Part shown: one piece after another, positions 1 to 41,674 of the stretch
Position numbering within the stretch: the first letter of the stretch is position 1
How the letters are laid out: each line of letters starts with the position of its first letter
IMG/VR virus record: IMGVR_UViG_3300017963_000127
Span: 1-41,674 of that record
Direction: 5' to 3' (one strand)
DNA: 41,674 bases
DNA from: a virus
Translations under genes and position numbers: made by a program
Notes under the pieces: generated by a model
What the model was told of the DNA's origin: nothing
The model's database searches: none
The model's input: the letters and a program-made list of their open reading frames with translations, nothing else

Positions 1-123
1 ATGCAAAACATTGCTTCTGAATTCCGAACACGTTTTACTCAGTCGGTTTATTCAGGTAGCAAAAGTCGGGAGGAGGAATACAACCTGCGAAACGGGTTTA
101 TTGCCCGACCCGGTATGATCCTA
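1..123. repeat. Terminal direct repeat, copy 1 (assembly overlap of a circular sequence)
   Basis: This is identical to 41552-41674. The repeat starts and stops at the exact window ends, lies inside one polymerase gene and keeps its reading frame across the join. It is best read as the overlap of a circular or circularly permuted molecule, not as a physical terminal repeat. Confidence 0.95.
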
Positions 124-819
124 GTTGCGACTGACTGGCAGCAAATGGAAATGCGAATGTTCGGTATTCTGTCCCAAGATCCTAACATGCTTCCAGCACT
201 AATGGCAGGTGAAGACAACCACCTTATGATCGCTAAAGCGATTTGGGGTGACCTGCCAGATTTTGAGCAGAGCTGGAAGACATATCGGGAGTGGGCAAAA
301 ACCATGAGCTTCGGACTAATCTACGGAATGACTACTGGGTCGCTCATGTATCGCTTGAACCTTACATGGGGCGAAGCTCAAGAAATCTCCGGACACTACT
401 GGAGAGCCTTCCCCCGCGTGCAACCCTGGCTGAATGAAATTATCGCTTCTTGCGAGTCTGTTGGCTATGTTCGGTACTGGTCCGGTAGGGTATGGCGCGA
501 AGACGATCCCGTTCACATGTACAAGGGGGCGAATGCAGCTATCCAAGGTGGTCGCGCAGACATTCTGAAGGTTTGCGTTCTTCGTTTCTACCCCTGGCTG
601 ATGAAGCATTACCCAGAGGCAGGTATCGTTAACTACATTCACGATGAGTTCATTGCAGAAGTACCAGTCGCAGGTTTACAGGACACGGTCACCAGAATGC
701 AACAGGACATGAATCCGGAAGACTTGTTTGATGTACCTTGGTTTGTAGATACCAAGGTAGGTTATTCTTATGGGAGTCTAATCCCAATCGAAGAGTGGGT
801 TAATGTCCACTCTTGGTGA
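1..819 (+). CDS. DNA polymerase, family A, C-terminal part (palm, fingers, thumb tip)
   Basis: This is the polymerase domain of the gene that begins at 40451. The ATG at position 1 is internal codon 368, not a start. Motif A reads ATDWQQMEMR (catalytic D45 of this part; steric-gate Glu kept; usual DYSQIELR changed to Trp and Gln at two places). Motif B reads KTMSFGLIYG (K100, F104, Y108, the O helix). Motif C reads YIHDEF (H214, D215, E216, second catalytic Asp). All residues needed for nucleotidyl transfer are present. The gene is followed, with a 17-nt overlap, by a small ORF and then the primase-helicase, so the core replisome genes are adjacent on the circle. Confidence 0.95.
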   Translation: MQNIASEFRTRFTQSVYSGSKSREEEYNLRNGFIARPGMILVATDWQQMEMRMFGILSQDPNMLPALMAGEDNHLMIAKAIWGDLPDFEQSWKTYREWAKTMSFGLIYGMTTGSLMYRLNLTWGEAQEISGHYWRAFPRVQPWLNEIIASCESVGYVRYWSGRVWREDDPVHMYKGANAAIQGGRADILKVCVLRFYPWLMKHYPEAGIVNYIHDEFIAEVPVAGLQDTVTRMQQDMNPEDLFDVPWFVDTKVGYSYGSLIPIEEWVNVHSW

Positions 820-1045
820 TGGCTTCTGGCTGTTTACTCGTGGCTTTCGTCCGATTAAGGTTGCACATTTCCAAAGGGCAGAGCGCACGGTAAAAGCCAG
901 AAAAGCAAGCGGAGCCGTTTTGGTATTCATTCGAAACGGGGTTGTTAATTCCGTTTGGGATTGGAAAATCCCAAACGGAGCCACCTGCCACAAGAACGGT
1001 AGGATGTACCCCAATCGTCCATTATGGATCGAGAGGACTAAATGA
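803..1045 (+). CDS. Small basic protein between polymerase and primase (uncertain)
   Basis: This possible 80-residue gene overlaps the polymerase end by 17 nt and the primase start by an ATGA. That is the spacing used by many real genes in this genome. The protein is basic (GFRPIKVAHFQRAERTVKAR) and has no recognised domain. Against it: the Shine-Dalgarno is weak (GAAGAGTGG), and a perfect 13-bp hairpin lies inside the frame (950-979), so the stretch could instead be a structured spacer. I favour a translationally coupled small gene but am not sure. Confidence 0.5.
   Translation: MSTLGDGFWLFTRGFRPIKVAHFQRAERTVKARKASGAVLVFIRNGVVNSVWDWKIPNGATCHKNGRMYPNRPLWIERTK
950..979 (+). promoter_or_regulatory. 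13-bp hairpin with GGAA tetraloop ahead of the primase gene
   Basis: Bases 950-962 and 967-979 are perfect reverse complements, closed by GGAA, a member of the stable GNRA tetraloop class. No T-run follows, so this is not a typical intrinsic terminator. It sits 62 nt upstream of the primase ATG and may be an mRNA processing or translation-control element. Confidence 0.6.
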
Positions 1046-3597
1046 AAACAAGTACACAATTACTGGAAATCTTTGGCGGTAATCCGTACCATGCGGTCGG
1101 GCGGTTGCGTGCTAAAAAGGGCGGGTCCTGGTACGAGCCAGTTGACGAGCCACTATCCGAGTCTTTGTTGGAAAGCCACCTATCAGGGGAAGCTGTGTTA
1201 GGCAGCTATCCAGTTCAACAAGACAATACCGTTAAATGGTTAGGTTGGGACATTGACGATGCCGAGGATTTGAAACGTGCTCGGGATGTGGCTGAGCGTA
1301 TTCTCTCCAGAGTTTCCCACCTGCCTGTCGCAGTGGAATTCTCAGGCGGTAAGGGATACCACATTTTCCTTTTCCTAGACGAGCCGATGCCAGCCAGCAA
1401 AGCGAAAGAAATTTCCGATGCTGTTCGTAAGATTGAAAACCTACCCCGAACCGGGAATCCTCACGTGGAATGCTACCCCAAACAAGCACAGATCGCTCCA
1501 GCTCAAAACGGGGAAAGGCGAAGGTTAGGCAATCTGATAAAGATACCTCTGGGTACCCATCTGCTAACCCACTCCCGAAGCAGGTTTGTGGACCCTACTA
1601 ACGGATGGGAAGACGGACCTGAGCTGGCTGCGGAAGAGGTACTTGGTTTCAGGGTTTCCCATAGCGAAGTTGAAAACCTGCTGGAGCAGGGTCCAAACCT
1701 TATTCAAGAACTGGCGCAATCCCTGTCGGTAGACTGGGATGCTGGCAAAAGACATGACATTTCTTTATACTTGGCTGGCTACCTGTTCCAAATTGGCTGG
1801 ACCTTTGACCAGGCTCAAAAACTTATAGAGCACATTTGTGATTTGCGCGGGGACGAAGACCGGGAAAACCGCATTCAGTCGCTTCGTGACACCTACCGTA
1901 AAGCCTCCAGAGGTGGTTCCGTAGCAGGCTTCCAAAAGTTGTCGGAAGTACTGAGCGGAGCAACTATGTCGCTCGTTGCCAGGATTGCGCCTAATGTAGC
2001 CAGTCCTGACATCGCTAATCGGGTTGACCAGATTAGGTGGGACAAAGGACCTGGATGGGATAAAGAACGCCGAGCTGCCAACCTGATTTGGAGCCACCTT
2101 ACAGACCGCGAGCGCGGGGGAAGAATCTTACGTGTAGCGACCGCAGACCTGCAGGACCATCAGACTTACTGGTTTTCAGTGCAGGACAAACAAGTGGTCC
2201 CGCTTAGCAGTCGTCAGTTTGAAGTTGTGTTGTATCGCACCTTCCATCTGAATACTGCTGAGCCGTTTGCGCGTCGTGTTCAGGAGCAGATTTTGCTAAA
2301 GGCAGAAAGTCAAGGCGACTTGGTTACACTGCACAAGGGCAGCATCTGGATTGATGGTAAGTTGTACGTTAGTCTGGGAGGTGCTGAAATCTATGTGCTG
2401 GATGGTTTGTCAGCACCTACTACCGTAACTAATGGGGAAGGCGATTTGTTCTTCACCACTAGAGGAACCAACATTCCAGAGCCAGACTTTGATGACCCGA
2501 TGGATGTATGGGAAACCTTAATTAACGACCTGAATTTTTCCCAGAGCGCAGCCGCACCTATCCCACCTGCATATCAGGCTGAGTTGTTGAAAGCCTGGAT
2601 ACTGGCTATGTTCTTCCGGAGCATACTGCCCACTCGCCCGATTCTGACTATGTTAGGTGCTCCAGGTAGTGGCAAGACTACAGCCGTTCGTAGGTTGCTA
2701 CGACTGATAGAAGGACTTGACCAGGACGTATTGGAAGTACCGGAAGATAAGCCTGACTTCTGGCGTGCGGCTCTTGAAGAGCAGAGCTTTATTGTGCTGG
2801 ACAATCTGGAGGAAATCCGAGCACAATGGCTACAGCGGTCCTTGGACCAAGTGGCAACTGGAAGCATGATAAAGATTCGCAGGTTGTATTCTACGAACAG
2901 AACCTACACCATCCAGGGCGATGCGTTCGTAGCGATAACGGCTGTGAACATGCCCTTCAGCAAGAGTACGCTATTTGAGCGACTGCTCGTATTGAATATG
3001 GAAAAGCTGAACACCTATATTCCGAGCCATACGTTTGACCAGACCCTACAAAGTAATATCAGCCGCCTATGGGCCGACTTGATTCTTAAGCTGAACAGGG
3101 TAGTTCACCACATGAACACTACCCCTCCGGCTCATCTAGCCATCAACGTTCGTATGTCGGACTTCGCGCTGTTCTGCGCAAGACTGGAGGAATGCAATGT
3201 TTTAGAAGGTGGCTTACTCAAGAAGGCTCTAACCTACCTGGGGAGCGCTCAGCAGGTAGCGCTCAGTGAAAGTGAGCACTCTGTGTATCCGCTCCTACGC
3301 GACTGGGTAGAGCGTAATCCAGAACAAGCTTCGCAACAGCTTACAGCCGCTAATCTGTTTGAGGTGCTCTCTAAAATGGCTAGAGCTACCCAACGAAATT
3401 TCCGATGGAAGAATTCTACTGCACTTACCCATCACCTGAAGGCGATGGATAGTGTGCTGCGTCAACAACTTGGGATGGTTATTGAAACTGTTTACGACTC
3501 CTCCAAGGGCCGAAACAGACTCATGTACTCGTTCCCAGGTGCGTCCCTTTTAGTACCAGTTGAAGAAGAAGCTGTGGAGGTACCGTCAGATGCTTAA
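1042..3597 (+). CDS. Primase-helicase: archaeo-eukaryotic-type primase fused to P-loop ATPase
   Basis: This 851-residue protein probably primes and unwinds DNA at the phage fork. Residues about 60-180 form an AEP (PrimPol)-type primase core: GWDIDD (metal ligands D70, D72), SGGKGYHIF (H107) and GNLIKIPLGTH (basic motif III region). Residues about 235-300 look like a helical PriCT-type linker. The C-terminal ATPase has Walker A GAPGSGKT (538-545) and Walker B FIVLDNLEE (582-590). The D-x-D, G-x-H and basic motif order matches primases of the TOTE/PrimPol group more than DnaG. ATG 1042 overlaps the upstream stop and has GAGAGGA before it. The arrangement polymerase-primase-helicase supports a replicative role. 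Confidence 0.88.
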   Translation: MKTSTQLLEIFGGNPYHAVGRLRAKKGGSWYEPVDEPLSESLLESHLSGEAVLGSYPVQQDNTVKWLGWDIDDAEDLKRARDVAERILSRVSHLPVAVEFSGGKGYHIFLFLDEPMPASKAKEISDAVRKIENLPRTGNPHVECYPKQAQIAPAQNGERRRLGNLIKIPLGTHLLTHSRSRFVDPTNGWEDGPELAAEEVLGFRVSHSEVENLLEQGPNLIQELAQSLSVDWDAGKRHDISLYLAGYLFQIGWTFDQAQKLIEHICDLRGDEDRENRIQSLRDTYRKASRGGSVAGFQKLSEVLSGATMSLVARIAPNVASPDIANRVDQIRWDKGPGWDKERRAANLIWSHLTDRERGGRILRVATADLQDHQTYWFSVQDKQVVPLSSRQFEVVLYRTFHLNTAEPFARRVQEQILLKAESQGDLVTLHKGSIWIDGKLYVSLGGAEIYVLDGLSAPTTVTNGEGDLFFTTRGTNIPEPDFDDPMDVWETLINDLNFSQSAAAPIPPAYQAELLKAWILAMFFRSILPTRPILTMLGAPGSGKTTAVRRLLRLIEGLDQDVLEVPEDKPDFWRAALEEQSFIVLDNLEEIRAQWLQRSLDQVATGSMIKIRRLYSTNRTYTIQGDAFVAITAVNMPFSKSTLFERLLVLNMEKLNTYIPSHTFDQTLQSNISRLWADLILKLNRVVHHMNTTPPAHLAINVRMSDFALFCARLEECNVLEGGLLKKALTYLGSAQQVALSESEHSVYPLLRDWVERNPEQASQQLTAANLFEVLSKMARATQRNFRWKNSTALTHHLKAMDSVLRQQLGMVIETVYDSSKGRNRLMYSFPGASLLVPVEEEAVEVPSDA

Positions 3598-3832
3598 CAT
3601 CAAGATGCGTATAGACACCATTAATGCAGACCGTGTTCGGGTCAGTGTTTTTTCAGACTCACCGAACGAAACCTTTCTAGGACAGTTGGCAGTAGATACA
3701 CCGGATTTCCTAGACTTCCTGGAGAAAATGAAACCTAGCTCAATATGGTGCGCTCGTACCAAAGATAAGAACAGTCCACATATTCCAGTTCAGTACCGAC
3801 GACGCTGGATTTTTACCGGAGGTAGTAAATGA
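3590..3832 (+). CDS. Small protein of unknown function (80 aa)
   Basis: The start chosen is ATG 3590, which has GGAGG at 3576-3580 with 9-nt spacing and overlaps the primase end by 8 nt. A farther upstream start (3560) lacks a site. The protein begins MLNIKMRIDTINADRVRV and seems to be a small alpha/beta fold ending in basic, aromatic residues (QYRRRWIF). No domain is recognised. It is co-translated with the primase and overlaps the next gene by ATGA, so it likely belongs to the early replication operon. Confidence 0.75.
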   Translation: MLNIKMRIDTINADRVRVSVFSDSPNETFLGQLAVDTPDFLDFLEKMKPSSIWCARTKDKNSPHIPVQYRRRWIFTGGSK

Positions 3833-4128
3833 CGCAACCACTTGAAGAATATACAGAGCACGATGGGCAATTTGCCCTGGTCGCAGTTCTGGACGCACTT
3901 ATGCAAGGTGCTCACATCCGTATCGGGGCTGAGGTTTGGGCTTTGCGCGGATACAGGATGGGCATTATGCGGGATGGTCCTGCGGGGCCGAATACTAACT
4001 GGCTCTACGTAGAGATGGATTTCCGAGCATTCTGCCAGATTGCAGAAGTTATGACCGAACCAGAGCTCCAGGAAGTGTACCGTATTCTGGACAAAATTTA
4101 CGGGGAGGACGAAGATGGTGAAGATTAA
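3829..4128 (+). CDS. Acidic small protein of unknown function (99 aa)
   Basis: This gene starts in an ATGA overlap with the previous gene. The C-terminus is strongly acidic (YGEDEDGED) and the centre contains WALRGYRMGIMRDG and an aromatic strand WLYVEMDF. No family is recognised. The tight overlaps on both sides (next gene starts 14 nt before this stop) indicate one polycistronic message. Confidence 0.75.
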   Translation: MTQPLEEYTEHDGQFALVAVLDALMQGAHIRIGAEVWALRGYRMGIMRDGPAGPNTNWLYVEMDFRAFCQIAEVMTEPELQEVYRILDKIYGEDEDGED

Positions 4129-4477
4129 TGAGCCATTCGTAAGTGTCTTCTTCCGGAACGCTGACACTCACAAAGAGGGCATACAAGCCAGTGCAATTCT
4201 AGACCGAGTCAATCGGGCGATAGCTTCTATGGACATCGAAGTAGTTATAGATACTACTAACTGCCTGGAAGTAGCTGACGAGTTTGTGCGTGGACTGTTC
4301 GAAGGGCTGGATTGTGCTGGCTATACACAAGACTCCTATCGGGAAAGTTTCGTGGAGCGACTGAGCACATACGGCCCTCAATACCCCGATCGCTTTCAGC
4401 ATAATGCACATCAGCATCGGAAGGTTATGTTCCAGTCCTTGAAAAATTCAATCCTAGACGACAAGGAGGAAGGATGA
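4115..4477 (+). CDS. Protein of unknown function (120 aa)
   Basis: ATG 4115 is preceded by GGGGAGGACGAAG inside the end of the upstream gene. The protein reads as alpha/beta (IDRVNRAIASMDIEVVIDT-like pattern around residues 28-47) with a His-rich patch FQHNAHQHRK near the end. No domain is recognised. The stop overlaps the start of the secreted glycosidase gene (ATGATGA). Confidence 0.75.
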   Translation: MVKINEPFVSVFFRNADTHKEGIQASAILDRVNRAIASMDIEVVIDTTNCLEVADEFVRGLFEGLDCAGYTQDSYRESFVERLSTYGPQYPDRFQHNAHQHRKVMFQSLKNSILDDKEEG

Positions 4478-5862
4478 TGAAATGGCGCGCAATCGTGTTC
4501 GTGGTTCTTTTGATTTTGACGGCAGGTGGGATCGCAACAGCTCAACAGCCGGACCCGCCTACCTTGGAAAAGCTGATAGGTATTTTCTCGGACGGTTCCG
4601 AACAGGTGCTTTGGGAACTGCCTACAGGAAGCCCTACAAGTGTCCCTACGGACGTAGTCCCTACGCTTACCCCTACTATCCCCCTACCGACGCCTAGTGA
4701 CGTCCCTGCGACGCCACAGCCTACTCCTACAGCTACACCTATTCTTACAGGCGAGTGCATTCTTACAGTTGTGTCCTACCTGAATGTACGACCCGGACCC
4801 AGTGTAGAATCAGGAGCGCGGATTGGTGTAATTTACTCTACTGACCAGCATATTGTAGTAGATGATGTGCGACTGTACACTAACGGAGATCGTTGGGCAC
4901 ACATCACCACAGATGGAGGATTGGTAGGCTGGAGTGCTATGGTCTACAATGGTGCTGTGTATGCTGTCCTGGCAGATACGGCAGAATGCAACCGCTTGAC
5001 TGCGACCGCTGTTCCGATTGCAGGGTATCACGTTCTAGTTGGAGCTACCGAAAACATACTGCTTCACGTGGACCAGCTTGGGACCATGAAATGTCTAACC
5101 CATAGCGAAGCCCTATGTCTAGCTGCCAAGGACCGAAACCCTGAACTGAAGATTGTGTACCGCAGCCTGTTCAACCAAGACGGGATGATTGATGGCCCTT
5201 CTAACTGGGAGTGGTACAGCCCTGCCAGCTATTACGCTAAGCTGAAGCCCTACTGGGCTTCAGGATTTGACTACTACGAATACATCAACGAATGGAATGC
5301 GCCTAGTTGGTCCGTACGAGCTGATTGGGAAATCAGCATGATGGAGCTGATGGGGCGAGACCACTTGTGCGGTCTGTTCGGCAGCTTCGGCCCTGGCAAT
5401 CCTCCCATGGAGGCATGGGAGGAGCTGCTTCGGGTTTTCAAATGGATAGACGAAAACCCTTGTAGTGTCTGGCCGGACGGTACCCCAAAATACCACGGAC
5501 TAGCAATTCACCAGACCGGAGTTATGCCTGCCTGGGTACCGTTAGGGCCGGACTCGTATATAGGAAACATCTACATAACCCACAGACACGAAATTGTAGC
5601 CGACTACCTGCGGGAGTCCCTGGGATATGACTTGGAACAGTTCAAGGGACCGATTTACGTAACGGAAATGGGGTGGGAAAACTACACTATCCCAGATGAG
5701 CAATTTTCGTGCGAAGAGGTAGCTGCCGGATTTGCTGCTACTGTGGAGCTGTATCTGCATAACTACCTATATCAGTTAGTTGATGGTTTTCATCTATGGA
5801 ATCTGGGAGGTGCTGGTGGTTGGGTAGATCTTACGAATTGCTTGAATCAAATTCACGGATAG
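4474..5862 (+). CDS. Secreted SH3b-glycoside hydrolase (clan GH-A-like)
   Basis: This is a 462-residue exported protein. Residues 1-23 are a Sec signal peptide ending ATA|QQ. Residues about 50-92 are a Pro/Thr linker (PTPTATP style). Residues about 95-170 are a bacterial SH3 domain (YLNVRPGPSVESGARIG, WAHITTDGGLVGW). The rest looks like a TIM-barrel glycosidase: YINEWNAP supplies the Asn-Glu pair with a likely acid/base (E273) and YVTEMGW a likely nucleophile (E398), the clan GH-A signature. It could act as an exported lysin or as a polysaccharide-degrading enzyme released by infected cells; substrate is unknown. The linker plus SH3 layout is typical of Chloroflexota secreted proteins, the main hint to the host. 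It lies among early genes, far from the holin-like genes. Confidence 0.8.
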   Translation: MMKWRAIVFVVLLILTAGGIATAQQPDPPTLEKLIGIFSDGSEQVLWELPTGSPTSVPTDVVPTLTPTIPLPTPSDVPATPQPTPTATPILTGECILTVVSYLNVRPGPSVESGARIGVIYSTDQHIVVDDVRLYTNGDRWAHITTDGGLVGWSAMVYNGAVYAVLADTAECNRLTATAVPIAGYHVLVGATENILLHVDQLGTMKCLTHSEALCLAAKDRNPELKIVYRSLFNQDGMIDGPSNWEWYSPASYYAKLKPYWASGFDYYEYINEWNAPSWSVRADWEISMMELMGRDHLCGLFGSFGPGNPPMEAWEELLRVFKWIDENPCSVWPDGTPKYHGLAIHQTGVMPAWVPLGPDSYIGNIYITHRHEIVADYLRESLGYDLEQFKGPIYVTEMGWENYTIPDEQFSCEEVAAGFAATVELYLHNYLYQLVDGFHLWNLGGAGGWVDLTNCLNQIHG

Positions 5863-5871
5863 GAGTCTAAA

Positions 5872-6126
5872 ATGGCACTAGAAGGCAAGATTGTACAAGT
5901 AACACGTCTGCAAGATGGCATTGAAGTTTCTGTGGCTGAATTTAAGTATCTCCAAGAGGACAATCCCGCGTTCTACTCAGTGATTGCATTCCAGGGCTGT
6001 AATGTCCTATCTGACGCGATCAAAGGCACGTTTAAGAACAAGTGGGTCGCTTGTATAGCGGCTGTAAATCTCGCCCGAAGAGTCGAAGAAAACTGGCCGG
6101 AGGTCAAATTCTATGAATTCCCTTAA
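5872..6126 (+). CDS. Small protein of unknown function (84 aa)
   Basis: ATG 5872 has a good AGGAG site (GGATAGGAGTCTAAAATG). The start MALEGKIVQVTRLQDGIEVS suggests a beta-rich N-terminus followed by helices. No domain is recognised. The stop overlaps the next gene by 14 nt. Confidence 0.75.
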   Translation: MALEGKIVQVTRLQDGIEVSVAEFKYLQEDNPAFYSVIAFQGCNVLSDAIKGTFKNKWVACIAAVNLARRVEENWPEVKFYEFP

Positions 6127-6424
6127 GAAGCATTTCTCCCGAAGACTTAGGAGCAGAAGAGCCCTTTTAGAAAGACTGGCAATCACCCCTACGGGTCCGG
6201 TTGAAGTAGGTGCTCTTGTACGGGTCACCACTAGATTCCGTAGACACGCTACTGGGATCGGTTGGAAAATGGAAATTGACCTTCCGGCGGGAATGGTGTT
6301 CAAGGTTCACACCATAGACTTCCAGAAGGGAACATTGTGCTTCCGGTCCCAGGTGGTTAGTACCGGACAGCCCATAGTGGATATGTGGGTACCGATAGAA
6401 TATGTGGAACTGCATTCCACATGA
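6113..6424 (+). CDS. Basic small protein, possible SH3-like beta barrel (103 aa)
   Basis: The N-terminus is very basic (KKHFSRRLRSRRALLERL), which suggests nucleic-acid contact. The rest is strand-rich (VEVGALVRVTTRFRRHATG, MVFKVHTIDFQKG) and could form a small barrel with a KOW-like opening. No family is certain. ATG 6113 lies in the end of the previous gene, and the stop overlaps the next start by ATGA. Confidence 0.7.
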   Translation: MNSLKKHFSRRLRSRRALLERLAITPTGPVEVGALVRVTTRFRRHATGIGWKMEIDLPAGMVFKVHTIDFQKGTLCFRSQVVSTGQPIVDMWVPIEYVELHST

Positions 6425-6519
6425 AGAGAAAACGACGACGCCAGTTACCGATAAAGTATGCGATTTTCAATCCGACGATTTTGTTCGTGCGTAAAATACG
6501 TGCCAGAAAGGAACGATAG
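6421..6519 (+). CDS. Very basic 32-residue peptide
   Basis: This short ORF starts in an ATGA overlap with the previous gene and ends 2 nt before the next start. It encodes MKRKRRRQLPIKYAIFN and ends VRKIRARKER; about half the residues are Lys or Arg. Its perfect fit in the chain of overlapping genes is the main evidence that it is translated. A nucleic-acid-binding or translational-coupling role is a guess. Confidence 0.5.
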   Translation: MKRKRRRQLPIKYAIFNPTILFVRKIRARKER

Positions 6520-6521
6520 AA

Positions 6522-6818
6522 ATGCCTGAAGACAATATAAAGATTATTCGGGGAAATGGGGTACTGGACCACATGATGACAGCCTGTCTAGCGATTGATT
6601 GGGGTATTCGCAGATGCGCGGTAATGGGCTGCGAGGAAACCAGAATTACTGCGATCATGAATGGAGTACCGGGTCCGGAAGAGGATGAAATTCTGCCTGC
6701 TTTCGGATTGTGCGAAAAGCACTATCAGCAGGGTAACGTGGAAGGTGGTACGACCATGGAACTGGACCTGAATGTGGTGTATCACAACCCAGGTGCTGAA
6801 GCCAAATTTGGCGATTAG
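6522..6818 (+). CDS. Small protein of unknown function, cysteine-containing (98 aa)
   Basis: ATG 6522 follows AAAGGAACGATAGAA. The protein has spread cysteines (TACLAID, RRCAVMGCEET, GLCEKHY) with a final Cys-x2-His, a pattern that could bind a metal, and an acidic middle (GPEEDEIL). No family is recognised. It closes the overlapping early gene train before the 279-nt gap at 6819-7097. Confidence 0.72.
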   Translation: MPEDNIKIIRGNGVLDHMMTACLAIDWGIRRCAVMGCEETRITAIMNGVPGPEEDEILPAFGLCEKHYQQGNVEGGTTMELDLNVVYHNPGAEAKFGD

Positions 6819-6835
6819 GTTGATAACGGGGTCGA

Positions 6836-6861
6836 GGGGGGAGTTAGATGTGATTCCCCCC
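6836..6861 (+). terminator. Possible terminator hairpin after the early operon
   Basis: A G6A/TC6 stem (6836-6842 with 6855-6861) lies 17 nt past the last stop of the early train. It has no immediate T-run, so termination is only possible, not clear. Confidence 0.35.
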
Positions 6862-6965
6862 TTACCCCTTGCCCATAAAATTCTGAAAAGTTTTGTATTT
6901 TCGAATCAAGCTTGTTTTTTGAAAAGCATTTAAAAGGTAAACCTATTGGTAAAGGGGTAAGGGGG
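6857..6965. repeat. 14-bp perfect inverted repeat of G/C tracts around an AT-rich core
   Basis: The left arm CCCCCTTACCCCTT (6857-6870) is the exact reverse complement of 6952-6965. The 81 nt between are AT-rich with A and T runs. Similar GGGGTAAGGGGGTA tracts recur at 31339-31352. With the arms paired this would give a long stem-loop; as DNA it could be a binding or unwinding site. The rest of the 6819-7097 gap holds only the promoter and leader of the next gene. Confidence 0.65.
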
Positions 6966-7019
6966 TAAATTAGAAGGGGTTGTCTGCTCCAATACCCTAA
7001 TTTTTAGGGGGCGAGATAG

Positions 7020-7048
7020 TTGCTTTATCTTCAGCATCGTGGTATAAT
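7020..7048 (+). promoter_or_regulatory. Sigma70-type promoter with extended -10, upstream of 7098
   Basis: TTGCTT (7020-7025), a 17-bp spacer and TATAAT (7043-7048) with the extended -10 TGG just before it. This is the strongest promoter seen and defines the pattern found at 7437, 8704, 9371 and 9866. Confidence 0.8.
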
Positions 7049-7063
7049 GAAAGCATAGAAGAG

Positions 7064-7077
7064 GGGCAAAAATGCCC
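7064..7077 (+). promoter_or_regulatory. 5'-leader hairpin, copy A
   Basis: GGGCA and TGCCC pair around an AAAA loop. The hairpin starts 15 nt after the -10 box, so it would stand near the very 5' end of the mRNA, ahead of AGGAG and the ATG at 7098. Confidence 0.6.
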
Positions 7078-7097
7078 TACAGAATAGGAGCAAGAAA

Positions 7098-7355
7098 ATG
7101 GAAAACAAAACATACAGAATCCTAGTTGGGAAAACTCATATGGTATTGTTCTGCGGTCACGAAAGGCTGTACTCCTACAAGTGGTTAACCAAGGTTTCGG
7201 AACACTTGGGAATTCGTGAGTCCCAACACGTAGCAATTGAAGCAGTTTACATCTGGGCTTTCTGGAGCTGTTCTGAGGTCAAGGAGGGTAGCTTGTTTGT
7301 GTACGATCCCAAAGACAGACTGGACCCGGAAGTGGCTGAGCAGTATTTAGGGTAG
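7098..7355 (+). CDS. Small protein of unknown function (85 aa), own transcription unit
   Basis: ATG 7098 follows ATAGGAGCAAGAAA. The protein starts MENKTYRILVGKTHMVLFCG and is rich in aromatic residues (AVYIWAFWSCSEV), with a strand-rich N-terminus. No domain is recognised. It has its own promoter, leader hairpin and downstream terminator (7377-7407), unlike the overlapped genes before it. Such single-gene units in phages often encode early host-takeover or anti-defence factors, but nothing in the protein proves that here. Confidence 0.75.
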   Translation: MENKTYRILVGKTHMVLFCGHERLYSYKWLTKVSEHLGIRESQHVAIEAVYIWAFWSCSEVKEGSLFVYDPKDRLDPEVAEQYLG

Positions 7356-7376
7356 TAGATTGGTACTGGGCAACTC

Positions 7377-7407
7377 AGGGGGATGCAACCGCATCCCCCT
7401 AAATTTT
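7377..7407 (+). terminator. Intrinsic terminator
   Basis: AGGGGGATGC (7377-7386) pairs fully with 7391-7400 around AACC, followed by AAATTTT. It ends the 7098 unit. Confidence 0.85.
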
Positions 7408-7412
7408 AGGGG

Positions 7413-7442
7413 TAGGCAAGATCGCAGAAAACGTGGTATGAT
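7413..7442 (+). promoter_or_regulatory. Promoter with extended -10, upstream of 7489
   Basis: TAGGCA (7413-7418), an 18-bp spacer and TATGAT (7437-7442) preceded by TGG. It directly follows the terminator of the previous unit. Confidence 0.65.
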
Positions 7443-7456
7443 ATAGTTACATTCGA

Positions 7457-7470
7457 GGGCACAAATGCCC
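7457..7470 (+). promoter_or_regulatory. 5'-leader hairpin, copy B
   Basis: GGGCA pairs with TGCCC around CAAA. It begins 14 nt after the -10 box, the same geometry as copy A, and precedes AAGGAG and ATG 7489. Confidence 0.6.
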
Positions 7471-7488
7471 ACACAAAGGAGCAACAAA

Positions 7489-7707
7489 ATGAACAAGGTA
7501 CAAGAAGCCCAAATCCGCAAGATCGTCCAGATGGACAAGCAAGTTAAGTCGGTTCACGACCAAGTCCAGGTAGACTTTGCAGTTCACGATTTTCTGGAAA
7601 ACCTGGATCCTAGCGATCCCCTCTACAGTGAGCTAAGCATGGTACTTCGGCAAGAGCGCATTGAGGGATTGATTGAGTACCTATACAACATGGTAAGCTG
7701 GAGCTAA
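7489..7707 (+). CDS. Small helical protein of unknown function (72 aa)
   Basis: ATG 7489 is chosen over an upstream in-frame start because AAAGGAGCAACAAA lies just before it. The protein MNKVQEAQIRKIVQMDKQ looks wholly alpha-helical, possibly coiled coil in the first third, and ends with EGLIEYLYNMVSWS. No family is recognised. It is a monocistronic unit with its own promoter and terminator. Confidence 0.75.
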   Translation: MNKVQEAQIRKIVQMDKQVKSVHDQVQVDFAVHDFLENLDPSDPLYSELSMVLRQERIEGLIEYLYNMVSWS

Positions 7708-7726
7708 GTTCCAAGCAAGCCAATCC

Positions 7727-7758
7727 AGGGGATAGCCTAGAGCTATCCCCTAATTTTT
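7727..7758 (+). terminator. Intrinsic terminator
   Basis: AGGGGATAGC (7727-7736) pairs with 7742-7751 around CTAGA, followed by AATTTTT. It ends the 7489 unit. Confidence 0.85.
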
Positions 7759-7763
7759 AGGGG

Positions 7764-7792
7764 TAGCGAAGTCAGGATATGTGCGGTATACT
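7764..7792 (+). promoter_or_regulatory. Promoter upstream of 7825, with overlapping palindrome
   Basis: TAGCGA (7764-7769), 17-bp spacer, TATACT (7787-7792) with GCGG before it. The palindrome ACTGTA-TC-TACAGT (7790-7803) overlaps the -10 and probable start site and could be an operator or a short 5' hairpin. Confidence 0.6.
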
Positions 7793-7824
7793 GTATCTAC
7801 AGTAAAACAAAACGGGAGCACACA

Positions 7825-8004
7825 ATGTCACACAAACGAGTTAAAAAAGGCGATTGGGTAAGGGTGTTCGGTCAGAAGGGCTTAGCTTTGGGACCAGGAC
7901 AATTGGGAATGGTAGTCTACAAATGCCGAAACGGTTTCACGGTAGCAAGCTCGCAGGGACGCGTCTTCGTAGAAGGCAATATGCGGTTCTGGATTAAGAG
8001 CTAG
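7825..8004 (+). CDS. 59-residue KOW/SH3-like small protein
   Basis: The ATG has CGGGAGCACACA before it, a reasonable ribosome site. MSHKRVKKGDWVRVFGQK opens like a KOW or small SH3 barrel: basic start, K-G-D-W-V-R-V strand, then GQLGMVVYK. These folds bind RNA or other proteins. It could act in transcription or translation control, by fold only. It has its own promoter but no T-tailed terminator after it; a hairpin at 8029-8051 lies between it and the next gene. Confidence 0.72.
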   Translation: MSHKRVKKGDWVRVFGQKGLALGPGQLGMVVYKCRNGFTVASSQGRVFVEGNMRFWIKS

Positions 8005-8028
8005 CTACCCAACTACCCCTAACCACGC

Positions 8029-8051
8029 GGGAGCCGCTTAAAACGGCTCCC
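8029..8051 (+). promoter_or_regulatory. Leader hairpin upstream of 8076
   Basis: GGGAGCCG pairs with CGGCTCCC around CTTAAAA (8-bp stem). No T-run follows, but AGGAGG and the ATG at 8076 do, so it resembles the leader hairpins of neighbouring units. Confidence 0.5.
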
Positions 8052-8075
8052 ACGAGTCCAGGAGGACATTCTAAA

Positions 8076-9311
8076 ATGAACAGCAAAGCACACGACGCAA
8101 TCTGGCAGGTTTGTCTAGAGATTCAAGAGCGGGGCGAGTACATCGGGTTATGGGGTAGGGGTGAAGCCGAGCTTGGTACGCTACAGGGCGATACCCTAAC
8201 CCTCAGCTTTGACCAGTGGAATACCGACGACGGCGATGTAGCTGTGGGCCAAACCTTCTACGAGTATATAGGTTCGGGGTTGTACAAAGCCTTCGGCATA
8301 GACACCGACATCATGGACGTGGATACCAACTTTGTTGAGCTGAAGCTTACGGTACCGGGCGAGTTTGCTGCCGACGGTACCATTAAACTACAGCCGCCGA
8401 GCTGGATTAAGAATCGGGCGGGTCTGTACCGCACCTGCGATTACAAGGGCCGATGGTGGCAGCTTGAGCAGGTTGGCAAGTGGATGGGCGCATCACGACG
8501 CGAGTGGTGGATGGGCACGACCGATGACCCAGGTGCTGACCAGTATGAAACTATGGCTCAAGCGGTCAAGGCTTTAGCGGGGCACCTCGAAGAGGAGCTT
8601 AACTTGGCTCTGGGGTTGGTACGGTACGAAGGGCTTCGCATAGTGCCGAATGACACTGAGGAAATAGTGTCAAATGACACTGGGGAAACTGAGGGGGAAG
8701 AGGTATCATTCAGTCATGGTTCGGGGGCATCGCCCCTACAAACTAGCCAGGAGGCTAAGAAAATGTCAGACGAGAAGAATACCCAGACCGACGAAGTTGT
8801 TGAAGAAGCAGTGTCCGAGGAAGCTACCCCACAGACCGATCCGTTGACCGACCGCTTGCCCTTGGCAGCGAGTCTCTCCGAAAAGGGTTTCACCCTTGAG
8901 GATGCACGCGCAGTCCGCGCCAACAACCAGCTCACCGACGAGCAGGTTGCATCGGGCGAGTGGGTCAAGCTCGTCGACGTGGATCGCCTCTGCAAAGCCA
9001 ACAACATTCCGATCAGCCGGTTTGTCCGCGCCTTTGGCGGCGACCGCGCGTTGTTGCCCCCAATGCACGAAATGTACACGGTTCGTTGGCATGGTCGCAC
9101 TCGCTACCTGCCCATTGCAGCCGCCTCCGACGAATCCATCGAGTTTCTGAAAGCGATGGCACCTGCCAAACGCGTCCGCAAAGCCAAAGCCGAAAAGCCC
9201 GAAGGCGAGGGCGAAGCGACCGAGACGCCCGAAGCTGAAGCACCTGCCGAAGCTCCGAAGAAACGTCGTCGGCGCAAGGCACAGCCCAAAGCTGACGAAG
9301 CTGCCGAGTAG
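8076..9311 (+). CDS. 411-residue protein of unknown function, containing a nested gene
   Basis: ATG 8076 has AGGAGGACATTCTAAA before it. Residues 1 to about 195 form a folded acidic domain rich in Trp (ASRREWWMGTTDD). Residues about 196-229 are low-complexity acidic (NDTEEIVSNDTGETEGEE). From residue 230 (MSDEKNTQTDEVVEE) a second region begins, with a helical core and a Lys/Ala/Pro/Glu tail. The DNA coding the linker contains a promoter-like site, a GGGGC hairpin and AGGAGG, so it looks like an intergenic leader read through in frame. The ORF may be a fusion of two genes or a gene with a nested shorter product. No family is recognised. Confidence 0.75.
   Translation: MNSKAHDAIWQVCLEIQERGEYIGLWGRGEAELGTLQGDTLTLSFDQWNTDDGDVAVGQTFYEYIGSGLYKAFGIDTDIMDVDTNFVELKLTVPGEFAADGTIKLQPPSWIKNRAGLYRTCDYKGRWWQLEQVGKWMGASRREWWMGTTDDPGADQYETMAQAVKALAGHLEEELNLALGLVRYEGLRIVPNDTEEIVSNDTGETEGEEVSFSHGSGASPLQTSQEAKKMSDEKNTQTDEVVEEAVSEEATPQTDPLTDRLPLAASLSEKGFTLEDARAVRANNQLTDEQVASGEWVKLVDVDRLCKANNIPISRFVRAFGGDRALLPPMHEMYTVRWHGRTRYLPIAAASDESIEFLKAMAPAKRVRKAKAEKPEGEGEATETPEAEAPAEAPKKRRRRKAQPKADEAAE
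8681..8709 (+). promoter_or_regulatory. Candidate internal promoter for the nested gene at 8763
   Basis: GGTATCAT (TATCAT at 8704-8709) resembles the extended -10 used elsewhere; a poor -35 (TGGGGA, 8681-8686) lies 17 bp upstream. Three TGACACT elements in alternating orientation (8651-8657, 8666-8672, 8675-8681) lie just upstream, like an operator. Confidence 0.45.
8724..8736 (+). promoter_or_regulatory. 5'-leader hairpin, copy C, inside a coding frame
   Basis: GGGGC and GCCCC pair around ATC. It begins 14 nt after the candidate -10, as in copies A and B, and is followed by AGGAGG (8749-8754) and ATG 8763. Confidence 0.5.
8763..9311 (+). CDS. Nested in-frame gene: 182-residue protein with histone-like basic tail
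   Basis: This frame is shared with the 8076 gene. AGGAGG at 8749-8754 with 8-nt spacing is as strong as any site in the genome, and the promoter and hairpin upstream repeat the local pattern. The protein starts with an acidic segment (MSDEKNTQTDEVVEEAVSEE), has a helical core with DRLCKANNIPISRFVRAFGG (helix-turn-helix-like in spacing) and ends in a disordered tail rich in Ala, Pro, Glu and Lys with KKRRRRK. The tail recalls DNA-coating or histone H1-like proteins. Function is unknown; a DNA-binding role is an inference from composition. Confidence 0.6.
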   Translation: MSDEKNTQTDEVVEEAVSEEATPQTDPLTDRLPLAASLSEKGFTLEDARAVRANNQLTDEQVASGEWVKLVDVDRLCKANNIPISRFVRAFGGDRALLPPMHEMYTVRWHGRTRYLPIAAASDESIEFLKAMAPAKRVRKAKAEKPEGEGEATETPEAEAPAEAPKKRRRRKAQPKADEAAE

Positions 9312-9335
9312 TTTCTACCCCAGTCCGAGTATCCG

Positions 9336-9366
9336 AATCCCCGCCACTTGCGCGGGGATTTTTATT
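9336..9366 (+). terminator. Intrinsic terminator after the 8076/8763 gene
   Basis: AATCCCCGC (9336-9344) pairs with 9352-9360 around CACTTGC, with a T-run at 9359-9363. The -35 of the next promoter (TTGCGC) lies inside this hairpin. Confidence 0.85.
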
Positions 9367-9376
9367 GTGGTATGCT
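9348..9376 (+). promoter_or_regulatory. Promoter with extended -10, upstream of 9409
   Basis: TTGCGC (9348-9353), 17-bp spacer, TATGCT (9371-9376) preceded by TGG. It overlaps the upstream terminator, so termination and initiation share sequence. A weak GTAT-CGCA-ATAC hairpin follows at 9381-9392. Confidence 0.65.
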
Positions 9377-9408
9377 GAAGGTATCGCAATACAAAATAGG
9401 AGGCTAAA

Positions 9409-9666
9409 ATGCCAAGCAATATCCAACTGTTTCGCGTTCTGACCGTGTTGTATCTGGAAAGCCTGTCAGCCCTGGCAGGTGTAAAGGTGTCGTATGTTTT
9501 AGACAGTATGGACACCCTCATTAATCTGATTGGTGAATTGCCCCCTTCGGAAGACAAGGTGTATCTACAATGGTGCTTGGACAACTTGCTAGAGAATGGA
9601 CTCAATTCGGAGCGCGTGCAACTGCTTCATGACATGCTCGGAGTAGTAGCTGTTCCGAATGCCTAG
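9409..9666 (+). CDS. Small helical protein of unknown function (85 aa)
   Basis: ATG 9409 follows ATAGGAGGCTAAA, a near copy of the site before 8763. The protein is helical and Leu-rich (LTVLYLESLSALAGVKV, DNLLENGLNSERVQLLHDML) and mildly acidic. No family is recognised. It is monocistronic, with its own promoter and a perfect 12-bp terminator. Confidence 0.75.
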   Translation: MPSNIQLFRVLTVLYLESLSALAGVKVSYVLDSMDTLINLIGELPPSEDKVYLQWCLDNLLENGLNSERVQLLHDMLGVVAVPNA

Positions 9667-9684
9667 TGCAGTCGGAAGGTAGTC

Positions 9685-9716
9685 AATCCCCTGCCAAAGC
9701 TGGCAGGGGATTTTTA
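9685..9716 (+). terminator. Strong intrinsic terminator
   Basis: AATCCCCTGCCA (9685-9696) pairs fully with 9701-9712 around AAGC, followed by a T-run. It closes the small-unit island before the structural operon. Confidence 0.9.
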
Positions 9717-9829
9717 TTGTGTGCTGGTGACCCAGGTTTTCCACTAGACGTGCTCTGTGGGCTTCAAAAAGGGGTCCAGGTGCGTCGGTAGGGATGGGTC
9801 CGGTAGGTAGTCCCCACTTATTACAAATG

Positions 9830-9858
9830 AGGACCTTAGCGGACGAATTAGAGGTCCT
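9830..9858 (+). promoter_or_regulatory. 7-bp inverted repeat around a 17-bp repeated element
   Basis: AGGACCT (9830-9836) and AGGTCCT (9852-9858) flank TAGCGGACGAATTAG. The 17-mer ACCTTAGCGGACGAATT (9833-9849) recurs at 39630-39646. The site overlaps the -35 region of the terminase promoter, so an operator role is plausible. Confidence 0.5.
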
Positions 9859-9871
9859 GGAGTGGTATAAT
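9843..9871 (+). promoter_or_regulatory. Promoter of the terminase/structural operon
   Basis: TATAAT (9866-9871) preceded by TGG, a full extended -10. The -35 position (9843-9848) is poor, which fits dependence on the extended -10 or on an activator bound at the inverted repeat. The remaining sequence of 9717-9829 shows nothing I can name. Confidence 0.65.
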
Positions 9872-9895
9872 ATGGGTAGCTTCCGCTCTGTAAAC

Positions 9896-9940
9896 GGAGG
9901 GACTCCATTTGTTGGTCTGCCCTGTTAAGCGAGTCCCTCC
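9896..9940 (+). promoter_or_regulatory. 10-bp leader stem-loop upstream of the small terminase gene
   Basis: GGAGGGACTC (9896-9905) pairs exactly with GAGTCCCTCC (9931-9940) around a 25-nt loop. It ends just before the AAGGAA ribosome site of 9954. The left arm itself contains GGAGG. Confidence 0.6.
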
Positions 9941-9953
9941 AAGGAACTTTTCT

Positions 9954-10652
9954 ATGGAACTAGCAGTACCGCAGCTTTGGGATAGACAACCCTGGGATAC
10001 CGACCTGACTTGGAAGGTGTTCCGTTTGTGGTTGGTCCAAGCGGAACGACCACGCAATATCCACAAAGCCTGGAAGGACCACCTGGGTCGCTCCAAGACC
10101 AAGAGCGGAGCTAACATTTCAGCACCTTCCCACATCATCCAATCCTACCATGCGGCTGACGCGGAATCCAATGCGCATGACAATACGTTTACCTGGGAAG
10201 CTAGGGCTGAGGCTTATGACAGCTACCAAGCTAGTCTAGATGCTGTTAAGTGGGAGCGTCGTAAGAGCCAGCTTCGGGAATGGGAATGGGAAGCTGCATC
10301 AGCCCTGCTGGAGAAATGTTGGGAGATGTTGAGCTGGCCCTTAGCAACTACCGAAGAGCAGGTTTCCAAAGATGGTAGGGAAATCACTTATGTGGTTAAT
10401 CCAGTCAAGTGGAGACTGGCAGACATTCGGGGTTTCCTGGAGTCTGCGTCTAAGCTGGCTAGGCTGGCAACTGAGATGCACCAATCCAAGCACCAGATTG
10501 ACGTAGGATTAGACCTGTCTCCCGAAGCTGTGGAAGCCCTGGGAATGCTACGCAAGAGCGGTATTCCAGACTCTGCGGTTGTGCGGGAATTTGAATCTGT
10601 GATTATTGAGACTGCCAATGGACTCAACCGTTACCCAGACGATCCGGACTAA
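9954..10652 (+). CDS. Terminase small subunit
   Basis: This 232-residue protein would recognise phage DNA and hand it to the large terminase. ATG 9954 is chosen for CAAGGAAC upstream; a TTG start at 9909 is less likely. The first 60 residues (LWDRQPWDTDLTWKVFRLWL, ERPRNIHKAWKDHLG) match the usual opening of small terminases: a short Trp motif, then a helix-turn-helix. The middle is a long helix (YDSYQASLDAVKWERRKSQ) fit for ring formation. Position directly before the large subunit supports the call. Confidence 0.82.
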   Translation: MELAVPQLWDRQPWDTDLTWKVFRLWLVQAERPRNIHKAWKDHLGRSKTKSGANISAPSHIIQSYHAADAESNAHDNTFTWEARAEAYDSYQASLDAVKWERRKSQLREWEWEAASALLEKCWEMLSWPLATTEEQVSKDGREITYVVNPVKWRLADIRGFLESASKLARLATEMHQSKHQIDVGLDLSPEAVEALGMLRKSGIPDSAVVREFESVIIETANGLNRYPDDPD

Positions 10653-12102
10653 ACTGTCCCGCAGAGTTGAAAATCTAGTTAGAAGACTGGGCACAGAAGG
10701 GTATCCGGAATACCAAACAGAAGATGGAATTGTAAGGTTTGTTCGTGGAGTTCTTAGAGCAGATCCAGCACCTTACCAAGAAGAAATATTACGCTCTGTT
10801 GTGCGACACGGTAGGGCAGCTATACGCGGACCGCATGGTCTGGGCAAGACTGCTCTAGCTGCCTGGGTTGTAATCTGGGCTGTGGTGGTTTTCCCCGACG
10901 TGAAGGCAGTAACAACCGCGTCGGCTTGGAGGCAACTAACTAAGTTCCTCTGGCCGGAAATTCGCAAGTGGGCTGGACGCGCTAACTGGAAGCTTCTTGG
11001 GTTGGAGATTCGGTGGGGTAAAGAACTGTTATCCCTCAGCTTGAAGATGGGGCAGCGTGAAGCATTCGCAGCCGCCAGTAATAACCCTGACCTGATAGAA
11101 GGTGCTCATGCTGAAACGGTTGTTTACGTGTTTGATGAGGCGAAGGCAATCCCAGACGATACCTGGGATGCGGCTGAAGGTGCTTTCAGTGGAGCAGGTG
11201 CTGACACCGGAAGACGAGCCTTTGCCCTGGCTATATCAACCCCTGGTCCCCCATCGGGTAGATTTTACGACATACATTCACGCAAGGCTGGAACGCATTC
11301 TTGGTGGACCCGACACGTAACACTACCGGAAGCTATAGCTGCCGGACGCATCAGCCAAACCTGGGTTGATCAGATGGGTCAACTATGGGGAACAACTAGT
11401 TCGGAATATATGAACCGTGTTCTGGGCGAGTTTGACGAGACAGGTAGCAACAACCTAATCCCGCTTAGATGGGTACAGTTAGCGATTCAAAGGTGGCGGC
11501 TTTGGCAGGGTATCGGACAAGGTTCAGTCAGCTATGGGCTGGATGTGGCGCGTGAAGGGGACGATAAAACTGCCCTGGCAAAGTTGGTTGGCAGGTGTTT
11601 AGAACGGATAGCTTACTTTGAAAAGAAGTCCACGATGTGGACTGTGGGTCGGGTAGCTATGGAAGCAGGTAAGACCGACCAGATTGCAGTGGATGTTATT
11701 GGGATGGGGAGTGGTGTTACCGACAGACTGCAAGAGCTTGGCTATGCTACCTGGGGAATCAACGTACAATGGAAAACAGATGTTACCGACAGACATGGTA
11801 ACTTGCAGTTCGTAAACTTGCGTTCAGCAATATGGTGGATGATTCGTGATATGCTGGACCCGGAAAACCCCTTTGCTCTGGGGATACCGGATGACGAAAT
11901 TCTAATTGCAGACTTGGTAGCTCCTAAGTGGGGCTTTGCTTCAACAGGTAGGATTGTGGTGGAATCCAAGAAAGAAATTAAGAAACGGCTCAAGCGTTCG
12001 CCCGATGGGGCTGACGCGTTTGGGCTGGCTATCCTGGCAGCTTTGGGTCCCATGGAAATTGTTGAAAAGGTTTGGGATGAAAGTATTCGGGTGGAAGTAT
12101 GA
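10618..12102 (+). CDS. Terminase large subunit (packaging ATPase-nuclease)
   Basis: This protein of about 494 residues pumps DNA into the prohead. Walker A is GPHGLGKT (71-78) and Walker B VVYVFDEA (168-175, with catalytic Glu). The RNase H-like nuclease shows acidic residues in GLDVAREGDD (D309), IAVDVIGMGSG (D359) and SPDGADAF (D463/D466). The start is the least certain part: ATG 10618 lies 35 nt inside the small subunit gene and has no strong ribosome site, so translation may be coupled. The stop overlaps the portal start (ATGA). Confidence 0.93.
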   Translation: MDSTVTQTIRTKLSRRVENLVRRLGTEGYPEYQTEDGIVRFVRGVLRADPAPYQEEILRSVVRHGRAAIRGPHGLGKTALAAWVVIWAVVVFPDVKAVTTASAWRQLTKFLWPEIRKWAGRANWKLLGLEIRWGKELLSLSLKMGQREAFAAASNNPDLIEGAHAETVVYVFDEAKAIPDDTWDAAEGAFSGAGADTGRRAFALAISTPGPPSGRFYDIHSRKAGTHSWWTRHVTLPEAIAAGRISQTWVDQMGQLWGTTSSEYMNRVLGEFDETGSNNLIPLRWVQLAIQRWRLWQGIGQGSVSYGLDVAREGDDKTALAKLVGRCLERIAYFEKKSTMWTVGRVAMEAGKTDQIAVDVIGMGSGVTDRLQELGYATWGINVQWKTDVTDRHGNLQFVNLRSAIWWMIRDMLDPENPFALGIPDDEILIADLVAPKWGFASTGRIVVESKKEIKKRLKRSPDGADAFGLAILAALGPMEIVEKVWDESIRVEV

Positions 12103-13931
12103 GCCTAGTTCAAAAGATGATGCGAGGTTTGGTTCTTAGTAGGGAAGATAAGCTGTTGCTTGAAGCTGCCTACTCTGGCTATTTGCGTCCGTACATGGAT
12201 GAAGGGCCGAACTGGGTACAGACAGGCAATAACAAATCCTACCTACCGTTTCAGCGCAGAGCCAGAAATGACGAAGCCGAAAGACTGGCAATTCTAGACC
12301 CCACTATTCAGCAGGCAATCCGCTTGCATAATGCCTACACCTTCGGTCGTGGGGTAACTATGAAAGCCAGCGATCCCAAGGTGTCGGAAGTTCTTACCGC
12401 GTTCTGGACCGATGTTCGCAACCGCAAAACGGTAACAGGTGTTCTGTCGCAATGGCGGTTGAATGCGACCCGCCAGAAGTTCGGGGAAATTACCTTATTG
12501 TTACACGTGTCCAAGATGACCGGGAGGGTTGTGGTTTTCCCGATCGACTCGGACCAGATTGTAGATGTTATTTATGACCCTAGCGACCCGATAATTCCCA
12601 AGTGGTATAAACGGAAATATCGAGAGCAACAACCGTATAATCCTCAGACTGGTGAGCGACCACCTGCCAAGGATAGGGAAGTTCTGCTACCGGATTTCCG
12701 GAACGCAGAGCCAGAGTGGGTACCTCCCCTACAGGAAAATGGCGTAGAGATTTATGTGTTCCATGTGGTCACGAACGAATACGAAGGTCGGGGCTTAACG
12801 CACCTGTCTTCTGCTATTCCCTGGTCCAAGGCTTTGCGCGGTTTCATGGAGGACCGTGTTACTCTAACCCTAGCTCTAGCAACCTTCGCGTTCAAGGCTA
12901 AAGTTAAGGGGAACAAGAAAGCGGTTGATCGGCTTATTAGCAGGTTCCAGGAGTTTGAAAGCGACCAGCGATACGGACAAAGTGATGAGGCTGAACGCCG
13001 ACAAGGTGGCACAACCTGGATTCAGAACGAAGCCATTGAGCTGGAGCAGATGCGTGTTAACTCCCAAGCGTATCAAGCGTATCAGGATGCGCGGTTGTTG
13101 CGCCAGCTTATCGGGGTAGGTGCTGGCAGTATTTTTGAGCACTACCTTTCGGGCGATCCCTCTACTGGTAACTTGGCTTCCCATACTGCCATGGAACTCC
13201 CGATGCTGAAGGTGTTTGAATTCTGGCAGCAGGTTTGGTCAGAAATACTTCTAGACCTGCTAACCTTTGTTATGATTATGTCGGCTACTCGGGGCGAGCT
13301 GAAGAGCAAGGTTAGAGTAACGATTGAAAAAGAATTCGGCATTCCTACCTACCTTGTGCAACCAGACCAAACTACAAAAACTGATGTAGATCTAATCTTC
13401 CCGAATATTGTTCAGGCAGACCTGGGGATGTACGCACAAGCTATCGCCAGCATCAAGGGCTCGGAACAGGCTTCCGGGAAGCAGATTCTACCTCCGCGCG
13501 AAACCGCTCTTACTATATTGCGAGTACTGGGCTTCAACGAAGAAACTTCTGAAATCCTTAGCACTATGGAAGAGAATGGTTTTGACCTGGACATGGGGGA
13601 AGAGGAAAAAGAGCAAGAGCCTGGAGGTAACGGGGTTGTACCGGAACAGTTAGTGCAGAATCAGTTCGGACCTGAACAAGCTCCGGAGCTAGGCGAGCAA
13701 CTGGCTGAAGCTCTAATCCAGAAGTTTGGGCATGACGAAATAGTTCGTAGGCTGGCAGAACTGTCCAAGGGTAAGGTGCCAGACAAGGACGAAATCACTA
13801 CGGTAGAACCGTTCACTGAAGACGAGCTGGACCAGGTGTTAGCTGATTGGTTGGCACTACCGGAGCTTGATGAGCTTATAGAAGACGAAGACCTGGACCC
13901 GGACTTAGTGGAAGAAGCTGCTCGTGCCTGA
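12099..13931 (+). CDS. Portal protein
   Basis: This 610-residue protein would form the dodecameric DNA gate at the capsid vertex. Size, position right after the large terminase, and the layout (N-terminal LAILDPTIQQAIRLHNAYTF, central clip-like region with Pro-rich KWYKRKYREQQPYNPQTG, long helix QRYGQSDEAERRQGG, acidic C-terminus) fit phage portals. The acidic tail (residues about 500-610) is unusually long. No single catalytic motif is expected. Starts by ATGA overlap. Confidence 0.88.
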   Translation: MSLVQKMMRGLVLSREDKLLLEAAYSGYLRPYMDEGPNWVQTGNNKSYLPFQRRARNDEAERLAILDPTIQQAIRLHNAYTFGRGVTMKASDPKVSEVLTAFWTDVRNRKTVTGVLSQWRLNATRQKFGEITLLLHVSKMTGRVVVFPIDSDQIVDVIYDPSDPIIPKWYKRKYREQQPYNPQTGERPPAKDREVLLPDFRNAEPEWVPPLQENGVEIYVFHVVTNEYEGRGLTHLSSAIPWSKALRGFMEDRVTLTLALATFAFKAKVKGNKKAVDRLISRFQEFESDQRYGQSDEAERRQGGTTWIQNEAIELEQMRVNSQAYQAYQDARLLRQLIGVGAGSIFEHYLSGDPSTGNLASHTAMELPMLKVFEFWQQVWSEILLDLLTFVMIMSATRGELKSKVRVTIEKEFGIPTYLVQPDQTTKTDVDLIFPNIVQADLGMYAQAIASIKGSEQASGKQILPPRETALTILRVLGFNEETSEILSTMEENGFDLDMGEEEKEQEPGGNGVVPEQLVQNQFGPEQAPELGEQLAEALIQKFGHDEIVRRLAELSKGKVPDKDEITTVEPFTEDELDQVLADWLALPELDELIEDEDLDPDLVEEAARA

Positions 13932-14568
13932 GCCTATGACCGACCTGGATGATATGCGGAAGTATTCCAATGCCCTACGTCTGACTGCTGAGAAACGGGC
14001 AGATGAGCTGTCGGTAGCTCTAACTGAAGGCAGTATAACCTTGGAGGCTTGGACTGAGGGGATGCGGGAAACCATACGTGAAGCTCATGCTTTGCAGTTC
14101 GTTACCGGGAAAGGTGGCGACCGCAGCCTTATCGACTTCAAGGAATACTTGCAGCTAGGTTCGCCAGTAGCTAGACAGTATAGATTTCTAGCCAAGTTCG
14201 TAGCTGACGTAGAAGCTGCCATAGATGCAGGTGGCTCTCTAGGCTTTGTGCGCAACCGCTCCAAGATGTACGCCAAAGCTTCCCAGGCGATGTTCTGGCA
14301 TTCGGCAGTACCAGTTAAGATCCCACAAGTACCGCGTGACGGGAAGACGCGATGCCGTACCAACTGCAAGTGTCGGTTGGAAATCAAGCGGGAAATTGAT
14401 AAGGACGGTAACTTGGTTATTCTGGTATGGTGGAAATTATCACCTGCTGAACACTGCCCTGATTGCGTTAAGCTGGCGCGTGAATGGAATCCGCTCCGAT
14501 TGGTGGCAGGTGTAGCGGAGGCTTCCGACTTTGAAAGTAGCTTATACCTGATTGAGAATGTGGCATGA
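13924..14568 (+). CDS. Minor head (morphogenesis) protein with zinc-type cysteines
   Basis: This is a roughly 214-residue protein, with a GTG start at 13924 overlapping the portal end; ATG 13936 is the alternative. Its C-terminal half has CRTNCKCRLEI followed by AEHCPDCVKLAREW, a paired cysteine pattern common to phage minor head proteins encoded after the portal (SPP1 gp7/MuF-like position). The cysteines may bind zinc. The helical N-terminus (LRLTAEKRADELSVALTEG) fits a portal- or capsid-associated role. Confidence 0.75.
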   Translation: MPEPMTDLDDMRKYSNALRLTAEKRADELSVALTEGSITLEAWTEGMRETIREAHALQFVTGKGGDRSLIDFKEYLQLGSPVARQYRFLAKFVADVEAAIDAGGSLGFVRNRSKMYAKASQAMFWHSAVPVKIPQVPRDGKTRCRTNCKCRLEIKREIDKDGNLVILVWWKLSPAEHCPDCVKLAREWNPLRLVAGVAEASDFESSLYLIENVA

Positions 14569-16199
14569 GCAAACTAAAATCCATGATGGCACCTGTTGAC
14601 TCTGCTGGAGCGGGTTTGATTCCTTTGATACGCTCTATGGATGGATTGGTGGGATACTGGCCTCTTGATGACCCATCTGGCAGCGCGATCCGGTGTATCA
14701 ACCCGGCGCTGGCAGTCGGGCGCAATGTTGTAGTCAACGGCGATATGGAAACTGGCACCCCGCCGGATAACTGGTCCACTCCTGGCGATGGCACGTTGTC
14801 CAGTGAGGCGGTGATTGTACATGGCGGCAGTGTATCCCTGAAGTATGAAAAAGGCTCTACTGCCGGAATCGCGGATAGGTCATGGTCCCATACGTTGACA
14901 AATCTGCGTGTTAGCGGGTCATATACGCTCACTGCCTGGGTATACATTCCCAGTACAAGCGGGGCAAGTGTGGTGCAGATGTTGTGCGGGACTGCTGTCG
15001 CTGGCGGGTTTGTTGCGGAAAGTGACTCGACAACCGATACAGACGCATGGACTGAACTTACTTTCACCTTCGTGGCTACGGCAGCGACGATGTATATTGT
15101 GTTCATTAACTCTGTAGCCGACAGTACCGGCGACATTACATATACTGACGATGTGACGTTAACGCAACTCAATATCGCTGCCTCGACCGCATTCCCAGGT
15201 GCAGAGTTAATAACTGACGGCGATATGGAGGCGGTAGGTGTTGGGGATTGGTCGGTTGGTTTGAGTGCCACATTGACCAAAGAAACTACCGATCCGTATG
15301 AGGGCACGCAAAATCTACGGGTGGCTTACAATGGCACAGCGAATCCGTATGCTTACCAGTCAATTCTTACCTCTGGTGAGTGGTATCAGATAACTGGCGT
15401 TGCGCGAGGCGATGGTACAGTAGCTCCGCGAATAGTCTCAGGGTCTAATCTTGATGAAACATTATTGACCTCAACAGCTTGGCAGTTATTCAGCTTCAAA
15501 TGGATAGCCGATTCAGCCGTGCTTGCTCTGCGTATTGTGGCGAGCGCGGCAGGATATGCCGAGTTTGACATTATATCGGTTCGAAAAATCAACCCCATGA
15601 CTGGCGAAGTAACAGGCTCAACCATCTATCAACCTGCTACGTCTAAGCTACTTTATTCCCACCTGCTTGATGGTGTGAATGATGTAGACGATGTGTGGTC
15701 GCCTGAACTAAACAGCGCATGGAATCCCCTGGCAGGAACTATGCTCATCTTCGCTAAAGTAGCCGACGCAGGAGTATGGACGGACAGTACCACGCGGATC
15801 GCCACTATGATTAAGGCTGATTCTTTAAACTTTATTGACATGTTCAGGAGTACGGTTGATAACACTATCCAATTTAATTTCCGAGCGAATTCGGTTATTG
15901 AAACGGTAGCGACCACAGACCTGGGTGGGAGCCTGGATTGGTTTATGTTGGCGATGACCTGGGATGTTAGCGCGGACGAAATGAAAGCCTATGTCAACGG
16001 GGCACAAGTGGGGTCAACTCAGTCAGGACTGGGCACCTGGGTCTTGAACTTGGATGATCAAACCAACGTTATCGGGGCCGCGTCTGTGCTGGCTTCTAGC
16101 GTTTGGGATGGCTGGCTGGCACATTACGCCATTTGGAATCGTGCGTTGTCTCTAGCTGAAATACAGCGTATATGCAGAGCCGGGGGAATCTCAACATGA
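14565..16199 (+). CDS. Surface protein with two CBM-like domains and a LamG domain
   Basis: This 544-residue structural protein has three beta-sandwich parts. Two CBM4/9-like modules open with NGDMETGTPPDNWS (about residue 58) and DGDMEAVGVGDWS (about 218). A C-terminal LamG/concanavalin-like domain ends LAHYAIWNRALSLAEIQRI, a common LamG ending. Such domains bind glycans. The gene starts in an ATGA overlap and has no separate promoter. Its place between minor head protein and scaffold is unusual for a receptor binder and suggests a head-surface fibre. Codon choice (GGC, GCG, GTG) looks different from neighbours, which hints at recent transfer. Confidence 0.78.
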   Translation: MSKLKSMMAPVDSAGAGLIPLIRSMDGLVGYWPLDDPSGSAIRCINPALAVGRNVVVNGDMETGTPPDNWSTPGDGTLSSEAVIVHGGSVSLKYEKGSTAGIADRSWSHTLTNLRVSGSYTLTAWVYIPSTSGASVVQMLCGTAVAGGFVAESDSTTDTDAWTELTFTFVATAATMYIVFINSVADSTGDITYTDDVTLTQLNIAASTAFPGAELITDGDMEAVGVGDWSVGLSATLTKETTDPYEGTQNLRVAYNGTANPYAYQSILTSGEWYQITGVARGDGTVAPRIVSGSNLDETLLTSTAWQLFSFKWIADSAVLALRIVASAAGYAEFDIISVRKINPMTGEVTGSTIYQPATSKLLYSHLLDGVNDVDDVWSPELNSAWNPLAGTMLIFAKVADAGVWTDSTTRIATMIKADSLNFIDMFRSTVDNTIQFNFRANSVIETVATTDLGGSLDWFMLAMTWDVSADEMKAYVNGAQVGSTQSGLGTWVLNLDDQTNVIGAASVLASSVWDGWLAHYAIWNRALSLAEIQRICRAGGIST

Positions 16200-16621
16200 C
16201 TCTATGGAATGGCTATCTCGGTGTAGAGGATGTTAATCTAACCCAAGAGCAAAGGTTGGAAGTTAATGCTGCCTTCGCTGCACTTGGACCAACCAATGAC
16301 CCGCAACCAAGTAAGAACAACCATAGGCGTCTGTCCCTGGACGGAAGCAAGGCTGTATATGAAGCTGAGTTTCTTAAGAGCAATTTAACAGAGGAAAAGG
16401 TTGTAGAGTATCTGGCTGAAGCTGTAAGGGTTTCGCCTTCCCTGATCTCATCTGAAACCAGCATAATTGGAAAAGGTGCTTTGGTTGTGCTGAGTGCTGG
16501 CGGAGTAGCTCGGATGCGGATGCTAGTTTTTGGCGGTAGATCTGCAACCTGGGATCAGTCCAGAATACAGGCAAAATCTTATATTCAAGAAAATCTAGAG
16601 GAATGGGAAACCGCAGGATAG
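16196..16621 (+). CDS. Protein of unknown function following the LamG protein (141 aa)
   Basis: The start is ATG 16196 in an ATGA overlap with the LamG gene. The protein opens MTLWNGYLGVEDVNLTQEQR, then helical segments (NLTEEKVVEYLAEAVRV) and a small strand-rich part. No family is recognised. Coupling to the LamG gene suggests a partner, such as an assembly factor or fibre base. Confidence 0.7.
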   Translation: MTLWNGYLGVEDVNLTQEQRLEVNAAFAALGPTNDPQPSKNNHRRLSLDGSKAVYEAEFLKSNLTEEKVVEYLAEAVRVSPSLISSETSIIGKGALVVLSAGGVARMRMLVFGGRSATWDQSRIQAKSYIQENLEEWETAG

Positions 16622-16640
16622 AGGAATAGGAGAACGTGTA

Positions 16641-17378
16641 ATGTCAACAAATGTAATTCATCGTAAGAGTGCTTGGGTCACGCGCGAGCTTGACCTGGGA
16701 GCAGCCAAGGTGTCGGGCGATATCGAGCAGATTAGCGATATGCTAGTTTATCTGCTGGAAGCCACCGACTCCAGTAACCTTGCAACCTGCGAAATTCTGG
16801 GTTGCTCTACCGTAGTAGATCTAAGCGTAGTCGGTGCCGACGGCTCCGGAAACGTAGCAGTCGCTATCGGGGACAAGATTTTCCAAGACACTTCCACCGT
16901 TTACAATAAGGACTCTATCAACGGGGTTTTCATTGGATACGCTCTGGAAGCTGTTAGCTCCGGCGCAACTACTACCATCATGGTCGCTCTGGTTCATGGT
17001 GTAGTGGCGGCTCGCGGTACCCTGGCGAGTGCCACAGCCGTCGCAGGTGCTGAAGCTGCGAATGTGGTTAATGTGGCTATCCAACTGTTGGACGCCGATG
17101 GGAATGCCCTGCAAGCTCGCGCCAGTTTGACTGCATATTTATCAGACGATGCTAACGGTGATTCAGTAGCAGGTACCGCTCCCGATGGTGGGGTTGCTAT
17201 TGGTACCGATGGTCTTGCTATCCCGCTGGTCGCTGGCAAGGCTTGGATTCTTACCAGCGAAGCCGACGGCGATATTGACCTGGATGCTACCGAAAGCGGG
17301 ACCGACACTTGGTACCTAGTCCTGGTCATGCCCGATGGCAGTTTGATCGTGTCTAACGCGATCACGATGGCAGCTTAG
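16641..17378 (+). CDS. Probable head decoration protein (DUF2190-like N-terminus)
   Basis: This 245-residue protein sits before the protease and capsid genes. The N-terminal half (GNVAVAIGDKIFQDTSTV, FIGYALEAVSSGATTTIMVA) resembles DUF2190-type capsid stabilising proteins. The second half (NVAIQLLDADGNALQA, LVAGKAWILTSEADGDID) is a separate beta domain ending VLVMPDGSLIVSNAITM, of the kind also seen in phage head proteins. It likely binds the capsid outside. ATG has AGGAGAACGTGTA before it. Confidence 0.65.
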   Translation: MSTNVIHRKSAWVTRELDLGAAKVSGDIEQISDMLVYLLEATDSSNLATCEILGCSTVVDLSVVGADGSGNVAVAIGDKIFQDTSTVYNKDSINGVFIGYALEAVSSGATTTIMVALVHGVVAARGTLASATAVAGAEAANVVNVAIQLLDADGNALQARASLTAYLSDDANGDSVAGTAPDGGVAIGTDGLAIPLVAGKAWILTSEADGDIDLDATESGTDTWYLVLVMPDGSLIVSNAITMAA

Positions 17379-17391
17379 CAGGAGGCTAACC

Positions 17392-17751
17392 ATGTCCGGA
17401 ATTATACGGGCGATTGAAATGGACACTGACGGCGAAACCCCTGAGATTCTGCTGGAGTCCAGGCTTTCGCTGTTGGTGTTAGTTCCAGTTAACCTGACCG
17501 GAGACCTGGGGATTCAATCCAAGAATACTTCCGGAACCTGGAACTGGATTCTCAAGAACGACGGTAGTTATGACATCGTTGGAGTTGCGGAACCGGGAGC
17601 AGGTTGGGCTTCTTATGGTGGATGGTATCAGATTGATGAAGTCTACAATTCTATTACCATCCGCTTGAAAGCCCACGATGGGTCAGGTGGCGATCAGGTT
17701 CAAGGTGCTGCACGAAGCCTTGAATTCCAAACGAAAGGGGTAGGGGTATGA
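17392..17751 (+). CDS. Beta-rich structural protein of unknown function (119 aa)
   Basis: ATG 17392 follows AGGAGGCTAACC. Alternating strands and many Trp and Gly residues (SKNTSGTWNWILKNDG, GAGWASYGGWYQIDE) suggest a small jelly-roll or decoration fold. No family is recognised. It overlaps the protease start by ATGA and lies in the capsid cluster. Confidence 0.68.
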   Translation: MSGIIRAIEMDTDGETPEILLESRLSLLVLVPVNLTGDLGIQSKNTSGTWNWILKNDGSYDIVGVAEPGAGWASYGGWYQIDEVYNSITIRLKAHDGSGGDQVQGAARSLEFQTKGVGV

Positions 17752-19055
17752 TCTTCCTTTATCCTAAACAACTAGTGGAGGTAGGAGGCAGTATTGACGA
17801 CTTCGTTAACCTTGTTCGTCGTGCCTTCTACCGACAGTTCAGCGGTCAGTTTGTGGATGAGTTTGTTTTCGTTGAGGATGTTTTCAAGAACTATGTTGTG
17901 ATACGGTTAGGTGAAAAGCTGTATCAAGCCAAGTTCAAAACTACCGACGAGGAAATTACGTTCGCAGACCGCGCATCTTGGACTGAGGTAGAGCTAAGCT
18001 ACCAACCTGTCACGGAAACCTTGGCAGTTGCGGAATCCCAGGAATGGACGATTCCAATTCGCATGAGCGAAACCACCATAGACCCTCAGGGGAATTTGGT
18101 GGGAACCATTGTAGTGGAAGGCAGGAGCGATAACGGTAGGTGGTATTCGCGTCGGTCCATTGTAGAGAGTGGGAAGGTGTTTGAAGGTGTTCCCATCTTT
18201 GCAGACCACAGCCCACGAACTCAGAGAATGGAACAGCCCGAACGCTCTGTTCATGAAGTCATTGGCAAGGTTAGTGAAACGTTCGTTGAGACTGCTGCCT
18301 CTGGAGCTGCACAGCTAAAGTTCCGAGGTTATATCTCAGCGGCTGAAAGTAAGATCCGCACCAAAATCCGGGAAGGATTACTTGGCGATATGTCCCTAGT
18401 TGCTATGGGCGAGGGGCATATAAGCGACCAGCATAGCGAGTTTGTGGTTGACAGGTTTGTAGAAGCCTTTTCACACGACCTTGTTACCTTCGCGGCTGCG
18501 GGAGGAAAGGTGGAACACCTGGGTGAAAGTAAGAAACCTACGTCGGAAGAAACAACCGAGGAGCAGGTAGTGGAAACACAAACCACCTCCGACTATACGG
18601 TTGTTTATCTAGAGGAAAACTCTACGGAGGACACTATGTCGGATAAAGATGCGTTGAGTGGGCAGATTGAACAACTGCTGGAAAATCAGTCCAACCTAAC
18701 TCGCCAGCTTCGCGTTCAGGAAGCTGACCGGGTTGTGCGTCATACCCTAGAGCAGTTTTCTGAACTGCCCGAATCCGCTTTGGGGTATCTGCGCGAATCC
18801 CTCCAGGGATTGGTTCAGAGCTATGGCGGGAATGACCAGACCGTTGAGCAGCTCCAAGAAGCTGCCACCGAACAGGTCAAGGCTTTCAAGGAAATGCTGG
18901 TAAAGTCTTCTTCGCTGCCCCTGAACACTGGGATTCTGCAAGAAGGTGCTGAACCGCAGGACTTTGAGAAACGTGTAACCGAGGCGTTTAAATGGGCGGG
19001 TGACCTGCCTATGGGCCGAGTACCTACACAGGACGGACAAGAGTTCTTGTTCTAG
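17748..19055 (+). CDS. Prohead protease fused to scaffold
   Basis: This 435-residue protein has three parts. Residues 1-90 are an alpha/beta extension of unknown role. Residues about 95-260 are a capsid maturation serine protease: PIFADHSP supplies His154 and LLGDMSLVAMG supplies Ser216. The remainder is an acidic linker and a helical coiled-coil scaffold (QIEQLLENQSNLTRQLRVQ). Expected job: scaffold assembly of the prohead, then cleavage. An internal in-frame start (18636) with a good ribosome site would make free scaffold, as in several phages. The start overlaps the upstream stop. Confidence 0.82.
   Translation: MIFLYPKQLVEVGGSIDDFVNLVRRAFYRQFSGQFVDEFVFVEDVFKNYVVIRLGEKLYQAKFKTTDEEITFADRASWTEVELSYQPVTETLAVAESQEWTIPIRMSETTIDPQGNLVGTIVVEGRSDNGRWYSRRSIVESGKVFEGVPIFADHSPRTQRMEQPERSVHEVIGKVSETFVETAASGAAQLKFRGYISAAESKIRTKIREGLLGDMSLVAMGEGHISDQHSEFVVDRFVEAFSHDLVTFAAAGGKVEHLGESKKPTSEETTEEQVVETQTTSDYTVVYLEENSTEDTMSDKDALSGQIEQLLENQSNLTRQLRVQEADRVVRHTLEQFSELPESALGYLRESLQGLVQSYGGNDQTVEQLQEAATEQVKAFKEMLVKSSSLPLNTGILQEGAEPQDFEKRVTEAFKWAGDLPMGRVPTQDGQEFLF
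18636..19055 (+). CDS. Nested scaffold protein (139 aa, same frame as the protease)
   Basis: ATG 18636 is preceded by ACGGAGG (18624-18630) with 5-nt spacing, inside the linker between protease and scaffold. The product MSDKDALSGQIEQLLENQ is helical with heptad-like Leu spacing, as expected for a scaffold. Nested scaffold genes in protease genes are known (lambda C/Nu3 type). The evidence is the ribosome site plus domain border. Confidence 0.65.
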   Translation: MSDKDALSGQIEQLLENQSNLTRQLRVQEADRVVRHTLEQFSELPESALGYLRESLQGLVQSYGGNDQTVEQLQEAATEQVKAFKEMLVKSSSLPLNTGILQEGAEPQDFEKRVTEAFKWAGDLPMGRVPTQDGQEFLF

Positions 19056-19075
19056 TATACTCCTGTCTGTATAAG
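19047..19075 (+). promoter_or_regulatory. Candidate promoter for the major capsid gene
   Basis: TTGTTC (19047-19052), 17-bp spacer, TATAAG (19070-19075), in the 60-nt gap before the capsid gene. It lacks the TGG extension of the other promoters, so it is a weaker call. Confidence 0.4.
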
Positions 19076-19115
19076 TGGTTTCAGGTTCGTTGGGATATAT
19101 CGAGGGAAGGTAGTC

Positions 19116-20318
19116 ATGGCACAAGAGCAATTGGAATTTCTGGGGAACGTGGACAGACCGAGTGACCTGGATCCCACTCCCGGATTTGCCCGTTCTGGAC
19201 AGAGATCTGTCCAGGAAAGTTATCGTGATGCTTTCTTGTATACTGCTGAGTTTGTGCAGATGATCATGGAGGGTCGTAAGCCGATGCGGTACTTGGCTCA
19301 CGCTCTAAACGGGAATCTGCCAACTCGCCAGCTCCAAGAAGCAATGACCCCGAACGATTTTACGTACATCTTCGGGGATGTAATTGACCGCGTGGTCCTA
19401 GGTGGCTATCGTGCAGCACCTTCGGATTGGCGACAGTTTCTCAAGGTGGGAACCGTTCGGGATTTCCGGAACGCCAATCGCTTTGGGATTGATGGTGGTG
19501 AGAGCCGCCTGGACGCGGTACCTATGGGCGGGACTTACCCTGAGGATACCGTTAGCGATTCGCGGTATCAGATTGCGGTTGGTAAGTATGGCCGAACGTT
19601 CAAGTTGTTTTGGGAGACGTTCATCAATGATGACTTGGACGCTCTCCGCAACTTCCCGGCTCGTTTGACTCGCGCAGCCCGACGCACCGAAGACTATGTA
19701 GCGTCTTCATCCTATGTTGCGAATACTACCTTGTACGAAACGACCCATGTTGTCGCAGGTAGTAACTACTCCAACAAGGGTACCGCAGCCCTGACGATCG
19801 CAGCCTTGGAAGCTGCCTGGAAAGTCATGATGGCGTATCCAGATGAGGATGGTGAGTGGATTGATAACGCACCTGTTTATCTGGTGACCGGACGTTCCCT
19901 GGCTATCGAAGCTCAGAAGATTCTGGGAACAACTTTGTTCGCGGTTTCAGGTGGCGACAGCCAGACCGGTATTGCCCCGACGCGAGTTGTTCCAGACAAC
20001 GTGTTCCGGGGTAAGTTAACTCCGCTGGTTGACCCGATGATTGAAACCATTGATACCACCAACGGAGCGACTTCCTGGTACCTGTTCACCAATCCCGCTG
20101 TGATGCACGCGGCTGAGGTTGCGTTCCTGGCAGGTTATGAGGAGCCGCAGCTTTTCCAGCGTACCTCACGCGCGACCCGTTTGGGCGGCTCCGAGAATGT
20201 ACCTGCCAGCTTTGAAGACGATGAGCTGGCGTTCAAGGTACGACACGTAGTCGGTTCCCAACACGCGAACGCGATTGGATACTGGCGGGGTACCTACTGG
20301 AGTGACGGTACTGCCTAG
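19116..20318 (+). CDS. Major capsid protein (HK97-type fold expected)
   Basis: This 400-residue protein follows the protease/scaffold gene directly. The N-terminal segment (helical, to about residue 100) could be the delta domain or arm; the core has RTFKLFWETFINDDLDAL and AARRTEDYVASSSYVAN, then the usual long loop and C-terminal strands (GYEEPQLFQRTSRATRLG). The RTFKLFWETFINDDLDAL stretch is like the Mu gpT-type head protein family. The ATG has GAGGGAAGG upstream. Good codon quality and position make this secure by context. Confidence 0.88.
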   Translation: MAQEQLEFLGNVDRPSDLDPTPGFARSGQRSVQESYRDAFLYTAEFVQMIMEGRKPMRYLAHALNGNLPTRQLQEAMTPNDFTYIFGDVIDRVVLGGYRAAPSDWRQFLKVGTVRDFRNANRFGIDGGESRLDAVPMGGTYPEDTVSDSRYQIAVGKYGRTFKLFWETFINDDLDALRNFPARLTRAARRTEDYVASSSYVANTTLYETTHVVAGSNYSNKGTAALTIAALEAAWKVMMAYPDEDGEWIDNAPVYLVTGRSLAIEAQKILGTTLFAVSGGDSQTGIAPTRVVPDNVFRGKLTPLVDPMIETIDTTNGATSWYLFTNPAVMHAAEVAFLAGYEEPQLFQRTSRATRLGGSENVPASFEDDELAFKVRHVVGSQHANAIGYWRGTYWSDGTA

Positions 20319-20327
20319 GAGGGTGCC

Positions 20328-20702
20328 ATGCGTTGTTTGAGCTGTAATGGTGAACGTGTTATCCGCAAGGAGGACACGTTCACCTGTGAAGATTGCTCGT
20401 ACACGTTTTCTGTGCAAGATGCCAAAGCTAATCTACATTGGCTTAAGGTTCGCAACATTCCAGTTCCGCTGAGTCAGCAAGAGCTGGATGAGGAGCGAGA
20501 AAGCCTTATGAGCATGGGCGATGCGGCAGCGGTCTTGATGGCAGAAACCGTTAAAGAACTTCGGGAAATCTCGGAAGAGCTGGGATTGACCGTACCTCGC
20601 AAGGTTCGGAAGACAGAACTTGTGCGGTTCCTTATAGAGTCGGGAAAGATTTCCGTAGTAGACGATCCGTCTGGTCCAGAGCTAATCTTGGACGTAGATT
20701 AA
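20328..20702 (+). CDS. Zinc-ribbon protein in the head cluster (124 aa)
   Basis: MRCLSCNGERVIRKEDTF followed by TCEDCSYTF gives two CxxC knuckles, a clear zinc ribbon in residues 1-25. A helical region follows, then LREISEELGLTVPRKVR-type residues that look like a Rho-N/SAP-like helix pair, a nucleic-acid or peptide-binding fold. It may be a head completion or regulatory factor; position between capsid and connector genes favours a virion or assembly role. Confidence 0.7.
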   Translation: MRCLSCNGERVIRKEDTFTCEDCSYTFSVQDAKANLHWLKVRNIPVPLSQQELDEERESLMSMGDAAAVLMAETVKELREISEELGLTVPRKVRKTELVRFLIESGKISVVDDPSGPELILDVD

Positions 20703-20712
20703 GGGGATAGCT

Positions 20713-21162
20713 ATGGCCTACGCAACCACCACAGAAGTTCAGGCGAAGATTCCTGAGTTCGTTATTGGTGCTTCTACAAAGCCTTCCACGTCTGAGGTAA
20801 CGAACTTTATTTCCCAGATTGACGGCAGGATTAACGGAGTGCTATCTGCTCAGGGGTATGAAACCATTCCTGCCACAGGATCTAACGATCTGGCAATGCT
20901 GGAGGGATTGGTTAGTCACAAGGTGGCGGCGATGGTTCTGCTGATTGCCTATCCAGGCGATACTGTTCCGGACAAGGTTAAGCTATGGACCGAGCAGTTC
21001 GACACTTTTCTACGTGACTTGCGAAAAGGGGATACGTTTCTTATAGATCAACAACCTATGGGGGACCAAGCTCCCCTCTTCGCAGTCATTCGGCACCCGA
21101 CACGGGACGATACGTTTACAGAGCGGTACGACGAAAGCGATTGGGACGAGGATGGTTTGTAG
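20713..21162 (+). CDS. Head-tail connector (gp6-like)
   Basis: This 149-residue protein opens MAYATTTEVQAKIPEF, and the helical pattern (SEVTNFISQIDGRINGVLSA, SHKVAAMVLLIAYPG) matches the small adaptor proteins that sit below the portal (HK97 gp6 class). It is directly downstream of the capsid and zinc-ribbon genes, as expected. An acidic tail (ERYDESDWDEDGL) follows. Confidence 0.75.
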   Translation: MAYATTTEVQAKIPEFVIGASTKPSTSEVTNFISQIDGRINGVLSAQGYETIPATGSNDLAMLEGLVSHKVAAMVLLIAYPGDTVPDKVKLWTEQFDTFLRDLRKGDTFLIDQQPMGDQAPLFAVIRHPTRDDTFTERYDESDWDEDGL

Positions 21163-21660
21163 GTGGCAAAGCAAAGAAGGGGCAAAGATACCCGAATAAA
21201 GCTGATCGCTGGCGAGATTACTTTCTCTATGAGCGACCCACAGAACATAGAGCTTACTCGTGCAGTAGATCACTATGGCAAAGCGATGCGGGATTTCTCA
21301 CCTGTATTCGAGGCGTTCAGCAGGTATCACAAACGTAGTATCATGCGTAACTTTGCAGCAGAGGGTCGCCCCCGAAAGTGGGAGCCTTTGCAAGAAGCCA
21401 CTATACGGGACCGTATAAGGCAGGGTTTCGGCGAAGGACCAATCCTGGTAAGAACGGGCAAGATGAAGAAGAGCTTTAGGTTTGAAACCGATAAGCCTAG
21501 AAGCTACAGGGTTTTCAATCTACGGGATTATTTCTATTACCATCAGTACGGATCGCCTAAGACTAACCTGCCAGCTAGACCGATGCTTGTATTGCTAAGG
21601 CAGGACCAGATCCAGTTTACCAGACTTGCGAGAAGACACGCTCTAGGAGAGCGCATCTAA
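21163..21660 (+). CDS. Tail/virion morphogenesis protein (Mu gpG-like)
   Basis: The start is GTG 21163 immediately after the previous stop. Basic start MAKQRRGKDTR, then the family-like pattern GRPRKWEPLQEATIRDRIR, ILVRTGKMKKSFRF and YYHQYGSPKTNLPARPML, which is typical of phage virion morphogenesis (Mu gpG) and HK97 gp10-class tail completion proteins. It helps complete the neck or tail start. Confidence rests on the W-x-PL...TGKM...ARP pattern. Confidence 0.8.
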   Translation: MAKQRRGKDTRIKLIAGEITFSMSDPQNIELTRAVDHYGKAMRDFSPVFEAFSRYHKRSIMRNFAAEGRPRKWEPLQEATIRDRIRQGFGEGPILVRTGKMKKSFRFETDKPRSYRVFNLRDYFYYHQYGSPKTNLPARPMLVLLRQDQIQFTRLARRHALGERI

Positions 21661-21673
21661 AGGAACTGTATTA

Positions 21674-22174
21674 ATGACCGCACCTCCAACCACCATAGAA
21701 GACCAGATTGCATCAATCATACTGGCCGAGTCTGACCTGGATGATTTGAAGGCTGTGTTTCGGGGTATGGCTTATCGTGTTCCGATGCAATACTGGCCTT
21801 ATGCTGAAGTGATTATTTTTACAGAAACAACCGTTCGGGAGCTAACTGGTAACAAGCACGAAAGGGCTTACAGCGGAGTCATTTTTGTTCGGGTAAGCTA
21901 TCAGGACATTGTGGCGGTTTCTAGCAGAACCGCAAGAATCCCATCCTTCGAACTACTGCATACTTATGTTGACGACATAGTTACTTTGTTTAAAGAAGCA
22001 GCAAATCGTAGTCTCCAGAACTTGGCTGTAGCTAATGGGGCTGTGGACCGCATAGATGTAGGTACAGACCAGATAGACTACAACATAGGTCAAGCACCTG
22101 GGTATGAGCGGACAGAAACTTTTGCTAACGAAGGGACCGTACCATTTACGGTCTACACTTGGGAGAGTTTGTGA
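21674..22174 (+). CDS. Probable tail terminator protein (166 aa)
   Basis: Size, order (after the gpG-like gene, before the tail tube) and mixed alpha/beta content (YWPYAEVIIFTETTVRELT, YSGVIFVRVSYQDIVAV) fit a tail terminator that caps the tube at the neck. No diagnostic motif is visible. The stop overlaps the next start by one base (TGATG). Confidence 0.6.
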   Translation: MTAPPTTIEDQIASIILAESDLDDLKAVFRGMAYRVPMQYWPYAEVIIFTETTVRELTGNKHERAYSGVIFVRVSYQDIVAVSSRTARIPSFELLHTYVDDIVTLFKEAANRSLQNLAVANGAVDRIDVGTDQIDYNIGQAPGYERTETFANEGTVPFTVYTWESL

Positions 22175-22425
22175 TGAAAAAACTTGTTCGGGTATATGTT
22201 GCAAAACCGAAAGGGCTTCGGATTGCAGGGTTGGGAAGTCGGGCAACTGGCGACTATTTTGAAGTGACTGAAGAAGTTGCCAAGTCCCTACTAGCTAGTC
22301 CAGACTTTACAAAGGACCCAGGGACGCCCACAAGCGTCGCTAAGCCACGAAAGCCGAAGGCAGGTACCAAACCAAGGGAAGTCCCCAAAGAAGGGGTTGT
22401 AGAGGAGAATAGTGATGCCACTTGA
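22174..22425 (+). CDS. Small basic tail-region protein (83 aa)
   Basis: The start is ATG 22174 overlapping the previous stop. MKKLVRVYVAKPKGLRIAG opens with a strand; the last 35 residues are disordered and Lys/Pro-rich (SVAKPRKPKAGTKPREVPK). No family is recognised. It resembles the small proteins found before tail tube genes in many siphoviruses, of unsettled role. Confidence 0.65.
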   Translation: MKKLVRVYVAKPKGLRIAGLGSRATGDYFEVTEEVAKSLLASPDFTKDPGTPTSVAKPRKPKAGTKPREVPKEGVVEENSDAT

Positions 22426-23449
22426 ACACATGATTTTTGAGGAACAGGTTGCTTGGCAAACCTGGATTACCCCGACCAAGGGGTTGTATCTACTGTCTGC
22501 TTCTTTGGATCCCGGCTCTGAGTACGTAGAGCAGCGGATTACAGGGGTAGGTCGTGCGGTCAAGAACTCCTGGCTCGGGAAGAAGCTACCTACGGGTCAG
22601 TTAACTCTGCCACTCTACTATGAGTATATGGGCTTCCTGCTGAAAGCTGCGGGACTGCACGATATCGATAGTACACAGCAGGGAGCAACCGCAGCTTACG
22701 CTCACGGATTCATCCCAAAGGACGACACGGTACCTTCCGGCTTGAGCGTACAGCTCAAGCGCGATGCTGACGACGCCAGTAACATTCAAGGGGTTATGTT
22801 TGATAGCATGACCTTGGCATTCGCAGCCGGGGAACCCGCAGAATTGCGCGGTAACTTTATAGCCTACGACGAAGCGAATACTGGCGATACCTGGGAAAAC
22901 ACCGACGCGGCTCCAGCCGTTATTGCTTCGCCCACATACTTCGCAGACACAGTCCTGCCCTTCCGGTTCCAGCACGCCACCATTAACATCGGGTCAACCC
23001 TGACCTGGGTCGCTGGGGAAAACGTGTTTACGAAGGTAGGTGGCTCAGCCGCCACTATCGAAAACTTTGAGGTCACCTGGGAAAATGGCTGGGATCCTCG
23101 CGTGTTCCTAGGCGACCGCTTAGCTGGTAACGTGATCGGTCAGGAGTTTAACGTGACCGGTCGGTTTGATGTGGACCAGAGTACGGTAGACGAAACCTTC
23201 TATGCCTATTACCGGGATGGAACACAGAAGGCAGTCTGGTTGGAAGTGGATAGTGGGGTAGAAGCTGATACGGGGTATAACTACCTGATGCGGATTGTGA
23301 TCCCGCTATGCGATTTCCGACAAGGTGCTTTGCCCGACATTTCGGGGGATCAGTCGCGCCGGATGCAGACCGTGGAGTTTACAGGTGTTCTAGGTGCCGA
23401 CGATGTACCGTTTCAGATCACAATCGTAGATACAGAATCCAGCTACTAA
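22415..23449 (+). CDS. Major tail (tube) protein
   Basis: This 344-residue, beta-rich protein sits between neck proteins and the tail chaperones, where the tube gene belongs. It carries strand-rich repeats such as NYLMRIVIPLCDFRQGALP and VEFTGVLGADDVPFQITIV, the usual closing of tube proteins. ATG 22415 is used; GTG 22412 just before is equally possible. Length is above average for tube proteins, perhaps with an extra surface domain. Confidence 0.82.
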   Translation: MPLEHMIFEEQVAWQTWITPTKGLYLLSASLDPGSEYVEQRITGVGRAVKNSWLGKKLPTGQLTLPLYYEYMGFLLKAAGLHDIDSTQQGATAAYAHGFIPKDDTVPSGLSVQLKRDADDASNIQGVMFDSMTLAFAAGEPAELRGNFIAYDEANTGDTWENTDAAPAVIASPTYFADTVLPFRFQHATINIGSTLTWVAGENVFTKVGGSAATIENFEVTWENGWDPRVFLGDRLAGNVIGQEFNVTGRFDVDQSTVDETFYAYYRDGTQKAVWLEVDSGVEADTGYNYLMRIVIPLCDFRQGALPDISGDQSRRMQTVEFTGVLGADDVPFQITIVDTESSY

Positions 23450-23465
23450 TTAGAAAGGTGCAGAA

Positions 23466-23960
23466 ATGCCACTAGTAAGAGACAACTCTACAGTCCGGAT
23501 AGAAATGCCGGATGGGGATTGGTACGAGCTACGGAGATATCTGGGCCACTACCATCGGAATAGGTTGAGTCAAATGACCGCCATTACGGTTCACATCCCC
23601 ACAGAACAATTGTCGTCTGGCAGGGTTGACGTGTTTTCGGGTAGTCGCACTATGCCTGCGACTCTAGATGGTCTTCCGGATGTACAGAATGCGCGGCTCC
23701 ATGCGTATATTGTAAGGTGGTCACACGTTGAGGATAACGACCGACCGACCCGCATAACCTTGGAAACTTGCAAGTTGATTCCACCTGTTCACGCCGAGCG
23801 GTTGTTGGCAGAGATTCAGAAGCTGCAAACAGAACAGGATGGACCTACAGCGGACTCCCCTTTGGACAAGAAATCCAATGGGTCATCCACAAGGTTGTCG
23901 CCTGGGACGGAAAAGGGATTACCCTTACCACCTGCCGAACAGAGCGTGAACGAAGAATAA
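23466..23960 (+). CDS. Tail assembly chaperone, short form (gpG-like)
   Basis: This 164-residue zero-frame product lies directly before the tape measure gene. Like lambda G it would coat the tape measure during assembly. The N-terminal half is folded (YELRRYLGHYHRNRLSQM) and the C-terminal 35 residues are polar (KKSNGSSTRLSPGTEKG). A CCCTTTG heptamer at 23858-23864 in phase C CCT TTG allows a -1 shift into the following ORF. Confidence 0.75.
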   Translation: MPLVRDNSTVRIEMPDGDWYELRRYLGHYHRNRLSQMTAITVHIPTEQLSSGRVDVFSGSRTMPATLDGLPDVQNARLHAYIVRWSHVEDNDRPTRITLETCKLIPPVHAERLLAEIQKLQTEQDGPTADSPLDKKSNGSSTRLSPGTEKGLPLPPAEQSVNEE

Positions 23961-24166
23961 GGGCAGAGGCTATCCGAATTTGGAACGAATACGCTTTGCA
24001 TACGTTTTCGCAGATTACGTATGAGCATCAAGGTTTCGGTATGGAAGACGGACTACTGCCAGCTTGGAAAATAGATGAGCACCTGTTGGTCCATAGGATC
24101 TATCAGCGAGAGGTGAAAGCCAATCGGAAGCAGATGCCTCAGTCTGTACGGAAAGCTAAGAGGTAA
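23466..24166 (+). CDS. Tail assembly chaperone, -1 frameshift fusion (gpGT-like)
   Basis: Shifting back one base after TTG (codon 133) continues with GQEIQWVIHKVVAWDGKG and ends at 24166, giving a 233-residue fusion. The downstream frame has no ATG and no ribosome site in a suitable place (its only starts are rare TTG types), so it is probably expressed by frameshift only. The downstream part is helical (RRIRAEAIRIWNEYALHTF). Its last stop is 2 nt before the tape measure start. Confidence 0.75.
23858..23864 (+). promoter_or_regulatory. Programmed -1 frameshift site CCCTTTG
   Basis: It is a canonical X XXY YYZ heptamer in the right phase, C CCT TTG, inside the overlap between the two chaperone frames. 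Both tRNAs can re-pair (CCT to CCC, TTG to TTT). Confidence 0.75.
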
Positions 24167-24168
24167 TT

Positions 24169-26760
24169 ATGGCGGGACGTACAATTCGGCAGGTTATGGA
24201 ATGGACAACCAGAGCCGACACTAGGGAACTGGATAACGTTCGCAACGACATAGAAGCCACCTCCCGAGCTATTGATGAGATGGGGGATGAAGCCGAGCAA
24301 GTTAGCAGGCAATCCTCCGATGCGGAAGGTGGCTTGAGCGGTCTGGCGAAAGCTGCCAAGATCGCAGCGACCGCTATGGCAGGTGTCGCGGCTGTAGGGG
24401 TTGGGGTTGCTCTGGCGGCTGTGGGGCAAGGTGCTCGTGATTTTATGGCTATGTCGGGAGCCATGAATAACTTCCAAGCACAGACAGGTATTGCCACCGA
24501 AAACTTAGATGAATACAAGGCAGTAGCTCAGGAAGTTTTTAAGGCAGGTTTCGGAGATGATTTTCAGGGCGTCGTGGATGCGATGTCTCAGGTGTCAAGA
24601 ATAACGGGCGAACAGGGTGAAGCCTTAGAGCAGACTACCAAGTATGCTCTAATTATGGGCGAAGCCTTTGATGCCGAAGTTGTGGAAAGTGTTCGCTCTG
24701 CCGACACAATAATGGAAAACTTCGGAGGTACCAGTAAGGAAGCCTTTGACCTACTGACAACCGCTATGCAACAAACGGGCGATCCGGGTCAAGACCTGCT
24801 GGATACGTTTAACGAATATAGTGCGAACTTCGCAGACATGGGATTTAGCGCGGAAGAAATGTTTGCGCTGATGGCAACAGGGTTGGAAGCAGGTGCTCGC
24901 AATACCGATGACCTGGCAGACGGGATGCGGGAGTATCAGATTCGGCTCAAAGATGGTACGAGTGATTTGGCTATGTGGCGACTAGGGTTAGACGGAGTTA
25001 ATGCTGCCTATAAACGGGGTGAAATTTCAGCGGCTGAAATGTTCGTCCAGGTTCAAAACGAGCTAAACGCTATAGAAGATCCAATAGAGAGAAATGCTCT
25101 TGGTATTGAAATCTTCGGTACCAAGTGGGAGGATGCTGGCGAAGATGCCTTCCTAAGCATGAGACTCATGACCGATGGGTTGGTAGGGATGGAAGGTGCT
25201 ACCGACCGAGCGGGTGACTCTCTGGAAAAGGGGTTGGGACCAGCGTGGGACAGGTTCCAACGAACAATACGTGTCGGTCTAGCGAATGCTCTGGAGCCTT
25301 TGCTGACTAACGTTTTAGAGTTTCTGATACCTGCCTTGGAGGACCTGAGTGAGTGGGTTAACAACGTAGGGCTTCCCGCGTTCCAGGCATTCGTTGGAGT
25401 TATGGTTGATATAGGTACCGAAATTGTAGAGGGACTTGGTGGCAGCGAAACTATAATCAACACTCTATCCGGAGTGGTTGAAACCCTGGCAGGGTATGTC
25501 GGTGACTTGGCTGGTTTTATCGGGGATCTGAGTCCGGAAACTATAGTGCTCCTGGGGATCGCCCTGGCGGTCATAGCGGGTCCCGCAATCCTGACAGGGG
25601 TACTAGCTATCGGTGGAGCCATAGCAGGGTTAGTTGGCTCCCTGCTAACGACTGGACTTATGCTTTCACCTCTGGTTGTGGTGTTAGGTGTAATCGCAGC
25701 CTATGAAACTAACTTCGGAGGTTTGAAGGACAAGATTGGTGCGGTCGGGGACGCTATACGAAACAAGGATGTGGCAGGTGCTATTCGTGGAATAGCAGAT
25801 GCTCTTCTAGCGATACCCCTGGGAATAGCTACTGAGATTGGCGACCTGATTGGTATAGACGTAGTAGGTGGTCTAGAGGGTTGGGAAGAAGCCTTTGATG
25901 GTTTAAAGATTACCTTGGAACACTATGGCAGTGAAGCGATGGATGCCATAGCTCAAGGTATCGGAGATATGAGTAGCTGGCTTTTAACAGAGTTAATCGC
26001 ACCTTTAGCGGCTGCGCTGCTGACCGCTGACTACGGGTTTATTCTGCTAACGGCTGGAAGGGCAGCTACCGAGCTTGTGCGTGGAATTGTTATGGGGCTT
26101 CCACAGTTTAGCTCCTGGCTTGCTGAGCACGTAATCGGTCCACTGATGGATGCTATCCTTAACGTTAATCTGATAGGAATTGTGATTACAGCAGCTCGTA
26201 TAGGTTGGGATATTCTGAAAGGTATTGCGAACGTTTTCCTAACCTTGGGATCCTGGGTTGTAAACAAGATACTATCTCCGTTAATTACTGCGATCCTGAA
26301 CCTGGACTTGAGTGGTTTGTTGGACACTGCAATGGCTATCGGTACAGCCATTCTGGACGGAATCTTAGCAGGGTTGTCCACTTTAGGGGTAATGCTTATT
26401 GACCTGATAAATGAGGCAATTCCTGATACGATAGATTTTGGTACAATTGACCTTGGAGTTAAAAAGATAGATCTTGGTTCTGTGAGCCTACCTGCTAACC
26501 CGATTCCAGGTGGCAGTCGCGATACAGGTGGTCGGGGCTTACCGGGATATGCCTACGCAATCAATCCTGGAGCAGGTACCGAAGTATTTGTACCTGACCA
26601 GCCTGGAACGTTCTATGCGAAGCAAGGTGGCATTCAGGCAGGTGGTCAGTCTATCAATATCAACGGGGAAGTACACGTTCACGGGGTACAGAATCCCGAG
26701 CAATTCTTCAAAGAGATGGAGCGCATTGCACGCCATAGGGCACAGGGAGTTCGTAGATGA
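24169..26760 (+). CDS. Tail tape measure protein
   Basis: This 863-residue protein sets tail length. The start region has coiled-coil (TRELDNVRNDIEATSRAIDE), then an Ala/Gly hydrophobic stretch (about residues 66-92), a phage TMP-like helical domain (EVVESVRSADTIMENFGG), a central set of membrane-like segments (about residues 460-510) and a Gly-rich end with GTEVFVPDQPGT, the common ending of tape measures. By the usual 0.15 nm per residue the tail would be roughly 130 nm (estimate). It is preceded by the chaperones and overlaps the next gene by ATGA. Confidence 0.92.
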   Translation: MAGRTIRQVMEWTTRADTRELDNVRNDIEATSRAIDEMGDEAEQVSRQSSDAEGGLSGLAKAAKIAATAMAGVAAVGVGVALAAVGQGARDFMAMSGAMNNFQAQTGIATENLDEYKAVAQEVFKAGFGDDFQGVVDAMSQVSRITGEQGEALEQTTKYALIMGEAFDAEVVESVRSADTIMENFGGTSKEAFDLLTTAMQQTGDPGQDLLDTFNEYSANFADMGFSAEEMFALMATGLEAGARNTDDLADGMREYQIRLKDGTSDLAMWRLGLDGVNAAYKRGEISAAEMFVQVQNELNAIEDPIERNALGIEIFGTKWEDAGEDAFLSMRLMTDGLVGMEGATDRAGDSLEKGLGPAWDRFQRTIRVGLANALEPLLTNVLEFLIPALEDLSEWVNNVGLPAFQAFVGVMVDIGTEIVEGLGGSETIINTLSGVVETLAGYVGDLAGFIGDLSPETIVLLGIALAVIAGPAILTGVLAIGGAIAGLVGSLLTTGLMLSPLVVVLGVIAAYETNFGGLKDKIGAVGDAIRNKDVAGAIRGIADALLAIPLGIATEIGDLIGIDVVGGLEGWEEAFDGLKITLEHYGSEAMDAIAQGIGDMSSWLLTELIAPLAAALLTADYGFILLTAGRAATELVRGIVMGLPQFSSWLAEHVIGPLMDAILNVNLIGIVITAARIGWDILKGIANVFLTLGSWVVNKILSPLITAILNLDLSGLLDTAMAIGTAILDGILAGLSTLGVMLIDLINEAIPDTIDFGTIDLGVKKIDLGSVSLPANPIPGGSRDTGGRGLPGYAYAINPGAGTEVFVPDQPGTFYAKQGGIQAGGQSININGEVHVHGVQNPEQFFKEMERIARHRAQGVRR

Positions 26761-29126
26761 CCTGGAAGGTTCTAGTAGACTGGGATGGGGATGGTTGCTT
26801 CTACCTGCCACCTGTTGGAAACCAAGTGTCCAACGGCGATTTTGCTTCCGACGTAACTGGTTGGACTCCTGACGCAGATGTTACCTGCTCCTGGGCTGGA
26901 GGCAAGATGTATACACAGAGTTCGGTACCTGCCGACATAGGTTCTGTGTATCAAGCTCTAGACTACAATGTTTGTCCTGGCGATACATTCCATATCTCTA
27001 TAAAACTAAACAATCTTGATGTAGTGCAGCGAACGATTGCCCTGACTATTTGCTCGGCAGCTAGTGATACAGGCAGACTATACGAAGAGCACGTTTTACC
27101 TGCCACCTCTGGAGAAATTACCTACACAACTTCCGGGTCGGTAACAGCAGGTTGGACCGATACTGTCTTCAAGATAATCCACTTAACGGCTGAAAACGAC
27201 AACATAGTGGTTGACGACGTAGTTGTACAGATTACTCATGCGGTAGACAACATAACCGAATACGTGTTGGGCGATCTACGTTGGACCGCAGGTTGCAGGG
27301 CTTTCCAGCGGATGGGGGATGAGGCTTCGGTTGATGTGGTGGTAGACAATCAAGATAAGCGGTTTTCCCCGGAGCTAACTACGGGTCCGTATTACGGAAA
27401 GCTAACACCGAATATCCCGGTTTCCATACGCTTTGGCAGAAGCGGAAATGGTGCTGTCGGGGAATATTATAATAACTACCTGGGAGGCTGGTATCTTGTG
27501 GGGTACCCAGTTCTAACTCGTGTAGACAATACTATAGATTTTTCCTGGGGATCCGGTTCCCCTGACGCCAGCATTGACTCCGACAATTTTGAGGTACGTT
27601 GGACAGGGTTTATAACGCCAGATTACTCCGAAGAGTATACCTTCTATGTTAACGTGTCTATGGCGTGTAGGTTGTATATCGGCGATGTGTTGGTGGTTGA
27701 TAACTGGTCTTCACCGAACTCAACTGCCAGCGAGGAAACTGGCACTATACACTTGATTGCCGATGTAGCTTACCCCTTCAAGTTAGAATACTACGACACG
27801 ACCAGTACTGACGCTACCTGCGAGCTTAGGTGGTCTTCTGCTAGCGAAGCAAAGGCAGTTATACCGAACGGTTCTTTAACCCCTGGCGATTACGATATGT
27901 GGCAAGGGTACATGAACGACATAGTTCCTGAACCTTTGCTATACGGACGTAGAACTTCAACCATCAAATGTATCGGTCGTAAAGAACAGCTTCAGCGCTC
28001 TTACGTTCTTCGACCGTATCGTGTGGGGTATAGTGTTAATCAATTACTGGATGACCTACTAACTGCCTTGTTCCCAGGGTATGACGAAGGTGGAATACGA
28101 TACGCATTCGAAACTAATGTTGGGCATTGCTACGACAATTTTATGGTGGAGTTGAGCAGGCGACCAGAGGCGCTATATGTGCTGCGAACTTTGATTGACC
28201 TGGAGTGGGGAAAACTCTTCTGGGGAAAAGGCAGGTGGGAGTTCTGGCCTAGATATTTCCTGTATAATCGCAGCACAACCGAAGACCTGGATGTGCAGGA
28301 CACTATGGCAGATCTAGAATACACAACCGGACAACAGGACATAGTTAACGAAGCCCTTGTTACCGTCTATCCCAGAGTTGCTGACACAGACGTTACTGAA
28401 ATGTTTAGGATGGATACAGGCAATGAGCCTATGGTTTTTCCGTATGGTGAATATAAGACCTATACGCTCTTTCTAATGGACGGTTTCCAAGGTGGCTTGT
28501 CCGGTCCTGTTTGTGTTGTTGATGGGGGACTTAGTATAGACTCTTACGTAGTTGATTCTTTGGGGTACCATCCTAGCGGTTCTATGTACCAATCTTTTGA
28601 GGATCGTGGGCAATATGCAGAGTGGACCATAGGCAATTTCCTATATGATTACTATGCTTACACTGAGCTTCTTTTGGACGGACCAGCTTTACGAGTAACA
28701 GGTGCGATCACCCATATAGAGCAAGATGACGATAGTATTACTGCCTATGGACTGCGACCGTTTGATGTTGACCTTCCACTAGGCGATCGTGAGGGTCAAG
28801 CTAGTGGTCTAGCTGAGTGGTTAGTAGGCAGGTTTTCCGAACCATCACCACGAGTGGAAACAGTTTCCTTTCGGACTGAGAGCGACGGTACAGAAAACGC
28901 AGATCAGCTAGACTACGGTATCGGAAATACCCTCCGACTGCGGGATACCCAAACAGCTCACGACAGGGATTATATGATTGTGGGCGAAACCCATCTAGTG
29001 AACATCCAGGACCAGAGTCATGAAACCACCTGGAATCTGGAACCTATTGACGATCTTCGTGGGGTATTTGTACTTGACGACACAACTTATGGCACACTAG
29101 ATAACGATAATAGACTGGGGTTCTAA
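26757..29126 (+). CDS. Tail-tip protein with inserted CBM-like and PA14 domains
   Basis: This 789-residue protein follows the tape measure. The host scaffold is a baseplate/distal tail protein: WKVLVDWDGDG at the start, later VDNQDKRFSPELTTGPYYG, VSIRFG and MWQGYMNDIVPEP. Two extra modules interrupt it. Residues about 20-160 are CBM-like (VSNGDFASDVTGWTPDADV, VVDDVVVQI). Residues about 233-373 are PA14-like (VGEYYNNYLGGW, FEVRWTGFITPDYSEEYTFY, RLYIGDVLVVDNW, LEYYDTTSTDATCELRW). Both fold types bind sugars. It probably mediates first contact with a glycan receptor. The C-terminal half carries the tail-hub part. Confidence 0.82.
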   Translation: MTWKVLVDWDGDGCFYLPPVGNQVSNGDFASDVTGWTPDADVTCSWAGGKMYTQSSVPADIGSVYQALDYNVCPGDTFHISIKLNNLDVVQRTIALTICSAASDTGRLYEEHVLPATSGEITYTTSGSVTAGWTDTVFKIIHLTAENDNIVVDDVVVQITHAVDNITEYVLGDLRWTAGCRAFQRMGDEASVDVVVDNQDKRFSPELTTGPYYGKLTPNIPVSIRFGRSGNGAVGEYYNNYLGGWYLVGYPVLTRVDNTIDFSWGSGSPDASIDSDNFEVRWTGFITPDYSEEYTFYVNVSMACRLYIGDVLVVDNWSSPNSTASEETGTIHLIADVAYPFKLEYYDTTSTDATCELRWSSASEAKAVIPNGSLTPGDYDMWQGYMNDIVPEPLLYGRRTSTIKCIGRKEQLQRSYVLRPYRVGYSVNQLLDDLLTALFPGYDEGGIRYAFETNVGHCYDNFMVELSRRPEALYVLRTLIDLEWGKLFWGKGRWEFWPRYFLYNRSTTEDLDVQDTMADLEYTTGQQDIVNEALVTVYPRVADTDVTEMFRMDTGNEPMVFPYGEYKTYTLFLMDGFQGGLSGPVCVVDGGLSIDSYVVDSLGYHPSGSMYQSFEDRGQYAEWTIGNFLYDYYAYTELLLDGPALRVTGAITHIEQDDDSITAYGLRPFDVDLPLGDREGQASGLAEWLVGRFSEPSPRVETVSFRTESDGTENADQLDYGIGNTLRLRDTQTAHDRDYMIVGETHLVNIQDQSHETTWNLEPIDDLRGVFVLDDTTYGTLDNDNRLGF

Positions 29127-29127
29127 A

Positions 29128-29655
29128 ATGGCATGGACAGCTCCAAGAACATGGGCGGCTGATGAGGTAGTAACGGCTGCGCTAATGAACACTCACATTC
29201 GGGATAATATTTCCTATTTGATCGGGCAGTTTCCCCAACGTGCTACTATGTGGCACGAGGAAGCTACGGTAACAGTTGGGAATCCCATAGTAGCAACTGT
29301 ATCTACTGGAATGCTGTATAATGGTCTATGGGTACAAACTGCTGCGGCAGACGGAGATACTTTTACGAATACTTGTATGCTTGACAGTGGCACATATACT
29401 CTTTATGTGCTAGGCAATACTCGCAATGTTTGCGGAATGGTTGATTGGTACGTGAACAACGTGTTGGAGGGGTCTGGTCAAGATTGGTATAGCGCGGCGT
29501 CTTCTCCCAACGTGGTTAAAACAGTGGGGAGCATAGTGATTGCCACTCCTGGGCGATACGTGGTTAAGGGGGTCGTTAACGGGAAAAATGGCTCCAGCAC
29601 TGATTATCAACTTCGGTTAGTTAAATACTGGCTGAAACAAGCCACAGACACCTAG
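29128..29655 (+). CDS. Short tail fibre / tip protein (175 aa)
   Basis: The opening MAWTAPRTWAADEVVTAALM followed by NTHIRDN is a widespread N-terminal tag of phage tail fibre or baseplate-attached proteins. The rest is a beta-rich head (GTYTLYVLGNTRNVCGMVDW). It probably caps the tail tip and may contribute to receptor binding. It starts one base after the previous stop. Confidence 0.75.
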   Translation: MAWTAPRTWAADEVVTAALMNTHIRDNISYLIGQFPQRATMWHEEATVTVGNPIVATVSTGMLYNGLWVQTAAADGDTFTNTCMLDSGTYTLYVLGNTRNVCGMVDWYVNNVLEGSGQDWYSAASSPNVVKTVGSIVIATPGRYVVKGVVNGKNGSSTDYQLRLVKYWLKQATDT

Positions 29656-29683
29656 CAAAGAGCAGATACATAAGGAGGAAGGC

Positions 29684-30337
29684 ATGAGAGTATGTCTGTT
29701 TGCTTTACTTGTAGCGATTGTTGTGGGGTTGTTCGGACCGCCACCTGCAGAAGCTAGCAAGGCTTTTGCCAATCCGATTTTTAGTCACTGCCGAGTCCCT
29801 GGGAAAGTTGGGGCATTTGTCCTGGAAGTTAAGAACATACCTATCGGGGATGCAATTCCCGGACGCTTTGGTTTTACCACCTACGCCAACCCACAGCTAA
29901 TTGACTTGGGATTGGTTGGGGCTTACCAGGGCCGTCGCTATGCCCTGCAATTACCTAAAGGGGTACTGGCTACCATTGTAAGCCCGTACTACCGCTTAGC
30001 GGACGTCTGGCGACCTGCTAGGACTGATTTCCAGATTGATGCCTTGGACAGCCCTGAATGTCTGGACGGGCAAGGTGTAGCTTTTTCTGCAGGTACGGAA
30101 CACATGCTTCACACCTCCCAAGAACCCCAACCTGGATGCGATATGTTTCTACCGATAACTGCGCAGACTGCACAGATTCAACTTTCCGACTGGACGACAC
30201 TGTACTGGGCACCTGAAGACTATGCTGCAACGGAACACATGCTTCGCCCTGGAACCTCCGTATGGGTTATGCAATACGCGGAAGGCTGGATTCAAATTAT
30301 CTGGGTATGTGATTTGCTTTGGGTCCAGGTGCTTTGA
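29684..30337 (+). CDS. Secreted protein with possible C-terminal SH3-like domain (217 aa)
   Basis: The N-terminus has a hydrophobic core and AEA|SK cleavage site (residues 1-24), so it should be exported. ATG has AAGGAGGAAGGC. The first 110 mature residues are unknown. The last 55 (TTLYWAPEDYAATEHM, GTSVWVMQYAEGWIQIIWVC) look like an SH3b fold, often wall-binding. Next to holin-like genes, it could be a lysis accessory or wall-binding factor. It carries no catalytic motif I can see. Confidence 0.65.
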   Translation: MRVCLFALLVAIVVGLFGPPPAEASKAFANPIFSHCRVPGKVGAFVLEVKNIPIGDAIPGRFGFTTYANPQLIDLGLVGAYQGRRYALQLPKGVLATIVSPYYRLADVWRPARTDFQIDALDSPECLDGQGVAFSAGTEHMLHTSQEPQPGCDMFLPITAQTAQIQLSDWTTLYWAPEDYAATEHMLRPGTSVWVMQYAEGWIQIIWVCDLLWVQVL

Positions 30338-30897
30338 TGGCTTTCCAGGTTTTAGAAACATTTCACAAAGTTAGCGACAAGGGAATAGCGATTGTTATTC
30401 TGTTCGTGATACTGGTCAGTTTAATGATCCTAGCTTGGATCATTAAACAAGCTCTAGTCGCCTGGGCAGACAATTGCAGGGAGTCCAGGCAGCATCAGAC
30501 GGTACACTTGCAAGCTATTGAAGATTTGGGTGAGTTGATTAAAACAATGCTGACCGCCCATGCCGAAGCTGAGAAACGTGCTCAGTCAAGATTTGAGCTA
30601 ACGATTAGAGCCGCCTCTAAAAGTCTACAGCAGGTGTCTAGAAGGGTAGGCAGGGTTGAGGATACTATCGAAGACATAGAAGAGCGCCAGAAGTTTTTCC
30701 AGGTAGCTGTTCGTGCGATTCTCAGGTCTTTGAAAGCTTCCGAGGAAGCAACCAAAAACCTAACAACTCAGTCTGAGCAACTGGATGAGGAAATTCGAAA
30801 GGAGCTGGCGCAGAGTGCCAAGTTTCGCAAAGAGGCTCTGGAGCAGCTTAGATTTCTAGCTACACAATTCGCACCTAAGAAAGAAGGGAGCACGTGA
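30337..30897 (+). CDS. Membrane-anchored coiled-coil protein, probable lysis gene (186 aa)
   Basis: The start is ATG 30337, overlapping the previous stop by one base. One membrane span (IAIVILFVILVSLMILAW) is followed by about 130 residues of coiled coil (RRVGRVEDTIEDIEERQ, LDEEIRKELAQSAKFRKEA). This shape suits a holin-like, spanin-like or antiholin role, but none is proven. Confidence 0.65.
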   Translation: MAFQVLETFHKVSDKGIAIVILFVILVSLMILAWIIKQALVAWADNCRESRQHQTVHLQAIEDLGELIKTMLTAHAEAEKRAQSRFELTIRAASKSLQQVSRRVGRVEDTIEDIEERQKFFQVAVRAILRSLKASEEATKNLTTQSEQLDEEIRKELAQSAKFRKEALEQLRFLATQFAPKKEGST

Positions 30898-31235
30898 TGG
30901 ACTTAAGAATGCAAGTGGTAATCGTACTGGCAACTGCCATACTGACTATTCTGGTAATGGTCTTTCGTCGCTTGGAGCGGAAGGCTTTGCTGGAACAGGT
31001 TATGCGGTTGTCGCCAAATCAGTTTGACAGTTGGGCTGCGAACATAGTGTCCAAAGCCTATGATGCGGTTGAACAACTGGCAGAAGTCTATGAGGGTATG
31101 TCGTCCGAAGAAAAGCAGAAGCTGGCGGTAAAGCTAATCCAGTCAATGTATAAGACCTGGATAGGGCTGACCGTTAGCGGCAGCGCAGCGACTACCCTGC
31201 TGGAAGCGTTCATCTTCAATTTAGACGATGACTAG
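30897..31235 (+). CDS. LLH-type holin-like membrane protein (112 aa)
   Basis: ATG 30897 overlaps the previous stop; GTG 30894 is an alternative. One N-terminal span (VVIVLATAILTILVMVF) is followed by a short helical domain (AVEQLAEVYEGMSSEEKQKL, MYKTWIGLTVSGSAATTLLE), the layout of phage LLH-type holins. Such proteins make lesions in the inner membrane for lysis. No endolysin lies beside it; the glycosidase at 4474 is a candidate partner. Confidence 0.7.
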   Translation: MDLRMQVVIVLATAILTILVMVFRRLERKALLEQVMRLSPNQFDSWAANIVSKAYDAVEQLAEVYEGMSSEEKQKLAVKLIQSMYKTWIGLTVSGSAATTLLEAFIFNLDDD

Positions 31236-31415
31236 GTTTACCCCTTTACCCCTTTACCTATAGGGTACCCTATTAAACCCTATTCAAAAAACCTATAGGT
31301 AGCTTGAAAAATAAGTTACCAATTTCGTATGGGGGTTAGGGGTAAGGGGGTATGTCGGCACAAAGAACGTTCTTCCAACCGTGTTCCCCAACTTTGCCCC
31401 TTTACCCCTAAACAC

Positions 31416-31444
31416 TTGCAGCTAGAATAGGCGCAGGGTATAAT
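31416..31444 (+). promoter_or_regulatory. Promoter of the SNF2/recombination operon
   Basis: TTGCAG (31416-31421), 17-bp spacer and TATAAT (31439-31444) with GGG before it. It is the only promoter-like site ahead of this gene block. Confidence 0.7.
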
Positions 31445-31464
31445 TAGGGTACTGTTAAATATGT

Positions 31465-31480
31465 GGGACAAAAATGCCCC
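31465..31480 (+). promoter_or_regulatory. 5'-leader hairpin, copy D
   Basis: GGG-A-CA pairs with TG-C-CCC around AAAA with one mismatch. It starts 20 nt past the -10 box and precedes AGAGGTAGCAAC and ATG 31497. Confidence 0.5.
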
Positions 31481-31496
31481 CTAAAGAGGTAGCAAC

Positions 31497-33416
31497 ATGG
31501 ACTACGAAAATCCAGAACAGGTACTCAAAGCTCTTCTCTTTCTTCACGGTTTTCAAACCCTAGACGAACAAGCCAGCTATGCGACCAGGGAATCCAACTC
31601 AGTTGGATTCAACATGGTAGATGCTGGCTTTTGCACTTCCATCGTAGAGTGGGTCTTGAATGGTGGACCGTTTACTGATGGGCAGTTTCGTTCTGTTTCC
31701 AAGGTGATACGCAAGTATCACGGACAGATAACTAACCTGGGATTTGACCCTGCTAATATTCAACTTCCCGATACTTGGAAACCTGCAGAGCGCGGTCCGA
31801 ATGCCAGACGAAAGTTAACTGGCGATGGGTTGCTACACCTTGAAAATGGACGCCTCATTTTTGTACCTAATGTTTATCCCTCTAAGGCTGCGAAACAACT
31901 GGGATTCTCCTGGCGCTCCAAGCGATGGGAGGGACCACCTCTTAGTCTAGTTGTTTTCAATCAGTTCGTGCGCCAGTTTCCCAAGGTGGTTGTTGACTCT
32001 GAGGTTCAGCGAGCGGTTGAGCTGGCTTTGGAAGCTACCGAGCTTCCGGAACACATAGAAGCCAGTGAAACATATTTCCCCTACCAGAAAGACGGAATCC
32101 AGTTTCTGCTAACCCATCCTAGAGCTTTGCTGGCTTTCAGCCCTGGTCTTGGAAAGACTTTGTGCGCCAGTGTCGCAGCCAGTTACATGACGGATAAACG
32201 GGACCTGACCGTGTTGGTGGTTTGTCCGAAATCCCTGTTGTACACTTGGCAAAATGAAGTCCAGAAATGGGTTGGAGAAACCCCTACTATCTGGCATGGG
32301 AATTCCACTACCTGGGAAGAGTATGACACCTGGGTAGTTACCAATTACGACACTATGCGAATCAATGTTGACGAGCTTGTGGCAGAGCAGTTTGATCTAG
32401 TGATTTTTGACGAGTCTGTGCTGCTAAAGAATCGCAAGGCAAAACGTGTTGCGGCTGCGCGACAGCTTGCAAAATCTGCTGAGATCGTTTGGCTTCTAAG
32501 CGGAGCACCTACTACACGTTTCTACGACGATCTGTGGGCACAACTTAATCTGCTTAGTACCCAACAATTTCGGTCCTACTGGCGGTTCGCTAGACACTAC
32601 TGTATGCTGGAAACGACCGAGTGGGGTACCAGCATTATCGCCAATCAACCAGATGCTGCTGGCAGGTTGCAGGAAGACCTAGCTGAGATAATGATTGCAC
32701 GTACTCAGGACCAAGTTTTGAGCCTTCCGAATTGGATTATAGAAGATGTAGAACTGCCTATGGGCAAGAAGCAAGAAAAGGCTTACCTGGAAATGGAAGA
32801 ATTCTTCTTTGCCAACTTGCCTGAAGCTGACGACGTAGTGCTGGCTCCTAACGTGTTAGCTCAGCTACTGCGATTGATCCAATTCGCAAGCAATCCTGTG
32901 CTATTAGGTGGCGCTGACCAGTCTCCAAAGTGGGATGCGGTTGCGGAAATGCTTACCTTCTATCCTCTGCCTGCGATCCTGTGGGTAAACTTTATCGCTA
33001 CTGGGGAGCACCTGTTGGAGCGTCTTAGCACCAGCTACAAAGTAGAAATGCTAACTGGCTCAACCCCAGTTAAGAAGCGACAAGAAATTGTTGACAGGTT
33101 TCAAGCTGGTGAGCTAGATGTAGTAATTGCGCATCCGGCTGTAGGTAAGTTCGGTCTGACTCTAACCAAGGGCCGAACCGCTGTATACGTAGAGCGGTCT
33201 TTCAATGGCGATGACTACTTTCAAAGCCTACATCGTATTCGCAGGATTGGTACTACGGAATCGCCCCATGTTATACACCTGCTGAGTCGTAGGAAAAACG
33301 GGGACCAGACTGTAGACCACGCAATAAATCGCGTGTTAAGCTATAGACGAGATTCTGCACTTAAGCTGACAACAGGTGTTATCAGAGAGGCATGGGGGAG
33401 AAATGGACACGTTTAA
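31497..33416 (+). CDS. SNF2-family DNA translocase/helicase with HARP-like N-terminus
   Basis: This 639-residue ATPase has motif I AFSPGLGKT (213-221), motif II DLVIFDESV (DESV instead of DEAH/DEAQ, 305-308), motif III LSGAPT (334-339) and motif VI QSLHRIRRIG (576-585), so it is an SF2 enzyme of SNF2 type. Residues about 110-150 (GLLHLENGRLIFVP, KQLGFSWRSKRWEGP) look like the HARP-type region of DNA-annealing SNF2 proteins. It probably remodels forks or recombination intermediates. It heads a replication/recombination operon. Confidence 0.88.
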   Translation: MDYENPEQVLKALLFLHGFQTLDEQASYATRESNSVGFNMVDAGFCTSIVEWVLNGGPFTDGQFRSVSKVIRKYHGQITNLGFDPANIQLPDTWKPAERGPNARRKLTGDGLLHLENGRLIFVPNVYPSKAAKQLGFSWRSKRWEGPPLSLVVFNQFVRQFPKVVVDSEVQRAVELALEATELPEHIEASETYFPYQKDGIQFLLTHPRALLAFSPGLGKTLCASVAASYMTDKRDLTVLVVCPKSLLYTWQNEVQKWVGETPTIWHGNSTTWEEYDTWVVTNYDTMRINVDELVAEQFDLVIFDESVLLKNRKAKRVAAARQLAKSAEIVWLLSGAPTTRFYDDLWAQLNLLSTQQFRSYWRFARHYCMLETTEWGTSIIANQPDAAGRLQEDLAEIMIARTQDQVLSLPNWIIEDVELPMGKKQEKAYLEMEEFFFANLPEADDVVLAPNVLAQLLRLIQFASNPVLLGGADQSPKWDAVAEMLTFYPLPAILWVNFIATGEHLLERLSTSYKVEMLTGSTPVKKRQEIVDRFQAGELDVVIAHPAVGKFGLTLTKGRTAVYVERSFNGDDYFQSLHRIRRIGTTESPHVIHLLSRRKNGDQTVDHAINRVLSYRRDSALKLTTGVIREAWGRNGHV

Positions 33417-33717
33417 CGCGGTCTGGATTACACAACCTTTACACGATTTCAGCTCGCTGAGGTTTCATACGCAGAGCTTGAAGTTCTTGTCAGATGGGCA
33501 AGAAACCCTGGACGACTTACCCAGGCAGTTCGTAGACCGATTGGCAGAGTTTAATCCTGAGACAGATGCGATCGTTTGTGTTGGCAGGTCAACCGCGAAT
33601 GCCCTGGTCGGGGCTGCTCTAGCCAAGTTGTTTCCAGGTACCGTAGTCACGTTCGGCGTGTTCCGGTCCTGGGAACCAGACCAGAGAAAATACGTATGGA
33701 TGGAGGTGCTCGTATGA
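33403..33717 (+). CDS. Protein of unknown function (104 aa)
   Basis: The start is ATG 33403 (GGGGGAGAAATGG), overlapping the SNF2 end by 14 nt. It is an alpha/beta protein with a strand-helix pair ETDAIVCVGRSTANALVGAA that resembles a small Rossmann-like or nucleotide-binding turn. No family is assigned. It overlaps the nuclease start by ATGA. Confidence 0.68.
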   Translation: MDTFNAVWITQPLHDFSSLRFHTQSLKFLSDGQETLDDLPRQFVDRLAEFNPETDAIVCVGRSTANALVGAALAKLFPGTVVTFGVFRSWEPDQRKYVWMEVLV

Positions 33718-34523
33718 AAGTTTCATATAGTATGTTAGCGACCTGGAGGCGATGCAGAGAAAAGTTCTACCTGAGCTATGTTCGCAATATACCTTCGCCT
33801 CCAAGTATGGGGCAAGCTCGGGGTAGTGCGGGTCATGCTGCTCTGGGAGCATACTACATGTCCTCGTCAGTTGACCCAGAGATTGCGATAGATTGTGCTT
33901 GGGATACCTTTGATACTGCCCTGCCACCACAGACAAATGACTCTGCTGCACAAGAAGAATTCGAGTCACTAGAGCAGGCTTTGCGCAGATACTTTGTATG
34001 GGCAGAATCTAACGACCAGTTTCAGCCTTTGGAAACTGAGCACCATTTCCAGGTACCAATTGGCGACCATGTTTTGCAGGGTTATATAGATATGGTGGTT
34101 TTATGGAACGGTTCCACTTGGTTGATGGAGCACAAATTCAATAAGCGAGTTTACACAAACCACCTGGGAATTGATCCCCAGGTGAGCACCTATTTGCTCG
34201 GAGGTACCCTGGCAGGATTGGAACCTGCTGGCGTTATCTACAATATCGTGCGGATGGGTTCCGGACCTACCGCAGTCCGTGAACCTGTTGTGCGGAAACC
34301 TTTGTACAGAAATCCAGAGGGACTAAACGTGTTCGCACAGCAGCTCTTAATGCAAGCGGAAGAAGTGGGGCGAGTCTTAGATGCCCCGAAGGAGGCGAAT
34401 ATTTACAGAAACCAGACGAAAGATTGTACGTGGGACTGCCCTTACCTTAGTGCTTGTTTGGCAGCACTAGACGACGGCAATCCCGAGCCTGTATTGCAGC
34501 GTATGGTACAGAAAGGGCAATAA
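33714..34523 (+). CDS. PD-(D/E)XK nuclease, Cas4/RecB-like with Fe-S cysteines
   Basis: This 269-residue nuclease starts SYSMLATWRRCREKFYL, the N-terminal pattern of RecB/AddB-like nucleases with the first cluster Cys (C14). GSAGHAAL gives the family His (H41). The core has LQGYIDMVV (D126) and WLMEHKFNK (E139-x-K141). The end KDCTWDCPYLSAC supplies three more Cys for a 4Fe-4S cluster. It likely trims or resects DNA ends for recombination, beside the annealing ATPase. The start overlaps the previous stop. Confidence 0.88.
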   Translation: MKVSYSMLATWRRCREKFYLSYVRNIPSPPSMGQARGSAGHAALGAYYMSSSVDPEIAIDCAWDTFDTALPPQTNDSAAQEEFESLEQALRRYFVWAESNDQFQPLETEHHFQVPIGDHVLQGYIDMVVLWNGSTWLMEHKFNKRVYTNHLGIDPQVSTYLLGGTLAGLEPAGVIYNIVRMGSGPTAVREPVVRKPLYRNPEGLNVFAQQLLMQAEEVGRVLDAPKEANIYRNQTKDCTWDCPYLSACLAALDDGNPEPVLQRMVQKGQ

Positions 34524-35269
34524 TGAGCGAAGATAAAAGTGTCGGAGTACACGACCCTAATGGTGCTCTGACAGAGCAGTATCCGCAACTTCAAATTCTT
34601 CAGAGCGGAGGATTTGATCCCTATAGAGTTAGGTGGCTAATCTATGGTGAGTCCGGGGTAGGCAAAACAGTTCTGGCTTCTACCGCACCTAGTCCCATTT
34701 TCCTGAACGCGGATGATGGGTTGGCTTCTGTAACACGTAACGTCGGAAGCTGGGATGTAGTAGACTGGACCGACTTTATAGACGCTTACCAGTTCCTCGC
34801 TAATGAAGAGCATAGCTTTCGTACTGTAGTTCTAGACACGGTTAATGAGCTGCAGACTCTTAGCTTGCAGCATATTCTCAGACACTATCCTGACATTAAG
34901 CGGTCCTATAGTTCGCTGGCAGGTATTTCGGACTATGGGAAAATGCTGTCGGATATGGATGGGATGGTCCGGTTGTTCAAATCCCTACCGATGAACGTTA
35001 TATTCATCACACAAGTGCAACCTCAAGAGTTTGCTACCGACACTGTGATGCCACAGCTTATCGGTAAGAGCTCGGCACGAAACTTGTGTCGGATGGTTGA
35101 TCTTGTGGGGTATATGTATAAGCGGAGCAGCGAAGGTGAAAGTATTCGCAGTGTCGCGTTTGATGCTGTGAATTTTGTCACCAAAGACAGAACCGGAAAG
35201 TTACCCCATAGCGTGGATATTCCAGACCCTGATATGGGTTGGGATTTAGTTGCTCAATACTGGGCATAG
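34523..35269 (+). CDS. Sak4-like RecA-fold ATPase (annealing/recombination)
   Basis: The start is ATG 34523 (TAATG overlap). The 248-residue protein has Walker A YGESGVGKTV (42-49) and Walker B RTVVLDTVNEL, then a sensor-like FITQVQPQEF, the usual pattern of phage AAA_24/Sak4 proteins. These single-domain RecA relatives support single-strand annealing. The next gene is a probable SSB, a pairing often seen with Sak4. Confidence 0.85.
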   Translation: MSEDKSVGVHDPNGALTEQYPQLQILQSGGFDPYRVRWLIYGESGVGKTVLASTAPSPIFLNADDGLASVTRNVGSWDVVDWTDFIDAYQFLANEEHSFRTVVLDTVNELQTLSLQHILRHYPDIKRSYSSLAGISDYGKMLSDMDGMVRLFKSLPMNVIFITQVQPQEFATDTVMPQLIGKSSARNLCRMVDLVGYMYKRSSEGESIRSVAFDAVNFVTKDRTGKLPHSVDIPDPDMGWDLVAQYWA

Positions 35270-35280
35270 GAGAACGTGAG

Positions 35281-35754
35281 ATGGCAGTTAACGATCGCGG
35301 TCCTGGCGTTGATACCAAGCGAGTTGCGGGACTGATCGCGGAAGGTATTCATACCGCACGGATTATTGAATACAATCTGCGCAATGGACCACAAGCACCA
35401 TACTGGAATTACACGTTGGAAATCAACGAGGATTCCGTGGACAACAAGAAACGCATCTGGGCAACAGTGTCCCTGTCCGACGCAGCCCGATGGAAGATGG
35501 AAGAATTTCTGGACGCTGTAGGTGCTCCCACCGACGGCTCTCCGGTATACGGAGATGAGTTTGTGGGGCAGGTAATTCGCATTCAGGTTTCGCACGAAAC
35601 TTGGGACAAGAAGTTGCGTGCGAAGGTGGATGGGATCTTACCGTCTGGGTCCGCAGAACCAGTGTCGGCAGATGTACCGTCTGCCCCGACCCAGAAACGT
35701 ACTCGTCGCAAGAAGAGTACACCTGCCACCGAGGACAACGGTCCTGAGTTATAG
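35281..35754 (+). CDS. Probable single-stranded DNA-binding protein (157 aa)
   Basis: ATG 35281 follows TAGGAGAACGTGAG. The body (RIIEYNLRNGPQAPYWNYTL, RIWATVSLSDAARWKMEEFL, VIRIQVSHETWDKKLRAKV) is like the DUF669-type phage proteins encoded next to Sak4, which act as SSB-like partners. The C-terminal 35 residues are disordered with basic (QKRTRRKKS) then acidic end (ATEDNGPEL), a tail style also used by SSBs. Assignment is by context and pattern. Confidence 0.7.
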   Translation: MAVNDRGPGVDTKRVAGLIAEGIHTARIIEYNLRNGPQAPYWNYTLEINEDSVDNKKRIWATVSLSDAARWKMEEFLDAVGAPTDGSPVYGDEFVGQVIRIQVSHETWDKKLRAKVDGILPSGSAEPVSADVPSAPTQKRTRRKKSTPATEDNGPEL

Positions 35755-35771
35755 GTAGCAAGGAGCAAGGC

Positions 35772-36161
35772 ATGATAGCCATAGGCATAGACCCGGGAAA
35801 TACTGTGGGCATAGCAATTCTTGGGCATGGATATGTAGAATTCTACTCTATTGTCTGGCACGAATTTCGTCAGTTTATAGAGCAGGACGTTCCCGAAGGA
35901 TTGCTGTGGGTAGTTGAACGTGGTCCGCAACACAGCACAGCTATCCAATCCCTATTGGAGGCTGAAACGTGTAGGTTAGCACCTGCTAACGACTTAGTTT
36001 GGATTTCTCCGGGTCTGTGGAAACCTGTAGTTAAAGCACGATGGGGTTTCCATCCTGAAGCACGCAATCAGCACGAGCGCGATGCTTATGCCTTGCTCCA
36101 ATACCACTTTAATCTAACCCTTATGCTTGACCTTGATTTCGTTCCTAAAATGGAGGACTGA
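35772..36161 (+). CDS. RuvC-like Holliday junction resolvase
   Basis: This 129-residue RNase H-fold protein has IGIDPGNTVG (D7), LLWVVERGP (E49) and NQHERDAYALLQYH (D104 with nearby Glu/His), the acidic set of RuvC-type enzymes. It would cut four-way junctions before packaging. ATG has AAGGAGCAAGGC. It closes the recombination operon, 2 nt before the nucleotide module starts. Confidence 0.85.
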   Translation: MIAIGIDPGNTVGIAILGHGYVEFYSIVWHEFRQFIEQDVPEGLLWVVERGPQHSTAIQSLLEAETCRLAPANDLVWISPGLWKPVVKARWGFHPEARNQHERDAYALLQYHFNLTLMLDLDFVPKMED

Positions 36162-36163
36162 AA

Positions 36164-37018
36164 ATGAGAGCGTTAATTCTAGGGTCCGGTCCGACAGCCG
36201 CGTTCTGTTACAGGGCATGTCGGGATGCTGGACTAGGTAGGTCCGAAGTGTTCGTGTGGTCGCAGACAGGTGCTCCGACCCAACCCTCCGCAGGTGCTTT
36301 CTTTATTCACGATGTGCCTTTCTCTGTTCGTGACAGAGCTATACCCTATCAGATTTCAATTCTGACTTTGGGTACTGAGCAAGTGTACACTGAGAAGCAA
36401 TGGGAAAACCCTACAGCTTCTTCATTCCCAGGTCAGGACCATCTTGTTACTGGGTACGATCCGGAGCAGGTGTTACCATTGCTCTGGGAAGAAGCTTGGC
36501 ATATACGAGTCCAGCAAATGACGGACTTAGACATTCTAAACGCGGCTGTTCAAGCCGATATAGTGTTCCAAACTTTTCCCTGCGAAATCTCCAAGAAGTT
36601 TATGGAACCGTATGTTGTCTGGCCTCAGGCAATGTCCATAAAGAAACTGTCCAGGCAGTCAGTTCTTGACCTTGGCTTGGACTGGTATCTTGCCAGAAAT
36701 TCCTTTAACTATCTTCTGTACAATGGTTTGGAGGGGGATGGTTGGGTTAGATGCAGTAGATTGTTTGGCAGCGATCTGACCCTGGAATTTCCTGCGGGGA
36801 GGAAAGTTGTACCTGTTAATGCGCAAGTTTACAGATACAGCTTGTTTCCGGACCTTTCGCCTGACACTCCCGTATGGGATTCACCCCTGTCAAACAACAT
36901 TATTCTTCTGGGAAGGAGCGCACTATGGGATCGCAAGTTTCTGACTCATCACGCCTACCGAAAAACGATGGACGCTTTGAAGCACTACACGCTGAACAGC
37001 GTAGATACAACAACTTAA
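36164..37018 (+). CDS. Rossmann-type FAD/NAD(P)-binding protein of unknown substrate (284 aa)
   Basis: The start MRALILGSGPTAAFCYRACR is a classic GxGxxA dinucleotide-binding turn. Later parts (GAFFIHDVP, LTLGTEQVY, EEAWHIRVQQ) match, by memory of the pattern, a family of phage Rossmann proteins with no settled function. It lies beside MazG-HAD and ThyX genes, so redox chemistry on nucleotides or ThyX support is possible, but nothing shows the substrate. The last 94 nt overlap the start of the next gene. Confidence 0.65.
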   Translation: MRALILGSGPTAAFCYRACRDAGLGRSEVFVWSQTGAPTQPSAGAFFIHDVPFSVRDRAIPYQISILTLGTEQVYTEKQWENPTASSFPGQDHLVTGYDPEQVLPLLWEEAWHIRVQQMTDLDILNAAVQADIVFQTFPCEISKKFMEPYVVWPQAMSIKKLSRQSVLDLGLDWYLARNSFNYLLYNGLEGDGWVRCSRLFGSDLTLEFPAGRKVVPVNAQVYRYSLFPDLSPDTPVWDSPLSNNIILLGRSALWDRKFLTHHAYRKTMDALKHYTLNSVDTTT

Positions 37019-37899
37019 TCCGAAGGGGATTCTCTCTGCCAGCGGAGCAAGGTGTTAAGTGGACTCAAGCCTATGTTCTGGGCCTGATTAGCGAAGCCCA
37101 GGAAGTCATGGACTTAGTTAATTGGAAGATGCACAAGACAGGTGCTTTGGAGGATATTTCCAAGCACGAGTGGGCATGGGAACTAGCTGACTTGCTAAAA
37201 TATGTTCTGTGTCTTGCCGAATACTGGGAGGTTTCCCCAGAGCTACTATTAGATGCTTCCGAGCAGAAATCTAAAGCCCTGGCTGCGATGTGGGAAATGG
37301 AACGCAAGGTAGCTCCTCCTCCGAATTCCCAGGTGCTCATCTGCGACCTGGACGGTACCCTGGCAGACTGGCGTGGGTCGTTCATTGAATGGGTACATCG
37401 CGAATATGCAGTTTACGTAGATCGCGATCCGGCTGATACCTTGATGATAGACTATGACCTGCAATGGAACTATCCGGAGTACCAAACCTGGAAGCAGGAG
37501 TTTGAGCGAGCAGGTGGCTATCGTAGGTTACATTCATACAACGATGCTTTGGACTTAGTTAATCAATTGCAAGTGCGAGACACTTACATAATGGTATACA
37601 CTGCCAGACCACACAAGGTCCGAACCGTATGGTGGGATACCTATCAATGGTTGTTAGCGCATGGAATTCAGCCCCATACCCTGCAACTTGACGGTCCCGG
37701 CAGAATTGTCGCTGCGCATAAGCTACAGCAGGACCGGGACGTAGTTATGTTTGACGATGACCCAGAGCTTATCTTGCGAGCAGCAAATTCTGGCATTACG
37801 GTCATCGCGCGCAAACATGGCTATAATGCCCACATTGACCACGAACTTGTAACCCTAGTAGAAAGCTATAGTGATGTTAACCCTGACACGATATTCTGA
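36925..37899 (+). CDS. MazG-like pyrophosphohydrolase fused to HAD phosphatase
   Basis: The start is ATG 36925, with AAGGAG at 36913-36918. The N-terminal half has the MazG-type metal set ISEAQEVMD (E57, E60) and WELADLLKY (E86, D89), which hydrolyses (d)NTP to (d)NMP and PPi. After KVAPPPNSQ comes a HAD phosphatase: ICDLDGTLAD (D141, D143), VYTARP (T226), AAHKLQ (K266) and MFDDDPEL (D277-D279), like 5'-nucleotidases. One polypeptide could thus take dNTPs to nucleosides. It overlaps neighbours on both sides. Confidence 0.85.
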   Translation: MGSQVSDSSRLPKNDGRFEALHAEQRRYNNLIRRGFSLPAEQGVKWTQAYVLGLISEAQEVMDLVNWKMHKTGALEDISKHEWAWELADLLKYVLCLAEYWEVSPELLLDASEQKSKALAAMWEMERKVAPPPNSQVLICDLDGTLADWRGSFIEWVHREYAVYVDRDPADTLMIDYDLQWNYPEYQTWKQEFERAGGYRRLHSYNDALDLVNQLQVRDTYIMVYTARPHKVRTVWWDTYQWLLAHGIQPHTLQLDGPGRIVAAHKLQQDRDVVMFDDDPELILRAANSGITVIARKHGYNAHIDHELVTLVESYSDVNPDTIF

Positions 37900-38185
37900 A
37901 TTGATGGAAGAGCTTGGAGCCATAGAGCTAGACAAGGTAGTTTGTACTGCTGTGTTCAACTGCATAGACCAAGAAGTGTCTGCAGACCGAACCTTCTACA
38001 TTTCGCAGCTTCATGAATGGTGCTATCCGGTAATAAGTTGGTTGGGGTTGCTGATTGGGAAGAGGAAGGCTTTCAAGCTGATTGTAGAGATTGCTAAACA
38101 AAACAGTCAGATTTCCAAATGTCCGCACTCTAACGGAGCTTGGTTTACGCTGAACACGCGGGAGGAAACGCGATGGTTGGAATAA
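37874..38185 (+). CDS. Protein of unknown function (103 aa)
   Basis: The start is ATG 37874 (GTG 37871 is an alternative), overlapping the MazG-HAD end by 26 nt. It is a mixed protein with several Cys and aromatic residues (LHEWCYPVISWLGLLIGK, KCPHSNGAWFTLNTR). No family is recognised. It is coupled to the nucleotide module. Confidence 0.65.
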   Translation: MLTLTRYSELMEELGAIELDKVVCTAVFNCIDQEVSADRTFYISQLHEWCYPVISWLGLLIGKRKAFKLIVEIAKQNSQISKCPHSNGAWFTLNTREETRWLE

Positions 38186-38523
38186 CTCCGCTGGTTCGGG
38201 AAGGAGATTTTTCTGAGCTGGACCGGATGGTTCAATATGAACTAATCAGCAAAGAAAATGGTAAGGTATTCCAGCGTAAGAACTGGGAGTATGGCGATGC
38301 CATAGCTAAGACAGGTGTTTTAGGTGCGGCTGTGGAAATCGTCGGAGTGGCAGCTAGGCTGGAAACCCTAATCCTAGACCAACCTGCTGATTTTGAGGAA
38401 GAACCTGGGGACCTTTACGCAATTCTTAACGTGTTCCTAGACCTAGCCAACTATGCCATTATTGGCAGGATAATGATGGAGGAGAAAAACTTCAGAGGAG
38501 AAAAATATCGTGGTGATAGGTAA
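38173..38523 (+). CDS. DUF1599-like (nucleotide-modification-associated) protein
   Basis: The start is ATG 38173, preceded by GGAGG. The pattern KNWEYGDAIAKTGVLGAAVEI, VAARLETLI and EPGDLYAILNVFLDLANYAI matches the DUF1599/Nmad1 type: a helical MazG-related fold often encoded near nucleotide-modification genes. The acidic residues (E, D in EPGDLY and LDLANY) could bind metal. It overlaps thyX by 14 nt. Role in dNTP control or modification is inferred from family and neighbours. Confidence 0.72.
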   Translation: MVGITPLVREGDFSELDRMVQYELISKENGKVFQRKNWEYGDAIAKTGVLGAAVEIVGVAARLETLILDQPADFEEEPGDLYAILNVFLDLANYAIIGRIMMEEKNFRGEKYRGDR

Positions 38524-39340
38524 GATACTGCGCAACTACACAGCCTCTTCAAAAAGGTATGGACCCTATGAGATGAACGTTTATGCTCCTCCACAAGCTA
38601 GGGTAGAGCTAATAACGGCTCCCGTAGAAGCTGCTCGGACAATTGCCCTGGCGACACAAGGGTATACCGGAGTATATCTGCCAGTAGTCTTGACAGACCC
38701 GGAGCGCACAAATCAGCGGGAGCAGGTAGCACATCTGCTTCAGGAAGTGAAGAAAACAAAGCTCAGCACTCCGCTGGAAATGGTGAACTTTGTGTTTCTT
38801 ATTCGTGGCGTTTCCCGAGCGTGGACTCATCAGGCTGTTCGGTACCGTATCGGCACAGCCTATGTTCAAGAGTCCATGCGGTTCTACGGTCATCGCTCTG
38901 TGTTCCAGGTGCTCAGTACACAGCGGTTGGATAAGCCAGAGTTGGACGCGTATGGCGAAGCCTGTTTCCAGGCAGTGAAAACCTATGTTGAGCTTCTGGA
39001 GGTAGGCGTTGAAGACCAGGATGCTCGCGGAGTACTGCCTACCAACATTATGACTAACTTGTTCTGGTCCTTGTCCCTGAAAACTCTCATTAACGTGTAT
39101 CGGACTCGATGGTGCTGCCAAGCACAGCATTCGGAATGGATTCCGGTACTACGCCAGATGCGCGAGCTAATCGCTGCTCGTGTTGACAACCTTATCGCGG
39201 AGCTGTTTATACGTGCTCCAATTCACGATGGGGAACCATGCGGTTTCAATGCTTCTTTTGACCGACCGTGTACCTGGACTCCAGGGGAACCCCATCCCGT
39301 TGAACTAGCTAAGCTTCTAGGGGTGGAGAAAAGAAAATGA
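38510..39340 (+). CDS. thyX: Flavin-dependent thymidylate synthase, divergent
   Basis: This 276-residue protein has a GTG start at 38510 with AGAGGAG upstream. The ThyX motif appears as VRYRIGTAYVQESMRF (111-125): the second position is Tyr rather than the usual His (RHR), and the Ser lies one residue farther on than in the standard spacing. Flanking features (FLIRGVSRAWTHQAV, later LRQMRELIAARVDNL) fit ThyX. It would make dTMP from dUMP with folate and FAD, or a relative reaction if the change matters. It sits beside MazG-HAD and DUF1599 genes. Confidence 0.82.
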   Translation: MVIGKILRNYTASSKRYGPYEMNVYAPPQARVELITAPVEAARTIALATQGYTGVYLPVVLTDPERTNQREQVAHLLQEVKKTKLSTPLEMVNFVFLIRGVSRAWTHQAVRYRIGTAYVQESMRFYGHRSVFQVLSTQRLDKPELDAYGEACFQAVKTYVELLEVGVEDQDARGVLPTNIMTNLFWSLSLKTLINVYRTRWCCQAQHSEWIPVLRQMRELIAARVDNLIAELFIRAPIHDGEPCGFNASFDRPCTWTPGEPHPVELAKLLGVEKRK

Positions 39341-39423
39341 ACACCTTGGGAATCATACCAACTAGAGGACGCGGTTCTGCGTTCAAGCCAGCCAATCAGA
39401 TGAAAGATTGGGTATCAGGATAG
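39337..39423 (+). CDS. Possible 28-residue peptide after thyX
   Basis: ATG 39337 overlaps the thyX stop (ATGA) with GGGGTGGAGAAAAGAA upstream. The product MNTLGIIPTRGRGSAFK is short and basic. Evidence is the overlap and ribosome site only. Confidence 0.4.
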   Translation: MNTLGIIPTRGRGSAFKPANQMKDWVSG

Positions 39424-39447
39424 TAAGGGACGCGTATTTTAGCTATA

Positions 39448-39592
39448 GGGTAGGGTAGGGCATAAATGCAGAGCCATAGGGCAATCGAGTTTGCGCGTTA
39501 AGGGTAGTGTGCTTGTGTTTGTATGGCTTGCAGGTTTGGCGCTAAAATGCCTCTGTGGACTCGTAGGGCCGTCGCTAAGCCCTACCCTACCC
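39448..39592 (+). ncRNA. Candidate 145-nt structured RNA closed by a 14-bp stem
   Basis: GGGTAGGGTAGGGC (39448-39461) is the exact reverse complement of 39579-39592. Inside, CAGAG/CTCTG can extend the pairing. There is no convincing gene in it (the ORF that crosses it starts with TTG and lacks a ribosome site). The G-rich arm could also form a quadruplex. The rest of 39424-39665 shows only the repeat at 39630 and the ribosome site of the next gene. Confidence 0.4.
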
Positions 39593-39629
39593 GATACTAG
39601 TATGTTGGTACCGAAAACATTCGAAAGGC

Positions 39630-39646
39630 ACCTTAGCGGACGAATT
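39630..39646 (+). repeat. 17-bp repeat element, second copy (ACCTTAGCGGACGAATT)
   Basis: It is identical to 9833-9849. Both copies lie upstream of a gene block (terminase operon; the 39666 gene and polymerase). This copy lacks the flanking inverted repeat. Confidence 0.7.
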
Positions 39647-39665
39647 GGGAGCTCAGGAGATTATT

Positions 39666-40217
39666 ATGGGCAAAGGACGTAGGGGCAGACCCTCACACAG
39701 AAGAAAGAAAGCGAGCAGAAGAACACCTAAGAATCAACCTGTTATCGGCAATACAGCTCACGCGGTAAGGTGCTGTCGGATAGCGGTTGCAAAGCGGGAA
39801 GGGCGAACACCTTTGCCCCTACCGTCTGGGAGGCGGGAGCTGGTACCGCGCAAGACCGCACGACAGAAGATGGCCGACCTGTCAGTACGTATGGCAGGAG
39901 CTAGGTATTCTCTAGAGAATGCTACAGCAGAGTTTACCCTGAGGATGTATATCTATAAGCCAGCATCCAGCGACAACAAGAAAGTTCAGAAACGAATTCA
40001 AGACCAACTACAGAAATGGATCTTTGCCCAGAAGCTTACAGGTGGCAATCTACGTTCGGTCAAGTGTAGTGGTAAGTCCGAGGAGCTAGATGCTTTGGAA
40101 AGAGCCTATGTGCTTTACGTAGTAGCATTCGCCCAGTTAGATGCTCTGGAGGGATTGCAGGTGCGGGTCCGGAACGAGCTAGCTATGGAAGAAGAGCGTC
40201 AGAAAGTTAGTGTCTAA
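39666..40217 (+). CDS. Basic protein of unknown function (183 aa)
   Basis: The start is ATG 39666 (CTCAGGAGATTATT). The N-terminus is strongly basic and likely disordered (MGKGRRGRPSHRRKKASRR), followed by helical segments (RYSLENATAEFTLRMYIYK, LDALERAYVLYVVAFAQL). The basic arm suggests DNA or RNA binding. No family is recognised. It lies two genes upstream of DNA polymerase. Confidence 0.7.
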   Translation: MGKGRRGRPSHRRKKASRRTPKNQPVIGNTAHAVRCCRIAVAKREGRTPLPLPSGRRELVPRKTARQKMADLSVRMAGARYSLENATAEFTLRMYIYKPASSDNKKVQKRIQDQLQKWIFAQKLTGGNLRSVKCSGKSEELDALERAYVLYVVAFAQLDALEGLQVRVRNELAMEEERQKVSV

Positions 40218-40227
40218 GGAGGACACG

Positions 40228-40449
40228 ATGCGTCGCAGTAAGGTTCAAACTAATGAGTATGGATTAACTTTTCGTGAATGGCGTCGTACCGTTTCGCAGG
40301 AGCTGGAAACCTTTGGACGTAGGTTCCACGACCTGCCACCTTATGTTGATGAGTATGCAGCTTGGATGGAAGGTTGCTCCGGTCTGGAGCTTCTGGAGTT
40401 TGTAGGTTTTGCTGAGGGATTCCGCTCTGAGTATCAGGAAGAGCGCTAG
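40228..40449 (+). CDS. Small protein directly upstream of DNA polymerase (73 aa)
   Basis: The start is ATG 40228, with AAGGAGGACACG before it; an upstream GTG at 40210 is possible. The protein MRRSKVQTNEYGLTFREWRR is basic at first, then aromatic and acidic (DEYAAWMEGCSGLELLEF). No family is recognised. Its stop is one base before the polymerase ATG, so translation is likely coupled. Confidence 0.72.
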   Translation: MRRSKVQTNEYGLTFREWRRTVSQELETFGRRFHDLPPYVDEYAAWMEGCSGLELLEFVGFAEGFRSEYQEER

Positions 40450-40450
40450 G

Positions 40451-41674
40451 ATGCTCGGCAGCACGACTTTAGGGGTAAGGGTAGGTTCCTTACCCCAAGA
40501 GCCTTCTGTGGCGCTCCCTACGGGTCTACGGGAGGATTGGCGGCTGACCCTGGCAGATGTAGCCAGATGCTCAGGATATCCACTAGCAATTGATGTGGAA
40601 ACGAACGGAGTCAATTGGTGGCAACCTGTTATCCATACTATAGGTGTCGGTATATACTGCCCGAAGGCAGATGTGGCAGGTTACTTCCCAACTTGGGAAC
40701 CGGGCGAGTTGGAAGCTATAGTTCAGGTTATGCTGGACACCTGGGACGAAAACACCTGGGTGATTGCGCACAATCTGAAATTTGAATGGCATTTCCTAGG
40801 GTTGGATCCTCGGACCTTGCCCTGGCAGTTTCTTGACACTATGCTGATGGCTCATCTGGTAGACAGCCGAGCTCGCAAAGGGTTGGCAGAATGCGAGCGA
40901 ATGTATCTTGGCGACGCAACCAAGAAGCAACACGTAGCAGCAGCTCCGAAGAAGACCAAGATATGGAACTGGCCTGAGCCGATACGTGCTCGGTACTGTA
41001 TCAATGACTGCATTGTAACCTACGACCTAGCTGGTATATTGCGCGAGCGAATACTGGAAATGGATCAATGGTCTATTGTAGGTAGCGATATAGAGTACTT
41101 GGAGATACTCTGGCACACAGAGCGTCGTGGGCACAAGATTGATGTTCCATTCCTGGAAGACGCTTTGATCAAACTTCAAGAACACTTGGATTTGTTAGTG
41201 GAAGAGCTACACGACAGCGTCGGATACGAGTTCAACTGGCGGTCCCACAAACAACTTTCGCAGGCTTTGTATGAGGGTATGGGCATTGAGCGGTTGGAGA
41301 ATCCGTTTGATGACGACAAAAGTAGGGTAGGTTTCCAGAAGCTGTACAACGCAACCCAAACCTCTACATTTATCCTAATGGAAAAGCGGAAGCATCCGTT
41401 GGGCGAGCTGATTTCGTTCATGCGTGAAACGGATAAGTTGCGCCAGACTGTTAAGAAGTGGTTGGCTCTCCGGGACCAGGATGACATAATTCATCCTACG
41501 TTCAAGCCTTGGGGAACTCGCACCTACCGCTTGAGCTGTAGCAATCCGAATATGCAAAACATTGCTTCTGAATTCCGAACACGTTTTACTCAGTCGGTTT
41601 ATTCAGGTAGCAAAAGTCGGGAGGAGGAATACAACCTGCGAAACGGGTTTATTGCCCGACCCGGTATGATCCTA
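40451..41674 (+). CDS. DNA polymerase, family A, N-terminal part (3'-5' exonuclease); gene continues at position 1
   Basis: This is the first 408 codons of a gene that runs off the end of the window. Codon 368 (41552) equals position 1, so joining the ends gives a 639-residue polymerase I-like replicase. The N-terminal DnaQ-type proofreading domain is visible: LAIDVETNG (D48, E50), HNLKFEW (N108, E112 where Asp is more usual), FLDTMLMAHL and RYCINDC (Y182, D186). The template-grip motif TYRLSCSNPNMQNI lies at the junction. There is no 5'-nuclease domain, as is common in phage polymerases. ATG 40451 follows the upstream stop by one base and a purine-rich stretch (AGGAAGAG) precedes it. Codons 8-16 contain a 9-bp hairpin (40472-40496) that might affect translation. 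Family assignment is firm. Confidence 0.95.
   Translation, partial: MLGSTTLGVRVGSLPQEPSVALPTGLREDWRLTLADVARCSGYPLAIDVETNGVNWWQPVIHTIGVGIYCPKADVAGYFPTWEPGELEAIVQVMLDTWDENTWVIAHNLKFEWHFLGLDPRTLPWQFLDTMLMAHLVDSRARKGLAECERMYLGDATKKQHVAAAPKKTKIWNWPEPIRARYCINDCIVTYDLAGILRERILEMDQWSIVGSDIEYLEILWHTERRGHKIDVPFLEDALIKLQEHLDLLVEELHDSVGYEFNWRSHKQLSQALYEGMGIERLENPFDDDKSRVGFQKLYNATQTSTFILMEKRKHPLGELISFMRETDKLRQTVKKWLALRDQDDIIHPTFKPWGTRTYRLSCSNPNMQNIASEFRTRFTQSVYSGSKSREEEYNLRNGFIARPGMIL
40472..40496 (+). promoter_or_regulatory. Hairpin inside the first codons of the polymerase gene
   Basis: GGGGTAAGG (40472-40480) pairs with CCTTACCCC (40488-40496) around a 7-nt loop, 21 nt after the ATG. The arms match the GGGGTAAG tracts in the 6857-6965 and 31236-31410 gaps. 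Confidence 0.45.
41552..41674. repeat. Terminal direct repeat, copy 2
   Basis: This 123-bp stretch is an exact match of bases 1-123. Merging the two copies gives a 41551-bp circle and restores a 639-codon polymerase gene. Confidence 0.95.

Follow-up and report, generated by a model that had tools for sequence, protein, structure and literature searches.

A leader-like sequence within a long open reading frame of an unclassified phage and a candidate in-frame nested gene

The locus and its neighbouring leaders

The window analysed is the whole of virus record IMGVR_UViG_3300017963_000127 (41,674 bases), which comes from an unclassified dsDNA phage. An identical 123-base repeat occupies positions 1–123 and 41552–41674, so that the genome of the phage is probably complete in this record, with the DNA polymerase gene probably spanning the record ends. 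Genes for a primase, a helicase, an exonuclease, a thymidylate synthase, a terminase, a portal and a head protease/capsid protein are also present. The exonuclease ORF is listed from a TTG at 33576; an in-frame ATG at 33714 has a strong SD sequence and may be the true start.

The ORF under study (8076–9311, + strand) lies amid small genes directly upstream of the terminase region. It encodes 411 amino acids in an uninterrupted frame, with no in-frame stop over 8076–9308, and AGGAGG at 8060–8065 precedes its start. Directly before this SD sequence is a hairpin (GGGAGCCG...CGGCTCCC, 8028–8051) that has neither a T run nor a promoter-like box nearby, so that the order of hairpin and then SD recurs at the 8076 start. 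The ORF can be divided into half A (8076–8705, + strand), where the in-frame coding signal is unbroken to approximately 8705, and a candidate nested gene B (8763–9311, + strand) of 182 amino acids, for which MSDEK is a plausible N-terminus. The B sequence comprises an acidic N-tail, a small helical core predicted from a poor model, and a low-complexity, charged C-tail rich in K, R, A and E. A terminator-like hairpin with a T run (9335–9361, + strand) lies 3' of B. Third-position GC is 0.65 in A and 0.66 in B, against at most 0.59 in the other large genes, and this unusually high value in both halves suggests that they belong together. Despite the similar third-position GC, B is richer in C than A.

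The full protein, A and B were each used as queries in three viral-contig scans and one bacterial-genome scan, in tblastn searches against phage and plasmid records, and against the entire length of 33 terminase-related viral records; no relative of any of the three was found in these collections. The terminase itself matched 46 viral loci, at up to 62% identity, and gave only two remote matches in bacterial genomes. None of the tested genes upstream of the terminase is common to the terminase-matching viral loci, and scans with the portal, capsid and polymerase brought up no closer kin. Comparison with Pfam, PHROGs, NCBIfam and PADLOC gave no match worth naming for A or B. Fold searches of the PDB returned no matches with AlphaFold models that were alignment-free and poor (pLDDT 41 and 52). 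A role for B as terminase small subunit or scaffold was considered and dropped for want of support.

The genes starting at 7098, 7489, 7825, 9409 and 31497 are preceded by leaders of a common type, which consist of a GGTATNNT box, an SD sequence and the ATG; several of the five also carry a hairpin of the GGGCA-N4-TGCCC type, and terminator-like hairpins separate several of the small units. On the + strand near the ORF, the leaders at 7041–7100 and 7435–7491 each contain promoter, hairpin, SD and start codon (ATG 7098 and ATG 7489, respectively), and that at 9369–9411 contains promoter, SD AGGAGGCTAAA and ATG 9409. The mechanical ORF list places the start of the second of these neighbours at 7465; however, this ATG lies inside the hairpin and the SD sequence is found at 7489, which is therefore taken as the real start. 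The leader of the helicase gene (31437–31499; GGTATAAT, GGGACAAAAATGCCCC and an SD sequence) is built alike and is far from the others, which suggests that this type of leader is not merely a local duplication.

Two further features were observed among the small units. A 25-nt repeat (CCCCTAA..TTTAGGGGTAG..) at 7396–7420 and 7747–7771, and also at 6994–7018, links a terminator tail with the -35 region of the next small transcription unit. Further downstream, at 9864–9970, a promoter-like GTGGTATAAT precedes two stretches, GGAGGGACTCC and GAGTCCCTCC, which might pair with each other, and this segment is perhaps a regulatory leader of the gene before the terminase.

A leader-like stretch inside the reading frame

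An earlier note on this DNA had described, within the ORF, a promoter-like box, a GGGGC hairpin, AGGAGG and an in-frame ATG, and had read them as an autonomous gene with the leader layout of its neighbours. The elements are indeed present, in frame and on the + strand: a -10-like GGTATCAT at 8702–8709 (TATCAT at 8704–8709), with neither a -35 element nor a TG extension; the hairpin GGGGC-ATC-GCCCC at 8724–8736, 14 nt downstream of the -10-like box; a second hairpin, TAGCC-AGGA-GGCTA, at 8744–8757; and, contained in the latter, the SD sequence AGGAGG at 8749–8754, 8 nt upstream of ATG 8763. The distances between -10 box and hairpin were also given correctly, being 15 nt for 7041 and 14 nt for both 7435 and 8702. 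ATG 8763 is in the same frame as 8076, has its own ribosome-binding site and ranks among the strongest start sites of the phage. RNA folding predicts both the GGGGC hairpin and the hairpin holding the SD sequence; the whole stretch folds little better than shuffled sequence (z -1.5).

The likeness to genuine leaders was scored by local alignment of the 69 nt ending at each ATG to the five genuine leaders. The layout had been recognised before the tests were designed, so that the resulting figures are somewhat optimistic and the true significance is lower: the score at 8763 is 133, as compared with 75.5 ± 9.0 (maximum 112) for the 516 other in-gene ATGs, none of which reaches it, nor does any of 2000 synonymously recoded versions of the ORF (mean 87.8). 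This corresponds to z of approximately 6.4 for 8763; when each genuine leader is compared with the remaining four, z ranges from 4.3 to 11.2. Within genes there is a single case of the full layout of -10 box, hairpin, SD and ATG, and 200 synonymous shuffles of the whole proteome yielded none. The likeness is thus statistically real, standing in two kinds of control, beyond chance and beyond the constraint of the protein sequence. An AGGAGG ahead of an internal ATG is by itself unremarkable, with 0.7 expected per genome. Moreover, the peptide QEA readily yields AGGAGG, which is kept in 42% of synonymous recodings, and this counts against a nested pair.

The promoter half of the stretch was examined with a matrix built from the five genuine sites, which were themselves scored leave-one-out. 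Site 8704 scores 2.9 and ranks 220 on the + strand, and every genuine site scores higher (4.1–12.2). Its -35 position reads TGGGGA, as against the TTGC-type hexamers of three genuine sites. The lack of a -35 hexamer and of a TG, together with a matrix score under those of all genuine sites, leads us to regard the promoter claim as weak. The proposed repeat of the neighbours' leader accordingly stands for its translation-start half, which equals the best of the phage, and falls short for its promoter half. Likewise, translation probably also starts internally at 8763, given that the resemblance of the stretch to a leader is statistically real and that its start half matches the phage's best, whereas a transcription unit belonging to B alone draws little from the promoter data. 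A DNA pattern scan combining promoter and hairpin matched two contigs, both with the same unrelated AT-rich sequence, and was discarded.

Nested genes, joined genes or a single protein

Codon scores in the frame of the ORF are normal between 8076 and approximately 8705, fall to zero over 8706–8765, and then recover through B; among genuine windows, the 19 codons of 8706–8762 rank at the 3.8th percentile. This dip fits a leader that has turned coding and equally fits two genes joined by an indel. As judged from the sequence, there is about an even chance that the ORF is an in-frame nested pair, encoding both A-B and B, in which the linker 8706–8762 is a former and still functional leader. Ribosomes starting at 8076 would then make the two-domain A-B protein of 411 amino acids, with a long and probably disordered linker, and initiation at the internal SD and ATG 8763 would give B alone, of 182 amino acids. 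It is most likely that A-B and B are both made. A separate promoter at 8704 would be possible and is not required. Ribosomes translating A would melt the SD hairpin, so that initiation of B may be coupled to translation of A. A fusion history of the two halves is plausible: the frame of A would have run into the leader of a gene, with the leader (8706–8762) becoming translated as linker and its signal being kept.

The dip in coding signal is shared by the foremost alternative, which we consider unlikely, that A and B are ordinary genes, separate from each other, which look fused in this contig owing to an indel from sequencing or assembly or to a very recent stop loss. B shows the leader layout of the independent genes nearby and is followed by a terminator-like site of its own; the two remaining frames have stops close by (8665 in one; 8690, 8744 and 8756 in the other), and one indel would part A from B; and the arrangement is known from one metagenomic contig only. 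However, the in-frame coding signal runs free of stops to approximately 8705, beyond the nearest +1 stops, the linker holds a frame-keeping 24-nt tandem duplication (8640–8687, + strand; 88%), and no terminator-like site was found between A and B, upstream of the B leader. The linker also contains an inverted repeat, AGTGTC-AAAT-GACACT (8666–8681, + strand), which is the sole TGTCA...TGACA palindrome (spacing 0–6) in the 41,674-nt record and is possibly a hairpin or an operator; it has no T run and was dropped as a terminator of A.

The uninterrupted frame would also suit one protein whose two domains are connected by a disordered linker, in which case ATG 8763 is unused and the resemblance to a leader is accidental. 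The weak promoter match is in keeping with this, as are the composition of the linker, which is ordinary for disordered spacers, and the low pLDDT of residues 181–267 in a model that is poor overall. The leader score, which exceeds those of all 516 internal ATGs and of all 2000 protein-keeping recodings, makes this explanation improbable.

More doubtful still is a fully autonomous internal unit, with an active promoter at 8704 and a 5' stem-loop leader driving B and with A-B made from upstream transcripts: TATCAT has five of the six positions of the -10 consensus and is preceded by GG as in the neighbours, the 14 nt to the hairpin agree with theirs, genuine sites 31437 and 7785 likewise have no TG, and the promoter-plus-hairpin part (SD and start left out; score 81) outscores 1999 of the 2000 recodings and is reached by one, but 12 of the 516 ATGs also reach it, and TGGGGA at -35, the missing TG, and a score of 2.9 at rank 220, under the lowest genuine 4.1, speak against an active promoter. 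B has one feature of a monocistronic (moron-like) cassette, the terminator-like hairpin with its T run (9335–9361); separation from A by a stop or terminator is absent, and the promoter amounts to the -10-like box.

That the full intergenic leader, comprising promoter, 5' stem-loop and hairpin-gated ribosome site, stays functional while being translated as a fusion linker is improbable. One DNA segment would in that case act simultaneously as a promoter, as a regulatory RNA and as a spacer in the protein. If the nested pair itself is true, the locus would be a snapshot of gene fusion, with an intergenic spacer turned into protein and the signal of the second gene kept. Gene callers would report one long ORF here, which can hide a second product.

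Comparison with known nested genes

The mechanism is not new, since in-frame internal starts are already established for phage genes. In phage lambda, gpC and gpNu3, the head protease and scaffold, are encoded by in-frame nested genes, and the short product corresponds to the C-terminal portion of the long product. Unlike that pair, A-B/B lies ahead of the terminase and has no match among head families.

In mycobacteriophage Ms6, the gene for lysA241 is embedded in frame within lysA (Lysin384) behind a consensus ribosome site that gives rise to a second product; both products, demonstrated by means of mutants and tags, are endolysins (PMC3111421). The internal in-frame start of A-B/B, with its ribosome site, is of the same kind, and is known here from sequence. 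Unlike in Ms6, it carries a whole leader, with promoter-like box and hairpins, as in separate genes. Plasmid pIGRK, according to the abstract of its report, produces full-length RepR and N-truncated RepR' from one frame by means of an internal start codon; both forms have been demonstrated and they act antagonistically (PMC6854812). A-B/B, as a prediction, resembles this pair in having an internal start in one frame, and the pIGRK abstract, unlike the present locus, describes no embedded leader cassette (PMC6854812). A-B/B is thus probably a further example of an arrangement that has precedents in a few phages and plasmids.
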